From the NCBI RefSeq assembly GCF_003703975.1, contig NZ_QTJY01000004.1, forward strand, positions 248,001-312,000: a stretch of DNA of 64,000 nt, read 5' to 3'. Below, in pieces: positions 1 through 64,000 of this stretch. The notes below the pieces were generated by a model, which did no database searches, was not told the DNA's origin, and saw only the letters and a program-made list of their open reading frames with translations. Each line of letters starts with the position of its first letter. Within the stretch, counting starts at the first letter, position 1. The position numbers and the translations under genes were made by a program. This DNA comes from Larkinella soli (lineage in GTDB: Bacteria; Bacteroidota; Bacteroidia; Cytophagales; Spirosomataceae).

Positions 1-15
1 CTGAAACGTAAATTG

Positions 16-23
16 TAACTTTG
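16..23 (+). promoter_or_regulatory. Bacteroidota -7 promoter element upstream of skp-like gene
   Basis: TAACTTTG matches the Bacteroidota -7 consensus TAnnTTTG and lies 33 bp before the start codon of the chaperone gene. The matching -33 TTG would fall outside the window, so only half of the promoter can be seen. Confidence 0.5.
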
Positions 24-56
24 TAAAATCTTTAATCCATTAATTAACTGTTTCTT

Positions 57-653
57 GTGAAAAACGCATCGTTGATTTTAAACGCCGTTCTGGCGGTTGC
101 CGTAGCTGTTTTGTACTACCTGCACTTTTCTGAGAAGAAAAATCCTGAACCCGTTGCCGCCGTTACCACCCCGGCTGCGCCTGCCCGCAAGATGGTTTTT
201 GTCAATGTCGACTCCCTGCTGACCAAATATGAATATTTCAAGGATACCCGCAAAGTACTGGAAAGTAAACGATATCAGCTGGACAACGAACTGAATAACA
301 AAGGCCGTTCCCTCCAGAACGAGGTGGCTTTCTTCCAGCAGCGCGCCCAGACGATGACGCTGGAACAGGCCCGGGCGACGGAAGCCTCCCTGCAGAAAAA
401 ACAGCAGGATCTGGTAGCCTATCGGGATCGCGTCGTTCAGCAACTGGCCGAGGAGGAGCAGAAAAAGAACGAAGAACTGTACAACCAGATTCAGGACTAT
501 CTCCGCAAGGTGAACAAGCAGAATAAATACGATTTTGTGCTGGGCTATACCAAAGGCGGAGGAATTCTCTTTGCCGACGGCTCGCTGGATGCCACCCGGC
601 AGATCATCGAAGGGCTGAACAAGGAGTACACACAGAAACAAACGAAGAAATAA
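57..653 (+). CDS. OmpH/Skp family periplasmic chaperone
   Basis: The 198-residue protein opens with a hydrophobic segment (about residues 5-22) that acts as a signal peptide or membrane anchor. A short Pro/Ala linker follows, then a long charged, Gln/Glu/Lys-rich coiled coil (about 55-160) and a beta-type end. This is the architecture of Skp/OmpH chaperones, which hold unfolded outer-membrane proteins in the periplasm for the Bam machinery. The segment around residue 44, with KMVFVNVDSLL, matches the usual start of the mature OmpH domain. The start is GTG; no in-frame ATG precedes it, and a promoter element sits 33 bp upstream. A hairpin terminator follows. Family assignment is good; the specific client proteins are unknown. 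Confidence 0.85.
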   Translation: MKNASLILNAVLAVAVAVLYYLHFSEKKNPEPVAAVTTPAAPARKMVFVNVDSLLTKYEYFKDTRKVLESKRYQLDNELNNKGRSLQNEVAFFQQRAQTMTLEQARATEASLQKKQQDLVAYRDRVVQQLAEEEQKKNEELYNQIQDYLRKVNKQNKYDFVLGYTKGGGILFADGSLDATRQIIEGLNKEYTQKQTKK

Positions 654-673
654 GGGCTTTTTCGGCTCCTGTT

Positions 674-710
674 AAAGCTTTCTCCGCCCTCGGGGAAGGC
701 TTTTTATTTT
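674..710 (+). terminator. Rho-independent terminator after skp-like gene
   Basis: AAAGCTTTCTCC (674-685) pairs, with G-U pairs, to GGGGAAGGCTTT (692-703), and a T-rich tract to 710 follows. It begins 20 bp after the stop codon. Confidence 0.75.
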
Positions 711-784
711 CCGACCTGTCCCGGTCGGATGGTTCCTGTCAGTACGGCACAATAATTGTTTAGATATACAAGGGTGACCTTATT

Positions 785-897
785 CTGGAGTAAGCCGGTA
801 TGTGCGGAAGAATCTGAGGCTGTGGTTCGTCCGTATAGCCTGCCTGATCGATCGGTATGGTGAAATGCCGGCTTCTCCAGTTTTATCTCTTTTTGTC
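785..897 (+). ncRNA. Candidate structured RNA between two terminators
   Basis: In the 366-bp gap between the skp-like gene and smpB, CTGGAG-T-AAGCCGG (785-798) is complementary to CCGGCTTCTCCAG (868-880), a 13-bp stem with one bulged base. An inner stem pairs AGGCT (817-821) with AGCCT (837-841). A T-rich stretch (881-894) follows the closing stem, so the element could end transcription by itself. No convincing promoter was found immediately upstream and it matches no RNA family I recognise. It is not tmRNA: there is no CCA-ended acceptor stem and no tag-peptide reading frame. The short ORFs across it look non-coding. It may be a small RNA, a smpB leader or simply a large hairpin. Confidence 0.3.
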
Positions 898-915
898 CGT
901 TGATGATTCGATCTG

Positions 916-942
916 AACCCCGAAGGGCCCTTCGGGGTTTTC
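916..942. terminator. Strong palindromic terminator upstream of smpB
   Basis: AACCCCGAAGGG (916-927) is followed directly by its exact complement CCCTTCGGGGTT (928-939) and more T residues. The palindrome is symmetric and could work for both strands. It closes the non-coding segment 710-915. Confidence 0.7.
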
Positions 943-1019
943 TGTTCACAAATTGGTAATTTTACGCCCAAACCTACCGGTGGGCCGGGCGTATCGGCTC
1001 ATCATTGTCGAAACAGAAT

Positions 1020-1478
1020 ATGGCGGACAAGGCAATTGCAAAACAGGTCGACATCAAAAACCGTCGGGCCTCGTTTGAATACTTTTTTCTGGAAACCTAC
1101 ACGGCCGGGATCATGCTGACCGGCACCGAGATAAAATCCGTCCGGCAGGGAAAGGTCAATCTGGGCGACGCGTATTGTCTGTTCATGGGCGACGAATTGT
1201 ACGTCCGGCAGATGCACATCTCGCAGTATACCGAAGGAACCTACAACAACCACGAACCCCTGCGCGACCGGAAGCTTCTGCTGCAGAAACGGGAGCTGAA
1301 GCGGCTGGTTTCGAAGCTGACCGACCAGGGACTGACGATCATCCCGACACGGCTGTTCATCAACGACCGCGGTTTTGCCAAGCTGGACATCGCGCTGGCC
1401 AAAGGGAAGAAGCTGTACGATAAGCGGGAAACCATTAAGGAAAGGGACGTTTCGCGGGAAATGAGCCGGGAGCAATAA
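1020..1478 (+). CDS. smpB: SsrA (tmRNA)-binding protein SmpB
   Basis: SmpB binds tmRNA and carries it to stalled ribosomes for trans-translation. The 152-residue product has the family core: RRASFEYFFLETYTAGI near the N-terminus, GTEIKSVRQGKVNLGDAY at about residues 35-52, and the basic C-terminal tail ending in KKLYDKRETIKERD. Length is normal for the family. An upstream in-frame TTG at 1005 would add five residues, but ATG 1020 gives the standard start. A terminator at 916-942 separates it from upstream transcription. The sequence TAATTTTA at 957-964 resembles a -7 element but is imperfect. The tmRNA gene itself was not found in this window. Confidence 0.96.
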   Translation: MADKAIAKQVDIKNRRASFEYFFLETYTAGIMLTGTEIKSVRQGKVNLGDAYCLFMGDELYVRQMHISQYTEGTYNNHEPLRDRKLLLQKRELKRLVSKLTDQGLTIIPTRLFINDRGFAKLDIALAKGKKLYDKRETIKERDVSREMSREQ

Positions 1479-1607
1479 GGCACCGAAAAGCCCGGAAGCC
1501 GTTCGCTTTCAGATTTGTAAAAAAATAAAACAACTTGGCCGGGACGTATCGTTTTTATAATGAATTATAGTTAACTTGCTTAAAAAGAGAGGAGCCAGAC
1601 AAGCATT

Positions 1608-2120
1608 ATGGGCAGGAAAGTACTGGTGCTTAATCAAGACTATAGCGCATTGAGCATCTGTTCCGTACCGAAAGCGTTCTTGTTAGTCTACCTGAACAAA
1701 GCGGAACTCGTTGCTGAATCTCAGACCTACGTTCTACGCACCGTGGACGATGAATATCCGTCTCCTACCGTTATCCGCCTTCACCGTTATGTCCACCTGC
1801 CCTACAAGGGCGTCATGCTGAACCGTCAGAACATCTTCAAACGGGACGGCAATCGCTGCCAGTACTGCGGAACCCACGATGATCTGACGCTCGACCATGT
1901 TCTTCCGAAGTCGCGGGGCGGAAAGACGAACTGGGACAATCTGGTGACGGCCTGCAAGCGCTGCAATTCCAAAAAAGGCGATCTGACCCCGGAAGAATCC
2001 GGAATGAAGCTCCATCAGAAACCCTTCAAACCGTCCTTCCTGGTGTTTCTGCGGGATTTCTCCGGATCGGTGGAGGAGAGCTGGATGCCCTTCCTGGCGA
2101 AGCGTGAAAAGGCCTACTGA
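1608..2120 (+). CDS. HNH endonuclease family protein
   Basis: The 170-residue protein carries a zinc-type HNH domain: C84-x2-C87, LDHVLPKSRGG (catalytic His region, about residues 97-107), an Asn/Asp turn, and C116-x2-C119. The N-terminal half (VLVLNQDYSALSICSVPKA) is the conserved extension of the widespread stand-alone HNH proteins of Bacteroidota and Cyanobacteria. There is no partner methylase or toxin-like gene nearby, and the gene sits among housekeeping genes. A chromosomal DNA-processing role is therefore more likely than a selfish homing function; the substrate is unknown. ATG 1608 begins with the conserved MGRKVLVLNQDY. Confidence 0.88.
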   Translation: MGRKVLVLNQDYSALSICSVPKAFLLVYLNKAELVAESQTYVLRTVDDEYPSPTVIRLHRYVHLPYKGVMLNRQNIFKRDGNRCQYCGTHDDLTLDHVLPKSRGGKTNWDNLVTACKRCNSKKGDLTPEESGMKLHQKPFKPSFLVFLRDFSGSVEESWMPFLAKREKAY

Positions 2121-2147
2121 TCATCCCTGACATTTCTGAATAAAAAA

Positions 2148-2192
2148 ACCGGAAAGGCCGGATCGGAGCGGACAGGCTTCGGCCCGGTCTTT
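2148..2192 (+). terminator. Possible terminator after HNH gene
   Basis: ACCG (2148-2151) and GGCCG (2156-2160) can pair with CGGCCCGGT (2180-2188), followed by CTTTCT. The stem is interrupted and the T tract is short, so this is a weak call. Confidence 0.3.
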
Positions 2193-2259
2193 CTGCCTTT
2201 ATTGTCAGGTAATTCTCGCATTTTTAATCGATTTCAAACTTTTTTTTCAAAAAGATTAC

Positions 2260-2267
2260 TATTTTTG
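2260..2267 (+). promoter_or_regulatory. -7 promoter element of rpsA
   Basis: TATTTTTG matches TAnnTTTG. Transcription from it would begin near 2273, which excludes the in-frame upstream start at 2202 for S1 and leaves a leader of about 90 nt. The -33 region is T-rich but has no exact TTG at the ideal distance. Confidence 0.6.
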
Positions 2268-2363
2268 CACCTCCTTTTTTGGAGGACTGTTTCCAAATAC
2301 GAACTAAAATTCAGCCAGGAAGGCCCGGGGGCTGATGTAACAATGGGCCACAACCAAAATTTT

Positions 2364-4151
2364 ATGAGCAAAACGCAAACACTGCCGGCTTTTGATTGGG
2401 ACAAGGCAGACAACCGGGGTTTCGGTAGCGGCTATTCAGCGGAAGAAAGAAACCGCCTGGCTGAGCTGTACGACAATACCCTGGCGCAGGTAAACGAAAA
2501 AGAAGTAGTTACTGGAACCGTCGTCGGCATTACCGACCGGGAAGTTATTCTGAACATCGGTTTTAAATCAGACGGCCTTGTGCCGGCGTCGGAGTTTCGC
2601 GATCTGCCGGATCTGAAAATTGGCGATGAAGTAGAAGTATACGTAGAAAATCAGGAGGATCCCAACGGTCAGCTGGTGCTGTCGCGCAAGAAAGCCAAAG
2701 TCATCACGGCCTGGCAGAAAATCCAGCGCGCCCTCGACGAAGACCTCGTTATCGAAGGTTTCGTGAAGCGCCGGACCAAAGGGGGTCTGATTGTCGATAT
2801 TTATAGCATTGAAGCCTTCCTGCCCGGGTCGCAGATCGACGTGAAGCCGATCCGTGACTTCGACGTGTTCGTCGGCAAAAAGATGGAAGTGAAAGTGGTG
2901 AAAATCAACTACGCCAACGATAACGTAGTCGTTTCTCACAAAGTCCTGATCGAGAAAGATCTCGAAGCACAGCGTCAGCAGATCCTGAACAACCTCGAAA
3001 AAGGTCAGGTGCTGGAAGGTGTGATCAAAAACATGACCAACTTCGGGGTGTTCATCGACCTCGGTGGTGTCGATGGTCTGCTGCACATCACGGACATCTC
3101 GTGGGGCCGCATCAGCCATCCGTCCGAACTGCTGCACCTCGACCAGAAAGTCAACGTCGTGGTTCTCGACTTCGACGAAGACAAGAAGCGGATCTCCCTC
3201 GGCATGAAGCAGCTCCAGGCTCACCCCTGGGATTCACTGCCGCAGGACATTCAGGTCGGTTCGAAAGTTCGTGGCCGGATCGTCAATGTTGCCGACTACG
3301 GTGCGTTCCTTGAAATCATGCCGGGTGTCGAAGGGCTAATCCACGTTTCCGAAATGTCGTGGTCACAGCACCTGCGGAATCCTCAGGATTTCCTGAAAGT
3401 GGGCGACGAAGTGGAAGCCGTCGTGTTGACGCTCGACCGCAACGACCGCAAGATGTCGCTGGGTATCAAACAACTGACGGCCGATCCCTGGTCGCGGGCC
3501 GAACTGACGACGAAATACGCCGTCGGCACCCGTCACAAAGGCATCGTCCGGAACCTGACCAACTTCGGTCTGTTCCTGGAACTGGAAGAAGGCATCGACG
3601 GTCTGGTACACGTCTCCGACCTGTCGTGGACGAAGAAAATCAAGCATCCGTCCGACTTCATCAAGGTAGGTGAAGAACTGGAAGTCGTCGTGCTGGAACT
3701 GGACGTGGAAAACCGTCGTCTGGCGCTGGGTCATAAGCAACTGGAAGAAAACCCCTGGGATACGTTCGAAAGCGTTTTCACGCCGGGTTCCGTTCATCGC
3801 TGCACGATCCTGTCGAAAAACGACAAGGTGGCTACGCTCGAACTGCCGTACGGCATCGAAGGCTTCGCTTCCCTGAAGCAGCTGCAGAAGGAAGACGGTT
3901 CCTGGGCAGAAGTCGGCGAAACGCTCGACTTCAAAGTGCTCGAGTTCTCGAAAGAAGAGAAGCGCATCATGCTGTCGCACAACAAAACGTGGCAGGAGAA
4001 AGGTGAAGAGAGAAAGCCTGAGAAGAAACAGGCCGCTCCGAAGCCCGCTGCCGCCGGCAAAGAGCCGGAGCGTGGCGCTACCCTCGGCGACTTGGATGCC
4101 CTGGCTGCATTGAAAGAGCAAATGGAAGGCCGCGCCCAGAAAGGCGAATAA
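2364..4151 (+). CDS. rpsA: 30S ribosomal protein S1
   Basis: S1 binds mRNA on the small subunit and helps place structured or leader-poor mRNAs. This matters in Bacteroidota, where Shine-Dalgarno pairing is little used. The 595-residue protein contains six S1/OB-fold repeats. The best preserved are repeats 3-5, each with a GVFIDL-, GAFLEI- or GLFLEL-like strand and a GLLHITD- or GLVHVSD-like strand; repeats 1, 2 and 6 are more divergent, as in other S1 proteins. The tail is Lys/Ala/Pro-rich. ATG 2364 (MSKTQTLPAFDWDK) is preferred. ATG 2343 is a possible alternative, and the longer frame from 2202 starts upstream of the predicted transcript. Confidence 0.95.
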   Translation: MSKTQTLPAFDWDKADNRGFGSGYSAEERNRLAELYDNTLAQVNEKEVVTGTVVGITDREVILNIGFKSDGLVPASEFRDLPDLKIGDEVEVYVENQEDPNGQLVLSRKKAKVITAWQKIQRALDEDLVIEGFVKRRTKGGLIVDIYSIEAFLPGSQIDVKPIRDFDVFVGKKMEVKVVKINYANDNVVVSHKVLIEKDLEAQRQQILNNLEKGQVLEGVIKNMTNFGVFIDLGGVDGLLHITDISWGRISHPSELLHLDQKVNVVVLDFDEDKKRISLGMKQLQAHPWDSLPQDIQVGSKVRGRIVNVADYGAFLEIMPGVEGLIHVSEMSWSQHLRNPQDFLKVGDEVEAVVLTLDRNDRKMSLGIKQLTADPWSRAELTTKYAVGTRHKGIVRNLTNFGLFLELEEGIDGLVHVSDLSWTKKIKHPSDFIKVGEELEVVVLELDVENRRLALGHKQLEENPWDTFESVFTPGSVHRCTILSKNDKVATLELPYGIEGFASLKQLQKEDGSWAEVGETLDFKVLEFSKEEKRIMLSHNKTWQEKGEERKPEKKQAAPKPAAAGKEPERGATLGDLDALAALKEQMEGRAQKGE

Positions 4152-4168
4152 GGCAAATTTTTAAGGAG

Positions 4169-4211
4169 ACGTGCCGCCGACAATGAATTTTATATTAAGT
4201 TTGCGGCACGT
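4169..4211. terminator. Hairpin after rpsA, possible terminator
   Basis: ACGTGCCGC (4169-4177) pairs exactly with GCGGCACGT (4203-4211) across a 25-nt AT-rich loop. It begins 18 bp after the rpsA stop. Only TTTCC follows, so it may stabilise the 3' end rather than terminate. Confidence 0.4.
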
Positions 4212-4220
4212 TTCCGAGAA

Positions 4221-4304
4221 GTTTAAGGGTTGAGGGGTTCGAGAGTCGAGGGGGTCAGGTTACGAAGGCCGGCTCTCCAAACTCAAACTCCTCAACCCTC
4301 AAAC
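4221..4304. repeat. Long imperfect inverted repeat before tRNA-Cys
   Basis: The 19-base arm at 4221-4239 (GTTTAAGGGTTGAGGGGTT) pairs with 4286-4304 with two mismatches (one a possible G-U pair), and a short inner GAGAG/CTCTC pairing is possible. A second hairpin of similar GGGTTGAGG-like composition precedes tRNA-Gly at 24619-24681. Confidence 0.6.
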
Positions 4305-4312
4305 CAAGTAAC

Positions 4313-4383
4313 GGTCCTGTGGCCGAGTGGCTAGGCAGAGGTCTGCAAAACCTTTTACAGCGGTTCGAATCCGCTCGGGACCT
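4313..4383 (+). tRNA. tRNA-Cys (GCA)
   Basis: A complete cloverleaf can be drawn. The acceptor arm is GGTCCTG/CGGGACC, the anticodon loop CTGCAAA gives anticodon GCA, and the T arm is AGCGG-TTCGAAT-CCGCT. The discriminator base is U, as is typical of tRNA-Cys. The CCA end is not encoded. Confidence 0.95.
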
Positions 4384-4423
4384 CCGGGTCACTTTCGACC
4401 TTTACGGTTTTATACCTATATAT

Positions 4424-4476
4424 ATAATGCCATCTGCATGGGGTCTGAATCGCCCGGCAGATGGCATTATTTTTTA
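4424..4476. terminator. Terminator after tRNA-Cys
   Basis: ATAATGCCATCTGC (4424-4437) is the exact complement of 4457-4470, a 14-bp stem followed by six T residues. It isolates the tRNA from the respiratory operon downstream. Confidence 0.85.
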
Positions 4477-4587
4477 AACAATTCGTGATGAACAGCCGGT
4501 TTTGAGAAGGGCAGAAAACGGGTAGAAAAACAGGTAATTAGAAGAAGTATAAATAAAAAAGCCTGTCAAAATATCAAACCGCAAGTG

Positions 4588-4618
4588 TTTGATTAAAACC
4601 GTTCCTGTACTACTTTTG
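4588..4618 (+). promoter_or_regulatory. Promoter of the act-cox respiratory operon
   Basis: TTTG (4588-4591), a 19-bp spacer and TACTTTTG (4611-4618) form a full match to the Bacteroidota promoter consensus. The start codon of actA is 28 bp downstream. No second clear promoter is seen before the terminator at 21775, so this may drive all 16 following genes. Confidence 0.75.
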
Positions 4619-4645
4619 TGTGTTAATGGAAAATAATTAGTAGGT

Positions 4646-5941
4646 ATGCATACTGATTCTCATAGTTTCTCATTGATTAACAAGTACTTGCGAAGATCGA
4701 GCCGTGCATGGCTAATTGTACTGGCAGTTCTTTTTAACGGCTTTCTGGCCCATGCTCAGGATGCGGCAGCTCCGGCTGCAGGAGGAGCTGCCGGCGGTGA
4801 TGCAGCAAAAGGTAAAGAGTTGTATACCAGCTATTGTCAGCAGTGTCACGCCGTCACGGAGGAACAGGTAGTCGGTCCGGGTCTGAAAGGAATTCTGCAA
4901 CGTCGGGACGAAGCCTGGCTGATCAAATGGATCAAAAATCCCCAGGCCGTTATTTCGAGTGGCGACCCTTATGCGGTTGCCCTGTATAACAAGTTTCAGC
5001 CGATCGTCATGCAGAGTTTTCCGAATTTGTCGGACGACGACATTCGGTCCATTCTGGCCTATGTAGAAGAAACCGGTAAGCCCGCGGCCGCACCGACCCA
5101 GCAGGGCGGACAGGTAGCCAACGGGCCGGCTCAGGGCGGTGGTGCGACGGCTGAAAGCCCGTCCGGACTGTTCACGGCCGTACTGGCGGGTCTTCTGGTC
5201 GTCATGCTGCTGGTTCTGGGCGTTCTGCTGGTTCTGGTGACCATCCTGTCGAAGGCGGTAAGCCCGACGGCTGGCACCGACGCACCGGCAACTCCTTTCA
5301 TGCAGCGCCTGGGGGCCAATCTCAAAGCGGCCGCCGGTAACAGCACACTCCGCTCGATCGTCCTCTGGCTGTTCGTCTTCATCGTTACCAAACAGACCAT
5401 CGACGGCCTGTACAGTGTCGGTATTTCACAGGGATATGCTCCCAAGCAGCCGATCGCCTACTCGCACAAGCTTCACGCCGGTCAATACCAGATCAACTGT
5501 GCGTATTGCCATACGGGAGTTTATAAAGGGAAGTCGGCAACCATTCCTTCGGCTAATATCTGTATGAACTGCCACGGGGTGATCAAGAAAGAGTCTCCGG
5601 AAATTCAAAAGATTTATAAAGCCATTGAGGAAGATCGCCCTATCGAATGGGTTCGTGTACATAACCTGCCTGATCTGGCTTACTTCAACCACGCGCAGCA
5701 TACCAACGTTGGTCAGGTCAATTGCCAGACCTGCCATGGTCAGATCGAGAAGATGGAAGTGGTAGAGCAGCGCTCGTCACTGACGATGGGCTGGTGTATC
5801 GACTGCCACCGGAAGACCGAAGTTGCTACGAAGGACAATGCTTATTACGACAAGCTGGTGGCCCTTCACAGAAAAGAAAGCAAGCAACCGTTGCGTGTAG
5901 CAAATATCGGTGGTCTGGAATGCTCTAAATGCCACTATTAA
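4646..5941 (+). CDS. actA: Alternative complex III subunit ActA, multiheme cytochrome c with extra N-terminal monoheme domain
   Basis: ActA is the periplasmic multiheme electron carrier of alternative complex III (quinol:cytochrome c/oxidase oxidoreductase). The 431-residue protein has a signal sequence ending near AHAQ. A monoheme cytochrome c domain follows (C64-x2-C67-H68), then a Pro/Ala/Gln-rich linker, one hydrophobic segment (about 175-203) and a second one (about 238-262). The C-terminal part carries five CxxCH motifs, with first cysteines at 285, 306, 360, 384 and 426; the last lies four residues from the C-terminus. Characterised ActA proteins have five hemes, so the sixth, N-terminal heme is a fusion or lineage extension. 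First gene of the operon. Confidence 0.9.
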   Translation: MHTDSHSFSLINKYLRRSSRAWLIVLAVLFNGFLAHAQDAAAPAAGGAAGGDAAKGKELYTSYCQQCHAVTEEQVVGPGLKGILQRRDEAWLIKWIKNPQAVISSGDPYAVALYNKFQPIVMQSFPNLSDDDIRSILAYVEETGKPAAAPTQQGGQVANGPAQGGGATAESPSGLFTAVLAGLLVVMLLVLGVLLVLVTILSKAVSPTAGTDAPATPFMQRLGANLKAAAGNSTLRSIVLWLFVFIVTKQTIDGLYSVGISQGYAPKQPIAYSHKLHAGQYQINCAYCHTGVYKGKSATIPSANICMNCHGVIKKESPEIQKIYKAIEEDRPIEWVRVHNLPDLAYFNHAQHTNVGQVNCQTCHGQIEKMEVVEQRSSLTMGWCIDCHRKTEVATKDNAYYDKLVALHRKESKQPLRVANIGGLECSKCHY

Positions 5942-5985
5942 TCACGTTGAACCCATTAAACAGTTGAACGAACTATCAGGACTGT

Positions 5986-8900
5986 ATGGAAAGTACAAAT
6001 AAGCGGTATTGGAGGGGGCTGGAAGAACTACGCAACGACGAATCTTTTGTAAAAAACGCGTATAAGGAGTTTTCAGACGCCAGTACCGAGAATAAGACCA
6101 CCGAATCTGAAAGTATAGTTGACGGAATCGGCTCCGACCGCCGGGATTTTCTGAAAGTCCTGGGTTTTGGTATGGCGGCCGTTTCACTGGCGGCCTGCGA
6201 TGCACCGGTGCATCGCGCCATCCCTTACATCAATAAGCCGGAAACCATATTCCCTTCGATTGCCGACTACTACGCATCAACGTATAGTGAGGGGGGCGAC
6301 TTTGCTCCCGTCCTGGTCAAAACCCGGGAAGGTCGCCCTATTAAAATTGAAGGTAATGCTTCTTCTACCCTAACCCTGGGCGGTACTACTTCCCGGGTGC
6401 AGGCTTCCGTTCTGTCTCTGTACGACATCGACAAACTGAAGGGACCCAAGCGGGGAGAAGCGGACATCGACTGGGCAACGGCCGACCGCGAGATCCTGAA
6501 TCAGCTTCAGTCGATCGCCGGCCGGGGCGGTGCCATCCGGATTGTTTCTTCCACGATTATCAGCCCGTCTACCAAGGCGGTTATTGCTGATTTCATCGCG
6601 AAATACCCGACGGCCCGTCATATTCAGTACGATGCCAACTCGGTATACGGCATCGTGAAGGCTAACCAGGCTTCTTTCGGCAGAGCCGTCGTCCCGTCGT
6701 ATGATTTCAGTAAAGCCCGGACCATTGTCAGTATCGGTGCCGACTTCCTGGGGTCCTGGGTGGCTCCGCTCGAATTTTCCGTTCAGTACGGGAAGACCCG
6801 GAAAATTGGGTCTATCGGCAACGGTAAGAAGACGATGTCCCGGCACTACCAGTTCGAGGCTCCTTTCACGATGACCGGTGCCAACGCCGATTATCGGACG
6901 CCGATCAAGCCCTCTCAGGAGGGTCTGGTGGTGGCCAACCTCTATAATAAGGTAGCGGCCAAGGTAGGGGGCACCGCGATCAGCGTTCCGTCGCTGAACG
7001 TGGCCAACCTGGATAAGGCCGCCAACGACCTGGTGGCTGCCCGGGGCGCTGCTCTGGTGGTCTCCGGCTCCAACGACGCCAACGTTCAGGTAGTCGTCAA
7101 TGCCCTGAACAACCTGCTGGGCAGCTACGGCTCTACCATCGACCTGGGTCGTCCGCTGAATACCCGCCAGGGGAACGACGAAGCCATGAACGCCTTTATC
7201 AATGAAGTGAAGGGCGGTCAGGTACAGGGCGTTTTCTTCTACGCAGCCAACCCGGTTTATGACCACCCGCGTGGGGCCGAGTTGAGAGACGCGCTTTCAC
7301 GCGTGCCTCTTTCCGTGTCCTTCGGCGATCGGGCCGATGAGACGGGGTCTATCTGTAAATTCATCTGTCCGTCTCCCCACTATCTAGAGTCCTGGAACGA
7401 CGCGGAGCCGAAAACTGGCTATTTCAGCCTCGTCCAGCCCACGATCAACCTGATTTTCAAGACCCGTCAGGCGCAGTCGTCGCTGCTGAAGTGGGCCGGG
7501 CTGAACCCGAACTTTGAAACTTACGTCAAAAATTACTGGCGGACTAATATTTTCCCGCAGGCCGGAAGCGGTGCTTCTTTCGAGCAGTTCTGGATTCAGT
7601 CCCTGCACGACGGCGTCATTGAGCCCAAAACGGCTCCGACGGCTACAGGAGCGGCTTTTGCCGGTAACGTAGCCGCAGCCGCCACCGGGATCGGTCAGCG
7701 GTACAAGGCCAATGCCACCGGCATCGAACTGGCACTTTATGAAAAAGTGAGCATCGGTACGGGCGCCGAGGCCAACAACCCGTGGCTGCAGGAAGTGCCG
7801 GATCCGGTGACGAAAGCCTGCTGGGACAATTATGCCGTTCTATCACATAAAACGGCGAAAGACCTGGGCGTCGAACAAGGTTCCCTGGTTTCCGTTGAAG
7901 TAAGCGGGAAGCCGGCCATCGAACTTCCGGTCGTCGTGCAGCCTGGTCTGGCCGAGAACGTGGTCGCGGTTGCCATCGGTTACGGCCGTGAAAAAGCCGG
8001 CAAGTCGGCGGATGGTGTTGGAAAGAATGCTTATCCGCTGGCATCCGTCGTAGGGGGATCCGTTGCCTTTTCCGGAGCGACGGTCAATCTTACCAAAGCC
8101 GGCGGTCACCGGGAAATTGCCCAGACGCAGACCCACCATACGGTTATGGGACGTCGTGCGGTCATTCAGGAAGCCCGTCTGGCCTCTTACCAGAAAGATT
8201 CGAAAGCCGGTCGGTTCCTGCCTAAAGTTCAGACGGCGGAAGGGCCGGTGAGCCCCACCGATATTACCCTCTGGAACGGTTACGGAAAACCCAATCACTC
8301 CTGGGGGATGGTCATCGACCTGAACTCGTGCATCGGCTGTAACGCCTGTGTGGTGGGTTGTATCTCCGAAAATAATATTCCGACGGTCGGTCGCCAGGAA
8401 GTGATCAACCGGCGCGAGATGCACTGGATCCGGATCGACCGCTACTACAGCAGCGATGCGCCGGAAGAAGATTACAAGGGTCTGGAGGTCGCTTCCGAGA
8501 ACCCGGAGGTCGTCTTCCAGCCGATGCTCTGCCAGCATTGTTCGAATGCGCCCTGTGAAACGGTTTGCCCGGTCATCGCGACTTCCCATAGTACGGAAGG
8601 TCTTAATCAGATGACCTACAACCGCTGCATCGGGACCCGTTACTGTGCGAACAACTGTCCGTACAAAGTGCGTCGTTTCAACTGGTTCAAGTATTTCAAC
8701 AACGATAATTTCGACTACCACTTCAACAACGACCTGGGCAAGATGGTCATCAACCCGGATGTCACGGTTCGTTCACGGGGGGTTATCGAGAAGTGTTCTT
8801 TCTGCGTACAGCGGATTCAGGAAGGAAAACTGAATGCGAAAAAAGAACGCAGAAGACCCTATCCGGATGAAATCCAGACGGCCTGTGCTCAGGCCTGCCC

Positions 8901-9102
8901 CACCGATGCCATCATTTTCGGTGACCTGAACGACCCGGAAAGCACGGTAGCGAAGATCAGCCGGGAAGAGCAGGAGGGACGTGGCTTCCAGGTGCTGGAG
9001 GAAATCAACGTAAGACCGCAGATCACTTACCTGACCAAAATCCGGAACAAGGACGAGGAGCCGCATCTGGAGAAGAATCAGGAATCGAAGGAAGAAGCGT
9101 AA
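5986..9102 (+). CDS. actB: Alternative complex III subunit ActB (molybdopterin-like + Fe-S fusion)
   Basis: ActB combines a molybdopterin-oxidoreductase-like domain, which in known complexes lacks the cofactor, with a ferredoxin-like domain carrying Fe-S clusters. The 1,038-residue protein has a Tat-type motif RRDFLK at residues 52-57 followed by a hydrophobic stretch ending in AAC. The long N-terminal domain (about 60-740) is followed by cysteine clusters from residue 782: CIGCNACVVGC, CQHCSNAPCETVCP, CIGTRYCANNCP and the last set CSFCVQR with CAQACP. This agrees with three 4Fe-4S clusters plus one 3Fe-4S cluster. It sits between actA and actC with short spacers. Export through Tat to the periplasmic face is inferred. 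Confidence 0.94.
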   Translation: MESTNKRYWRGLEELRNDESFVKNAYKEFSDASTENKTTESESIVDGIGSDRRDFLKVLGFGMAAVSLAACDAPVHRAIPYINKPETIFPSIADYYASTYSEGGDFAPVLVKTREGRPIKIEGNASSTLTLGGTTSRVQASVLSLYDIDKLKGPKRGEADIDWATADREILNQLQSIAGRGGAIRIVSSTIISPSTKAVIADFIAKYPTARHIQYDANSVYGIVKANQASFGRAVVPSYDFSKARTIVSIGADFLGSWVAPLEFSVQYGKTRKIGSIGNGKKTMSRHYQFEAPFTMTGANADYRTPIKPSQEGLVVANLYNKVAAKVGGTAISVPSLNVANLDKAANDLVAARGAALVVSGSNDANVQVVVNALNNLLGSYGSTIDLGRPLNTRQGNDEAMNAFINEVKGGQVQGVFFYAANPVYDHPRGAELRDALSRVPLSVSFGDRADETGSICKFICPSPHYLESWNDAEPKTGYFSLVQPTINLIFKTRQAQSSLLKWAGLNPNFETYVKNYWRTNIFPQAGSGASFEQFWIQSLHDGVIEPKTAPTATGAAFAGNVAAAATGIGQRYKANATGIELALYEKVSIGTGAEANNPWLQEVPDPVTKACWDNYAVLSHKTAKDLGVEQGSLVSVEVSGKPAIELPVVVQPGLAENVVAVAIGYGREKAGKSADGVGKNAYPLASVVGGSVAFSGATVNLTKAGGHREIAQTQTHHTVMGRRAVIQEARLASYQKDSKAGRFLPKVQTAEGPVSPTDITLWNGYGKPNHSWGMVIDLNSCIGCNACVVGCISENNIPTVGRQEVINRREMHWIRIDRYYSSDAPEEDYKGLEVASENPEVVFQPMLCQHCSNAPCETVCPVIATSHSTEGLNQMTYNRCIGTRYCANNCPYKVRRFNWFKYFNNDNFDYHFNNDLGKMVINPDVTVRSRGVIEKCSFCVQRIQEGKLNAKKERRRPYPDEIQTACAQACPTDAIIFGDLNDPESTVAKISREEQEGRGFQVLEEINVRPQITYLTKIRNKDEEPHLEKNQESKEEA

Positions 9103-9163
9103 GTTTCACTTCGCATTGCGTACAGAAAGTCAGTTCACCAATAGCATTCAACCTTAACAACCA

Positions 9164-10591
<1,428 letters not shown>

Positions 10592-10684
10592 AATCCGGGA
10601 AGGGCAAAACCGGGCTGATTAAACAAAACGTTTTTTATTCAGACGGTTTTCCTGATCGATCGATTTCAAAATTGTACGACAAGA

Positions 10685-11221
10685 ATGGCTGTTCAACACA
10701 ACGATAACGCAAAGTTTCTGGTAGGCATTTATGACGACGACGACGTCGTTCTGAAGGCTGTCAAAGAAGTGAAGAATGCCGGGGTACGTATCCATGAAGT
10801 GTATTCCCCGTTCCCGATTCACGGTCTGGACGTAGCGCTGGGCCACCCCCGGACCCGCATCGGTATTGCCGCTTTCCTGTTTGGTCTGACCGGCTTCCTG
10901 TGCATGGTTGCGCTGACGGTTTACACGATGGGCTATGACTGGCCGATGATTATCGGTGGAAAAGACCCTTACTCCCTGCCGGCGTACATTCCGGTCATGT
11001 TTGAATTCACGGTACTGTTTACGGCGCTTGGAATGGTCGGGACCTTCCTGGTATCGAACGGCCTGGGGCCTACGGTCAAACCGCTGATGTTCGATCTGCG
11101 GAGCACGGACAACAAGTTTGTGATGGCGATCGACCTGAACAAAAACAAACTGTCCGAGACGGAGATTGCCACGGTCCTGCGGACGTCCGGCGCTGCCGAA
11201 GTTAATGTGAAACAATTTTAA
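10685..11221 (+). CDS. actD: Alternative complex III subunit ActD (DUF3341)
   Basis: The 178-residue DUF3341 protein has a soluble N-terminal alpha/beta domain (FLVGIYDDDDVVLKAVKEVKNAG) with the conserved EVYSPFPIHGLD. Two transmembrane helices follow (about 57-80 and 100-122), then a short soluble tail. In alternative complex III it anchors and caps the ActC/ActF membrane pair on the cytoplasmic side. The gap before it (10592-10684) holds an AAAACGTTTT palindrome but no clear promoter or terminator. Confidence 0.93.
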   Translation: MAVQHNDNAKFLVGIYDDDDVVLKAVKEVKNAGVRIHEVYSPFPIHGLDVALGHPRTRIGIAAFLFGLTGFLCMVALTVYTMGYDWPMIIGGKDPYSLPAYIPVMFEFTVLFTALGMVGTFLVSNGLGPTVKPLMFDLRSTDNKFVMAIDLNKNKLSETEIATVLRTSGAAEVNVKQF

Positions 11222-11236
11222 TTCGACTAACGATAC

Positions 11237-11842
11237 ATGAAGTTCACGCGACTGAACCGCTCCCTTCTGGTGATGGCAGCCGCCATACTGACCATAACGG
11301 CTTGCAAGCGAGGCCATGATAATCCGGGTACCGAGTTTGCACCGAATATGTATGAGCCGGTTGGTTATGAGCCGTATAAACAGCAGGACGGATTTAAAAA
11401 CCCATATAACAAGTACGGTGCGAACCTCTGGGAGCCGGTAAAAGGTACCGTATCCCGCCGGAACTACCATACTTCTTTCGGAAAGGGAGACAGTGCCGTT
11501 CGGGACCTGATGGTATACAACATCCCGGGCGATAGCATTGCTATTTCGGAGCGTGTACTGAAGAACCCCGTTCCTCTGAACGACAGGACCCTGACGGAAG
11601 GAAAAGAATATTATGCCCGGTACTGTCAGCACTGCCACGGCGAAACCGGTAAAGGCGATGGTCTGGTAGCGGCCCAGTACAAAGGGGTCCCTGTGTATTC
11701 CTCCCTTCCGCCGATGAACGATGGACACGTTTTTCACGTGATTACGCACGGAAAGGGCCGGATGTGGCCTCATGGTTCACAGATGACTCCGGAAGAACGT
11801 TGGAAGATCGTTCACTACGTTCAGAAGTTGCAGCAGGGATAA
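11237..11842 (+). CDS. actE: Alternative complex III subunit ActE, monoheme cytochrome c lipoprotein
   Basis: This 201-residue protein begins with a lipoprotein signal, LTITAC with the lipidated Cys near residue 23. It has a single heme motif YCQHCHGETGKGDG and a distal Met ligand candidate in RMWPHGSQM. ActE is the monoheme c subunit that accepts electrons from ActA and may pass them to the oxidase or to a soluble carrier. The 15-bp spacing after actD and 33-bp spacing before actF fit one operon. Confidence 0.92.
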   Translation: MKFTRLNRSLLVMAAAILTITACKRGHDNPGTEFAPNMYEPVGYEPYKQQDGFKNPYNKYGANLWEPVKGTVSRRNYHTSFGKGDSAVRDLMVYNIPGDSIAISERVLKNPVPLNDRTLTEGKEYYARYCQHCHGETGKGDGLVAAQYKGVPVYSSLPPMNDGHVFHVITHGKGRMWPHGSQMTPEERWKIVHYVQKLQQG

Positions 11843-11875
11843 TTTCAGCATTGCAGAAAATCAGTTGACAAAGTA

Positions 11876-13177
11876 ATGGCGTCGATACATTCAATACCGT
11901 CTGTAGAAGAACAATACGAATTCACGGCCGAAAGCAAACGGAAGCTGACCATCGGTATTATCGCCGGGGTAGTTCTGGTTGGTCTGGGCGCTTTTCTGGC
12001 TGCGAAAGGCATCGGCAGCCATGAGCATGTGGAAGCGGCTCATGGGGGTGCGCAAAGCGCCGAAGGCCACCACGCTTACAAGTGGACGACCCGGTTATGG
12101 GCCAATGTCTGGCTGAACAGCGTCTATTTCACCGGCGCAGCCGTGACCGGAATGTTCTGGCTGGCCTATAATTACCTGGCCCAGGCCGGCTGGTCGGCCG
12201 TTTTCAAGCGGGTTCCCGAAGCCCTGCCTGCCTTTCTGCCGGTAACCGGTATCCTGATGCTGATCACTTTTTTCGTGGCCGGCCATGACCTGTTCCACTG
12301 GACGCACGCGGAGCTTTTCGATAAGAACAGCCCCGAGTACGATCCGATCATTGCCGGGAAACGGGGCTTTCTGAACACGCCCTTCTTCCTGATCCGGCTC
12401 GTAATCTACTTTGCGGCCTGGTACGGTTTGTGGCGACTGCTGCGGAACTTTTCCCTGCGTGAAGACTTAGAAGGCGGAACCGAATACTATGAGAAAAGCA
12501 TTAAGTTCGGAACGGCATTCCTCGTCATTTTTGCCGTGACTTCATCGACTTCGGCCTGGGACTTCGTCATGTCTATGGATACCCACTGGTTCAGTACGAT
12601 GTTCGGCTGGTATACCCTGGCCAGCTGGCACGTAACCGGTCTGGCCATCATTACGCTCGTCGTCGTGTCCCTGAAAGAACAGGGCTATCTGAAAGCGGTC
12701 AATGCCAGCCACCTGCACGACCTTGGTAAATTCATGTTCGCCTTTAGTATCTTCTGGGCATACGTCTGGTTCGCGCAGTTCATGCTGATTTATTACGCTA
12801 ACCTGCCGGAGGAAACCATCTATTACCGGGAACGGTTTACCGGCCACGGCGGAATTTATCAGGCACCGTTCTTCGTTAACCTTTTCATGTGCTTCTTTTT
12901 CCCCTTTCTGGTTCTGATGACGCGGGATGCCAAGCGTACTCCGATCGTCCTGAAGATTGCCTGCTGGGGAATTATCATCGGACATTATTTCGATTTCTAC
13001 GAAAACATCATGCCCGCTGCTGTGGGTGAACACGGCGGTTTCGGTCCTATCGAATTCGGAATGATCCTGATTTTTGCGTGCGCTTTCATCTGGTCGGTTT
13101 CTACCCAGCTGACGAAAGGGAACCTGATTCCCCGGAATCATCCGATGCTGGAAGAATCACTTCATCATGATATTTAG
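11876..13177 (+). CDS. actF: Alternative complex III subunit ActF (NrfD-like membrane protein)
   Basis: This 433-residue membrane protein has about ten helices and is the second NrfD-type subunit of alternative complex III. A His-rich stretch near residues 47-65 (SHEHVEAAHGGAQSAEGHH) lies in the first extramembrane loop. Polar residues sit within helices, for example TFFVAGHDLFHW. ActF is thought to lack the quinol site of ActC but to share a proton path. Its position after actE and directly before coxB matches act-cox supercomplex gene clusters. Confidence 0.92.
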   Translation: MASIHSIPSVEEQYEFTAESKRKLTIGIIAGVVLVGLGAFLAAKGIGSHEHVEAAHGGAQSAEGHHAYKWTTRLWANVWLNSVYFTGAAVTGMFWLAYNYLAQAGWSAVFKRVPEALPAFLPVTGILMLITFFVAGHDLFHWTHAELFDKNSPEYDPIIAGKRGFLNTPFFLIRLVIYFAAWYGLWRLLRNFSLREDLEGGTEYYEKSIKFGTAFLVIFAVTSSTSAWDFVMSMDTHWFSTMFGWYTLASWHVTGLAIITLVVVSLKEQGYLKAVNASHLHDLGKFMFAFSIFWAYVWFAQFMLIYYANLPEETIYYRERFTGHGGIYQAPFFVNLFMCFFFPFLVLMTRDAKRTPIVLKIACWGIIIGHYFDFYENIMPAAVGEHGGFGPIEFGMILIFACAFIWSVSTQLTKGNLIPRNHPMLEESLHHDI

Positions 13178-13215
13178 AAACCAGTACTTGTAATTACTAT
13201 TCACCTCAGATTGAT

Positions 13216-14343
13216 ATGGTTTACGTAGTAGGACTTTTGTCGTTAGTATTTTTAATACTGGCTATTCTGGTGCTGACGCGATTGACCTCTGTTTTAAAAG
13301 GCGTCAGTGGCGGAGTATCCGATGAGCAGCAGGTGCGGCCGCTCGGAATGAGCAACCGGATTAACGGTATGCTTTTCCTCGCCTTCCTGATCTTTGGGTC
13401 GATTGCGGCAGCCTGGTCGTTCATCCATGCCTCGGATTATTTCCTTCCGGAAGCGTCCTCTCCGCACGGACGCCGGACGGATAATCTGTTCTGGTTGGTC
13501 ATGGCCATCATTACCCTTGCGTTTTTCGTCACGAATGCCCTGCTGTTCGTCTTTGCATTCCGGTATCAGTACCGCAAAGACCACAAGGCCACGTACTACC
13601 CTGAAAACCACAAACTGGAACTGATCTGGACGGTAATACCGGCCGTCGTGATGGCGCTGCTCGTATTTACCGGCTGGAGAGCCTGGAGAGACATCATGTC
13701 GGAAGCCCCGACCGATGCCCTTGTGATTGAAATTGTCGGAAAGCAGTTCAACTGGGAGTTGCGTTACCCCGGTGTCGACAACAATAAGCTGGGTAACTAT
13801 AACTATAAGCTGATCGATGCCAACAACAGTCTCGGTATCGACCTGGCCGATGAAGCGTCATTCGATGACTTTACGGCTACGGAAATGCACATTCCGGTCG
13901 GCAAACCGATTCTGCTGAAAATCCGGGCCAAGGATGTGCTGCACAGCGTCTTCATTCCCCACATGCGGGTGAAGATGGATGCCGTGCCGGGTATGCCGAC
14001 GCGTTTCTGGTTCATCCCCGATAAGACGACGGAACAGATGCGCAACGAGACCGGCAACCAAAGCTTCCGTTATGAAATTGCCTGTACGGAAGTCTGCGGT
14101 CAGGGCCACTTCTCCATGAAAATGAACCTGGTAGTCGAGGACGAGGATTCGTTCCGGAAATGGGTTTCGGAGCAAAAACCCTGGCTTACGAATAACCCGG
14201 ACTATCTGGCCCGCGTGCCGGAAAATCTGAGAGCGAAAGCGGCGAAATATGTACCGGCTGATGCGACTTCAGCCCCGGCCGACAGCACGTCCGCTCCGGC
14301 GGAAGAAGCCGCCGGCGGAGCATCGACCGCATCATTACGTTAA
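13216..14343 (+). CDS. coxB: Cytochrome c oxidase subunit II (CuA)
   Basis: Subunit II carries the CuA centre that passes electrons to heme a. The 375-residue protein has an extra hydrophobic helix at the N-terminus (1-20), another at about 53-72, and the two usual helices at about 91-113 and 133-152. The periplasmic cupredoxin domain follows with H243 (LHSVFIPH) and the set C290-x3-C294-x3-H298-x2-M301, so all CuA ligands are present. There is no CxxCH, so this is an aa3-type and not a caa3-type subunit; electrons must come from a separate cytochrome, probably ActE or ActA. The last 30 residues are Ala/Pro/Ser-rich and look disordered. Confidence 0.96.
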   Translation: MVYVVGLLSLVFLILAILVLTRLTSVLKGVSGGVSDEQQVRPLGMSNRINGMLFLAFLIFGSIAAAWSFIHASDYFLPEASSPHGRRTDNLFWLVMAIITLAFFVTNALLFVFAFRYQYRKDHKATYYPENHKLELIWTVIPAVVMALLVFTGWRAWRDIMSEAPTDALVIEIVGKQFNWELRYPGVDNNKLGNYNYKLIDANNSLGIDLADEASFDDFTATEMHIPVGKPILLKIRAKDVLHSVFIPHMRVKMDAVPGMPTRFWFIPDKTTEQMRNETGNQSFRYEIACTEVCGQGHFSMKMNLVVEDEDSFRKWVSEQKPWLTNNPDYLARVPENLRAKAAKYVPADATSAPADSTSAPAEEAAGGASTASLR

Positions 14344-14376
14344 TTCTTTAACCTAAGAAATCTTATAAAATAATCT

Positions 14377-16257
14377 ATGGCAACCGTTGGAACGAGTGCA
14401 GCGTCGTCAGCTCACGTCGAAGAGCACGAACACCATGAGCCGCAGAGTTTCCTGAGGAAATACATTTTCTCGGAGGACCATAAGACGATTGCGAAGCAAT
14501 ATATGTTTTCGGGAATCTTCTGGGCAATTATCGGTGCGTCGCTGTCCATTATTTTTCGCTTGCAGTTAGGTTTCCCCGATATGAAACTGGAATGGCTCCG
14601 GCCTATCCTGGGAAACTGGATCGATTCATCCGGAAAACTGGATAAAGAGTTTTATCTGGCGCTGGTCACGATGCACGGTACCATCATGGTATTCTTCGTG
14701 TTGACGGCCGGTCTCAGCGGAACCTTCTCCAACTTCCTGATTCCGCTGCAGGTAGGCGCCCGCGACATGGCCTCCGGATTCCTGAACATGCTGTCTTACT
14801 GGTTTTTCTTCCTGTCCAGCGTGATCATGTTCGCTTCCCTGTTTATCGAAACAGGTCCGGCTTCCGGCGGCTGGGTAATTTATCCCCCTCTGAGCGCCTT
14901 GCCGCAGGCGGTGTCCGGTTCCGGTCTGGGGATGACTATGTGGCTGATCAGTATGGCCCTGTTCATCGTTTCCCAGTTGCTAGGCGGTATCAACTATATT
15001 ACGACGGTGATCAACCTGCGTACGCGGGGGATGTCGTTCAGTAAGCTGCCGTTGCCGATCTGGGCTTTCTTCCTGACGGCGGTCCTGGGTCTGATCTCCT
15101 TCCCGGTCCTGCTTTCGGCGGCCCTGCTGCTGATCTTCGACCGGAGCATGGGAACCAGCTTTTACCTTTCCGAAATTTATATCGGCGGTGAGGCTCTCCC
15201 GAATGTAGGAGGTAGCCCAATCCTGTTCCAGCACCTGTTCTGGTTCCTGGGCCATCCGGAAGTATATATCGTTCTTCTGCCGGCCCTCGGTATTACCTCG
15301 GAAGTGATCGCGACCAATTCCCGCAAGCCGATTTTCGGTTATCGGGCGATGATTGCGTCGATGATCGGGATTGCGTTCCTGGCGTTTATCGTGTGGGCGC
15401 ACCATATGTTCGTGACGGGTATGAACCCCTTCCTGGGCTCGATCTTCATGTTCCTGACGCTGATCATTGCCGTACCGTCGGCCGTAAAGGCGTTCAACTA
15501 CATCACGACGCTCTGGCGGGGAAACATCGTCTTTACTCCGGCGATGCTGTTCTCGATCGGTCTGGTATCGTTCTTCATCTCCGGCGGTTTGACGGGTATC
15601 ATCCTGGGTAACAGTGCCCTGGATATTCAGCTGCATGATACGTACTTCGTCGTGGCTCACTTCCACCTTGTGATGGGGGCGGCTTCGGCCTTCGGCTTCC
15701 TGGCCGGTGTCTACCACTGGTTCCCGAAATTCTTCGGACGGATGATGAACAACACGCTCGGACAGATCCACTTCTGGTTTACGTTTGTCGGGATTTATCT
15801 GGTCTTCTTCCCGATGCACTATATTGGTATCGCCGGTTTTCCGCGTCGTTACTATTCATTCACTAGTTATGACGCCTTCCAGACCTTCGGTGATCTGAAC
15901 ACGTTCGTCAGCCTGGCCGCGATCCTGACTTTCGGGGCTCAGTTCCTGTTCCTGTACAACTTCGTCTACAGTATCTTCCGTGGCCGGAAGGCACCGCTGA
16001 ACCCCTGGCGTTCCAACACGCTGGAGTGGACGACCCCGCTGCATCCGGGTCACGGCAACTGGCCGGGCGAAATCCCGGCAGTCTACCGCTGGCCGTACGA
16101 TTACAGCAAGCCGGGAGCCGCGGAAGACTTCATTCCGCAGAATGTTCCTTACTCTCAGACTCCGGAATCGAACCTGCCGCATGAAAATGCACTGATCGCT
16201 CTGGAGAAAGAGATTGAGGCACAGAACTATAATGACCAGTTCAAACAACCTCACTAA
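14377..16257 (+). CDS. coxA: Cytochrome c oxidase subunit I, A1 type
   Basis: This is the catalytic heme-copper subunit, 626 residues with about 12 helices. The metal ligands are visible: H100 and H430 for heme a, H428 for heme a3, and H293, H342 and H343 for CuB. GHPEVY (292-297) supplies the Tyr cross-linked to the CuB His and the Glu that defines the A1 subtype, so D-channel proton pumping is expected. The N-terminus (residues 1-30) is His/Glu-rich and extends past the usual start. The 3' end overlaps the start of ctaA by 26 bp. Confidence 0.97.
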   Translation: MATVGTSAASSAHVEEHEHHEPQSFLRKYIFSEDHKTIAKQYMFSGIFWAIIGASLSIIFRLQLGFPDMKLEWLRPILGNWIDSSGKLDKEFYLALVTMHGTIMVFFVLTAGLSGTFSNFLIPLQVGARDMASGFLNMLSYWFFFLSSVIMFASLFIETGPASGGWVIYPPLSALPQAVSGSGLGMTMWLISMALFIVSQLLGGINYITTVINLRTRGMSFSKLPLPIWAFFLTAVLGLISFPVLLSAALLLIFDRSMGTSFYLSEIYIGGEALPNVGGSPILFQHLFWFLGHPEVYIVLLPALGITSEVIATNSRKPIFGYRAMIASMIGIAFLAFIVWAHHMFVTGMNPFLGSIFMFLTLIIAVPSAVKAFNYITTLWRGNIVFTPAMLFSIGLVSFFISGGLTGIILGNSALDIQLHDTYFVVAHFHLVMGAASAFGFLAGVYHWFPKFFGRMMNNTLGQIHFWFTFVGIYLVFFPMHYIGIAGFPRRYYSFTSYDAFQTFGDLNTFVSLAAILTFGAQFLFLYNFVYSIFRGRKAPLNPWRSNTLEWTTPLHPGHGNWPGEIPAVYRWPYDYSKPGAAEDFIPQNVPYSQTPESNLPHENALIALEKEIEAQNYNDQFKQPH

Positions 16258-17254
16258 TAACCGCGAACGCTTATTCCGGAAGCTTGCCCTTCTGACGGTC
16301 CTTACGATTTACCTGCTGATTCTGGCGGGGGGGATTGTCCGAAGTACAGGCTCCGGAATGGGCTGTCCGGACTGGCCCAGATGCTTCGGCAACTGGGTGC
16401 CGCCTACCGACATCTCCCAGCTTCCGCCCAATTATCAGGAGATTTACGGCGCTAAACTCAAGGGAGAAATTGAATTCAATGCCGTAAAAACCTGGATCGA
16501 GTACGTCAACCGTCTGTTGGGTGCTTTTTCCGGATTGCTGGTTTTTGCTACACTGATTGCCGCCGTTCCTTACCTTCGGAAAGATAAGCGTGTTTTCTGG
16601 GGCAGTGTGGCCGCCTTTATTCTGATCGGCCTGAACGGATGGCTGGGGTCCAAGGTAGTCGCAACGGAACTGACGCCTTATATGGTAACACTCCATATGT
16701 TGCTGGCCATTCTGGTAGTTTTTGCCTTATTATATGTTTTGGCCCGGTCCTACCAGGGCCATATCACGGTAGAACGACTGCAGCGCAGCAAAACCGCTCT
16801 AAGCCGCTTACTGATTCTCACCATGGTTCTTTCTCTGGCCCAGGTCCTCCTGGGTACACAGGTGCGGGAATCGATCGATGAGGTTATTCAGAGAATCGGT
16901 TACAGCGAGCGTTACCGGTGGATCGACAGTCTGGACTTCCGGTTTTATATTCACCGTTCTTTTTCACTAGTAATTTTAGGGCTGCATCTGGCGGTCATCC
17001 ATACGCTGAAGAAGACAGTGACCAGCCGGGGGCTGTTGTCCGCGCTGACCGGATACCTGGTCCTGTTCGTGGTTGTCGAAATCGGGACGGGCATTGTACT
17101 GTCTTACTTTGGTGTACCGGCTTTTGCGCAACCCATTCATCTTACGTTGGCCATCGGCATGCTCGGGCTGCAGTTTACGATCCTGCTCCTGATGAACGCC
17201 GACCAACTTTTACAAAAGCAGGCAGCGGAGCTGCCGCATTATTCGGAAGTTTAG
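16232..17254 (+). CDS. ctaA: Heme A synthase (CtaA/COX15 family)
   Basis: CtaA oxidises the C8 methyl group of heme O to give heme A for the aa3 oxidase. The 340-residue membrane protein has about eight helices and the typical first-helix region GGIVRSTGSGMGCPDWPRC. It also has the conserved His regions EYVNRLLGAF and VTLHMLLAI, with further histidines in YIHRSFSLV and QPIHLTLA. ATG 16232 lies within the end of coxA, indicating translational coupling; a longer frame from TTG 16214 is less likely. ctaB follows immediately. Confidence 0.94.
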   Translation: MTSSNNLTNNRERLFRKLALLTVLTIYLLILAGGIVRSTGSGMGCPDWPRCFGNWVPPTDISQLPPNYQEIYGAKLKGEIEFNAVKTWIEYVNRLLGAFSGLLVFATLIAAVPYLRKDKRVFWGSVAAFILIGLNGWLGSKVVATELTPYMVTLHMLLAILVVFALLYVLARSYQGHITVERLQRSKTALSRLLILTMVLSLAQVLLGTQVRESIDEVIQRIGYSERYRWIDSLDFRFYIHRSFSLVILGLHLAVIHTLKKTVTSRGLLSALTGYLVLFVVVEIGTGIVLSYFGVPAFAQPIHLTLAIGMLGLQFTILLLMNADQLLQKQAAELPHYSEV

Positions 17255-17255
17255 A

Positions 17256-18149
17256 ATGCAATCGACAAGAACCGAATCCATTCGACTGAGTGCGGTTTTC
17301 CTCAAAGGAAAATCATATCTGGAACTGCTTAAATTTCGTCTGTCGGCCTTCGTCGCCCTGTCGGGTATGTTTGGCTACAGTCTGGCTGCGAACCGGATCG
17401 ACTGGCTAAAGCTGGGAGTTCTGTTTATGGCCTCGCTGGCGATGACCGGTGCCGCCAATATCATCAATCAGATTATTGAAAAGGATTACGACAAGCTGAT
17501 GAAACGCACGGCCAGCCGGCCGCTGCCGACGGGCCGTATCAGTCCGGGAGAAGCCGCCGTTTTTGCCCTGGTGCTGTTCATCGTAGCCTGTTATCTGTTC
17601 ATCGTATTTTTCAATCTGCGGGCAGCGGCCCTCTCGGTTCTTTCCCTGCTGCTGTACGGCTTCGTTTATACTCCGCTGAAACGCGTCGGGCCGATTGCCG
17701 TTTTCGTGGGAGCTTTGCCCGGCGCATTTCCGCCGATGATCGGCTGGATCGCGGCCACCAACCATTTCGGTCTGGAGCCCGGTATTTTGTTTGCTATTCA
17801 GTTTTTCTGGCAGTTCCCGCATTTCTGGGCGATTGCCTGGGTAGCGGATAACGATTATAAGAAAGCCGGGTTTAAGTTACTGCCTGCCGCCGGCGGGAAG
17901 GATGCCGATACGGCTTTGCAGATCATGATCTACACCCTGTTTCTTTTGCCGGTTGGCTGGCTGCCCTATGAATTGGGAATGACCGGTATGAATTCGGCAC
18001 TGATAGCGATGGTTTGTGGAATCCTATTCCTGGCTCAGACGTTTTACCTGATGAGGAGATGTACGGACCGGGCAGCATTACAAATAATGTTCGGATCATT
18101 TTTGTATCTGCCGATTGTCCAGATCGCCTTTCTCATAGACAAAGTGTAA
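17256..18149 (+). CDS. ctaB: Protoheme IX farnesyltransferase (heme O synthase)
   Basis: CtaB attaches a farnesyl group to heme B to give heme O, the substrate of CtaA. The 297-residue UbiA-family membrane protein has the prenyl-diphosphate/Mg site as NQIIEKDYDKLMKRTASRPLP (about residues 70-90). It also has a second acidic loop with the conserved FWAIAWVADNDYKKAGFKLLP (about 190-210). It starts one base after the ctaA stop, a coupled heme A branch. Confidence 0.95.
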   Translation: MQSTRTESIRLSAVFLKGKSYLELLKFRLSAFVALSGMFGYSLAANRIDWLKLGVLFMASLAMTGAANIINQIIEKDYDKLMKRTASRPLPTGRISPGEAAVFALVLFIVACYLFIVFFNLRAAALSVLSLLLYGFVYTPLKRVGPIAVFVGALPGAFPPMIGWIAATNHFGLEPGILFAIQFFWQFPHFWAIAWVADNDYKKAGFKLLPAAGGKDADTALQIMIYTLFLLPVGWLPYELGMTGMNSALIAMVCGILFLAQTFYLMRRCTDRAALQIMFGSFLYLPIVQIAFLIDKV

Positions 18150-18156
18150 CAATAAA

Positions 18157-18747
18157 ATGAGCGAAGTGGTTAAAAGTCTGCCGGTGTTCGAAGAACCCGA
18201 GGAGACCATGTCGATGAACCCGAGGAAGTTTATCCTCTGGTTGTTCGTGGTCAGTATTATTATGTTGTTTGCTTCCATGACCAGTGCTTACCTGGTCCGG
18301 AGAGCGGAGGGCAACTGGCTGGAGTTTGAAATGCCGGTGGTTTTCTGGTACAGCACGGCTGTACTTCTGGTGAGCAGCGTATCGATGCACTGGGCTTATC
18401 TGGCTGCAAAAAAAGATAATTTCGGGGCATTGAGAATAGCAATTTCTATTACTTTTGTGTTCGGTCTGGTCTTTTTGGTCATGCAATATGTCGGCTGGAG
18501 GGATCTGGTTGCCCAGAACGTGTACTTTGTCGGAAACCCTTCAGGTTCATTCATGTACGTGTTCACGGGCCTTCATGCCTTCCACCTGATCACCGGTCTG
18601 ATGGTGCTGCTTTTTGCCTTACGGGCAGCTTTTCGACTGAAGATCCATGCCAAAAACCTGACACAGGTCGAGATCTGCATGACCTACTGGCATTTCCTTG
18701 ACGTCCTGTGGATTTATTTGTTTGGCTTTTTACTGTACTTTAATTAA
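18157..18747 (+). CDS. Cytochrome c oxidase subunit III family protein (short)
   Basis: This 196-residue, five-helix protein is of the heme-copper oxidase subunit III family. It has the late conserved FTGLHAFHLITGLMVL and YWHFLDVLWIYLFG. It resembles the shorter five-helix subunit III forms. A second, longer subunit III gene follows, an arrangement common in Bacteroidota. Which of the two is the structural subunit III of the mature enzyme cannot be told from sequence; both may be present. Confidence 0.88.
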   Translation: MSEVVKSLPVFEEPEETMSMNPRKFILWLFVVSIIMLFASMTSAYLVRRAEGNWLEFEMPVVFWYSTAVLLVSSVSMHWAYLAAKKDNFGALRIAISITFVFGLVFLVMQYVGWRDLVAQNVYFVGNPSGSFMYVFTGLHAFHLITGLMVLLFALRAAFRLKIHAKNLTQVEICMTYWHFLDVLWIYLFGFLLYFN

Positions 18748-18764
18748 TTCACTTTTCGTAAAGC

Positions 18765-19541
18765 ATGGCGGCTACTGCAACGACCGAAGCACCGGTGTTT
18801 GACAAAAAATCCTGGATGGGGGGCGTTGAACCCATGAAAGTGAGCTACGGAAAGCTCATGATGTGGTTCTTCCTGATTTCAGACACCTTTACCTTCTCCG
18901 CATTGCTGGTAACTTATGGACTTATCCGGTTCAGTTACCCGGCATATGATCCGGCAATTCACGGTGCATTTCATTTTTCAAACCTGTATTGGCCGATCCC
19001 GGAAAAGGTATATGAAGCGGTGCCCTTCCTCCATGGGATGGAATTGCCTCTGGTATTCGTCGGGATCATGACCTTTATCCTGATCTTCTCTTCGGTAACC
19101 ATGGTTCTGGCCGTCGAAGCCGGGCATCGGATGGACCGCCGGGCCGTCGAAAAATACATGCTGTGGACCATTCTCGGCGGGCTTACCTTCCTCGGGAGCC
19201 AGGCATGGGAGTGGTCGCACTTTATCCATGGTACTGAAAACGGTACGGTGATCAAGGAACTGGTGAACGGACAATGGATTGAACGCACGGTTTTCGGCGC
19301 GAACCTGGTCGAGAACCAATACGGACCTCCGGCATTCGCCGACCTGTTCTTCTTCATCACCGGCTTCCACGGTACGCACGTTTTCAGTGGAGTCGTTCTG
19401 AATGTCCTGATCTTCTACCGCACGGCCTTCGGTCTGTATGATCGTCGCGGGCACTATGAAATGGTCGAGAAAGTTGGTCTGTACTGGCACTTCGTCGACC
19501 TGGTCTGGGTATTCGTCTTCACGTTCTTTTATCTGGTCTAA
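18765..19541 (+). CDS. coxC: Cytochrome c oxidase subunit III
   Basis: This 258-residue membrane protein of the subunit III family has KLMMWFFLISDTFTFSALL in helix 1, GSQAWEWSHFI in the centre, the His-containing FFFITGFHGTHVFSGVV, and YWHFVDLVWVFVF at the end. An insertion of about 35 polar residues (about 160-190) lies between the central helices. Subunit III stabilises proton uptake by subunit I. It follows the shorter paralogue by 17 bp and precedes subunit IV by 20 bp. Confidence 0.93.
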   Translation: MAATATTEAPVFDKKSWMGGVEPMKVSYGKLMMWFFLISDTFTFSALLVTYGLIRFSYPAYDPAIHGAFHFSNLYWPIPEKVYEAVPFLHGMELPLVFVGIMTFILIFSSVTMVLAVEAGHRMDRRAVEKYMLWTILGGLTFLGSQAWEWSHFIHGTENGTVIKELVNGQWIERTVFGANLVENQYGPPAFADLFFFITGFHGTHVFSGVVLNVLIFYRTAFGLYDRRGHYEMVEKVGLYWHFVDLVWVFVFTFFYLV

Positions 19542-19561
19542 CACCTCTGAGAGATACTACT

Positions 19562-19891
19562 ATGGCTGAGCATACCTCCCATCCCCACGATAGTGAGCAT
19601 CATGAGATTCCCGAACCGCAGACCAAAGCGATCTGGAGAACCTTTATTATTCTCTCCGTCGTTACCGGTTTCGAATTTTTGATTGCCTTTATCATGAACG
19701 CAAGTCCGCTGAAGACGGCCATCTTCGTCGGTATGACCATCGTCAAGGCATTTTACATCGTCGGGGAATTCATGCACCTGAAGCATGAGGTCAAATCCCT
19801 GATCTGGTCCATCGTTTTGCCCTGTATCTTTGTAGTCTGGCTGCTGGTCGCCCTGTTAATGGAAGGCGGATCCATCTTCATGCTGAGATAA
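19562..19891 (+). CDS. Cytochrome c oxidase subunit IV family protein
   Basis: This 109-residue protein has a His-rich N-terminus (HTSHPHDSEHHE) and three predicted helices. It includes FEFLIAF, a central helix with MTIVKAFYIVGEFMHLKHE, and a final LPCIFVVWLLVALL. This matches the small prokaryotic subunit IV family, in which the EFMHL motif is typical. It probably stabilises the oxidase. The N-terminal histidines resemble those of coxA and actF; whether they bind metal is unknown. Confidence 0.88.
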   Translation: MAEHTSHPHDSEHHEIPEPQTKAIWRTFIILSVVTGFEFLIAFIMNASPLKTAIFVGMTIVKAFYIVGEFMHLKHEVKSLIWSIVLPCIFVVWLLVALLMEGGSIFMLR

Positions 19892-19892
19892 T

Positions 19893-20582
19893 ATGACGCG
19901 TATTTTGAAAGCCGGAATCCTCCTGCTCTTGTTGGTGGTTCCGGCTTTTATATTTTTGTTTCTCAAATTTTTCGGGCAAAATCACTTTTCGCTTCCTTCG
20001 TATTTCCCGATGATTAACCCCCGGACGGGCGAAGTGGAAACCCGGCCGGCCAAAGACTCGCGCTGGTGGGACCGAAACCGGGATACCGTTTTCTATTCCC
20101 TGCCCCCCATCTCCGGGCTCTCATCCGACCGGCGGCCGTTTTCGACCCGGTCGTTATCCGGAAAAATCTACGTAGCTTCCTTTTTCGGCCCGGACTGCGA
20201 TTCGATCTGCCTGAAGGTAGCCGGGCAACTCAACCGGGTTCAGGACATTTTCGGCCCGATGCCGGATGTGGTTATTCTATCGTATACCGACAGCCTCAAT
20301 GTTGCTTCCTCGATTTTCCGAAACTTTGAAGTCCAGGCCGGGAAATGGCTTCTGGTCCAGCCGGATACGCTGAAATCCAGCTTTGTGGGAGAGCAGTATT
20401 ACCGGATCAAACAACGTCCGGTGACGGGCCGGAAGGGCGAAACTTTTACTCTGTACGAAGGGTTGGTACTGATAGATAAGGAAGGCCATATCCGCGGCTT
20501 TTATAATGGAACCGATAAAACCGATGTAGATCGACTGATATTGGAAATCCGGGTTTTGCGGGATGTGTATGCAAAGCCATAA
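19893..20582 (+). CDS. SCO1/SenC-like thioredoxin-fold protein
   Basis: This 229-residue protein has one N-terminal membrane anchor (about residues 5-27) and a thioredoxin-like domain with C102-x3-C106 (CDSIC), the copper/redox motif of SCO proteins that help build CuA. The usual DHS-like segment that supplies the third copper ligand reads TLYEGLVLID here, so the distal His appears to be missing. It may act as a thiol reductase for CuA cysteines rather than as a copper donor. It begins one base after the subunit IV stop, within the oxidase operon. Confidence 0.82.
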   Translation: MTRILKAGILLLLLVVPAFIFLFLKFFGQNHFSLPSYFPMINPRTGEVETRPAKDSRWWDRNRDTVFYSLPPISGLSSDRRPFSTRSLSGKIYVASFFGPDCDSICLKVAGQLNRVQDIFGPMPDVVILSYTDSLNVASSIFRNFEVQAGKWLLVQPDTLKSSFVGEQYYRIKQRPVTGRKGETFTLYEGLVLIDKEGHIRGFYNGTDKTDVDRLILEIRVLRDVYAKP

Positions 20583-20594
20583 ACCCACTCTTGT

Positions 20595-21137
20595 ATGAAC
20601 ACCCTTCAATTAGAACAAAGCAAAAAATATGATCGGCTGATCAATACGCTGGCCGTCGCCATACCGGTAGCCGTCGCCGTTCTGCTGGGTATCCGCCGGA
20701 AAGTGGACCTGGGCGAATGGACGACCTACCTGCCTCATCTGAATGCGGTCATCAATTCCGCAACCGCCCTCCTGCTGCTGGCAGGGCTTTACTTCATCCG
20801 ACAAAAGAACATCACTGCTCACCGGACGGCCATGCTGAGTGCGTTTACGCTCGGTGCGGTGTTTCTGGTCAGTTACGTGTTGTATCATCTTTCTAATGAA
20901 TCGACGCCGTTCGGCGGGCAGGGCTGGGTGCGGCCGTTGTATTACTTTCTCCTGGTCAGCCATATTGCTCTTTCCATCGGTGTAGTTTGGTTCGTATTGA
21001 GGGCCGTTTACTTCGCTCTGAGCGGCCAGTATGACCGGCACCGCCGGGTGGTTCGCTGGGCTTATCCCATCTGGCTGTATGTCAGTATTACCGGGGTGAT
21101 CGTTTATTTTATGATTGCTCCCTATTATCAGCATTAA
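20595..21137 (+). CDS. DUF420 membrane protein
   Basis: This 180-residue protein has five predicted helices and histidines placed as in DUF420 (CtaM-like) proteins: YLPHLNAVIN, TAHRTAMLSAF, YVLYHLSNE, SHIALSIG and RHRRVVRWAYPIWLYV. DUF420 proteins accompany heme-copper oxidase genes and CtaM of Staphylococcus is needed for oxidase assembly; a related role here is inferred. It lies 12 bp after the SCO-like gene. Confidence 0.85.
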   Translation: MNTLQLEQSKKYDRLINTLAVAIPVAVAVLLGIRRKVDLGEWTTYLPHLNAVINSATALLLLAGLYFIRQKNITAHRTAMLSAFTLGAVFLVSYVLYHLSNESTPFGGQGWVRPLYYFLLVSHIALSIGVVWFVLRAVYFALSGQYDRHRRVVRWAYPIWLYVSITGVIVYFMIAPYYQH

Positions 21138-21148
21138 ACCGTACGATC

Positions 21149-21433
21149 ATGAAAAGCTGGAAGAGTTTCCTCGCCGTTGTTATACTAACCGTATGGACGA
21201 CGGCAGATGCACTGGCTCAGTGTGCCATGTGCCGGGGGTCTGTGGAAAGTACGATGAGTAACGGTCGGAATCAGGTAGCCGTCGGGTTGAATACCGGCAT
21301 TTTATACCTGCTGGCGACACCGTACCTGCTCGTTGGGGTGATTGCTTATTTGTGGTATCGGAGCAGCCGAAAAGAATATGACAAACGTCTCGAAATCTCA
21401 AGCCGTGTTAGACGGGCGCTGTCCCAGATGTAG
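21149..21433 (+). CDS. Small CxxC membrane protein of the oxidase operon, function unknown
   Basis: This 94-residue protein has a signal peptide with probable cleavage after DALA. Mature residues then begin QCAMCRGSVES, a CxxC motif at the very N-terminus of the processed protein. One transmembrane helix follows (about 49-69, LLATPYLLVGVIAYLWY) with a basic cytoplasmic tail. The likely topology puts the CxxC on the periplasmic side near the membrane. Its place after SCO-like and DUF420 genes suggests a copper or thiol function in oxidase assembly. I do not recognise a named family. Its 3' end overlaps the next gene by 56 bp. Confidence 0.75.
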   Translation: MKSWKSFLAVVILTVWTTADALAQCAMCRGSVESTMSNGRNQVAVGLNTGILYLLATPYLLVGVIAYLWYRSSRKEYDKRLEISSRVRRALSQM

Positions 21434-21755
21434 ACAGGGAAAGATATTCAGGTACCCGTTTTATAGTATTACCCGGTTTGACTATATGAACGAAAACTGC
21501 CCGCACTGCGGGCTGCGGTTTGAGATCGAACCGGGGTACTTCTGGGGAGCCATGTACATCAGCTATGCCTTATCCGGCGGGCTGGCCCTGGTGCTCGGCT
21601 TTCTGCTCTTTTACGGTTTCAATGACCCGAGCGGCTGGACGTATGCGGCCGTAATCTGCCCGGCCATCATATTAATTACCCCCATCAATTTCAGGATTTC
21701 CCGCGTGGTCTGGCTCCATTATGTTTCGGGCATCGACTACGAGCCCGGAAAGTAA
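21378..21755 (+). CDS. DUF983 family membrane protein
   Basis: This 125-residue protein has a zinc-ribbon-like N-terminus, RCPRCRQGKIF with NCPHCGLRFE about 25 residues later, two transmembrane helices, and the conserved FEIEPGYFWGAMYISYAL. These features define DUF983, a family often encoded near cytochrome oxidase genes but of unknown function. ATG 21378 is chosen because it places the conserved region at the usual distance from the start. This makes a 56-bp overlap with the upstream gene in another frame, implying coupled translation. Confidence 0.85.
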   Translation: MTNVSKSQAVLDGRCPRCRQGKIFRYPFYSITRFDYMNENCPHCGLRFEIEPGYFWGAMYISYALSGGLALVLGFLLFYGFNDPSGWTYAAVICPAIILITPINFRISRVVWLHYVSGIDYEPGK

Positions 21756-21774
21756 TGATGATAGTGACTTCCCC

Positions 21775-21803
21775 GCCCGGCCCGCAAAGCCGGGCTTTTT
21801 TTT
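21775..21803 (+). terminator. Terminator of the act-cox operon
   Basis: GCCCGGC (21775-21781) pairs with GCCGGGC (21789-21795) and is followed by eight T residues. It ends the unit that begins with the promoter at 4588. Confidence 0.9.
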
Positions 21804-21876
21804 GACTAATTTCAGAAGACCGTGCAACCTGCCATGAAGCGGATTGCATCTTGTCTTTGAAAAGGGTGAAACCTGC

Positions 21877-22464
21877 ATGATTCGACGATTACTTGGGTAT
21901 ATAACGGAAGCGCAGCTGGTGAGCGCACTGCAGGAGGCTGATGCCCGGGCGCAGAAAGCGTTCTACGAGCGGTATGCATCGAAAATGCTTGCCGTCTGCG
22001 TGCGTTATGTATCCAATCGGTACGAAGCCGAAGAGATCCTGATGGATGGTTTTATGCGGGTTTTTGAAAAAATAGGGCAGTATAAAAACGAGGGTAGCTT
22101 CGAAGGGTGGGTACGGCGGATCATGGTCAACGAGTCACTGATGTATCTCCGGCGAAACCGCCAGTGGCGAATGGAAGTGGCGCTGGAAGAGGCCCCGGAA
22201 GAAGCCGATACCGCCCTGACTGATCAGAGTCTCCATGCGGAAGATCTGCTGAAGCTTCTGGAACAATTACCCGAAGGATACCGGACGGTATTTAACCTGT
22301 ATGCCGTCGAAGGGTACAACCACGCCGAGATCGCCGAATTGTTGGGAATAACGGAAAGTACGTCCAAATCTCAGCTGCACCGGGCGCGGGCCACCCTGCA
22401 ACGGATGCTGGCGCAGACGGACGTAAAAAAAAACTTCATAGACTATGAAACGACATCCTGTTGA
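21877..22464 (+). CDS. RNA polymerase ECF-type sigma factor
   Basis: This 195-residue sigma-70 family protein has region 2 (about residues 17-85: KAFYERYASKMLAVCVRYV, then EAEEILMDGFMRVFEKI with the core-binding pattern) and region 4 (about 125-180: LEQLPEGYRTVFNLYAVEGYNHAEIAELLGI and STSKSQLHRARATLQRML). There is no region 3, which defines ECF sigma factors. ATG 21877 is preferred over the TTG at 21844. The stop lies 20 bp inside the next gene, a coupling typical of sigma/anti-sigma pairs. The target genes are unknown; no canonical housekeeping promoter is visible upstream, so autoregulation is possible. Confidence 0.92.
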   Translation: MIRRLLGYITEAQLVSALQEADARAQKAFYERYASKMLAVCVRYVSNRYEAEEILMDGFMRVFEKIGQYKNEGSFEGWVRRIMVNESLMYLRRNRQWRMEVALEEAPEEADTALTDQSLHAEDLLKLLEQLPEGYRTVFNLYAVEGYNHAEIAELLGITESTSKSQLHRARATLQRMLAQTDVKKNFIDYETTSC

Positions 22465-23287
22465 CGACCTGTTCGCCAGCCGACTCAGGGACCATAGCCT
22501 CAAACCGGAGCGGGCGTCGTGGAACGAACTCCAGCGCCGGATGCAGGGCCGGGAAAAAGAAAGAAGATCCTTCGTGTGGTGGTATGCTGCCGCAGCCGGG
22601 ATCGCCGTCGTTCTACTGGCGGGCTGGTGGGTCTGGTCCGGCCTGGGAACAGAAGTTACCGGCTCACAGGAGAAAACGGTGGCGCAGGCGCCCGGCCGAA
22701 AACCGGTACCGGCCATAACCGAACCCGCGCCGGCTGCACCACGGCTTTCAGAGGCCGAAGCCAAAGATGGACCGGTTCCGGCGTATCGAAAGCCGGAGCG
22801 CGCAGGCGAAACAGCTAGAAATAAAGGAACAGACCAGCCGGCCCCGGCCGTACCGTCGGCAGCGGAAGCCGTTGCTGCCGCTGTTGTTCCCGACCGGACG
22901 CCTTCGCAGCTCAGCCCCGAAAATCCGGTAGCGGATCAGCCCGTCGTGGCCGCCGTCATCGATAAGCAACCTGAAAAAACGCTGGTCGTGCAGTTGCCCA
23001 TGCCGACACCGGCCGCTGCTGAAACGGAAGAAAGAATGGAAGCCGTCCATGAAATAGCTTCTTTGGAAGAACAGCCCCGGAAAAAACGCATCCGACTGGG
23101 CCGTATACTCCGCCAGTTCAACAATCTGAAAGCCGGTGAGCCGGTCGAGTGGGAGGAAGTCGGCGTGAATCCCGGAACGATCCTGGCGAAAGCGTCGGAA
23201 AAGGTTCACGAAGGAAAGGACAAGATCTCGTCTTCTATCGATAACCTTCGTTACAACACTTTCAAGAAAAACGTAGACAACAAATAA
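22445..23287 (+). CDS. Single-pass membrane protein, possible anti-sigma factor
   Basis: The 280-residue protein has a short cytoplasmic N-terminus (about residues 1-42, with ASWNELQRRM). One transmembrane helix follows (about 44-63, WWYAAAAGIAVVLLAGWWVW), then a long Pro/Ala/Glu-rich periplasmic region and a basic C-terminal segment (about 217-280). The overlap with the ECF sigma gene and the topology suggest a membrane-bound anti-sigma factor. However, no zinc-type anti-sigma HxxxCxxC motif is present, so this is inference. The next gene, 8 bp downstream, encodes a predicted outer-membrane protein that might signal through it. Confidence 0.6.
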   Translation: MKRHPVDDLFASRLRDHSLKPERASWNELQRRMQGREKERRSFVWWYAAAAGIAVVLLAGWWVWSGLGTEVTGSQEKTVAQAPGRKPVPAITEPAPAAPRLSEAEAKDGPVPAYRKPERAGETARNKGTDQPAPAVPSAAEAVAAAVVPDRTPSQLSPENPVADQPVVAAVIDKQPEKTLVVQLPMPTPAAAETEERMEAVHEIASLEEQPRKKRIRLGRILRQFNNLKAGEPVEWEEVGVNPGTILAKASEKVHEGKDKISSSIDNLRYNTFKKNVDNK

Positions 23288-23295
23288 CATCGACG

Positions 23296-24321
23296 ATGAA
23301 GTATCTGCTTACTACCCTGATGCTGCTGTTCGGAAGCCTGGCCTGGGCCGCTCCCGAAAGTGTAAAAGCCGACTCGCTGGTAATTCTTTTCGGCAACAAG
23401 ACCCGCCTGGTTATTCATTCGGACGATAAGGAAGGAATCCGGCAGCTTTCCGGTTACGACCTCAACAAAATCATCCGGGATATGGGGATGAAGCTGGATT
23501 CGAGCCGGAACGGAGAAACCTATATCGTGATCGACCAGAACAAAGTGCAGCGCTACCTCCAGGACACGGTTCTGGTGGTTACCCGGAAAGACGGTGAGGT
23601 GACGGTCACCATCAAGGAATCCGAAGGCGACCGAACCGATCGCTCGGACGATGAGGACAACTCCTGGTCGAATCGAAACCGGGATCGTGACCGTCACCGG
23701 AACCGGGAAAACTGGAACTTCGGTCTGGAAGCCGGCGGACTCGGACTCAATACCCTGATCGAGCAGAGCCAGGTGCCGAATTATCCCTCCGAAGCCTATA
23801 GCCTTCGGCCGCTGGGATCGCGGTATGTGAGCCTCGGGATCGGCCAGCTGCCGACCGTCGTGCGGGGCCGTTACGTATCTCTGAAGCTCTTCTACTCCCT
23901 GGAAGTATCCTGGAACAACTTCATGTTCGACAATGATCTTATCGCCCAGAAAGGACCGAACGGGATCTTGTTTGCGGATGCCGGGCGTGAATTGAAAAAA
24001 AGCAAGCTGACGGTCTGTTCGGTTAATATTCCTTTCGTACCCCGGGTCAGTTTCTATAATCGCAGCGGCCGCAAGATTTTCCATCTGGGCGTCGGTGCCT
24101 ATGCCGGTTACCGCGTCGACAGCTATTCGAAGATCAAGGAGCTGGACGGCGACAAGGATCGCAGACACTCGAATTTTTATCTGAATGATTTCCGGTACGG
24201 AGCCGTGGTTCATCTCGGAATCGTCAAGACGAATTTCTTCGTGAAGTATGATCTGAATCCCATGTTCAAAGAAGGGAAGGGCCCTGACGTCCGGGCACTT
24301 AGCTTCGGGATAGGGTTATAA
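23296..24321 (+). CDS. Predicted outer-membrane beta-barrel protein
   Basis: This 341-residue protein has a signal peptide (cleavage near AWA). A mixed N-terminal region (about 25-120) follows, then a highly charged Asp/Arg/Asn stretch (about 115-140, RTDRSDDEDNS and RNRDRDRHRNRE), then amphipathic segments consistent with a porin-like barrel. It ends in a short beta strand (ALSFGIGL). I do not recognise a named family. It is the third gene of the sigma-factor operon and is followed by a terminator. A role as a regulated target or sensor of the sigma pathway is speculative. Confidence 0.6.
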   Translation: MKYLLTTLMLLFGSLAWAAPESVKADSLVILFGNKTRLVIHSDDKEGIRQLSGYDLNKIIRDMGMKLDSSRNGETYIVIDQNKVQRYLQDTVLVVTRKDGEVTVTIKESEGDRTDRSDDEDNSWSNRNRDRDRHRNRENWNFGLEAGGLGLNTLIEQSQVPNYPSEAYSLRPLGSRYVSLGIGQLPTVVRGRYVSLKLFYSLEVSWNNFMFDNDLIAQKGPNGILFADAGRELKKSKLTVCSVNIPFVPRVSFYNRSGRKIFHLGVGAYAGYRVDSYSKIKELDGDKDRRHSNFYLNDFRYGAVVHLGIVKTNFFVKYDLNPMFKEGKGPDVRALSFGIGL

Positions 24322-24336
24322 ATCCTCTTTTTGCCG

Positions 24337-24373
24337 AAAACCGCTGTCGGGTAAAGCCCGGCAGCGGTTTTTT
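24337..24373 (+). terminator. Terminator of the ECF sigma operon
   Basis: AAAACCGCTGTCGGG (24337-24351) pairs with CCCGGCAGCGGTTTT (24357-24371) with one G-U pair. A run of T residues follows. Confidence 0.85.
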
Positions 24374-24414
24374 GCTGGAGGAGCCTGAAGGGAACCAAAT
24401 AAATTTTTTGTGAA

Positions 24415-24447
24415 TTGTTGACATAGCGGAAAAAGCATGTAATTTTG
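24415..24447 (+). promoter_or_regulatory. Promoter of the tRNA-tuf operon
   Basis: TTGTTG (24415-24420), a 19-bp spacer from the second TTG, and TAATTTTG (24440-24447) match the Bacteroidota consensus. The first tRNA begins 62 bp downstream. Confidence 0.75.
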
Positions 24448-24508
24448 CAACTCCATAAACAAGGGCATACGCTGAAAAGTACTTTTTAGCATCCCTCGTA
24501 GGCTAAAA

Positions 24509-24594
24509 GGGGAGTTTCCAGAGTGGCCAAATGGATCAGACTGTAAATCTGCTGGCGTACGCCTTCGGAGGTTCGAATCCTCCACTCCCCACCA
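24509..24594 (+). tRNA. tRNA-Tyr (GTA)
   Basis: The 86-nt gene has acceptor GGGGAGT/ACTCCCC, anticodon loop CTGTAAA, a long variable arm as expected for tRNA-Tyr, T arm GGAGG-TTCGAAT-CCTCC, and an encoded CCA. Confidence 0.96.
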
Positions 24595-24618
24595 AAAATT
24601 GCGTTTAAGAGTGTCAGA

Positions 24619-24681
24619 GTTCAGGTGTTCAGGGGTTGTTTACAGCGACTCATTGACGCACGAACTCCCTCACTCCTGAAC
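24619..24681. repeat. Imperfect hairpin between tRNA-Tyr and tRNA-Gly
   Basis: GTTCAGG (24619-24625) pairs with CCTGAAC (24675-24681), and AGGGGTT (24631-24637) pairs with AACTCCCT (24663-24670) with one bulge. Composition resembles the inverted repeat before tRNA-Cys (4221-4304). Confidence 0.5.
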
Positions 24682-24688
24682 ATAAACT

Positions 24689-24761
24689 GCGGGAGTAGCT
24701 CAGTTGGTAGAGCGGCAGCCTTCCAAGCTGCAGGTCGCGGGTTCGAGACTCGTCTCCCGCT
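24689..24761 (+). tRNA. tRNA-Gly (TCC)
   Basis: Acceptor GCGGGAG/CTCCCGC, D arm GCTC/GAGC, anticodon stem GCAGC/GCTGC with loop CTTCCAA (anticodon TCC), and T arm GCGGG-TTCGAGA-CTCGT with wobble pairs. CCA is not encoded. Confidence 0.95.
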
Positions 24762-24849
24762 CAACAAAGAGGGACTCCGAACGACAGTTATCGAAACGAT
24801 AGCTGTTTTTTTGGTTGCCGGGCCTTCGATGTTAGCTGATTACGAACAA

Positions 24850-24921
<72 letters not shown>

Positions 24922-24979
24922 CTGAAACGGCAAATTTTAAAAAAACCAATAACAAGTTCACTTTAAGCTTTTCCAAACA

Positions 24980-26167
24980 ATGGCTAAAGAAAATTTTGAC
25001 CGTTCCAAGCCGCACGTCAATATTGGTACGATTGGTCACGTTGACCATGGTAAAACGACCCTGACGGCTGCGATCACGAAAGTGCTGTCGGAAAAAGGTC
25101 TGGCCGAAAAACGCGATTTCTCGTCAATCGACAACGCACCCGAAGAAAGAGAGCGGGGTATTACGATCAATACCTCACACGTAGAATATCAGACGGCAAA
25201 CCGTCACTATGCACACGTCGACTGCCCGGGCCACGCTGACTATGTGAAGAACATGGTTACGGGTGCCGCTCAGATGGACGGTGCAATCCTGGTCGTTGCG
25301 GCTACGGATGGTCCGATGCCGCAAACCCGCGAGCACATCCTGCTGGCTCGCCAGGTAGGTGTTCCTCAGCTGGTGGTCTTCATGAATAAAGTGGACATGG
25401 TAGACGATCCGGAACTGCTCGAACTCGTCGAGATGGAAATCCGTGAGCTGCTGAGCTTCTACGAATTCGACGGTGATAACATCCCGGTCATTCAGGGTTC
25501 TGCCCTGGGTGGTCTGAACGGCGACGCCAAGTGGGTGAAAACCATCGAAGAACTGATGGAGAACGTCGACAGCTTCATCCCCCTTCCTCCGCGTCAGACG
25601 GATCTGCCGTTCCTGATGCCGGTCGAAGACGTGTTCTCGATCACGGGTCGTGGTACGGTAGCTACCGGCCGGATCGAGCGTGGTGTCATCAATACGGGTG
25701 AGCAGGTTGAAATCCTCGGCATGGGTGCAGAGAACCTGAAGTCGGTTGTAACGGGTGTTGAAATGTTCCGGAAGATTCTGGACCGTGGTGAAGCCGGTGA
25801 CAACGTAGGTCTGCTGCTCCGTGGTATTGAAAAAACCGACATTCGTCGGGGCATGGTAATCTGTAAGCCGGGTTCGGTAACTCCGCACGCCAAGTTCAAG
25901 GCTGAGGTGTACGTCCTGTCGAAAGAAGAAGGGGGCCGTCACACGCCGTTCTTCAACAAATACCGTCCGCAGTTCTACTTCCGTACGACGGACGTTACGG
26001 GTGAAATCACGCTGCCGGCCAACGTCGAAATGGTTATGCCGGGCGACAACATCACCATCGAAGTTCAGCTGATCAACAAGATCGCCATGGAAAAAGGTCT
26101 TCGTTTCGCTATCCGCGAAGGGGGCCGTACGGTTGGCGCCGGTCAGGTTACTGAAATCCTCGACTAA
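24980..26167 (+). CDS. tuf: Elongation factor Tu
   Basis: EF-Tu delivers aminoacyl-tRNA to the ribosome with GTP. The 395-residue protein has the P-loop GHVDHGKT (19-26), DCPGHADY (G3) and NKVDMVDD (G4), followed by both beta-barrel domains and the conserved end [12 protein letters not shown]. It lies after three tRNA genes and before tRNA-Trp, secE and nusG, not next to fusA. This is a common arrangement in Bacteroidota. It is the only tuf in the window. Confidence 0.98.
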
Positions 26168-26184
26168 TCTAACTCAGTGATACC

Positions 26185-26219
26185 AAGTGCATTTCTTTCG
26201 GGGAATGCACTTGTTTTTT
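26185..26219 (+). terminator. Terminator after tuf
   Basis: AAGTGCATT (26185-26193) pairs with AATGCACTT (26204-26212) and is followed by a T-rich tract. The -33 TTG of the next promoter overlaps its right arm. Confidence 0.8.
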
Positions 26220-26239
26220 CTGAATATTTAGTAACTTTG
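26211..26239 (+). promoter_or_regulatory. Promoter of tRNA-Trp-secE-nusG
   Basis: TTG (26211-26213), an 18-bp spacer and TAACTTTG (26232-26239). The -7 box is a perfect consensus match. Confidence 0.65.
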
Positions 26240-26278
26240 CAGTCCGTTTCGGGACCTTACCGCAGCGGACTGTTTTTT
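26240..26278 (+). terminator. Terminator-like hairpin directly before tRNA-Trp
   Basis: CAGTCCG (26240-26246) pairs with CGGACTG (26266-26272) and six T residues follow, ending at the base before the tRNA. The left arm lies at or upstream of the expected transcription start (about 26245). The hairpin would therefore form mainly in read-through RNA from tuf, not in RNA from the local promoter. Confidence 0.45.
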
Positions 26279-26352
26279 ACGGGTGTAGTTCAAGGGTAGA
26301 ATAGCGGTCTCCAAAACCGTTGATGGGAGTTCGAATCTCTCCACCCGTGCCA
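26279..26352 (+). tRNA. tRNA-Trp (CCA)
   Basis: Acceptor ACGGGTG/CACCCGT, anticodon stem GCGGT/ACCGT with loop CTCCAAA (anticodon CCA), and T arm GGGAG-TTCGAAT-CTCTC. The discriminator is G, as usual for Trp, and CCA is encoded. Confidence 0.96.
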
Positions 26353-26364
26353 ATCACGTCACAA

Positions 26365-26556
26365 ATGGACAAGGTAACCTCATTTCTGAAAAACTCCTGG
26401 GAGGAGGTTCAGCATAACGTAACATGGCCTAAGTTCGGCGACCTTCAGTCCAGTTCTACGCTGGTGTTGATTGCGTCCCTGATCTTTGCGCTGCTGGTAG
26501 GAGGCATCGATTTCTTGTTTGAGAACGCATTGAATCTGTTCTACCAATCGTTCTGA
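26365..26556 (+). CDS. secE: Preprotein translocase subunit SecE
   Basis: SecE clamps SecY in the Sec translocon. The 63-residue protein has the amphipathic N-terminal helix with the family pattern EEVQHNVTWPK, and a single transmembrane helix (about 30-52). ATG 26365 lies 12 bp after tRNA-Trp; the longer frame would overlap the tRNA and is rejected. The linkage tRNA-Trp, secE, nusG, rplK is strongly conserved in bacteria. Confidence 0.95.
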   Translation: MDKVTSFLKNSWEEVQHNVTWPKFGDLQSSSTLVLIASLIFALLVGGIDFLFENALNLFYQSF

Positions 26557-26644
26557 TGCCGTTTTATGATTGTTGGGTGGTGTGAGGTCTGACCGTAGCG
26601 AAGACAGTCATACGTCAGCAATTGTAAATCAAAATTATTTCACG

Positions 26645-27202
26645 ATGGAAAGCGGAATTAAATGGTATGTCATCCGGGCCGTTTCCGGCCAGGAGAAAAA
26701 GGTCAAATCGTATCTGGACAATGAGATTGCCAGACAGGGTTTGGGCGATTATGTGCCTCAGATTCTGATTCCCTCCGAGAAGGTATATGAGATGCGGAAC
26801 GGCAAGAAGCGGGTTCGTGAGAAAACCTTCTTTCCGGGCTATATTCTAATATCGGCCGATCTGTCAAACGGAGAGGTTATGCACCTGATTACCAGTATGC
26901 CCGGCGTACTGGGCTTTTTAGGGAATTCCAACGGCCCCACCAAAATTCCGGTGCCGTTGCGCCAGACGGAGGTCAATCGTATTCTGGGCAAAGTCGATGA
27001 AGTGGCCCAGGAAGTAGCGACCCCGACGGTTTCGTTCCTGAAAGGTGAATCGGTGAAAGTGGTCGATGGCCCGTTCAGCGGCTTTATCGGAACCGTCGAA
27101 GAAGTCTTCGACGAACGGAAAAAGCTGAATGTCGTGGTTAAGATCTTCGGTAGAAATACCCCTGTCGAGTTGAGTTACGCACAAGTAGAAAAGGAAAGTT
27201 AA
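26645..27202 (+). CDS. nusG: Transcription termination/antitermination protein NusG
   Basis: NusG binds RNA polymerase and links it to Rho or to the ribosome. The 185-residue protein has the NGN domain (KWYVIRAVSGQEKKVKSYL at the start, KTFFPGYILI in the middle) and a C-terminal KOW domain (about 130-175: GESVKVVDGPFSGFIGTVEEV). ATG 26645 gives the standard start; the track-like longer frame adds an unconserved segment. Confidence 0.96.
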   Translation: MESGIKWYVIRAVSGQEKKVKSYLDNEIARQGLGDYVPQILIPSEKVYEMRNGKKRVREKTFFPGYILISADLSNGEVMHLITSMPGVLGFLGNSNGPTKIPVPLRQTEVNRILGKVDEVAQEVATPTVSFLKGESVKVVDGPFSGFIGTVEEVFDERKKLNVVVKIFGRNTPVELSYAQVEKES

Positions 27203-27288
27203 AACGGCTATGCCCGAGACGATTCCGACACGCTTCCCACTGGTCGGACTGAGTCATTTGCAGGGCTTAGCGTAACAAATCAAAAGCA

Positions 27289-27732
27289 ATGGCAAAAGAA
27301 GTAGCTGGCTACGTGAAATTGCAGGTGAAGGGCGGCCAGGCCAACCCGTCTCCTCCGATCGGACCGGCGCTGGGTTCCAAGGGTTTGAATATCATGGAAT
27401 TCTGCAAGCAGTTCAATGGTCGGACGCAGGACAAGGTAGGCATGATCCTTCCTGTACTGATTACGTACTACAAAGACAAGTCGTTTGACTTTGTCATCAA
27501 AACTCCGCCTGCTCCCATTCTGTTGATGGAGGCTGCCAAACTGAAAGGCGGTTCGGCTCAGCCGAACCGAAACAAAGTTGGCTCAGTGACCTGGGATGAA
27601 GTTCGGCAGATTGCCGAAACCAAAATGCCGGACCTGAATGCCTTCACCGTCGAGTCTGCGATGAAGATGGTTGCTGGTACTGCCCGCTCAATGGGGATCA
27701 CGGTATCAGGAAAAGCTCCCTGGGAAAACTAA
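27289..27732 (+). CDS. rplK: 50S ribosomal protein L11
   Basis: This 147-residue uL11 protein has [20 protein letters not shown] (N-terminal domain with the Pro-rich turn) and the C-terminal rRNA-binding domain ending [10 protein letters not shown]. It forms the GTPase-associated centre with 23S rRNA and L10/L12. It is followed by rplA at 27-bp distance. Confidence 0.97.
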
Positions 27733-27759
27733 TCACGGTAGCCAAATTCAGAGAAGATC

Positions 27760-28458
27760 ATGGGAAAATTAACGAAAAAGCAGAAAGATGCCCTTTCGAA
27801 ATATGAAGTTTCGAAAGAGTACTCATTAGCGCAGGCGGCCGAGATTTTAAAGACTATCTCATTTACGAAGTTTGATGCTTCGGTCGATATCGATGTTCGT
27901 CTGGGTGTCGATCCCCGGAAAGCAGACCAGATGGTTCGTGGCGTTGCTACGCTGCCTCACGGAACGGGTAAGACCGTTCGCGTCCTGGTACTCTGCACCC
28001 CGGATAAGGAAGCCGAAGCCCGCGAAGCCGGTGCCGACTACGTAGGTCTGGACGACTTTATCACTAAAATCGAACAGGGCTGGACGGATATCGACGTCAT
28101 CATCACGATGCCGAACGTCATGGCTAAAGTCGGTAAGCTGGGTCGGGTTCTGGGTCCGCGCGGTCTGATGCCGAACCCGAAATCGGGTACGGTAACGCCG
28201 GAAGTCGGGAAGGCCGTGCGTGAAGTGAAAGCCGGGAAAATCGACTTCAAGGTCGACAAGTTCGGGATCATCCACGCCAGCATCGGTAAAGTATCGTTCG
28301 AGCCGGATAAGCTGGCCGAAAACGCTCAGGAGATTATTGCTACCCTGCTGCGTCTGAAACCCTCCTCGGCCAAAGGGACGTATGTGAGGACGATTCATTT
28401 GTCAAGTACAATGAGTCCGAGTGTGGTAATTGACAAAACGACCGTAGCAGGACTGTAA
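27760..28458 (+). CDS. rplA: 50S ribosomal protein L1
   Basis: This 232-residue uL1 protein contains [24 protein letters not shown], the conserved [21 protein letters not shown] region, and [16 protein letters not shown] at the end. It forms the L1 stalk that contacts E-site tRNA, and in many bacteria it represses its own operon. It ends one base before rplJ. Confidence 0.97.
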
Positions 28459-28459
28459 T

Positions 28460-28996
28460 ATGACACGGGAAGAAAAAGGAGCCATTATTGAGGAACTGAG
28501 TGAAAAGTTCAAGTCAGTTCCCTACTTCTACATTACCGATGCGTCCGGCATGAGCGTTGCTGAGGTCAACAAACTGCGCCGGATGTGCTTCGAGAGAGGC
28601 ATCGAATATCGGGTCGTAAAGAACACGCTGATCAAAAAAGCGCTCGAATCGCTCGACACCGACTACTCTTCATTTGAAGGGACCGTACTGAAAGGTTTTT
28701 CAGGGGTAATGTTTCACCTCGAATCAGGTAAAGTTCCTGCGAAGCTGATCAAGGATTATCGCAAGGAAGCCGGCAACGACAAGCTGCAGCTGAAAGGGGC
28801 TTCCGTCGATTACAGCCTGTTCATCGGTGCCAACCAGCTGGATACGCTGCTGACCCTGAAGAGCAAACAGGAGCTGATCGGCGACGTCATCGGCCTGCTG
28901 CAATCCCCTGCCAAGAACGTTATCTCCGGTCTTCAGAGCGGAGGCAACAAACTGGCCGGTATCCTTAAAACGCTGTCGGAGCGCGAAGCGGCCTGA
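28460..28996 (+). CDS. rplJ: 50S ribosomal protein L10
   Basis: This 178-residue uL10 protein has the N-terminal RNA-binding domain ([31 protein letters not shown]) and a C-terminal helix ([13 protein letters not shown]) that recruits L12 dimers. It is coupled to rplA with a 1-bp gap. L10-L12 is the usual autogenous regulator of this operon. Confidence 0.96.
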
Positions 28997-29049
28997 CCGG
29001 TTTCAACCGGATGCCTATTCCGACGAAAGAAAATGCGGGAAAATCCCGC
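28997..29049. repeat. Two small hairpins between rplJ and rplL
   Basis: CCGGTT-TC-AACCGG (28997-29010) lies directly on the rplJ stop. GCGGGA-AAA-TCCCGC (29035-29049) follows, then GCTGTTTT. They might change the L10:L12 ratio by pausing or processing. Confidence 0.45.
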
Positions 29050-29094
29050 GCTGTTTTAAATCATTTTTGTAACAATCTAATCAAGAATACGACA

Positions 29095-29478
29095 ATGGCA
29101 GATTTGAAAGCGTTCGCAGAGCAGCTTGTCAACCTGACGGTTAAAGAAGTTAACGAACTGGCTGCTATTCTGAAAGATGAATACGGCATCGAGCCGGCTG
29201 CTGCCGCTCCGGTAATGGTAGCTGGTGGTGGCGGTGGCGGCGAAGAAGCCGCTGCAGCCCCCGAAAAAACGTCCTTCGACGTGATTCTGAAAGCCGCTGG
29301 TGCCAGCAAACTGGCAGTTGTGAAGCTGGTGAAAGACCTGACCGGTCTGGGTCTGAAAGAGGCCAAAGAACTGGTTGACGGTGCACCGAAGCCTGTAAAA
29401 GAAGGCGTTGCTAAAGATGAAGCGGAAGCGCTGAGAAAGCAACTGGAAGAAGCCGGCGCAGAAGTAGAAGTTAAATAA
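29095..29478 (+). CDS. rplL: 50S ribosomal protein L7/L12
   Basis: This 127-residue bL12 protein has an N-terminal dimer domain ([20 protein letters not shown]), an Ala/Gly-rich hinge with six glycines in a row, and the C-terminal factor-binding domain ([25 protein letters not shown]). The start is ATG 29095; the longer frame reads into the spacer. CATTTTTG at 29063-29070 resembles a -7 box with one mismatch, so extra transcription of rplL is possible. Confidence 0.97.
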
Positions 29479-29499
29479 TCCTGTCTCAGGAACTACAAT

Positions 29500-29554
29500 C
29501 TCCCCCGGGAACAGGCCTGGCTAACGTCAGGTCTTTTCCTGTTTGGGGAGTTTT
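29500..29554 (+). terminator. Terminator/attenuator between rplL and rpoB
   Basis: CTCCCC (29500-29505) and AACAGG pair with CCTGTT and GGGGAG (to 29550), with an inner CCTG/CAGG stem, followed by TTTT. The position matches the known partial attenuation site between rplL and rpoB in other bacteria. Confidence 0.6.
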
Positions 29555-29682
29555 GCGCTATACAAAAGGGAAAATTAAACTATTTTCCTCTATTTTACGT
29601 TGTCCGTTTACGCCCTGTTATATACTTACGTAAACAAGGACGCTCATTATCACTCGATCACTCAACTAAACGCAACGAAGCC

Positions 29683-32600
29683 TTGGCTACGAACAAAACC
29701 ACGCGTATAAGCTTTGCGAAAATCAAACCGGTGATCGAATATCCGGATTTTTTGGATGTTCAGATACAATCTTTCCAAGATTTTTTTCAGTTAGACACTC
29801 CTTCCGATAATCGTTCGCAGGAGGGACTGTTTAAAGTTTTCCAGGAAAACTTTCCGATTTCCGACTCCCGCGAAAACTTCGTGCTGGAGTTTATTGACTA
29901 TTCAGTTGACCCGCCGAAATACTCGGTGGACGAGTGTATCGATCGGGGCCTGACCTATTCCGTTCCTCTGAAAGCCAAATTACGGCTTTCCTGCAACGAC
30001 CCGGACAACGAAGATTTCGAAACCATCGAGCAGGAAGTGTTCCTTGGCAACATCCCGTATATGACGGAGAAAGGTTCTTTCGTCATAAACGGAGCCGAAC
30101 GGGTAATTGTTTCACAGCTCCACCGTTCACCCGGCGTGTTTTTCTCGATGAGCAAACACACCAACGGAACGAAGCTGTACTCGGCCCGGATCATTCCGTT
30201 CAAGGGATCCTGGATCGAGTTCTCGACGGACGTGAACAACGTTATGTATGCGTACATCGACCGGAAGAAGAAATTTCCGGTGACGACGCTGCTGCGGGCC
30301 ATCGGCTTTGGTTCGGATAAGGAAATTCTTGACCTGTTTGGCTTGTCGGAAGAGATTCCGGCTACACCGGCCAACCTGAAGAAAGTAGTCGGTCGCCGGC
30401 TGGCGGCCCGGGTGCTTCGGACCTGGACGGAAGATTTCGTAGATGAAGATACCGGTGAAGTAGTGTCGATCAGCCGGAATGAGGTGTTGATGGAACGGGA
30501 TTCCGTCATCTCCGCCAGCGATATCGATACGATTACGGATTCGGGACAGAAGTCCATCATCCTCCACAAGGAGGACATGAACGTCTCCGATTACAACATT
30601 ATTTATAATACGCTTCAGAAAGACAGCTCGAACTCCGAAAAGGAAGCCGTCGAGCAGATCTACCGCCAGCTCCGGAATACGGAAGCGCCGGATGAGCAGA
30701 CGGCCCGCGAGATCATCCAGAGCCTGTTCTTTTCCGACAAACGCTATGACCTCGGGGACGTTGGCCGGTACCGGATCAACAAGAAACTGGGTCTGGAGGT
30801 GGCGGCCGATACAAAGGTTCTGACGACGGAAGACATTGTTTCCATCGTGAAGTACCTGATCGGTCTGATCAACTCCAAAGCCGTTGTCGATGATATTGAC
30901 CACCTGAGCAACCGGCGCGTCCGGACGGTGGGTGAGCAGTTATACGCTCAGTTCGGCGTGGGTCTGGCCCGGATGGCCCGGACCATCAAGGAACGGATGA
31001 ACGTACGCGATAACGAAGATTTCAAACCGGTTGATCTCATCAACGCCCGGACCCTGTCGTCGGTCATCAACTCGTTCTTCGGAACGAACCAGCTGTCGCA
31101 GTTCATGGACCAGACCAATCCGCTGGCCGAAGTAACGCACAAGCGTCGGATGTCGGCCCTCGGGCCAGGCGGTCTTTCCCGGGAACGGGCCGGTTTCGAA
31201 GTTCGTGACGTTCACTATACGCACTACGGTCGTCTGTGTACGATCGAGACGCCGGAAGGACCGAATATCGGTCTGATTTCGTCGCTCTGTGTGTACGCGA
31301 AAGTGAACAGCATGGGCTTTATCGAAACCCCGTACCGTGTCATCGACAACGGGAAGGTGGCTGTTGAGAAACCGGTGATGTACCTGACGGCGGAGGAAGA
31401 GGATTCTCATTATATCGCTCAGGCCAACGCCCAGATTCAGACCGACGGTACGTTCAGCATCGACCGGGTCAAGTCGCGTTTTGAAGGTGACTTCCCGATG
31501 TCGGAGCCGACGAGCGTCTCCTACATGGACATTGCTCCGAACCAGATCGTATCGGTGGCTGCCTCGATGATTCCGTTCCTGGAACACGATGATGCCAACC
31601 GGGCTTTGATGGGCTCGAACATGCAACGGCAGGCGGTTCCGCTGCTGCGGCCGCAGGCACCGATCGTCGGTACGGGTCTGGAAGGACGCGTCGCCATCGA
31701 CTCGCGGGCGCTGGTGATTGCCGAAGAAGACGGGGTCATTGAATTCGTCGACTCGACCAAGATCGTAGTTCGCTATAACCTGGCGGATGATCAGCGTCTG
31801 GTAAGCTTCGACGATGACCTGAAAACCTACAATCTGATCAAGTTCCGTCGGACCAACCAGGATACCTGCATCAACCTCAAGCCGATGGTGCTGAAAGGTC
31901 AGCAGGTGAAAAAAGGGGAGCCGCTGTGCGAAGGCTACGCTACCGAAGGGGGCGAGCTGGCGCTGGGACGGAACATGAAGGTTGCTTTCATGCCCTGGCA
32001 GGGTTATAACTTCGAGGATGCCATCGTCATCTCCGAGCGGGTAGTGCGTGAAGACATCTTCACCTCGATCCACATCGAAGAGTTCGAACTCGAAGTACGG
32101 GATACCAAACGCGGAGAAGAGGAACTGACCGCCGAAATTCCGAACGTTTCGGAAGAAACGGTGAAGAACCTCGATGAGAACGGTATCGTTCGCGTCGGTA
32201 CGGAAGTGAAGGAAGGCGATATCCTGATCGGTAAAATTACGCCGAAAGGGGAGAGCGATCCGACGCCGGAAGAGAAACTGCTGCGCGCCATCTTTGGCGA
32301 CAAGGCCGGGGACGTGAAGGATGCTTCCAAGAAAGCACCGCCGTCGCTGAAAGGAGTCGTGATCGACACCAAACTGTTCTCCCGTCCGAACAAGGACGAG
32401 CGTTCGAAGCATAAGGACGAGATCAAGGCGCTCATGAAGCGCTACAGCCGGGAACTGATCGGTATTCGCGAGAAGATGATCAATAAGATGTCGACGCTGC
32501 TGGAAGGCAAAACCTCCCAGGGCATCAACCATAAGTTCGGCGACAGCATCATGAGCAAAGGGGTGAAGTTTAACCGGAAGAACATGACGGACAACCTCTT

Positions 32601-33546
32601 CCCCGACAAGAACCCTTACCGCGACGAAAGCAGCTACGCCGTAGCGGAAGAAGTCAACCTGCTGGGCGATCTGATGATCGAAGGCTGGACGGACGATCCG
32701 CATACGAACACGCTGCTGACGCAGATGGTGAAAAACTATAACAACCGCCGGAACGAAATCACCGGGCGCTTCAAGCGGGAACGCTTCACGCTCGAGGTCG
32801 GTGACGAACTGCCGGCCGGTATCGTGAAACTGGCGAAAGTGTACGTGGCCAAGAAGCGCAAGCTGAAGGTAGGTGACAAGATGGCCGGTCGTCACGGTAA
32901 CAAAGGAGTGGTTGCCCGGATCGTTCGGGACGAAGACATGCCGTTCCTCGAAGATGGAACGCCGGTGGACATCGTTCTGAACCCGCTCGGCGTACCTTCC
33001 CGGATGAACCTCGGTCAGATTTACGAAACGGTACTGGGCTGGGCCGGTCTGAAACTGGGCCGCAAGTACGCAACGCCGATCTTCGACGGAGCAACCGAGG
33101 ACCAGGTGATCGCCGAGCTGAACGCAGCCGGTCTGCCGTCGCTGGGTCGGACCTACCTCCACGACGGTCTGTCGGGAGAACGTTTCGACCAGCCGGTTAC
33201 CGTCGGGGTAATCTACATGCTGAAACTGGGCCACCTTGTCGACGACAAGATGCACGCCCGTTCGATCGGTCCCTACTCGCTCATTACGCAGCAGCCGCTG
33301 GGTGGAAAGGCACAGTTCGGTGGTCAGCGGTTCGGCGAGATGGAGGTGTGGGCGCTCGAAGCCTTCGGTGCTTCGCACATCCTGCAGGAAATCCTGACCG
33401 TCAAATCAGATGACGTCGTCGGCCGGGCCAAGGCGTACGAGGCAATCGTCAAGGGCGAGAACCTGCCGAAGCCGAACATTCCGGAGTCGTTCAACGTATT
33501 GGTGCACGAGCTGCGCGGTCTGGCTCTTGAAGTAACGATGGATTAA
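29683..33546 (+). CDS. rpoB: DNA-directed RNA polymerase subunit beta
   Basis: This 1,287-residue catalytic beta subunit starts with TTG at 29683 ([20 protein letters not shown]); no ATG lies near that point in frame. The rifampicin region is intact around residues 465-520 ([26 protein letters not shown]), as are GRHGNKGVV and the C-terminal [21 protein letters not shown]. The 205-bp gap upstream contains the attenuator and an AT-rich region without a clear promoter. A hairpin separates it from rpoC. Confidence 0.97.
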
Positions 33547-33559
33547 ATAAATGGTAACA

Positions 33560-33603
33560 GGCGGTTTGCAGAGAGAAGGGACATCCCCTTTCTGCGAACC
33601 GCC
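33560..33603 (+). promoter_or_regulatory. Strong hairpin in the rpoB-rpoC spacer
   Basis: GGCGGTTTGCAG (33560-33571) pairs with CTGCGAACCGCC (33592-33603), 12 pairs including one G-U, with an inner AGAAGGG/CCCTTTCT-type pairing. No T tract follows, so it is more likely an RNA-processing or stability element than a terminator. Confidence 0.5.
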
Positions 33604-33643
33604 CGCTGCCGATCAAAAATTTCACCCAATAAAACTCCATCCA

Positions 33644-36600
33644 ATGTCATTCAAAAAGAATAAGAAGCTCAACAGCGACTTTTCCAGGGTGCTGATTAGT
33701 CTGGCCTCGCCCGAGTCCATTCTGGAGAGTTCGTACGGGGAAGTGACCCAGCCGGAGACGATCAACTACCGGACATACAAGCCCGAAATGGGCGGGTTGT
33801 TCTGTGAGCGGATCTTCGGCCCGGTCAAGGACTGGGAGTGTCATTGTGGTAAGTACAAACGTATCCGCTACAAGGGCATTATCTGTGATCGCTGTGGAGT
33901 AGAAGTGACGGAGAAAAAGGTTCGCCGGGAACGGATGGGCCACATCGAACTGGTCGTACCGGTAGCACACATCTGGTACTTCCGGAGCTTACCCAATAAA
34001 ATCGGTTATCTGCTGGGCCTCTCTACCAAGAAGCTCGATCAAATTATTTATTACGAGCGGTATGTCGTCGTTCAGCCGGGTATCAAGGGCGAAGACGGCA
34101 TTCAGGAGCTCGACTTCCTGACGGAAGATGAATACCTGGATATCGTCGACAAACTGCCGAGCGGTAACCAGATACTGCCGGATTCCGATCCGCAGAAATT
34201 CATTGCCAAGATGGGTGCCGAAGCGCTTGAACTGCTGCTGTCCCGTCTGAGACTCGACGAACTGTCATATAACCTGCGCCACGCGGCCGCTACGGACTCT
34301 TCCCAGCAGCGGAAGGCCGAGGCCCTTAAGCGTCTGAAAGTCGTGGAAGCGTTCCGGGATGCCAACACCCGCGTCGAGAACCGTCCGGAGTGGATGGTAA
34401 TCCGCATGGTGCCGGTAATTCCGCCCGAACTGCGTCCGCTTGTCCCTCTGGACGGGGGCCGCTTCGCTACCTCCGACCTGAACGACCTGTATCGCCGGGT
34501 CATCATCCGGAACAACCGTCTGAAGCGTCTGATCGAGATCAAGGCGCCGGAAGTGATTCTCCGGAATGAGAAACGGATGCTGCAGGAAGCCGTTGACTCC
34601 CTCTTCGACAACTCCCGCAAGGTGAACGCCGTTCGTTCAGAAGGAAACCGGGCACTGAAGTCCCTTTCGGATATGCTGAAAGGGAAGCAGGGCCGGTTCC
34701 GCCAGAACCTTCTCGGGAAGCGGGTCGACTACTCCGGCCGTTCGGTCATCGTGGTTGGTCCGGAGCTGAAACTGCACGAGTGCGGTCTGCCGAAAGATAT
34801 GGCGGCCGAACTCTTCAAGCCGTTCATCATCCGCAAGCTGATCGAGCGGGGTATCGTCAAGACGGTAAAATCCGCCAAGAAGATCGTCGACCGGAAAGAC
34901 CCCATTATCTGGGATATTCTGGAAAACGTACTGAAGGGTCACCCGGTGCTCCTCAACCGTGCTCCGACGCTTCACCGTCTCGGTATCCAGGCTTTCCAGC
35001 CGAAGCTGATCGAAGGAAAAGCCATCCAGCTGCACCCGCTCGTCTGTACGGCCTTCAACGCCGACTTCGACGGTGACCAGATGGCCGTCCACGTTCCGCT
35101 CGGACAGGAAGCCATCCTGGAAGCCTCCATGCTGATGCTGGCGTCGCACAATATCCTGAACCCGGCCAACGGGGCGCCGATTACGGTACCGTCTCAGGAC
35201 ATGGTGTTGGGTCTGTACTATGTAACCAAAGGCCGTAAGAGCACCCCGGAATATCCGATCATCGGTGAAGGCATGACCTTCTACGGTGCGGAGGAGGTGA
35301 TCATTGCGATCAACGAAGGTAAACTCTCCAAGCACGCCAATATCAAGGTTCGGACGAAAGTGCGGAACGAGCGGGGCGAGCTGGAAACGAAAATTCTCGA
35401 AACCGTAGCCGGGCGCGTGCTGTTCAACCAGTCCGTTCCGGAAGAGGTAGGGTTCATCAACGAACTGCTGACGAAGAAAAAGCTGCAGCAGATCATTGCC
35501 TACATCTTCAAGATCGCCGGTGTATCCAAAACCGCTCAGTTCCTCGATGATATCAAGGAGCTTGGTTTCCAGATGGCCTTCAAAGGCGGTCTGTCGATCG
35601 GTCTGAGCGACGTGAAGGTTCCGGAAGCGAAAGAAAAACTGATCGAAGAAGCCAAGCAGGAAGTAGAAGGCGTCTGGAACAACTACCTGATGGGTCTGAT
35701 CACGGAAAACGAACGCTACAACCAGGTGATCGACATCTGGACCCGCGTCAACAGCCGGATCACCGAGACCCTGATGAAGCAGCTGGAAGCCGATCAGCAG
35801 GGCTTCAACTCGATCTTCATGATGATGCACTCCGGTGCCCGGGGTTCCCGCGAGCAGATTCGTCAGCTGGGCGGGATGCGGGGTCTGATGGCCAAACCGC
35901 AGAAAAACCTGCAGGGCTCGGTCGGTGAAATCATCGAAAACCCGATTCTTTCGAACTTTAAGGAAGGTCTGGACGTACTCGAATACTTCATTTCGACGCA
36001 CGGTGCCCGGAAGGGTCTTGCCGATACGGCTCTGAAAACGGCCGATGCCGGTTACCTGACCCGCCGTCTGCACGACGTGGCCCAGGATGTGATCGTCACG
36101 GAAGAAGACTGCGGTACCCTCCGCGGTATTCAGATCTCCGCCCTGAAAGACAACGAGGATATCGTTGAACCGCTGTCCGAGCGGATTCTGGGCCGGGTGA
36201 CCGTCCACGACATCTATGACCCGCTGACGAAAAATCTGATCGTGGCCGCCGGTTCCGAGATCAACGAGGAAATCGCAGCCGGTATCGACGAAACCAGCAT
36301 CGAAACGGTTGAAATCCGTTCGGTACTGACCTGTGAAGCCAAGAAAGGCGTCTGTGCCAAGTGCTACGGACGGAACCTGGCGACGGGTCGGATGGTCGAC
36401 ATCGGAGAAGCTGTCGGTGTCATCGCATCGCAGTCGATTGGTGAACCGGGAACGCAGTTGACCCTTCGTACCTTCCACGTGGGTGGTACGGCCTCGAACA
36501 TCGCGGTCGATGCGTCGATCCGCGCCAAGTTCGACGGCGTAGTCCAGTTCGAAGAAATGCGTACCGTGGAATCGACCGATAGCGAAGGTAACCCGCTTAC

Positions 36601-37972
36601 GGTCGTCATGGGTCGCTCCGGTGAGGTCAAGATCGTCGATCCGGCCAACCCGAACCTCATTCTCATCAGCAACAACGTACCGTACGGTGCCTTCCTGCGG
36701 GTGAAAGAAGGGGATGCGGTGAAGAAGGGCGACGAGCTCTGTGCCTGGGATCCGTACAACGCCGTTATTCTTTCCGAACTGACGGGTACGGTCGACTTCG
36801 AAGCCATCGAAGAAGGGATCACCTATCGGGAGGAGTTCGACGAACAGACGGGCTTCCAGGAAATGGTGATCATCGAAAGCCGCGACAAAACCAAGAACCC
36901 GGCCATCGTGATCAAGGGAACCAGCGTACTGCTGGAAGATACGAACGAAAAAGCGTACAACCTGCCGGTCGGTGCCCGTCTGGTCGTGAAGGCCGGTCAG
37001 GCAATCCAGGCGGGTCAGCCGGTCGCCAAGATTCCGCGGAACGTCGGTAAAACCCGCGACATTACGGGTGGTCTGCCGCGTGTAACCGAACTGTTCGAGG
37101 CTCGTAACCCGTCGAACCCGGCGGTTGTGAGCGAAATCGACGGTGTGGTGACCTACGGTTCGATCAAGCGGGGTAACCGCGAAATCTATATCGAGTCGAA
37201 AGACGGCACGAAGAAGAAATACCTCGTCCCGCTGTCGAAACACATTCTGGTTCAGGACAACGACTTCGTCCGGGCCGGCGATCCGCTGTCGGATGGCGCC
37301 ATTACGCCGTCGGATATTCTGTCGATCAAAGGGCCGACGGCCGTTCAGGAGTACCTCGTGAACGAGATTCAGGAAGTTTACCGTCTGCAGGGTGTGAAGA
37401 TCAACGACAAGCACATCGAAGCGATCGTTCGCCAGATGATGCAGAAAGTCGAGATCATCGACGCCGGCGATACCATCTTCCTCGACATGCAGTCCGTCGA
37501 CAAGTGGACGTTCCGGGAGGAAAACGACAAGATCATGAACATGAAGGTCGTAACCGATCCGGGCGATTCCGAGACGCTGAAAGCCGGACAGATCATCACC
37601 GTCCGTCGTCTGCGCGACGAAAACTCGAGCCTCAAGCGCCGGGATATGAAACTGGTTATGGTACGCGACGCGATGCCGGCCGTTTCGCAGCCCACGCTGC
37701 AGGGGATTACGCAGGCGTCTCTGGGTACGGAAAGCTTCCTGTCGGCGGCTTCGTTCCAGGAAACGACCAAGGTGTTGAGCGAGGCTTCGATCCGCGGTAA
37801 GGCCGATTATCTGGAAGGGCTGAAGGAGAACGTACTGGTCGGCCACCTGATCCCGGCCGGGACGGGGATGCGCCGGTACAACAACATCATCGTCACCTCG
37901 AAGGAAGAATACGAGTCTTACGTCGAAACGCGCGAGAAGTTCGCACGGCCGAAAAGACGGGAGACGGTTTAA
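33644..37972 (+). CDS. rpoC: DNA-directed RNA polymerase subunit beta'
   Basis: This 1,442-residue beta' subunit has the N-terminal zinc ribbon with [20 protein letters not shown], the active-site NADFDGD (472-478) with three Mg-binding Asp, a second Cys set ([16 protein letters not shown], about residue 890), and [18 protein letters not shown] in the trigger-loop region. ATG 33644 ([13 protein letters not shown]) is the family start; the open frame from 33551 covers the spacer hairpin. A terminator follows at 37998. Confidence 0.97.
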
Positions 37973-37997
37973 GCCGACTCCAGAAACAGTCAAAACG

Positions 37998-38032
37998 CAG
38001 AGGTCGGGTCAAAAGCCTGACCTCTGTTTTTT
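37998..38032 (+). terminator. Terminator after rpoC
   Basis: CAGAGGTCGGG (37998-38008) pairs with CCTGACCTCTG (38016-38026), with one G-U pair, followed by six T residues. Confidence 0.85.
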
Positions 38033-38054
38033 AAAGTAAAGCCAAGCAGAGGAT

Positions 38055-38375
38055 ATGGAAAACCAACAACCCGAACAGGAAGGTCAGATCAATATCGAAC
38101 TGACCGAGGAGATCGCTGAGGGCATCTACGCCAACCTGGCCATGATCGCCCACTCCAACAGCGAGTTCATCATCGATTTTATCCGGCTGATGCCCGGGGT
38201 CTCGAAGGCAAAAGTCAAGTCGCGGATCATCCTGACGCCTGACCACGCCAAACGCCTGCTGACCGCCCTGCGGGAAAACATCCGCAAATACGAGGAGGCT
38301 TACGGCGACATTAACCAGATCGAGGAAGCCTTCCGGTTTCCGACCCAGTTCGGCGGTCCGATCGGGGAAGCGTAA
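38055..38375 (+). CDS. DUF3467 domain protein
   Basis: This 106-residue protein matches DUF3467: INIELTEEIAEGIYANLAMIAHSNSEF, then DFIRLMPG, then VKSRIILTPDHAKRLLTALRENI. The family is widespread and uncharacterised. It starts 22 bp after the T tract of the rpoC terminator, leaving no room for its own promoter there. It is therefore expressed by read-through or from a promoter inside the rpoC end. Function unknown. Confidence 0.88.
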   Translation: MENQQPEQEGQINIELTEEIAEGIYANLAMIAHSNSEFIIDFIRLMPGVSKAKVKSRIILTPDHAKRLLTALRENIRKYEEAYGDINQIEEAFRFPTQFGGPIGEA

Positions 38376-38420
38376 GCCGGTAACGGACAGACGGATATCG
38401 AAAATAATTCGGGATAGTTT

Positions 38421-38450
38421 TTGGTTTTCGGACGTGTTTCGCTAATTTTG
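38421..38450 (+). promoter_or_regulatory. Promoter of rpsL-rpsG
   Basis: TTG (38421-38423), a 19-bp spacer and TAATTTTG (38443-38450), 46 bp before the rpsL start. Confidence 0.75.
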
Positions 38451-38496
38451 CACTCCGAATTTTCCGGAAGACCGTAGAAATACCAATTCTTATACA

Positions 38497-38916
38497 ATGC
38501 CTACGATACAACAATTAGTACGCAAGGGCCGTGAGAAGCTGACTTTCAAGTCGAAGTCACCGGCACTGGACTCTTGCCCGCAGCGTCGCGGTGTCTGTAC
38601 TCGCGTGTACACGACGACCCCGAAAAAGCCGAACTCGGCTTTGCGTAAAGTGGCCCGTGTGCGTCTGTCGCACGGCAAGGAAGTCAACGCCTATATCCCG
38701 GGTGAAGGTCACAACCTGCAGGAACACTCGATCGTGCTGGTGCGCGGTGGCCGGGTGAAAGACCTGCCGGGGGTACGTTACCACATCGTTCGCGGTGCGC
38801 TCGACACCGCCGGGGTAAACGGCCGTAAGCAAGCCCGTTCGAAATACGGTGCGAAACGTCCGAAACCGGGTCAGGTAGCTGCTCCGACGAAGGGCGGAAA
38901 GGGAGGTAAAAAATAA
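38497..38916 (+). CDS. rpsL: 30S ribosomal protein S12
   Basis: This 139-residue uS12 protein has [44 protein letters not shown] and [27 protein letters not shown]. The two lysines tied to streptomycin resistance (in TPKKPNS and in the RVKDLPG neighbourhood) are the normal sensitive-type residues. The Lys/Gly-rich tail is slightly extended. First gene of the shortened str operon. Confidence 0.97.
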
Positions 38917-38987
38917 TCACACCTCTTAGCGACTGAGCGGAGCCGACGATGAACTTCGCTTAGAGTAAGATTAACCATCTGAAGATC

Positions 38988-39455
38988 ATGAGAAAAGCAA
39001 AACCTAAAAAGAGATACGTATTACCCGATCCTAAATTCAAGGAGACGCTGGTAACGAAATTCGTGAATAACCTCATGTATGAAGGCAAGAAGAGCCTTTC
39101 CTACTCCATCTTCTACGACGCCCTGGCCCTGGTTGAGAAAAAAACCAGCGACAACGGTCTGGAAGTGTGGAAGAAGGCGCTGAACAACGTCATGCCTTCA
39201 GTCGAGGTAAAAAGCCGCCGTGTAGGTGGTGCTACCTTCCAGGTTCCGACGGAAGTGCGTCCTGATCGTAAAGTATCAGTAGGCATGAAATGGCTGATCA
39301 AGTATGCCCGGTCACGTGGTGAGAAAACCATGGTGGACCGTCTGGCTGCGGAAATCATTGCCGCATCTAAAGGTGAAGGCGCAGCCGTCAAGAAAAAGGA
39401 TGATACGCACCGTATGGCAGAAGCCAACAAGGCGTTCTCTCACTTCCGGTTCTAA
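38988..39455 (+). CDS. rpsG: 30S ribosomal protein S7
   Basis: This 155-residue uS7 protein has [62 protein letters not shown] and the end [15 protein letters not shown]. It nucleates the 30S head on 16S rRNA. fusA would normally be next, but here a terminator and a 17-kb block follow. Confidence 0.97.
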
Positions 39456-39475
39456 TCCGACCGACGCATACCGGA

Positions 39476-39504
39476 AAGGCTCCCCAAATCGGGGAGCCTT
39501 TTTT
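39476..39504 (+). terminator. Terminator after rpsG
   Basis: AAGGCTCCCC (39476-39485) pairs with GGGGAGCCTT (39491-39500), followed by further T residues. It also faces the end of the convergent regulator gene. Confidence 0.85.
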
Positions 39505-39523
39505 ATTTCTGGCCGGTGCGGCT

Positions 39524-42292
39524 TCAGAAAGTCATCATGAACTCCGTCAGGTTCGTCTCCGGAGGCAGGTGGAGCCGCTTTCGGAGCCGGTACCGCTTCA
39601 GCTCTACCCCACGTACCGTGATGTTCAGCAGTTTGGCCACCTCCTTGCTCGACAGGTTCATGCGAAGGTAGGCGGCCAGCCGCAGGTCGTCGGGCGTCAG
39701 GCCGTCGTAACGTTCGAGCAGCTGCTTGAAAAACTGTTCGTGGACCTTATTGAAGTTCTTCTCAAACACCTTCCAGTCCTGCCGGCTGGAGATGTTGGCG
39801 TCGATGAGTTTGATTAGATGATTGATGTGACTCGTCGCCTGTTCGATGCCCTGCCGCTGCTGGACCTCGGTTTTCAGCTTTTCGGCTTCCCCTTTCAGCT
39901 TCATGAGCAGGTCGCTTTTGTGGATCAGGCTCATGGTCGTATTCGCCAGTTCTTCCGACTTGCTGATCACGTCCTGCTCCAGCTTCTCCTTCTGCATCCG
40001 GATCAACTGCTGTCGGTGCCGTTCCTGCTCTTCCCGAAGCTGTCGCTCCAGATGCTCCCGCACCCGCACCTGGTGGGCATGTACCTGCCGCCGGTGTACG
40101 TAGAAGCTGAGAGCAACTACCCCGCAGCCGAAGAGGAAATACCCCAGAAATGCCCAGGAACTCCGGTACCAGGGCGGCCGGATTTCAAACGTCAGCGAGG
40201 ATTCCGGCCCGCCGGACAGCGCCCGGACCTGAAACCGATAGGTTCCGGGGGCCAGGCTCGTATATTCCTTTTCGGAAGCCGCCCCGAATTCCGACCATTC
40301 GTCGTCCAGGCCGACGAGCCGGTAGCTGAAAAGCGGCTGCTGGATGGCTTCCGGCTGACTGAACTGAAAAACCAGGTGATTCTCCCGGGCCGCCAGCCGT
40401 CGCCCGAAAGCCCCGGCCGCCGTTGCAGACCGGAATTCGAAACGCAGGTCTGACCCGCCCTGCAAAACGGCCAGTTGCCGGATCAGCGGCCGGTTCTCCG
40501 CCTGCTCCCGGCCGATGGCGGTCAGCTCGGCCCGGGGCAGCAGCGCATAGCCTTTCTCCAGACACAGCAGATAATACGATGAATCGAGCGGGATGATGTT
40601 CTCGTAATCGTCCATCCAGGCAAAATTGCTGAGCGGAAACTCCGCTTTGAGGCCCCTGCGATTCGTGATCAGCAGGCTGCCGCCTTTCCGGACGGCCAGC
40701 GATTCCCCCTGAAGGCCGGCAAAAACCCGGCGGAATTTCGACCCGTCCGTAAAACCGGATGCCGGAACCGGCTGATCGAAAAAGCAGATGTTCGTTACCT
40801 TTTTCAGGTCACCCGAAAGCGCAATCTGGTAGAAGCCGTTATGAGCGTGCCGCAGCCGGAGCCGGCCGTCGGGGGCTTCGCGGATTTCCCGGATCGGTTC
40901 GCCGAAGCCGTCGATCCGGTGGCTGAAAGCCCACTGACCCGACTCGGTCCGGCGGTAAAGGGCTAAACCGGTATAGGTCCCCTGAAGGGCAACCCCCGGA
41001 TGGCTCCGGAGCCGTAGCAGGTGCCACCCGCCGGCCAGATCGCTGAGCCGTTCCCAGCGGCCTTCCCGTGTGACGCGGAACGTACCGGCGTTGTGTCCGC
41101 ACACCAGCTGCCCATCCAGAACGGCTAGATCCCAGACCTGCCCCTGCGACCCTTCAACCAGATGGTAGGCCGGAAGGCCGGAGGTCGGGAAGGCGCACCA
41201 GTACACGCCGTGGTTGGTACCCAGATACAGCCGGCCGTTGAACAGGGCCGCGTCGTAAGGCGTACCGAGAAGGCCGCTCGGGTCCGTGAAGTATTTGAGC
41301 GGGTAATGGAACGACATGGCATCGATCCCGTCGTCGAGCCCCGCCCAGAGATTGCCCCGCGCATCCGCGAGCAGCGCCAGAATGGTATTGTTCTGTAAGC
41401 CGGAGCGCTGGTTCAGCGAATACAGGATGCGCCCGGTGGTGTCGGTCACGATCAGCCCGTTCAGGATGGTGCCGAAGGCATAACGCCCGTCCGGCAGCCG
41501 GAGCCCCCTGTTACACTGATACCGCTGCAGAAACTGACTGGCCGGATGCCGTAGCCGGGTCAAAGTGCCCCGGCGGTAGCGATACATCCCGTGGTCGCGG
41601 GTTCCCAGGAGCAGGCCCTCCTGTCCGTCCGGCAGGATGGTGTGGACCTCCGTGCCGGCCAGGGCCTCCGTTCCGGGCAGGGAGATGAACTTTCCGCCCG
41701 TCAACTCATAGAGACCTTTGCCGATGGCCTGCAGGTAATACCGCCCGCCGGCTTCATATAGAAAGAAGACGTTACCGGGTAATTTCAGCTCGGTTACCCG
41801 GTTCCGGCGATAAATGAATGCCGTGGAAAACGATTGAAAGAAGACGAAGTCCCGCCCGGCGACGATGTTCCAGATCTCCTCCCGGGCAAACTGCCGGTTG
41901 GGAACCCGGTCGGCCAGCGAGTGGTACTCGAGCAGGCCGGACGGGTTCGGTTCCCAGTAGCCGAACTCCCCCAGCCCGCCGGTATAGACCCGGTCCCGGC
42001 CGTCTGCCGCCACCGACCGGACGATCTGCCGTTTCGGAAGCCGGTAGGTCTGCCAGCGGGTCCCGTCGAACTCCAGAAGCCCCTTCGAGTTGGCTGCGTA
42101 GATAAAGCCGGTCGACGTATCCTGGCTCAACGACCAGTTCTGATTATAAGCCTGATAATTCTGTTTGGTGAAATTTCGGATATACGGAGCAAACAGAATA
42201 TTTTTTGTAATTCCGCTTGCCTGACTATTGAGGGTTCCGAGGAACCAGAAAAGGCAGAGTAGAAGGATTTTGTCCGGGCAACGAATCTTCAT
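39524..42292 (-). CDS. Membrane-spanning propeller sensor with LuxR-type HTH (polysaccharide-locus regulator)
   Basis: The 922-residue protein has a signal peptide and an N-terminal periplasmic part built of two-component-regulator beta-propeller repeats (for example GFIYAANSKGLLEFDG and GNLWAGLDDGIDAM). A Y_Y_Y domain follows (about 640-705, YRLVGLDDEWSEFG), then one transmembrane helix (about 710-735), a coiled coil (about 740-830) and a C-terminal LuxR-type HTH (about 865-915, LSSKEVAKLLNITVRGVELKRYRLRKRL). There is no histidine kinase or receiver domain, so it is a one-component membrane regulator. It is divergent from the SusC gene and probably controls that locus in response to a glycan fragment; this role is inferred from position and family. 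Confidence 0.87.
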   Translation of the reverse strand: MKIRCPDKILLLCLFWFLGTLNSQASGITKNILFAPYIRNFTKQNYQAYNQNWSLSQDTSTGFIYAANSKGLLEFDGTRWQTYRLPKRQIVRSVAADGRDRVYTGGLGEFGYWEPNPSGLLEYHSLADRVPNRQFAREEIWNIVAGRDFVFFQSFSTAFIYRRNRVTELKLPGNVFFLYEAGGRYYLQAIGKGLYELTGGKFISLPGTEALAGTEVHTILPDGQEGLLLGTRDHGMYRYRRGTLTRLRHPASQFLQRYQCNRGLRLPDGRYAFGTILNGLIVTDTTGRILYSLNQRSGLQNNTILALLADARGNLWAGLDDGIDAMSFHYPLKYFTDPSGLLGTPYDAALFNGRLYLGTNHGVYWCAFPTSGLPAYHLVEGSQGQVWDLAVLDGQLVCGHNAGTFRVTREGRWERLSDLAGGWHLLRLRSHPGVALQGTYTGLALYRRTESGQWAFSHRIDGFGEPIREIREAPDGRLRLRHAHNGFYQIALSGDLKKVTNICFFDQPVPASGFTDGSKFRRVFAGLQGESLAVRKGGSLLITNRRGLKAEFPLSNFAWMDDYENIIPLDSSYYLLCLEKGYALLPRAELTAIGREQAENRPLIRQLAVLQGGSDLRFEFRSATAAGAFGRRLAARENHLVFQFSQPEAIQQPLFSYRLVGLDDEWSEFGAASEKEYTSLAPGTYRFQVRALSGGPESSLTFEIRPPWYRSSWAFLGYFLFGCGVVALSFYVHRRQVHAHQVRVREHLERQLREEQERHRQQLIRMQKEKLEQDVISKSEELANTTMSLIHKSDLLMKLKGEAEKLKTEVQQRQGIEQATSHINHLIKLIDANISSRQDWKVFEKNFNKVHEQFFKQLLERYDGLTPDDLRLAAYLRMNLSSKEVAKLLNITVRGVELKRYRLRKRLHLPPETNLTEFMMTF

Positions 42293-42391
42293 GACTGATG
42301 GGTGGTAAAAAATAAAGCGAAGTCTCTATTGATAACGTAAGTTCTTCATAAAGAAGATCCGACAACCGTGGAAAACCGTTGGAATAGGCCG

Positions 42392-42411
42392 TTAACTATC
42401 TAAATAGTTAA
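42392..42411. promoter_or_regulatory. Operator-like inverted repeat in the regulator-susC spacer
   Basis: TTAACTAT (42392-42399) and ATAGTTAA (42404-42411) form a perfect 8-bp inverted repeat with a 4-bp spacer, about 54 bp upstream of the candidate -7 box. It is the clearest symmetric site in the 215-bp divergent spacer. Confidence 0.45.
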
Positions 42412-42414
42412 AAT

Positions 42415-42432
42415 GATGTAGTAGTGATGTAG
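42415..42432. repeat. Direct repeat GATGTAG with 11-bp period
   Basis: GATGTAG occurs at 42415-42421 and again at 42426-42432, one helical turn apart, close to the inverted repeat. It is a candidate activator-binding site. Confidence 0.4.
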
Positions 42433-42464
42433 CTCTTTTGAACATACTCTCCGGGAAAGCCGTT

Positions 42465-42472
42465 TACATTTG
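42465..42472 (+). promoter_or_regulatory. -7 promoter element of the SusC gene
   Basis: TACATTTG matches TAnnTTTG and lies 36 bp before the start codon. The nearest TTG (42438-42440) is 24 bp upstream, longer than the ideal spacer, which fits a promoter that needs an activator. Confidence 0.5.
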
Positions 42473-42507
42473 GGCTACGAAAAGCCTAATAAATTATCGG
42501 AAAAGTT

Positions 42508-45500
42508 ATGGGAAAGAGGGTGTTTACTTTAATGATCCTGCTATGTCTGCCAATGATGGTTTGGGCGCAGCAGCGGGTCAGCGGAAGAGTGCGGACCGCT
42601 GACGAACCCGGAGGACTTCCGGGGGTAAGTGTTCAGGTCAAGGGGACGACCCGTGGAACGACCACTGACCCGAGCGGCCAGTACAGTCTGGAGGCTGCTC
42701 AGGGCGATGTTCTGGTATTTAGCTTCATCGGTTTGAAAACCACCGAGCGCCCCGTAACCGGAGCGACACTCGACGTTGAACTTGAATCCGACGTGACGAC
42801 CTTGCAGGAAGTAGTAGCCGTCGGCTACGGCGTCCAGCGCAAGGCCGACGTGACGGGTTCCATTTCTTCCATCAAAGCACAGGACATTGCCAGCCGGCCG
42901 GTCGCTACGGCGACGCAGGCTCTTCAGGGAAAAGCCGCCGGGGTGCTGATCACGACCAACCAGGGCTTGCCGGGTGCTGCACCCAATGTGCGAATTCGGG
43001 GCGTCGGAACGGTCGGAAACAGTAATCCGCTCTATGTAGTCGATGGAATGTTCGTGGATGACATCCGCTTCCTGAACCCGGCCGACATTCAGTCGATCGA
43101 TGTGCTGAAAGATGCTTCCTCACTGGCAATTTATGGGGTCCGGGGAGCCAACGGGGTAATTCTGGTGACGACCAAATCCGGGAAATCCGGCCGGACTTCC
43201 ATCAACTACGAAGGCTTTGGCGGGATTACGCAGGTGAACAATCGCATCAAACTCACCAACGCCGGCGAATTTGCAACGCTGGTCAACGAAGTTGCGGTAG
43301 CCGAAGGCGGGCAGGCCAAGTTCCCGACACCGGGGGCGCTGGGAGCCGGCACCAACTGGTTCGATTATATCTTCCGGAACGGGAGCATCCAGAACCACCA
43401 GATTACCGCGTCGGGCGGCAACGAGCGGGTGACCTTCAACGTCAGCGGCAGCTACTACGACGAGAAGGGCATCGTCGAGAAGTCGGCTTATAACCGCCTG
43501 ACGTTCCGGGTGAACAATACGTATAAACTGACGGGAAATTTCCGGATGGGCAACAACCTGGCATTTTCCCGGACGCAGTCGAACAACGTGCCGGCTTCGA
43601 TCGTGCAGTCGGCCTACAACGCCGACCCGACGATCATGCCCGTCGGCCCGGACGGAAAATACGGTTTCTCGACCGTCAGTACGGTGGCGAACCCGGCTGC
43701 GGTGCTGGCCTATCAGACCGACGACATCGCCCGCAGCGGCCAACTGGTCGGTAACATCTACGGTGAACTGGATTTCCTGAAGTCCTTCACGCTGAGGTCG
43801 AGTTTCGGGGTGGACCTGGGTCTGACCAACAGCCGGATCTATCTGCCGCAGTATTTTGTCTCGAGCAGCCAGAAAAACGACCGGAGCCGGCTTACGCGCG
43901 AAATAGGTCTGAATACGACCTGGCTGTGGGAAAATACGCTGACCTTCAACCGGACGTTCGGTGATATTCACAATGTGAACGTGCTGCTGGGGGCGACTTC
44001 CCAGAGCAGCCGCGCCGACATTCTGCGGGCCATCCGGCTCGACGTGCCGGGCTATAGCGACGACGTCAAATTTCTCTCTCTCGGAAACGCCGTCGGCGCA
44101 ACGGCCGAGGACAACCCCGACAACCGGAGTTACCAGTTTACCTACGCTTCGTACCTGTTCCGGGTCAACTACAGCCTGATGGACAAGTACCTGCTGACCG
44201 TGAGCCTCCGTCGCGACGGTTCCTCCCGCTTCCCGTCCGAAAGCCGCTGGGCGACGTTCCCGGCCGTGGGTGTGGGCTGGCGGATCATCGACGAGGAGTT
44301 TATGAAGGATGTGACGCTGTTCAGCAACCTGAAACTGCGGGCCAGTTACGGGAAACTCGGCAACACGAACATTCCGAATTACCTGTACTATTCGCGGATC
44401 AGCAGCGGTCTGGATGCGGTTTTCGGCTCCGGCCAGAACCTCCAGCAGGGCGCAACCCAGGTGAACACGACCACCTCCAGCCTGATCTGGGAAACCGTGA
44501 CGCAGACCGACATCGGGCTTGAAATGGGCTTCCTGAATAACCGCCTGACGGCCGAAGTCGACTACTATAACCGGAAAACTTCCGACATGGTCCTGAACGT
44601 CAACATCGGAAACGGGCGGCAGATCCAGGCCAACGCAGCCAGCGCCTACAACCGGGGACTGGAGTTTACGGTGGGCTGGAACGACAACGTGAATGATTTC
44701 AAGTATGGCATCAACGCCAACCTCACCACGGTGAAAAACGAAGTGACCAACCTCGGCAACGGCGGGATTCCGATCATCGGCGGTGGCCTCGGCAACGGCC
44801 GGACCACGACCCTGACGGACGTGGGACGACCCATCGGGGCCTTTTTCGGCTATCAGATGGCCGGTATCTTCCAGACGGCCGACGAAGTCCGGAACAGCGC
44901 CCAGCCGACCGCCCAGCCCGGCGATATCCGGTATGCCGACCTCAACGGCCGGGATGCCTCCGGCAACCTGACCGGCCGGCCCGACGGGAAAATCGATGCC
45001 GACGACCGGGTGTTCCTCGGGACGCCGATTCCGAAAGTGTTCTGGGGGTTCAACACGAACTTTTCCTGGAAAGGCTTCGACCTGGCGCTAGACCTGCAGG
45101 GTTCGCACGGCAATAAGATTTACAACGGCCGGCGGGCGGTTCGCTTCGGAAACGAAAACTACGAGCGGATTGCGCTGGAACGCTGGACGACCCAGAACCC
45201 GTCGACCTCTCAGCCCCGGCTGACCAACGGCGGGCAGAACTTCGAGGTGTCGGATTACTTCATCGAAGGCGGATCGTTTGTCCGCATCCGAAACATACAG
45301 CTGGGATATACGCTGCCTTCCAATCTCCTGCGGACGCTGGGCGTGCGGTCGGTGCGGGCGTATGTCAACGCGCTGAACCCGGTGACCTTTACCAACTACT
45401 CCGGCTTCTCTCCGGAAGTGGGCGGTCGGGAGAGCGATGCACTGAGCCGGGGAGTCGACCTGGATGTAGTACCGGTATACCGCACGACGACCGTGGGCTT

Positions 45501-45516
45501 ACAAATTGGTTTTTAA
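42508..45516 (+). CDS. SusC/RagA-type TonB-dependent outer-membrane transporter
   Basis: This 1,002-residue protein imports glycan oligosaccharides across the outer membrane with energy from TonB. A signal peptide ends at VWAQ. It is followed by a carboxypeptidase-regulatory-like domain (about 24-100, GLPGVSVQVKGTTRGTTTDPSG), the plug domain (EVVAVGYGVQRKADVTGS, with LYVVDGMFVDDI and DVLKDASSLAIYGVRGANGVILVTTK) and the beta-barrel ending TVGLQIGF. No N-terminal sigma-regulating STN domain is present, so control is by the divergent regulator and not by a SusC/anti-sigma route. Confidence 0.95.
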   Translation: MGKRVFTLMILLCLPMMVWAQQRVSGRVRTADEPGGLPGVSVQVKGTTRGTTTDPSGQYSLEAAQGDVLVFSFIGLKTTERPVTGATLDVELESDVTTLQEVVAVGYGVQRKADVTGSISSIKAQDIASRPVATATQALQGKAAGVLITTNQGLPGAAPNVRIRGVGTVGNSNPLYVVDGMFVDDIRFLNPADIQSIDVLKDASSLAIYGVRGANGVILVTTKSGKSGRTSINYEGFGGITQVNNRIKLTNAGEFATLVNEVAVAEGGQAKFPTPGALGAGTNWFDYIFRNGSIQNHQITASGGNERVTFNVSGSYYDEKGIVEKSAYNRLTFRVNNTYKLTGNFRMGNNLAFSRTQSNNVPASIVQSAYNADPTIMPVGPDGKYGFSTVSTVANPAAVLAYQTDDIARSGQLVGNIYGELDFLKSFTLRSSFGVDLGLTNSRIYLPQYFVSSSQKNDRSRLTREIGLNTTWLWENTLTFNRTFGDIHNVNVLLGATSQSSRADILRAIRLDVPGYSDDVKFLSLGNAVGATAEDNPDNRSYQFTYASYLFRVNYSLMDKYLLTVSLRRDGSSRFPSESRWATFPAVGVGWRIIDEEFMKDVTLFSNLKLRASYGKLGNTNIPNYLYYSRISSGLDAVFGSGQNLQQGATQVNTTTSSLIWETVTQTDIGLEMGFLNNRLTAEVDYYNRKTSDMVLNVNIGNGRQIQANAASAYNRGLEFTVGWNDNVNDFKYGINANLTTVKNEVTNLGNGGIPIIGGGLGNGRTTTLTDVGRPIGAFFGYQMAGIFQTADEVRNSAQPTAQPGDIRYADLNGRDASGNLTGRPDGKIDADDRVFLGTPIPKVFWGFNTNFSWKGFDLALDLQGSHGNKIYNGRRAVRFGNENYERIALERWTTQNPSTSQPRLTNGGQNFEVSDYFIEGGSFVRIRNIQLGYTLPSNLLRTLGVRSVRAYVNALNPVTFTNYSGFSPEVGGRESDALSRGVDLDVVPVYRTTTVGLQIGF

Positions 45517-45529
45517 ACCGCATTCCGAC

Positions 45530-47008
45530 ATGAATACGATAGCAAAAAATTGGATACGAGTGGCCCTGGCCGGCACGCTGTTGCTGACGGGTCAGGCCTG
45601 TAGTGAAGAATTTCTGGATAAAAAGCCGCAGGGTGAACTGATCACCGAGGACTTTTTCCAGAGCCAGGAGGGGGCCCTGAAGGCGACCAACGCCATTTAC
45701 TGGCAATTGCGGCAGTGGCCGACCCACATCTTTGCCTTCCTGGCCGTTTCGAGCATGACCTCCGACGACGCCGAGAAAGGCAGTGAACCGGGAGACGCCG
45801 TCTTCCTGAACGAGTTCGATCAGTTTACGGTGACGGCTACCAACTTCATTCTGAACGACTTCTGGAGCGGTCAGTATCTGGGCATTGCCAAAGCGAATCA
45901 GGTGATCCAGCGGCTGCCGGGCATCCAGATGGACGAAACCCTGAAAGCCCGGCTGATCGCCGAGGCCAAAGTGCTGCGGGCCTATTTCTACTTCAACCTG
46001 GTCCGGACGTTCGGCGGGGTGCCGAAGATCACCGCCATTCAGGACGACAACGCGCCGGCGGTGCCGCGGGCCTCCCGGCAGGAAATCTACCAGCTGATCG
46101 AGCAGGACCTCAACGACGCCATCGCCGTTCTTCCCGAAAAGTCGGCGTATGCGGCCGAGGATATGGGCCGGGTCACGAAAGGAGCCGCCAAAGGCTGGCT
46201 GGCGAAAGTGGCTATGTATCAGGGCAAGTGGAATGACGTGCTGCGGCTGACCGACGAAATCATGAAGTCGGGTCAGTATGACCTCAAGACGCCTTACGAA
46301 GTGATCTTCACGGAAGCGGGTGAAAACACTTCGGAATCGGTTTTCGAAGTGCAGAATGCCGCGCTGCCGCAGGGTGGTGGCGGATCGCAGTACGCCGAGG
46401 TACAGAGTGTCCGCGGGCAGCTGGGCTGGGGTTTCAACGTCCCTTCCGAAGACCTCGTGAAGTCCTATGAAGCCGGCGACCCGCGCAAAGCCGCCACCAT
46501 CATCGAGCGCGGTGAGCGGATGCCGGACGGCGTCGTCGTCCTTCCGAACGCGGTGAATCCGTATTACAACCAGAAGGCGTATGTAGCTCAGAATGAGACA
46601 AAATCGCCGAACGGCCTCGGGGATTCGAACAAAAATATCCGCCTGCTCCGCTACGCCGACATCGTGCTGATGAACGCCGAAGCGGCCAACGAACTGGGCC
46701 AGTCGCAGCAGGCCGTGACCTCACTGAACGCCGTCCGGGCGCGGGCCAGAGGAAGCAACGCGGCCGTGCTGCCGGATGTGAAATTTACGAGTAAGGAACA
46801 ATTGAAGCAGGCCATCTGGAAAGAACGCCGGTCGGAGCTGGCGATGGAACATGACCGCTTCTGGGACCTCGTCCGTCAGGGCCGGGCCGGACAGGTGCTT
46901 CGCCCACTTGGCAAGCAATTTGTTGAAGGGAAAAACGAGGTCATGCCGATTCCGCAGCCGCAGATCGATGCCAGCGGGGGCGTGCTGACTCAAAATCCCG
47001 GCTATTGA
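45530..47008 (+). CDS. SusD/RagB-type glycan-binding lipoprotein
   Basis: The 492-residue lipoprotein has lipobox TGQAC (Cys about 24) followed by the SusD family N-terminus EEFLDKKPQGELITEDFF. It also has the TPR-like helices (AEAKVLRAYFYFNLVRTFGGVP) and the C-terminal family segment LLRYADIVLMNAEAANELG and ERRSELAMEHDRFWDLVR. It caps the SusC transporter and binds the glycan. ATG 45530 lies 13 bp after the SusC stop; a longer frame from 45506 overlaps SusC and loses the signal peptide position. Confidence 0.94.
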   Translation: MNTIAKNWIRVALAGTLLLTGQACSEEFLDKKPQGELITEDFFQSQEGALKATNAIYWQLRQWPTHIFAFLAVSSMTSDDAEKGSEPGDAVFLNEFDQFTVTATNFILNDFWSGQYLGIAKANQVIQRLPGIQMDETLKARLIAEAKVLRAYFYFNLVRTFGGVPKITAIQDDNAPAVPRASRQEIYQLIEQDLNDAIAVLPEKSAYAAEDMGRVTKGAAKGWLAKVAMYQGKWNDVLRLTDEIMKSGQYDLKTPYEVIFTEAGENTSESVFEVQNAALPQGGGGSQYAEVQSVRGQLGWGFNVPSEDLVKSYEAGDPRKAATIIERGERMPDGVVVLPNAVNPYYNQKAYVAQNETKSPNGLGDSNKNIRLLRYADIVLMNAEAANELGQSQQAVTSLNAVRARARGSNAAVLPDVKFTSKEQLKQAIWKERRSELAMEHDRFWDLVRQGRAGQVLRPLGKQFVEGKNEVMPIPQPQIDASGGVLTQNPGY

Positions 47009-47050
47009 CGTAATCGCGATTTAACTACTGCTTACCTGTGATAAGTATAC

Positions 47051-47086
47051 AAAAAAGGCTATAACCGCTTGATTATAGCCTTTTTT
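47051..47086. terminator. Terminator-like hairpin between susD and the glucanase gene
   Basis: AAAAAAGGCTATAA (47051-47064) pairs with TTATAGCCTTTTTT (47073-47086), exact and symmetric. The next start codon is only 26 bp downstream with no promoter between, so it may attenuate rather than end the operon. Confidence 0.75.
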
Positions 47087-47112
47087 CTTTCCATCCATTC
47101 CTTTCATCGCTT

Positions 47113-48720
47113 ATGAAATTCCTCGGATCAGTTCTCCTCTCCCTGAGTCTGCTCGGCTCGATGACACGCTGCATGGCGCAGCCGGATAAGAAGCCGGCCA
47201 TTCCGCCGGCCAACGAATACAGCGAATACCTGGAAACCGTTCAGAAAGCCACATTTCGGTATTTCCGGGACTTTGCCCACCCGGTATCCGGCCTGGCGCC
47301 CGAGCGAACCGCCACGCCCAACATCGTCACGACCGGCGGCTCCGGTTTCGGCATCATGGCCCTGATTACCGGGGCGGAACGGCGCTGGATCACCCGGGCC
47401 GAAGCCCTCCAGCAGGTGCAGAAGATGGTGGCTTTCCTGGAAAAGTCCGACCGTTTCCATGGCGTCTGGCCCCACTGGCTCGACGGCAGTACCGGCCGGG
47501 TGGTTCCGTTTTCGGAGCATGATAACGGGGGCGACCTCGTCGAAACCGCCTATTTAGTCAACGGGCTGCTGATTGCCCGTACCTACTTCGACGGGAATCC
47601 GGCCGTCGAGAAAGACCTGCGCCAGCGCATCGACCGGCTCTGGCGGGAGGTGGAATGGGACTGGTACGTCCGCGACGGCCGGCTGCTCTGGCACTGGTCG
47701 CCGAACTATGAATGGCGCATGAACCACCCGATCCGGGGGCACGACGAGACGTTCATCACCTACGTGCTGGCGCTGGGCTCACCGACCCACGCCATTCAGC
47801 CGGAAGTATACCGGAACACCTATAAACAAAGCGACCATTACGTCAATGATCAGACCTATTTCGGCTATAAACTGCCGCTGGGTTTCCCGATGGGCGGGCC
47901 GCTGTTTTTCGCGCATTATTCCTACCTGAGCCTCGACCCGCGGCTCATGCAGGACGACCATACCTACTACTGGGAGCAGAACCGGAATCACACGCTTATC
48001 AACCGGGCGCACTGCCTGCAACCCCGCCAGGCCATGTTCGGCTACGGGCCGGGCAACTGGGGTTTGACGGCCAGCGATGACTACAATTTTTACGACGCTC
48101 ACTCGCCCACCAACGACAACGGCACCATCAGCCCGACGGCGGCTTTGTCGTCGTTTCCCTATACGCCCTATTATTCGATGCAGGTGCTGCGAAATCTGTA
48201 TCTGCGGGAGGGCAGCCGGCTGTTCGGCCCTTACGGTTTTTACGACGCCTACCATAAAGGCCTGAACTGGTATTCGAACCAGTATCTGGCCATCGATCAG
48301 GGGCCGATTGTGGTGATGATGGAGAATTTCCGTTCGGGGCTGCTCTGGAAACTGGGCGAAAAAACGCCGGAGTTATGGACCGGGCTGTCAAAAATGGACA
48401 TCCGCCGGCCGGCGCATCCTACCGGGTTTTACGCCTACGCGCCGGACTTCCGCACGGGCTACGTCGACCTCTGGAAACACCCCGACCGGGGCGCCTTCGT
48501 CCTCGATTTTGCGGTGAAAGGCACCCAGCCGGTGACGCTGACCGCGCGCGACGAGAACGACCGGGAGGTGCAGAAACTGATCGATAACAAAGCCTACACC
48601 GAGGGAATGCACGAACTGCTGTTTCAGCTTCCTCAGGGGCGGTATGTGTTTGAACTGGCACAGGGCAGCGAGAAACGGCAGATGAAGCTGTTTCTGCATC
48701 AGGGCGTTGATAATCAATAG
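47113..48720 (+). CDS. Glucoamylase-like glycoside hydrolase, probable GH144 endo-beta-1,2-glucanase
   Basis: The 535-residue secreted protein has a signal peptide (cleavage near CMAQ) and an (alpha/alpha)-barrel domain of the glucoamylase-like family. Conserved segments are GGSGFGIMALITGAERRWI (about 75-95), WPHWLDGSTGRVVPFSEHDNGGDLVETAYLVNGLL (about 117-155), HDETFITYVLALGSPTHAI and TALSSFPYTPYYSM. These resemble GH144, whose characterised member from Chitinophaga pinensis is an endo-beta-1,2-glucanase. A C-terminal beta domain (about 440-530) follows. Clustering with SusC/SusD supports a glycan-degrading role; the beta-1,2-glucan substrate is inferred from family only, and catalytic residues were not assigned. 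Confidence 0.8.
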   Translation: MKFLGSVLLSLSLLGSMTRCMAQPDKKPAIPPANEYSEYLETVQKATFRYFRDFAHPVSGLAPERTATPNIVTTGGSGFGIMALITGAERRWITRAEALQQVQKMVAFLEKSDRFHGVWPHWLDGSTGRVVPFSEHDNGGDLVETAYLVNGLLIARTYFDGNPAVEKDLRQRIDRLWREVEWDWYVRDGRLLWHWSPNYEWRMNHPIRGHDETFITYVLALGSPTHAIQPEVYRNTYKQSDHYVNDQTYFGYKLPLGFPMGGPLFFAHYSYLSLDPRLMQDDHTYYWEQNRNHTLINRAHCLQPRQAMFGYGPGNWGLTASDDYNFYDAHSPTNDNGTISPTAALSSFPYTPYYSMQVLRNLYLREGSRLFGPYGFYDAYHKGLNWYSNQYLAIDQGPIVVMMENFRSGLLWKLGEKTPELWTGLSKMDIRRPAHPTGFYAYAPDFRTGYVDLWKHPDRGAFVLDFAVKGTQPVTLTARDENDREVQKLIDNKAYTEGMHELLFQLPQGRYVFELAQGSEKRQMKLFLHQGVDNQ

Positions 48721-48725
48721 GGTCG

Positions 48726-48783
48726 AAAAAAATAGCCGTTGCCCGCAGTGGAGAGGCCCGGCTCCGGGCAACGGCTATTTTTT
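48726..48783. terminator. Terminator of the polysaccharide locus
   Basis: The A-rich arm ending AATAGCCGTTGCCCG (to 48745) pairs with CGGGCAACGGCTATT (48765-48779) and T residues follow. It is near-symmetric and could work both ways. Confidence 0.88.
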
Positions 48784-48819
48784 CCTGGGCGTCGGTGGAA
48801 GAAAACCGCCTTTTTTAAA

Positions 48820-48827
48820 TAGGTTTG
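48820..48827 (+). promoter_or_regulatory. -7-like element before the small membrane protein gene
   Basis: TAGGTTTG matches TAnnTTTG and lies 77 bp before the start codon at 48904. No TTG lies at the expected -33 position. Confidence 0.4.
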
Positions 48828-48903
48828 TCGGGTAACCGGTCATGCAACGCATTCCTGCCGAATTGCGTTATACCGGGTAACCACCCAGTAGACAACCTTT
48901 CCC

Positions 48904-49029
48904 ATGAATACTCGCTTCAAAACCTGGCTCAAGCGCGTCGGCTGGCTGGGCTTTCTCTTCTTTCTCATCAAGGGCCTGCTCTGGCTGATTATCCCTTACC
49001 TGATTGCCAAAGGCGTTTTTTCAAAGTAA
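48904..49029 (+). CDS. 41-residue membrane protein
   Basis: This short frame starts at ATG 48904 and stops at 49027-49029. It has a basic N-terminus (MNTRFKTWLKRVGW) and one long hydrophobic helix (about 14-35) with a positively charged end (AKGVFSK). The WLGFLFFLIKGLLWL pattern is like small Bacteroidota membrane proteins that I recall as uncharacterised. A -7-like element lies upstream and tamB begins about 110 bp downstream, so it may be co-transcribed with tamB. Function unknown; too short to exclude chance, but the codon use and helix look real. Confidence 0.6.
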   Translation: MNTRFKTWLKRVGWLGFLFFLIKGLLWLIIPYLIAKGVFSK

Positions 49030-49141
49030 GACGCATTCAAGAAACAACATAACTATAACATATTCACTACCGGCCGGGTTTAGTATACCGAAACTGGCGT
49101 TAAAAACGTATATAGCGGTATTTCAAGACCGACACCGGAAC

Positions 49142-52100
49142 GTGAAAAGATTTCTGACGGCTTTTTTTCTTGCCATACTTGCCCTTCTCTTTCTGCTGAT
49201 CGGTTTTGCCACCGTGATAGCGACGACGACGTGGGGGCAGGTGTTCGTTACCCGTCAGGTCAATAATTACCTCGCCAAAAAGATCAAAAGCCCTTTTCAT
49301 ATCGGGCGCATCCGCTATCACCTCCCGGATTACGTGGCGCTGGAGGACGTCCTGTTCATTACGCCCAAAGGGGATACCCTGCTGGCCGGACAGAAGATGC
49401 ACGTCGACCTCGATATGATGGCCCTGCTGGATAATCGGGTCATGATCAACCAGGTCGACCTGGAACGGATTCGTCTGAAAATTACCCGCACGCGCCCGGA
49501 TACGACCTTCAATTTCCAGTACATCGTGGATGCCTTCGATACCGGAGCACCCCCGAAACCGGCCGATACGGCAGCCGCCCCGCTGGACATCAACCTCACG
49601 GCGATGTTCCTGAAAGATGTGCGGATCGTCTACCAGGATGATGTGGTGGGGGCCGATGTGAATGCCTACGTGGATAGCCTGCGGGCGGGTTTCACCGAGA
49701 CGAATCTGAATAAAAACCGGTATCACCTCGATTCCGTCCGGGTGGAAGGGCTGACGGCCCTGACCCGGCTTTACAAAGGCATCGACCTGCCCGAAAAACC
49801 GGGCGGCACTACCCAGGCATCCGTAGCGGGCGATACGCTCGACCTGAAGCTCGGCACTTGGGAAATCAATAAAAGCCGCTGGGACGTTCGGGTGGAGGAA
49901 GCCGGTTTTCAGACAAAGGGCAGCATCGGCCGGCTGGCCATGACCGCCGATTACCTGCACCTCGACGGGCAACGGGTGGGCATCCGTTCCCTCGACCTGA
50001 CCAACTCCGACATTGCTGCCCGACTGACGAAACAGCCGAAAGCCGCCCCCCCGCCGAAGACGGCTCCGGCGACGGCCACACCGGCTGAAGAAGGCGGCTG
50101 GCAGGCCCGGCTGAGCCGGCTGCGTCTCGCCGACAGCCGCATCCGGTTCGACGACGATAATCAGGCACCCCTCCGTACCGGCCTCGACTACGGCCACCTC
50201 GACCTTCAGGGGCTGAACCTGGCCGCCCGGCAGATTGGCTATAGTCCCGAACTGATTCAGGGACAATTCCGCGGAGGACGGTTCCGTGACAAAAGCGGGT
50301 TCGTGCTGCAGCGGCTCGATGCCGACGTGAAATACGGCGACACGCTTACGTCCGTGACCGGCCTGCTGGTACAGACGCCCCAGACGCTGCTGCGCGATCA
50401 GCTTATTCTGCGCTACGATTCCATCGGCCAGCTTTCGCGCCCGGCCGAAGCCCGGCGGGTGGGCGTCCGGGTCAGCCTGCGCCAAAGCCGGCTGGCCGTG
50501 TCCGACCTTCTTCAACTGGCACCTTTCCTGGCGAATACCGCTCCCTTTGCGGGGAACCGCAACGCCGTGATCCGGGTCAATACGCTGATGCGCGGGACCC
50601 TGGCTTCCCTGAGCATCCCGACCTTCGAACTGGATATGCTTTCCGGAACCCGCATTCGGGCCTCCGGTCGCCTGACCAACGTGACGGACGTCGACCGGCT
50701 GGGCATGGACCTCACCATCCGGGATGCGACGACTCGTCTGAGCGACATTCGGAAGCTGGCCCCCAAAGGCTCCCTGCCCGACTCCATCGGGATTCCGCCG
50801 GGTCTGCGGCTGACCGGCCGGATGCAGGGGCAACTGAACGACCTGAACCTCCAGTCGGCTCTACGGACGGACTGGGGCAACGCCGGTTTCAACGGCACAC
50901 TGACCGGGTTCGTCTCCGGCCGGAACCCTTCTTACCGGGGCCGGCTGACGCTGGACAACCTGGATGCCGGGCGGTTTCTGTACCAGCGCGGCACCATCGG
51001 ACGCATTACGGCCGAAGCCTCCGTGCGCGGCCAGGGGCTGGACGTCAAAACCATGCAGACGGTATTTCGCCTGAATGTCCGGGAAGCCGAGCTGAACGGT
51101 TACCGCTACCAGCGGGTGGCCGCCCAGGGCCGGCTCTCCAACGGAACGCTCGATGTGGAAAGCCGGGTCGATGACCCCAATGTGCAGATCGATCTGAATA
51201 CGCGGGTCGGGTTGCAGCAGGCGTACCCGAGTGTGGAAGGGCGCATTGCCATTCAGGAGCTGAATCTGACACAACTGAAGCTCTACAAGGACCCGCTCAG
51301 CCTGCGGGGTCGCCTGGAATTTGATTTTTCCTCTACGGACCCCGCCCAGCCCGTCGGCGAACTGAGAGCCCGGGAGACGGTCGTCAATCTGAAAAATAAG
51401 ACCTATCCCATCGACTCGCTCTTTGTCCGGGCCGGTACGCAGGGAGGCCGTAAAACCGTCGAAGCGTCGGTGCCGTTCGCCCGGGTCAACTTCGACGGGC
51501 AGTTTGAATATACCCGGCTGTACGACATCTTCGTCGGCGAATTCAGCCGATACTTCGAACTGCCCGGTTTGACCTTCAACCGGGTCAATCCGCCCTATAG
51601 CTTCAATATTCGGATGACGGCCCAGCAGCACCCGCTGCTGAAGGCATTCGTGCCGGCCCTGACCCGGCTCGACACCGTCCGCCTGGATGCCTACCTCGAC
51701 AACGTGCGCGATACGACCTTCCTGGCGAACCTGAAGACCGGCGTCATCGAATATGACACCATGCAGATCCGGAGCGTTGTAGCCCGGATGCAGGCCGCCA
51801 GCAATCAGCTTGATCTGAGTGCGGCCGTCAACGGCATCGAGGCTTCCGGTCTGGAACTCGGCCGGACGGAACTGACCGGCACGGCCGCCGGCAACCAGCT
51901 CCGGTTTGCCGTCGTCAGCAAGGACTCCGTCGGCAACCCCCGGCACGGACTGGCCGGTCGGCTGAGCGTGGCCGAACGGGCCTATCAGCTCCGATTCAAC
52001 CCCGACGGTCTTCTGACGAACTACCGGCGCTGGGTCAGCGATTCGGCCGGTTTCCTGCAATATAGCGAGCAGGGCATACTGGCCAATCGTTTCTCCCTGC

Positions 52101-54166
52101 AGTCGGGAGAGCAGCGCCTGACGGTCAACAGCACCGTACAGCAACCTAACGCTCCGCTCGATGTCCGGGCAGAAAACATCATTCTTTCCGACCTGGCGAA
52201 GATTGCCGACCAAGATACGACGCTGGTCGGGGGCGTCCTGAACGCCGATGTGGTGCTGCGCGATTATATGACCAACCTATCCTTTACGGGGAATATTCGG
52301 GTCGACAGTCTGAAGGTGATGAACAAGGGCGTCGGGAACCTGACCGCGAAGCTGGCCAATACCGACGACCGCCGGATTCGCACCGAGATGGCGCTGACCG
52401 GCTCGGGGAACGCCATGACGGTAAACGGTTTTTACAACCCCACGAATGCCGACCAGGCGCTGGACTTCGACGTGAACCTTCAGCAGCTGACCATGCAGAC
52501 GATTGAAGCCTTCAGCTTCGGGCAACTGCGCTACACCCGGGGCCGGCTGACCGGACAGGTCAGCGTGGACGGGTCGGTGAGCCGGCCCCGGCTCGACGGA
52601 AGCATTGCCTTCGACTCGGTGTCGTTCAACGTCGCCTACATCAACGCCACCTACCGCATCCATCAGGAAAGCATCCGGTTCGACGAGCAGACCGTCCGCT
52701 TCCAGGAGTTCGACGTGCGGGATACGCTGAACCGGGTACTGACCACCAACGGGACGGTGACCATCCGGAATCTGCCGGACGTCGCCTACGACCTGCGGAT
52801 CTCGGCGAAGAATTTTCTGGTCCTGAATGCGGCCCGGAAGGACAACGATTTCGTCTATGGCCTGGCCGCCATCACCGCCGACCTCGGTATCCGGGGCACC
52901 GGCTCCAGGCCGACCATCGCGGGCTCGCTGCGGCTGGAAGACAACAGCCGGGTGACGATGGTGCTGCCCGATGAGAGTTCGACCGTCAATGAAGCTCGGG
53001 AGGTGGTTACGTTTATCGACCACAACGACACGCTGGCCCTGCGGAAATACCTGACCGTCGCCCGGCCGGATACCGCCATCAAGCGAATTGCCTTCCAGCA
53101 GCTGAGCAACGCCACGGTTTCGCTGAGCCTGGAGGCCAATGAGAAATCGGAACTGACCATCGTGGTGGACGAACTGAACGGCGACAACCTGCGCGTGCGG
53201 GGCAACGCCCGGCTGAACGTGACCGTCAATGCCAGCGGAGAGATCAACCTGCTGGGCCGGTATGAAGTGACCGAAGGAGAATACTCGCTGACCTATCAGG
53301 TACTCAAACGCCAGTTTTCCATCCAGAAGGGGAGTTCGATCACCTGGACCGGCGACCCCCTCCGGGCCGACCTTGACATTACGGCCATTTATAATACCTC
53401 CACGACGCCCGCCAACCTGGTGGCCAACGAATCGAGCGAACAGCTGCGGACGGCGGCCAAACAGAAGCTGCCGTTCAACGTCCTGCTGAAGATGCAGGGC
53501 CGGCTGTCGGCACCGGATATCAGCTTCGACATTACGATGCCGGAGCAGAATTTCGTGGCCTCGCGGGCGGTGATCGATGCGGTCAACTCCAAGCTGGGCC
53601 AACTCCGGCAGGATCCTTCCCAGCTTAACAAGCAGGTGTTCGGTCTGCTGGTGCTGGGCAGCTTCATTGCCGAGACGTCGTCCAGTTCGTCGGGTGGAGG
53701 AATCAACACGGAGGAAATTGCCCGAAACAGTGTCAGTAAGATTCTGTCCGACCAGCTGGAGCGGTTTGCGTCGAGCCTGATCCGGGGTGTCGATGTGGAT
53801 TTCAACCTGCTGTCGTCGAGCCAGTCGGCGGCCGTCAATAACCAGGTCGGCTCGCGGACGGACCTGAACGTCGGCGTTTCCAAGAGTTTCCTGCAGGGCC
53901 GGCTGACCGTGACGGTCGGACGAAACTTCGTTCTGGAAAACAATACCGGCATCAACCGCAACCCGAACGAGGTCTTCGACAACGTCTCCCTGAACTACAA
54001 CCTGACCCGCGACGGCCGCTATATGATCCGGGGGTATCGCCGGAGCGACTACCAGGCCGTTCTGGAGGGCTATATCATCGAAACCGGCGTGGGCTTCGTC
54101 ATCACGGTCGACTATAACCTGCTCAGCGAATTATTTGGCAAAAAACCGGCGGATACGGCGCAATGA
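49142..54166 (+). CDS. tamB: TamB/DUF490 family inner-membrane-anchored envelope protein
   Basis: The 1,674-residue protein starts with GTG at 49142, followed by a basic turn and a transmembrane helix (about 3-28). A very long beta-rich region of repeated alternating strands, the AsmA-like/beta-taco fold, spans the periplasm. The C-terminal DUF490 domain (about 1,250-1,660) contains GLLVLGSFIAE and ends near FVITVDYNLLSELFG. TamB proteins help assemble outer-membrane proteins and are implicated in phospholipid transport between the membranes. The upstream in-frame TTG at 49004 would overlap the small gene and lack a signal, so it is rejected. The end overlaps tamL by 4 bp. Confidence 0.92.
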   Translation: MKRFLTAFFLAILALLFLLIGFATVIATTTWGQVFVTRQVNNYLAKKIKSPFHIGRIRYHLPDYVALEDVLFITPKGDTLLAGQKMHVDLDMMALLDNRVMINQVDLERIRLKITRTRPDTTFNFQYIVDAFDTGAPPKPADTAAAPLDINLTAMFLKDVRIVYQDDVVGADVNAYVDSLRAGFTETNLNKNRYHLDSVRVEGLTALTRLYKGIDLPEKPGGTTQASVAGDTLDLKLGTWEINKSRWDVRVEEAGFQTKGSIGRLAMTADYLHLDGQRVGIRSLDLTNSDIAARLTKQPKAAPPPKTAPATATPAEEGGWQARLSRLRLADSRIRFDDDNQAPLRTGLDYGHLDLQGLNLAARQIGYSPELIQGQFRGGRFRDKSGFVLQRLDADVKYGDTLTSVTGLLVQTPQTLLRDQLILRYDSIGQLSRPAEARRVGVRVSLRQSRLAVSDLLQLAPFLANTAPFAGNRNAVIRVNTLMRGTLASLSIPTFELDMLSGTRIRASGRLTNVTDVDRLGMDLTIRDATTRLSDIRKLAPKGSLPDSIGIPPGLRLTGRMQGQLNDLNLQSALRTDWGNAGFNGTLTGFVSGRNPSYRGRLTLDNLDAGRFLYQRGTIGRITAEASVRGQGLDVKTMQTVFRLNVREAELNGYRYQRVAAQGRLSNGTLDVESRVDDPNVQIDLNTRVGLQQAYPSVEGRIAIQELNLTQLKLYKDPLSLRGRLEFDFSSTDPAQPVGELRARETVVNLKNKTYPIDSLFVRAGTQGGRKTVEASVPFARVNFDGQFEYTRLYDIFVGEFSRYFELPGLTFNRVNPPYSFNIRMTAQQHPLLKAFVPALTRLDTVRLDAYLDNVRDTTFLANLKTGVIEYDTMQIRSVVARMQAASNQLDLSAAVNGIEASGLELGRTELTGTAAGNQLRFAVVSKDSVGNPRHGLAGRLSVAERAYQLRFNPDGLLTNYRRWVSDSAGFLQYSEQGILANRFSLQSGEQRLTVNSTVQQPNAPLDVRAENIILSDLAKIADQDTTLVGGVLNADVVLRDYMTNLSFTGNIRVDSLKVMNKGVGNLTAKLANTDDRRIRTEMALTGSGNAMTVNGFYNPTNADQALDFDVNLQQLTMQTIEAFSFGQLRYTRGRLTGQVSVDGSVSRPRLDGSIAFDSVSFNVAYINATYRIHQESIRFDEQTVRFQEFDVRDTLNRVLTTNGTVTIRNLPDVAYDLRISAKNFLVLNAARKDNDFVYGLAAITADLGIRGTGSRPTIAGSLRLEDNSRVTMVLPDESSTVNEAREVVTFIDHNDTLALRKYLTVARPDTAIKRIAFQQLSNATVSLSLEANEKSELTIVVDELNGDNLRVRGNARLNVTVNASGEINLLGRYEVTEGEYSLTYQVLKRQFSIQKGSSITWTGDPLRADLDITAIYNTSTTPANLVANESSEQLRTAAKQKLPFNVLLKMQGRLSAPDISFDITMPEQNFVASRAVIDAVNSKLGQLRQDPSQLNKQVFGLLVLGSFIAETSSSSSGGGINTEEIARNSVSKILSDQLERFASSLIRGVDVDFNLLSSSQSAAVNNQVGSRTDLNVGVSKSFLQGRLTVTVGRNFVLENNTGINRNPNEVFDNVSLNYNLTRDGRYMIRGYRRSDYQAVLEGYIIETGVGFVITVDYNLLSELFGKKPADTAQ

Positions 54167-56481
54167 AAAAAGGTACTCTACTCCTGTTCATTCTTCTCGG
54201 TCTCTACGTTCTGCAGGGGTGCAACATCGCCAGACACCTGCCGGCGGGGGAGAAGCTGTATGACGGTACGGACATAAAGGTCGAGGCCGATTCGACGGTA
54301 TCGAAAAAAGAGCGGGAGCAGATCGAATCCCGCCTGAGCGAACTGGCTCGGCCGAAGCCCAACAAGAAGCTGTTCGGCTTTCCTTATAAAGTCGGGCTCT
54401 ATTACTTCATCGGGGAGCCGAAAAAAGACAGCGGCTTCCGGGCCTGGGCCCGCCGGAAATTCGGTGAACAGCCGGTGCTGGCAAGTGCCCGGGCCCTCTC
54501 GTCGAACGCGGCTCTCTGGACGGCTTTTCTGGAAAACGAGGGCTATTTCCGCTCCGCCGTTACCGGCGATCTGGTGGAGGAAGGCTACAAGGCCCGGGGG
54601 GTGTATCAGGTTCAGGTGCCGCAGCGCTACCTGATCGATTCGGTGACCTACCTGACTGATTCGACTCCGCTTCAGCCCGCCATGAAAGCCATTGAAAAAC
54701 GGTCCCTGCTGAAGAAAGACAATCCCTATCGGTTCGAGGTGATCAAGCTGGAGCGGGAACGGATTGCCGATGCGCTTCGCCGGCAGGGCTATTTCTACTT
54801 TCAGCCCGACTATCTGGCCATTCTGGCCGACAGCGTCGTGGGTAATCACCGTACCCGGCTGTACATTGCGGTCAAGCCGGAGACCCCGCGCGCGGCCCTG
54901 CTGCCCTATTCGATCCGCGACCTTTATATTTACCCGAATTACAGTCTGACGGGGAATGTCGGCGATACCGCCCTGAACCGGTCGTACCAGTTCGAAGATT
55001 TCCGTATCGTCGACCCGGCCGGGCTTTTTAACCCGAAGCTGTTCCGGGAGGTCGTCGCCGTACAGCCGGGCAGGCGGTACAGCAGCCGGGCGCAGGACCT
55101 GACGCTTTCCCGGTTTATCAATGTCGGGTCCTTCAAGTTTGTCCGGAGCCGGTTCGAACCCGATCAGGAGGGAGATTCCGCCGTTCTGGACGTCCATTAT
55201 TACCTGACGCCCTATCCCAAGAAATCCGTCCGGCTGGAGATTGCCGGTACGAGCCGTTCGAACAACCTGGTCGGTTCGCAGTTGACCGTCAGCTGGCGGA
55301 ACCGGAATGCGCTCGGACGGTCGGAGCTGCTGAGCATCAACGCCAACGCCGGGATCGAGTTTCAGGTCGGTGCGCGGGGGCAGGGCGTCACCAACTACCG
55401 GTACGGAATTCAGGGCAGCCTGACCTTTCCCCGGCTGGTGTCGCCCATTCCGATCCGCTATTACCGGCGCAGTCAGGTGCTGCCGAAAACCACCGTCACG
55501 CTCGGGTATGACCTCATCGTACGGGGTGACTATTATAATCTGAATTCCTTCCTGACTACCTTCGGCTACACCTGGCGGAGCCGCCAGCGGTCGGAGCATA
55601 TTTTCCAGCCGTTCAACATCAACTACGTGCGCCCGTCGAATTACGGAGAAAAGTTCTTCCTGCTGGAAGAAGACCCGACGACCCGGCAGCAGTACATCAA
55701 CATCTACCGTTCCGAGCAGCTGATCCTGAGTTCCCTATATACCTACAATCTAAGTTCTTCTCCCCGTACCGTATCCCGCTATACGTACCGCCTTACGTTC
55801 AACGCCGAGCCGGCCGGAAATCTGGCCGCGATGATGGTGAACAAGCGGAATGAACTCGGGAAGGAGGTCATCTTCGGCGTGCCGTATTCGCAGTATGTAC
55901 GCTTCGACCTCGACAGCCGGCATTTCCTGCGGGTTGCTCCGAGCCTGACCTGGGCCAACCGGATTTTCGCCGGCGTGGGTATTCCCTACGGCAATTCGAA
56001 CCAGCTCCCGTTCGTCAAGCAGTATTTCGTGGGGGGAGCCAACAGCCTGCGGGCCTTCCGGCCGCGGGCGGTGGGGCCAGGCGTGTATACCCGCAATACC
56101 GACGGTATCGTCCAGCTTCAGGACGGCGGGGGCGACATCAAACTGGAAGCCAACACCGAATTCCGGCCCCGGATCAACCAGTACCTGCAGGGGGCGCTGT
56201 TTCTGGATGTGGGGAACGTCTGGATGTATTCCGACGAAAGCACTTACGGGTTCGGGACCACATTCCGGAAGGACTTCTACAAGCAACTGGCGGTGGGAAC
56301 GGGCGTCGGTCTGCGGCTCGACCTGTCGTATTTCGTCGTTCGTTTCGATCTGGCCTTTCCCCTGCGCAAACCCTGGCTGCCGGAAGGCGCACGCTGGGTG
56401 GCCGATGAAATTGCGCTCGGAAACCGGGCCTGGCGCCGGGATAACCTGATCCTGAACGTAGCGGTCGGCTATCCGTTCTGA
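54163..56481 (+). CDS. tamL: TamL: lipoprotein BamA/TamA-family outer-membrane protein
   Basis: The 772-residue protein has a lipoprotein signal (LYVLQGC, Cys about 20) followed by the conserved NIARHLPAGEKLYDG. Predicted POTRA-like domains run from about 30 to 330, and a 16-strand Omp85 barrel follows. The barrel has the conserved GGANSLRAFRPRAVGPG (about residue 620) and ends NVAVGYPF, with the terminal Phe typical of Bam substrates. TamL is the lipid-modified TamA form of Bacteroidota; it pairs with TamB. The ATGA overlap with tamB shows coupling. Confidence 0.92.
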   Translation: MKKGTLLLFILLGLYVLQGCNIARHLPAGEKLYDGTDIKVEADSTVSKKEREQIESRLSELARPKPNKKLFGFPYKVGLYYFIGEPKKDSGFRAWARRKFGEQPVLASARALSSNAALWTAFLENEGYFRSAVTGDLVEEGYKARGVYQVQVPQRYLIDSVTYLTDSTPLQPAMKAIEKRSLLKKDNPYRFEVIKLERERIADALRRQGYFYFQPDYLAILADSVVGNHRTRLYIAVKPETPRAALLPYSIRDLYIYPNYSLTGNVGDTALNRSYQFEDFRIVDPAGLFNPKLFREVVAVQPGRRYSSRAQDLTLSRFINVGSFKFVRSRFEPDQEGDSAVLDVHYYLTPYPKKSVRLEIAGTSRSNNLVGSQLTVSWRNRNALGRSELLSINANAGIEFQVGARGQGVTNYRYGIQGSLTFPRLVSPIPIRYYRRSQVLPKTTVTLGYDLIVRGDYYNLNSFLTTFGYTWRSRQRSEHIFQPFNINYVRPSNYGEKFFLLEEDPTTRQQYINIYRSEQLILSSLYTYNLSSSPRTVSRYTYRLTFNAEPAGNLAAMMVNKRNELGKEVIFGVPYSQYVRFDLDSRHFLRVAPSLTWANRIFAGVGIPYGNSNQLPFVKQYFVGGANSLRAFRPRAVGPGVYTRNTDGIVQLQDGGGDIKLEANTEFRPRINQYLQGALFLDVGNVWMYSDESTYGFGTTFRKDFYKQLAVGTGVGLRLDLSYFVVRFDLAFPLRKPWLPEGARWVADEIALGNRAWRRDNLILNVAVGYPF

Positions 56482-56548
56482 GCCGGGCGGCCGGTCCGCG
56501 TTTTTATTGATTATTTAATGAATAAGTTACTTCAAAGACCTGTTCTTC

Positions 56549-56580
56549 TTTGCTTTTCCGTCTGAAATCCACTACCTTTG
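56549..56580 (+). promoter_or_regulatory. Promoter of fusA
   Basis: TTTG (56549-56552), a 20-bp spacer and TACCTTTG (56573-56580). The transcript would have a leader of about 90 nt before the fusA start. Confidence 0.7.
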
Positions 56581-56676
56581 CGCTCTGATTCGCGAAAAAT
56601 GCCTTTTTGATAAATTCAAGTCGCCTTTTTCTGCGTTCGTCATCAAGAAAACAAACTTCTGTAACTATACTTCATT

Positions 56677-58782
56677 ATGGCAACTGATCTTCGATACCTG
56701 CGCAACATTGGTATCGCTGCCCACATCGACGCCGGTAAGACGACGACCACCGAGCGGATTCTGTACTATTCCGGGGTGAGCCACAAAATCGGCGAAGTAC
56801 ACGAAGGGGCTGCTACCATGGACTGGATGGAGCAGGAACAGGAACGGGGGATCACGATTACTTCGGCGGCCACAACCGTCAACTGGAAATACCGGGGTGA
56901 ATCCTATCATGTGAACATCATCGATACGCCGGGCCACGTGGACTTTACGGTAGAGGTGAACCGGTCGCTGCGGGTCCTGGACGGTCTGGTGTTTCTGTTC
57001 AGCGCCGTCGACGGTGTTGAGCCGCAATCGGAAACCAACTGGCGTCTGGCCAACAATTATAACGTGGCCCGTCTGGGCTTCGTCAATAAAATGGACCGTG
57101 CCGGTGCCGACTTCCTGAACGTCTGCAAGCAGGTAAAGGAAATGCTCGGCAGCAACGCCGTACCGCTGCAGTTGCCGATCGGTGCGGAAGATAACTTCAA
57201 GGGCGTGGTTGACCTGGTCAACTTCCGGGGTATCCAGTGGAACGAGAATGACAAGGGGATGACCTTTGTCGAAGTGCCCATTCCGGACGATATGCTGGAA
57301 GAAGCCAGAGAATGGCGGGAGAAACTGCTCGAAGCCGTTGCCGACTACGACGAGACGCTGATGGAAAAATACTTCGAGGATCCCGAATCGATCACCGAAG
57401 ACGAAATTCTGACGGCGCTGCGTCAGGCCACCATCGAGATGAAAATCGTTCCGATGCTCTGCGGTTCTTCCTTCAAGAACAAAGGGGTTCAGACGATGCT
57501 CGACTACGTGATGGCCCTGCTGCCGTCTCCGCTCGACAAACCGGAAATCAAAGGGACGAACCCCGATAACGAGCAGGAAGTGGTTCGTCACCCGACGGAA
57601 ACCGACCCGTTCACCGCACTGGCGTTCAAAATCGCTACCGACCCCTACGTGGGCCGTCTGTGCTTCGTACGGGTGTACTCCGGTGCGCTGGATTCCGGCT
57701 CTTACGTGCTGAACACCCGTTCAGGCAACAAGGAGCGGATCTCCCGCATCTTCCAGATGCACGCCAACAAGCAGAACCAGATCGACAAACTGCGGGCCGG
57801 CGACATCGGTGCCGTGGTCGGTTTCAAGGATATTAAAACCGGGGATACGCTCTGCGACGAGAAGAACCCGATCGTGCTCGAATCCATGGTATTCCCCGAT
57901 CCGGTGATCGGTTACGCCATCGAGCCGAAGAAAACCGCCGATCAGGACAACTTCTCGAAAGCCATCGGTAAACTGATCGAAGAAGATCCGACCCTGAAAG
58001 TAGAGTCGGATGAAGAAACCGGCCAGACCATCATCCGGGGTATGGGTGAGCTTCACCTCGAAATCATCATCGACCGGATGCGTCGCGAGTTCAAGGTAGA
58101 AGTGAACCAGGGCGCTCCGCAGGTCGCTTACAAGGAAACCCTCACCAAGAACTTCGAACACCGCGAGGTATACAAGAAGCAGACGGGTGGTCGCGGTAAG
58201 TTTGCCGATATCGTCTTTGAAATCGGTGTTCGTGAAGACGGCAAGCCGGGTCTGGAATTCGTGAACGGTATCGTGGGTGGGGTCATTCCGAAAGAATTTA
58301 TCCCGGCCGTCGAAAAAGGTTTCCGCGAAGCCATGTCCAACGGTCCGCTGGCCGGCTATCCGCTCGACTCGATGAAGGTTCGTCTGTTCCATGGCTCGTT
58401 CCACGACGTCGACTCCGACTCGCTGTCGTTCGAACTGGCCGCCCGTCTGGGCTTCCGTGAAGCAGCTAAGAACGCCGGTCCGAAACTGCTCGAACCGATC
58501 ATGGCCGTCGAGGTGCTGACGCCGGAAGAGTATACCGGTCCGATCACGGGTGACCTGAACCGTCGTCGCGGGATTATGAAAGGGATGGATTCACGCGGTG
58601 GTTCGCAGGTGATCAAGGCGGACGTTCCCCTGTCGGAACTGTTCGGTTACGTCACTGACCTCCGTACGATGTCGTCCGGTCGCGCTACCGCCAACCTGAC
58701 GTTCTCTCACTACGAGCAGGTCCCGAACAACCTGGCCGAAGGCATCATCTCGAAAGCCAAAGGAACGGTTCGAATTTCGTAA
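56677..58782 (+). CDS. fusA: Elongation factor G
   Basis: This 701-residue translocase GTPase has P-loop [32 protein letters not shown] (G3) and [11 protein letters not shown] (G4), and the full set of domains II-V, ending [14 protein letters not shown]. Length and residues are those of the housekeeping EF-G. It stands apart from rpsL-rpsG but directly before rpsJ, so it heads the S10 region here. Confidence 0.97.
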
Positions 58783-58802
58783 TTGCCTGTATCCCGAAGA
58801 AC

Positions 58803-58862
58803 GAGGGATCCTGTGGCTGATAACCGGTCCCTTCGACCGCCGAAGCACAGGGTCCCTCTTTC
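58803..58862 (+). terminator. Hairpin between fusA and rpsJ, possible attenuator
   Basis: GAGGGATCCTGTG (58803-58815) pairs with CACAGGGTCCCTC (58846-58858), 13 pairs with one G-U, followed by TTTC. It may attenuate transcription into rpsJ. Confidence 0.5.
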
Positions 58863-58973
58863 GTCGGGCTGACAAAACAATAAAACAGTGCCGCGCCGGT
58901 GGAGTAAATGGTTCTTTCATCGGCGTACCGCCTGTCCCGGACAGGCACCTTTTCATCAGAACCACTAATTGTT

Positions 58974-59279
58974 ATGAATCAAAAAATTCGGATTAAACTG
59001 AAGTCGTTCGACCACATGCTGGTCGACAAGTCGGCTGAAAAAATCGTCAAGGCCGTCAAATCGACGGGCGCTATCGTCAGCGGCCCGATTCCCCTGCCGA
59101 CCGAGAAAGAAATCTTTACCGTCCTGCGTTCTCCGCACGTCAACAAGAAGTCGCGGGAGCAATTTCAGCTCTGTACCTACAAGCGTCTGGTCGATATCTA
59201 TTCGACGAGCGCCAAAACGGTAGACGCCCTGATGAAGCTCGAACTGCCGAGCGGGGTTGATGTAGAGATTAAGGTATAA
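58974..59279 (+). CDS. rpsJ: 30S ribosomal protein S10
   Basis: This 101-residue uS10 protein has [23 protein letters not shown] and the [29 protein letters not shown] loop, ending [10 protein letters not shown]. It is also NusE, a transcription antitermination factor. ATG 58974 is the family start; the open frame from 58908 covers the spacer. It is separated from rplC by an unusually long 410-bp gap. Confidence 0.97.
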
Positions 59280-59400
59280 ATTAATTCGTCGAACGACGGA
59301 AGTTTTCGGAACAGCGCCGACCGAAGCCACCGGTTTCAGAGGGCGCTGTTTCCTTTAGCGGATTTCCGGAAAAATATTTTTCGGAAATCAAAAAATTAAC

Positions 59401-59408
59401 TATCTTTG
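59401..59408 (+). promoter_or_regulatory. -7 promoter element inside the rpsJ-rplC gap
   Basis: TATCTTTG is an exact TAnnTTTG match. The -33 region is T-rich without a perfect TTG. Transcription from here would cross a structured segment that ends at the terminator 59520-59549. Confidence 0.55.
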
Positions 59409-59414
59409 CAACCC

Positions 59415-59549
59415 GAAGCCGAATTACGGAGCAAAGACATACCTTGGGTGAAGGTCCGAAAGGAAACCACATCTGACAATTTAGTCCGGTAACACGCCTT
59501 GTGTGTGCCTACCGAACGGAGGGTCAGGTGGAAACGTCTGACCCTTTTT
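59415..59549 (+). ncRNA. Candidate structured leader or small RNA before rplC
   Basis: Between the -7 box at 59401 and the terminator at 59520 lies about 105 nt with visible pairing: CGGTA (59487-59491) with TACCG (59510-59514), enclosing ACAC (59492-59495) with GTGT (59501-59504). CTGAC at 59473-59477 can pair with GTCAG (59523-59527) of the terminator, giving a possible anti-terminator. It could be an attenuated leader for the S10 operon or a free small RNA. No ORF of interest lies here. Confidence 0.45.
59520..59549 (+). terminator. Terminator inside the rpsJ-rplC gap
   Basis: AGGGTCAG (59520-59527) pairs with CTGACCCT (59538-59545) and a T tract follows. It precedes a separate promoter for rplC. 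Confidence 0.75.
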
Positions 59550-59603
59550 GTTTGTCGTATTTAGTTCAGAGCCCGGAATTTTTTGAGAATTAAGGAGATA
59601 GGG

Positions 59604-59635
59604 TTTGGATGACAGTCGACAAATCCCTAATTTTG
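59604..59635 (+). promoter_or_regulatory. Promoter of the rplC ribosomal operon
   Basis: TTTG (59604-59607), a 20-bp spacer and TAATTTTG (59628-59635), 54 bp before rplC. This gives the long ribosomal-protein run its own promoter downstream of the terminator. Confidence 0.75.
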
Positions 59636-59689
59636 CACTCCGTTTTTTCGGGTTTAAACACATAAATTCCTGCTTTACAACCACTTATT

Positions 59690-60310
59690 ATGTCTGGTTT
59701 AATTGGAAAGAAGATTGGGATGACCAGTCTGTACAATGCTGACGGGCAGGCTCTGGCATGTACAGTCATTGAAGCTGGTCCCTGTGTCGTTACGCATGTA
59801 AAAACACAGGAGACGGACGGTTATCAGGCCGTCCAGTTAGGGTACGGTGAAAAGAAAGAGAAGCGTACCAACAAACCGTTGCTGGGCCACTTTAAGAAAG
59901 CCAACACGACGCCGAAACGCAAGTTAGTCGAGTTCAAGACGTTCGAACAGAACCTGGATCTTGGGCAGACGCTGGGCATTACGGACGTTTTCACGGAAGG
60001 CGATTTCATCGATATCGTCGGCACGGCAAAGGGTAGAGGTTTTCAGGGCGTTGTGAAACGTCACGGTTTTGGTGGTGTCGGTGGGCAAACCCACGGTCAG
60101 CACAACCGCCAGCGTCACCCCGGTTCAATCGGTGCCTGTTCCTTCCCGTCACGGGTCTTCAAGGGGCTTCGGATGGCCGGCCGTATGGGTGGCAACCGCG
60201 TGAAAGTACAGAACCTCCGTGTACTGAAAGTTATGCCGGAGCAGAACCTGATCGTTGTAAGCGGTTCGATCCCGGGCTCAAAAAATTCGTTCGTCATTTT
60301 AGAGAAGTAA
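59690..60310 (+). CDS. rplC: 50S ribosomal protein L3
   Basis: This 206-residue uL3 protein begins [14 protein letters not shown] and has [16 protein letters not shown] with the tip loop [19 protein letters not shown] that reaches the peptidyl-transferase centre. First gene behind the promoter at 59604; rplD follows after 3 bp. Confidence 0.97.
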
Positions 60311-60313
60311 GTC

Positions 60314-60940
60314 ATGGAGGTAGCAGTTTATAACTCGAAAGGAGAAGATACGGGCAAGAAAGTAACCCTGTCCGACGAAATCTTCGGAATTGAGCCGAAC
60401 GAGCACGCGATCTACTTAGACGTGAAACAATACCTGGCCAACCAGCGCCAGGGTACGCATAAGGCGAAAGAACGGGCTGAGAATGCTCACTCAACCCGCA
60501 AGATCAAGAAGCAGAAGGGTACGGGCGGCGCCCGCGCCGGCTCCATCAAATCGCCGGTATTCGTCGGCGGTGGTACCATCTTCGGTCCCCGTCCCCGCGA
60601 CTACAGCTTCAAACTGAACAAGAAAGTAAAGCAACTGGCCCGTAAGTCGGCTCTCGCGGTAAAAGCGAAAGAAAACAACGTAGCGGTCCTGGATAACTTT
60701 ACGCTGGACGGTCCCCGTACGAAGTCTTACCTCGATTTCCTGAACGGTTTTAAGGCGGCTGATACCAAAACGCTCCTGATCCTGCCGGAGGTAGACAAGA
60801 ACGTCGTTCTCTCAAGCCGCAACCTGAAGAAAGCGAAAGTGATGACGGCCGATCTGGTCAGCACCTACGATCTGATGAACGCCGATCGACTGCTGATCGC
60901 GGAAGGGGCCCTGTCGAAATTAGAATCTCTTCTCCAGTAA
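60314..60940 (+). CDS. rplD: 50S ribosomal protein L4
   Basis: This 208-residue uL4 protein has the extended loop around KIKKQKGTGGARAGSIKSPVFVGGG, which lines the peptide exit tunnel, and the C-terminal globular part (STYDLMNADRLLIAEGAL). L4 is the usual autogenous regulator of the S10 operon in other bacteria. Confidence 0.97.
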   Translation: MEVAVYNSKGEDTGKKVTLSDEIFGIEPNEHAIYLDVKQYLANQRQGTHKAKERAENAHSTRKIKKQKGTGGARAGSIKSPVFVGGGTIFGPRPRDYSFKLNKKVKQLARKSALAVKAKENNVAVLDNFTLDGPRTKSYLDFLNGFKAADTKTLLILPEVDKNVVLSSRNLKKAKVMTADLVSTYDLMNADRLLIAEGALSKLESLLQ

Positions 60941-60946
60941 CTGATC

Positions 60947-61240
60947 ATGGAAAACGTATTGAAAAGACCGATCATCACGGAAAAGATGACCGCCCTGAAC
61001 AAAAAGGGACAATACGGTTTTGAGGTGTCGATGAATGCCAACAAAATCGAAATCAAGAAGGCAGTCGAGAAACTGTACGGCGTAACGGTAACGGACGTCA
61101 ATACCATGCGTTGCATCGGCCATAAAAAGTCGAAAAGCACCAAGCGGGGCACGATCACTTCCGGCCGCACTTCCACCTGGAAAAAAGCGCTGGTGACCGT
61201 TGCCGAAGGAGAAGTCATCGACATCTACGCGGAAGTATAA
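60947..61240 (+). CDS. rplW: 50S ribosomal protein L23
   Basis: This 97-residue uL23 protein starts ENVLKRPIITEKMTALN and has the basic loop KKSKSTKRGTITSGRTSTWKKALVTV. It lies at the tunnel exit, where trigger factor and SRP bind. It begins 6 bp after rplD. Confidence 0.96.
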   Translation: MENVLKRPIITEKMTALNKKGQYGFEVSMNANKIEIKKAVEKLYGVTVTDVNTMRCIGHKKSKSTKRGTITSGRTSTWKKALVTVAEGEVIDIYAEV

Positions 61241-61282
61241 GGGGTACGAACCACGAACGACCAAACGAATTAGTTAGGAATC

Positions 61283-62107
61283 ATGGGAGTTAAGAAACTT
61301 AAACCAGTTACCCCGAGTCAGCGTTTTCGGGTAGCTCCGGACTTTGCCGAAATCACGACGGACAAGCCCGAACGGAGTCTGCTGGTATCCATAAAGAAAT
61401 CAGGTGGCCGTAACAACCAGGGCCGCCGGTCGATGCGCTACATTGGTGGCGGTCATAAACGCCAGTACCGGATTATCGACTTCAAGCGCGATAAGACGAG
61501 CGTTCCCGCCACGGTAAAGACGATCGAGTACGACCCCAACCGTTCGGCACGGATTGCGCTGCTGCATTATGTAGACGGCGAGAAGCGCTACATCCTCGCT
61601 CCCCAGGGCCTGACGGTCGGGCAGCAGGTAGTATCAGGTGCTGAAGTTGCTCCTGAAGTGGGTAATGCTCTGCCGCTGTCGGCCATGCCCATCGGTACGA
61701 TCGTTCACAACGTCGAACTGAAGCCGGGAAAAGGGGGTGCGCTGGTTCGCAGTGCCGGTACTTACGCCCAGCTGGTGGCCCGGGAAGACAAGTATGCCAT
61801 TCTGCGGATGCCCTCAGGGGAGCAGCGGATGGTCCTGGGAGCCTGTATGGCGACGGTCGGGTCGGTTTCGAACCCCGATCACATGAACGTCAGTGTGGGC
61901 AAAGCCGGCCGTAACCGCTGGCTCGGGATCCGCCCGCGCGTTCGGGGTGTCGCCATGAACCCGATCGATCACCCGATGGGTGGTGGTGAAGGCCGTGCAT
62001 CCGGTGGTCATCCGCGTTCACGTACCGGTCTGTATGCAAAAGGCAAGAAGACCCGTCCGGTGAAGAAGTACTCAGATCGACTGATTATTAGCAAAAGGAA
62101 AAAATAA
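61283..62107 (+). CDS. rplB: 50S ribosomal protein L2
   Basis: This 274-residue uL2 protein has the conserved [14 protein letters not shown] start, [17 protein letters not shown], and the C-terminal [21 protein letters not shown] with the His near the peptidyl-transferase centre. Length is normal. Confidence 0.97.
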
Positions 62108-62114
62108 GAGGTAG

Positions 62115-62393
62115 ATGGCACGCTCACTTAAAAAGGGTCCCTACATAGATTTTCGTCTGGAGAAGAAAGTCACCACCATGAATGATTCCGGCCGCAAGTC
62201 CGTCATCAAGACCTGGTCGCGTCGGTCGATGATCTCTCCCGATTTCGTTGGCCATACGTTTGCCGTCCACAATGGCAATAAGTTCATTCCGGTGTACGTC
62301 ACCGAAAACATGGTAGGCCATAAGCTGGGTGAATTTTCTCCCACCCGTAACTTCCGCGGCCACGTGGCGAAGAAAGACAAAGGCAAACGATAA
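62115..62393 (+). CDS. rpsS: 30S ribosomal protein S19
   Basis: This 92-residue uS19 protein has [18 protein letters not shown], the motif [27 protein letters not shown] and the end [21 protein letters not shown]. Seven bp separate it from rplB. Confidence 0.97.
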
Positions 62394-62468
62394 AAGCAGC
62401 AGGCCGTCGTAAGCCGGTCGTTTCCGAACGATCCGGGTATGCGGAAGGCGACTAACACTCGTAAGATA

Positions 62469-62861
62469 ATGGAAGCAATAGCAAAGCTAAAAAATGTGCC
62501 TTCGTCCCCTCGCAAAATGCGGCTGGTCGCCAACCTGATCAGGGGTCAGAAGGTCAGCAAAGCGCTGGGTATTCTGCGTTATCAGCCCCAGGCTGGTGCC
62601 GCCCTGCTGGAAAAGCTGCTGCTCTCGGCAGTAGCCAACTGGCAACAGAAAAATGAAGACGGACGGATCGAAGATGCCGACTTGTATGTAAAGACGATCT
62701 TCGTCGACGGCGGCCGGATGCTGAAGCGTCTGCGCCCGGCTCCTCAGGGCCGTGGTCACCGGATCCGGAAACGGTCCAACCACGTGACGATCGTGATCGA
62801 CAGTGCCGCAGCTCCCCTGACGCTTGCACCAGAAGTGACAACAGAAAACGCAGAAAACTAA
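62469..62861 (+). CDS. rplV: 50S ribosomal protein L22
   Basis: This 130-residue uL22 protein has [28 protein letters not shown] and the tunnel-hairpin segment with [22 protein letters not shown]. The start ATG 62469 ([10 protein letters not shown]) is preferred over 62439, which adds an unconserved segment. The C-terminal 15 residues are extended and acidic. Confidence 0.96.
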
Positions 62862-62870
62862 GACAACAGA

Positions 62871-63725
62871 ATGGGACAAAAAGTTAACCCCGTTGGTCTT
62901 CGGCTCGGCATCGTTAAAGGTTGGGATTCCAGCTGGTATGGCGGCAAGGAATTTCCTGATAAACTGGTTGAAGACGAAAAGATCAGAAAATACATTCAGG
63001 CTCGTATTCCGAAAGGTTCCATCAGCAAGGTGGTAATCGAACGGACGCTGAAGCGGATTACGCTGACGATCCACACGGCCCGTCCGGGTATCGTTATCGG
63101 TAAAGGCGGTGGCGAGGTCGATAAGATCAAGGAAGAGCTCAAGAAAATTACCGGCAAAGACGTCCAGATCAACATCTTTGAGATCAAGCGTCCGGAGATC
63201 GACGCCAAGCTGATCGGTGAAACCATCGCTCAGCAGCTCCAGGCCCGTATCTCGTATCGGCGCGCCATGAAGCAGGCCATCAGCTCGGCCATCCGGGTGG
63301 GTGCTCAGGGAATCAAAGTTCGGGTTTCCGGTCGTCTGGGCGGTGCTGAAATGGCCCGTACGGAAGAGTACAAGGAAGGCCGGGTACCCCTGCACACGCT
63401 CCGTGCCGATATCGATTATGCCATCTCTGAAGCGCAGACCGTATACGGTAAAATCGGTATTAAGGTCTGGGTTTTCAAAGGTGAGCTTTACGGCAAGCGG
63501 GACCTGTCACCGGCCGCTCAGATGAGCGCAGCACAGCAGGATCGCGGTGGCGACCGTGGTGACCGTCGTGGTGACCGTGGGGACCGTCGCGGTGAGCGCG
63601 GTGGTGAAGGCGAACGCGGTGACCGTCGCCGGGGTCGGAACGACCAGCAGGGCGGACGCGGTGGCCGGGGCGGTGGTGGCGGACAGCAGCGCGGTGGCCA
63701 GGGCGGTGGCGGACGTAAAAGATAG
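62871..63725 (+). CDS. rpsC: 30S ribosomal protein S3 with long RG-rich tail
   Basis: This 284-residue uS3 protein has the core [23 protein letters not shown] and the KH domain with [17 protein letters not shown], ending in the usual [17 protein letters not shown] (about residue 213). About 70 further residues, rich in Arg, Gly, Asp and Gln (repeats of GDRGDRRG, then [16 protein letters not shown]), form a low-complexity tail absent from E. coli S3. S3 lines the mRNA entry channel, so the tail may contact mRNA or other factors. The DNA for the tail is itself a run of short imperfect direct repeats. Confidence 0.96.
63542..63720 (+). repeat. Low-complexity repeats encoding the S3 tail
   Basis: Short imperfect direct repeats of GGTGACCGTCGT- and GGCGGTGG-like units encode the Arg/Gly/Asp tail of S3. 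Such repeats are prone to slip in replication, so tail length may vary between strains. Confidence 0.6.
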
Positions 63726-63779
63726 TAAGAACATCGGACGTCGGCTGAATCAGACAACGTCCTTTAGATACGACTAAAG

Positions 63780-64000
63780 ATGTTACAACCAAGAAGAACC
63801 AAGTTTCGTAAGCAACAGAAAGGCCGCGTCAAAGGAGTAGCCGGACGGGGCCATGAGATCGCTTTCGGATCGTTTGCCATCAAGGCGCTGGAACCGGGCT
63901 GGATTACGTCCCGCCAGATTGAAGCGGCTCGTATTTCCGTCACCCGGGCCATGAAGCGTGAAGGCCAGGTCTGGATCCGGATTTTCCCGGATAAGTCGAT
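63780..64000 (+). CDS. rplP: 50S ribosomal protein L16 (partial, cut by window end)
   Basis: The frame from ATG 63780 gives [23 protein letters not shown] followed by [49 protein letters not shown], which is uL16. About 73 of the usual 138 or so residues lie within the window; the frame is still open at the end. It follows rpsC by 54 bp, in normal S10-operon order. Confidence 0.95.

Follow-up and report, generated by a model that had tools for sequence, protein, structure and literature searches.

The window analyzed here, a 64-kb stretch of Larkinella soli DNA whose features lie on the + strand except where stated, carries the gene order fusA, rpsJ, rplC, rplD, rplW, rplB, rpsS, rplV, and rpsC. 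The S10 gene rpsJ (58974–59279; NCBIfam NF001861 and TIGR01049) is separated by 410 bp from rplC, which encodes L3 and opens the presumed target operon (59690–60310; NCBIfam TIGR03625); rplD, encoding L4, follows (60314–60940; NCBIfam TIGR03953), and the cluster goes on through rplW, rplB, rpsS, rplV, and rpsC (60947–63725; NCBIfam). The initial annotation called this gap far longer than usual: the 410 bp stand, but "far" is too strong, the rpsJ-rplC gaps of 24 related loci without the conserved core described below measuring 140–376 bp. Between fusA and rpsJ lies a very stable long hairpin (58785–58880; −46.5 kcal/mol, z −5.6) that is perhaps the fusA terminator, in which case rpsJ may have separate transcription. 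Another strong predicted hairpin, without a long T-run, lies 3′ of rpsJ (59308–59352; −28.2 kcal/mol and z −3.7 for the fold of 59300–59362), and may mark where the upstream transcript ends.

Beyond that hairpin, the gap holds a Bacteroidota-type promoter (P1) recognized by sequence from its exact −7 box, TATCTTTG (59401–59408), a conserved core (59437–59480), a predicted hairpin whose sequence differs among genera (59487–59514), a terminator composed of a left arm, GGGTCAGGTG (59521–59530), and a right arm, TCTGACCC, with its T-run (59537–59549), and finally a complete promoter for rplC (P2) that matches TTTG-N20-TAATTTTG (59604–59635). The −7 box, the nested hairpin, the terminator (placed at 59520–59549), and P2 had been picked out in the initial annotation, and each is present where it was put; a clear −33 box (TTTG) 5′ of TATCTTTG was not found in the window. 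The folding energy of the leader is by itself unremarkable (z −1.2, with 29 of 200 shuffles as good), and Rfam 15 gave no match at gathering score in the gap (best sub-threshold E 2 to 7.6) or in 20 related loci, so the case that this is more than a chance structure is a comparative one.

A DNA search of 61 genomes of the family Spirosomataceae delimited a conserved stretch equivalent to positions 59433–59485, all of its hits at the loci compared being ahead of rplC. Within this stretch, the core occupies about 44 nt and consists of a helix, GAAGGTC, a variable hairpin, GAAACC, and the return of the helix. The covariance model of the core (R1, built from 35 sequences including that of the window) scores it at 59.5 bits with an E value of 3.7e-15 in its own genome, where it is the sole match at E 0.01; two more are weak (E 0.15 and 0.31). 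The outer helix has five base pairs (GGGTG/CATCT), its 5′ arm GGGTG at 59446–59450 pairing with 59470–59474, and all five pairs are kept in 82/82 distinct leaders; variants are GGATG/CATCT, AGGTG/CACCT, and AAATG/CATTT. Two As, a GG/CC step, and a UC/GA step with two bulged As on its 3′ side follow, surmounted by a hairpin of variable length; this inner motif, AAGGTC-hairpin-GAAACCA, lies at 59451–59469. Its fixed letters do not vary in the 35 aligned sequences, an invariance that is partly by construction because the sequences were picked with a pattern holding those letters; R1 tolerates changes, yet brought in no additional family genome. The spacing between the fixed letters ranges from 6 to 24 nt in length classes of 6–13, 22, and 24, which breaks any common reading frame, and a coding sequence in the leader was rejected on this ground. 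Support for the pairing itself comes from the R1 alignment, in which 99.4% of cells are paired, falling to 27–50% when one side is slid by one to three columns. The covariation score is 0.184 as compared to 0.140 after shuffling, with both-side changes in two pairs, while six of the ten core pairs are without variation and carry no covariation information; the top pair of the inner motif (C-G or U-A) is compensatory in 8/35 sequences and unpaired in 2/35.

When 100 candidates were scored per genome, R1 at E 0.01 found the core in 31 of the 61 genomes of the family, from 18 of the 36 genera covered, once per genome and always upstream of rplC. Matches in the family are expected because many of these genomes contributed to the model; the informative part is that there are no copies elsewhere. 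The covariance-model check proposed in the initial annotation finds a conserved core at the same place in about half of the family genomes. A pattern scan of named genomes returned 107 exact matches, 82 of them 202–262 bp upstream of rplC and four more cut by the end of a stretch or contig (L148, L155, L158, and L216); the remaining 21 had no rplC on the stretch, and those with listed names were mostly unrelated bacteria. The core remains with rplC even at loci whose stretch showed no rpsJ (e.g., L009–L013, L016, and L017). Across the phylum (198 genomes, 30 candidates scored per genome), strong R1 matches occurred in the two Spirosomataceae, and 27 other genomes gave weak ones (E 0.002 to 1); at eight of the weak loci (L251–L258), no S10, L3, or EF-G gene was present on the stretch. 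In the other families of the order, 59 loci were compared, and R1 matched none of them up to E 10. Two records deserve mention. L039 (G054) shares its genus with two genomes of type A (the type with the core of the window), yet its rplC contig, which extends 271 bp upstream of the gene, has no core, whether through loss, replacement, or an assembly join; this counts against the reading proposed below. L141, titled Flavobacterium sp. SUN052, has rpsJ, rplC, and a type A leader typical of Spirosomataceae, and is perhaps misnamed or a mixed assembly.

The core is closely tied to the terminator that follows it. By a script rule, a terminator is present in 112 of the 113 leaders pooled; in the exception, L007, which was excluded from the counts on 82 distinct leaders, there is a terminator whose T-run is interrupted. 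The T-run of those 82 starts 65–94 nt 3′ of the core. The right arm of the core, CATCTGAC (59470–59477), contains CATCTGA, a repeat of the terminator right arm, and is thus able to pair either with the core left arm or, as an antiterminator, with 59523–59530 of the terminator left arm through a 7-bp complement whose loop would enclose the nested hairpin. In general form, the terminator left arm GGTCARRTG is complementary to the core right arm CAYYTGA. The initial annotation had proposed such a pairing for CTGAC at 59473–59477, and this proposal is borne out, all seven antiterminator pairs being kept in 81 of the 82 distinct leaders as compared to 3.07/82 with shuffled spacers. The search patterns set the core side of the complement, and a YCARRT motif, present in every leader, served to locate the left arm, so only the shuffled-spacer control addresses chance. 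Matching changes on the two sides are seen in L042 (CATTTGA/TCAAGTG) and in extended form in L040 (CATCTGATCTC/GAGATCAGAT). Past a position that is often mismatched, the helix usually gains three further pairs, and the last of these forms in 70/82 leaders as compared to 57.1 after shuffling. Since the complement is nearly invariant, covariation there is thin, and the leader sequences are also related.

Predicted folding is consistent with a competition between the two pairings. When leaders were folded only up to the terminator left arm, the antiterminator had a probability above 0.5 in 82/82 distinct leaders and the core helix in 0/82. In the full-length fold, the core helix exceeded 0.5 in 44/82 and the antiterminator in 25/82, a split with no single clear default; for the window leader, the full-length values were 0.83 for the core helix and 0.01 for the antiterminator. 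This is the behavior that would be expected of a poised attenuator, in which the outcome would be set by whether the core is held while the terminator is being synthesized.

The promoters on either side of the terminator bear on how much such a device could control. The full pattern TTTG-N17-23-TAnnTTTG has five matches in the window as compared to 0.57 expected; apart from P2, these lie at 4588–4618, 38420–38450, 56549–56580 (directly 5′ of fusA), and 62482–62516 (− strand). Counts of P1, P2, and rpsJ were taken from the first 80 of the 107 named stretches. Among the 62 terminator-bearing leaders there, 23 have a TAnnTTTG box no more than 90 nt 5′ of the core and 42 have rpsJ upstream, with both in eight and neither in five. 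A P2-like box, by a relaxed pattern, is present in 59/59 leaders with a terminator and rplC on the stretch, and a TAnnTTTG box stands ahead of rplC in 24/24 rpsJ-rplC gaps outside Spirosomataceae. A conserved P2 located 3′ of the terminator lets transcription of rplC begin beyond the switch, so that control by the leader would be at most partial, which is the chief argument against a strong regulatory effect.

We propose, with a probability of roughly 80%, that 59437–59549 is a cis-acting transcription attenuator heading the rplC-rplD-rplW-rplB operon and its continuation, and that it is controlled by a ligand, most likely a protein of the operon. The attenuator architecture predicted from the sequences is supported by the conservation of the element, its restriction to the rplC site, and two pairings that exclude each other, together with the way they are predicted to fold; what we infer beyond this are the transcripts, the ligand, which way regulation runs, and how large the effect is. 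The reading of the gap as an attenuated leader, one of two offered in the initial annotation, is therefore strongly supported by the conserved core, the terminator (112/113), and the antiterminator pairing (81/82). The element agrees with the established concept of the ribosomal protein leader while matching no such leader that we found: a structured, conserved RNA stands directly upstream of a ribosomal protein operon and has an expression platform, here the terminator. By analogy with such leaders, autoregulation by a protein of the rplC operon is probable, a surplus of that protein being the simplest candidate signal. L4, the product of rplD, would be the likeliest encoded ligand because it is the known regulator of the E. 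coli S10 operon, a choice made by precedent and backed by no likeness to rRNA.

One could then envision the following sequence of events. RNA polymerase that started at P1, or in leaders lacking P1 came through from rpsJ, would make the core first, next the spacer hairpin, and then the terminator left arm. With the core free, its right arm CATCTGA would pair with the terminator left arm, blocking the terminator and permitting transcription to enter rplC. When a ligand, most likely the free operon protein (L4 by precedent), holds the core hairpin, the terminator left arm would be freed, the terminator would form, and transcription would end near 59549. P2, located 3′ of the terminator, would maintain a basal supply.

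Alternatively, the attenuator may respond to something outside the operon, such as another protein, a small molecule, or NusA, Rho, or ribosome coupling to rpsJ, which we consider unlikely but the best of the alternatives. It would be consistent with the lack of a 23S rRNA counterpart of the core, for which the best ungapped local match is 17/22 and without which the usual mimicry argument for a ribosomal protein ligand is missing; the covariance model R1, run with default filters against three 23S genes (L122, L123, and L248) up to E 10, likewise gave no match and so no sign of 23S mimicry, although a purely three-dimensional likeness would escape such a search. (Resemblances to E. coli 23S positions 623–640 and to GAAACCCCCTCTGA in one family 23S were treated as chance; the 23S of the Larkinella genome itself was looked for and not found.) Also in favor of this alternative, where rpsJ adjoins, the core motif often begins about 40–48 nt past its stop codon. 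However, the conserved inner motif with its extendable top hairpin in our judgement resembles a protein site, and the target is a ribosomal protein operon, where leaders of this class are the precedent.

The other reading of the initial annotation, a stand-alone small RNA gene, is now improbable; it would span some 140 nt between P1 and the terminator, and its product would work in trans or on ribosome assembly. In the window, P1, the terminator, and P2 could bound such a gene. Even so, the single match per genome at E 0.01, always upstream of rplC in the 61 family genomes (100 candidates scored in each), disfavors it, as do the presence of a P1 box in only 23/62 leaders when rpsJ lies upstream in 42/62 and the fact that the conserved core contains an arm able to pair with the terminator.

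Still less probable is an ordinary constitutive terminator 3′ of rpsJ followed by an rplC promoter, with the rest unimportant. Such an arrangement does exist outside the family, where 21 of 24 rpsJ-adjacent loci have a terminator 3′ of rpsJ and ahead of the P2 box in the absence of a type A core (the script counted 22, but the hairpin of L105 lies 3′ of P2 beside rplC). It would nevertheless leave unexplained the conserved core, the complement between core and terminator in 81/82 leaders, and the persistence of the core where rpsJ is not adjacent.

That the element is the signal recognition particle RNA is scarcely credible: GTCCGAAAGGAAACC resembles what we take to be the apical loop of that RNA, and RF00169 has no match in the genome of the window, but the gap likewise has no RF00169 match at E values up to 10, the length of the element's hairpin varies between 6 and 24 nt, and five of nine genomes of the genus (that of the window among the nine) have a weak match (E 3.3e-4 to 6.6e-4), in G058 on contig 19 when rplC is on contig 17, so this candidate was set aside. 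These matches (at G058:C19:144416-144512 and at a single site in each of the four further genus genomes) score about 30–31 bits against a gathering score of 40, so that the RNA is easily missed in this genus; overall, RF00169 matched 11 of 19 genomes, just five of them over the cut-off, and the genome of the window, whose own signal recognition particle RNA was not located, and seven others gave no match.

Returning to the attenuator, its closest known counterparts are other ribosomal protein leaders. The S10 leader of E. coli, which serves L4-dependent transcription attenuation and translation control, sits ahead of rpsJ, the first gene of its operon, unlike the Larkinella element, which lies between rpsJ and rplC. 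The Bacillus L20 leader is a ribosomal protein transcription attenuator in which a ligand-stabilized aptamer competes with an antiterminator; the Larkinella element would share the opposition of aptamer and antiterminator and differs in its operon and RNA structure. According to the available portion of one account of the E. coli system, L4 is the regulator of the S10 operon (PMC10931766). The similarities to that leader are an operon containing rplC, rplD, rplW, and rplB and an intrinsic terminator within the leader; as the same portion describes it, feedback by an operon protein is known in E. coli where it is presumed here, and the mechanism most likely involves NusA-promoted pausing stabilized by L4, as compared to an explicit antiterminator/terminator pair in Larkinella (PMC10931766). 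Sequence likeness to the E. coli leader was judged through Rfam, which gave no match. In the available part of a survey of ribosomal protein leaders, examples listed for Bacteroidia and Flavobacteria are those of L13, S4, S15, S16, and L19, with an L4 leader given only for Archaeoglobi (PMC7247131). These candidates resemble the present element as ribosomal protein leaders of the same phylum or, for L4 in Archaeoglobi, in standing ahead of the same rplC-rplD genes; in that part of the survey, however, no named Bacteroidota leader precedes rplC, and the L4 leader is archaeal (PMC7247131). The main text of another paper (PMC2965389) contains neither "Bacteroid" nor "rplC". Among open-licence papers, judged by title and the start of the abstract, we found none on an rplC leader in Bacteroidota, and in the portion of the open-licence literature available we found no account of how Bacteroidota balance synthesis from S10-type ribosomal protein operons. 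The suggestion that the leader had not been described for its phylum therefore holds as regards Rfam families and these papers, but it was too broad in that the element is confined to part of one family.

The rest of the family has other RNAs at the same site. The 61 family genomes comprise 31 of type A, 17 of type C, ten of type B (L064 by alignment only), one B-like variant (L061), and one with none (L039), and G059, whose rplC match begins at residue 34, was left out of typing. Type B (L051, L053, L059, L060, and L062–L067), recognized upstream of rplC by alignment or pattern, has the GAAG(G)TC-hairpin-GAAACC motif in common with type A, set within a longer helix closed by GACTGTG...CAGTC, plus a second domain around GAGGTAACAAGG...CCTTACC. 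Type C (L033, L034, L037, L043–L050, L052, and L054–L058), recognized by a covariance model about 200–300 bp upstream of rplC, has a GGTTGGCA-hairpin plus a long covarying rod with an invariant TGAATGCCCA loop, and a GGCA/UGCC loop-loop contact (kissing loop) can be read from the alignment as a possibility. In that alignment of 15 sequences, 98.9% of cells are paired and the covariation score is 0.262 as compared to 0.130 after shuffling. The type C model (R2), built from these sequences, gives one strong match per genome, at the rplC place, in 17/61 family genomes; against the 31 type A genomes it gives only a weak match in G039 (E 0.005), and a weak R2 match was also seen in G331 (L262). No terminator-like hairpin better than −6.4 kcal/mol (three B loci tested) or −8.2 kcal/mol (three C loci tested) was detected, and in the set of 20 loci scanned against Rfam, neither the five of type B nor the four of type C had a match. 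Outside the family, L3 was found in 106 genomes, and in the 59 of those loci that were compared none of the three types was found by pattern, L086 and L089 matching single B sub-patterns only.

Because terminators are common at the rpsJ-rplC junction outside the family, type A looks like such a terminator made regulated. One could extend this to a scenario that we consider evenly balanced between right and wrong, in which three different structured leaders occupy one point upstream of rplC in a single family because an ancestral terminator became a regulated gate separating the fusA-rpsJ unit from the rplC unit, after which the sensing RNA was replaced and the control point was kept. If true, the turnover of types A, B, and C at one site would constitute a natural experiment on the replacement of regulatory RNAs for the same proteins. 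The type A leader itself offers a compact switch with both alternative folds defined to the base, in genera with cultivated strains (Dyadobacter, Spirosoma, Runella, and Larkinella), and if it works as proposed, a whole block of ribosome genes would be tunable up or down through it.
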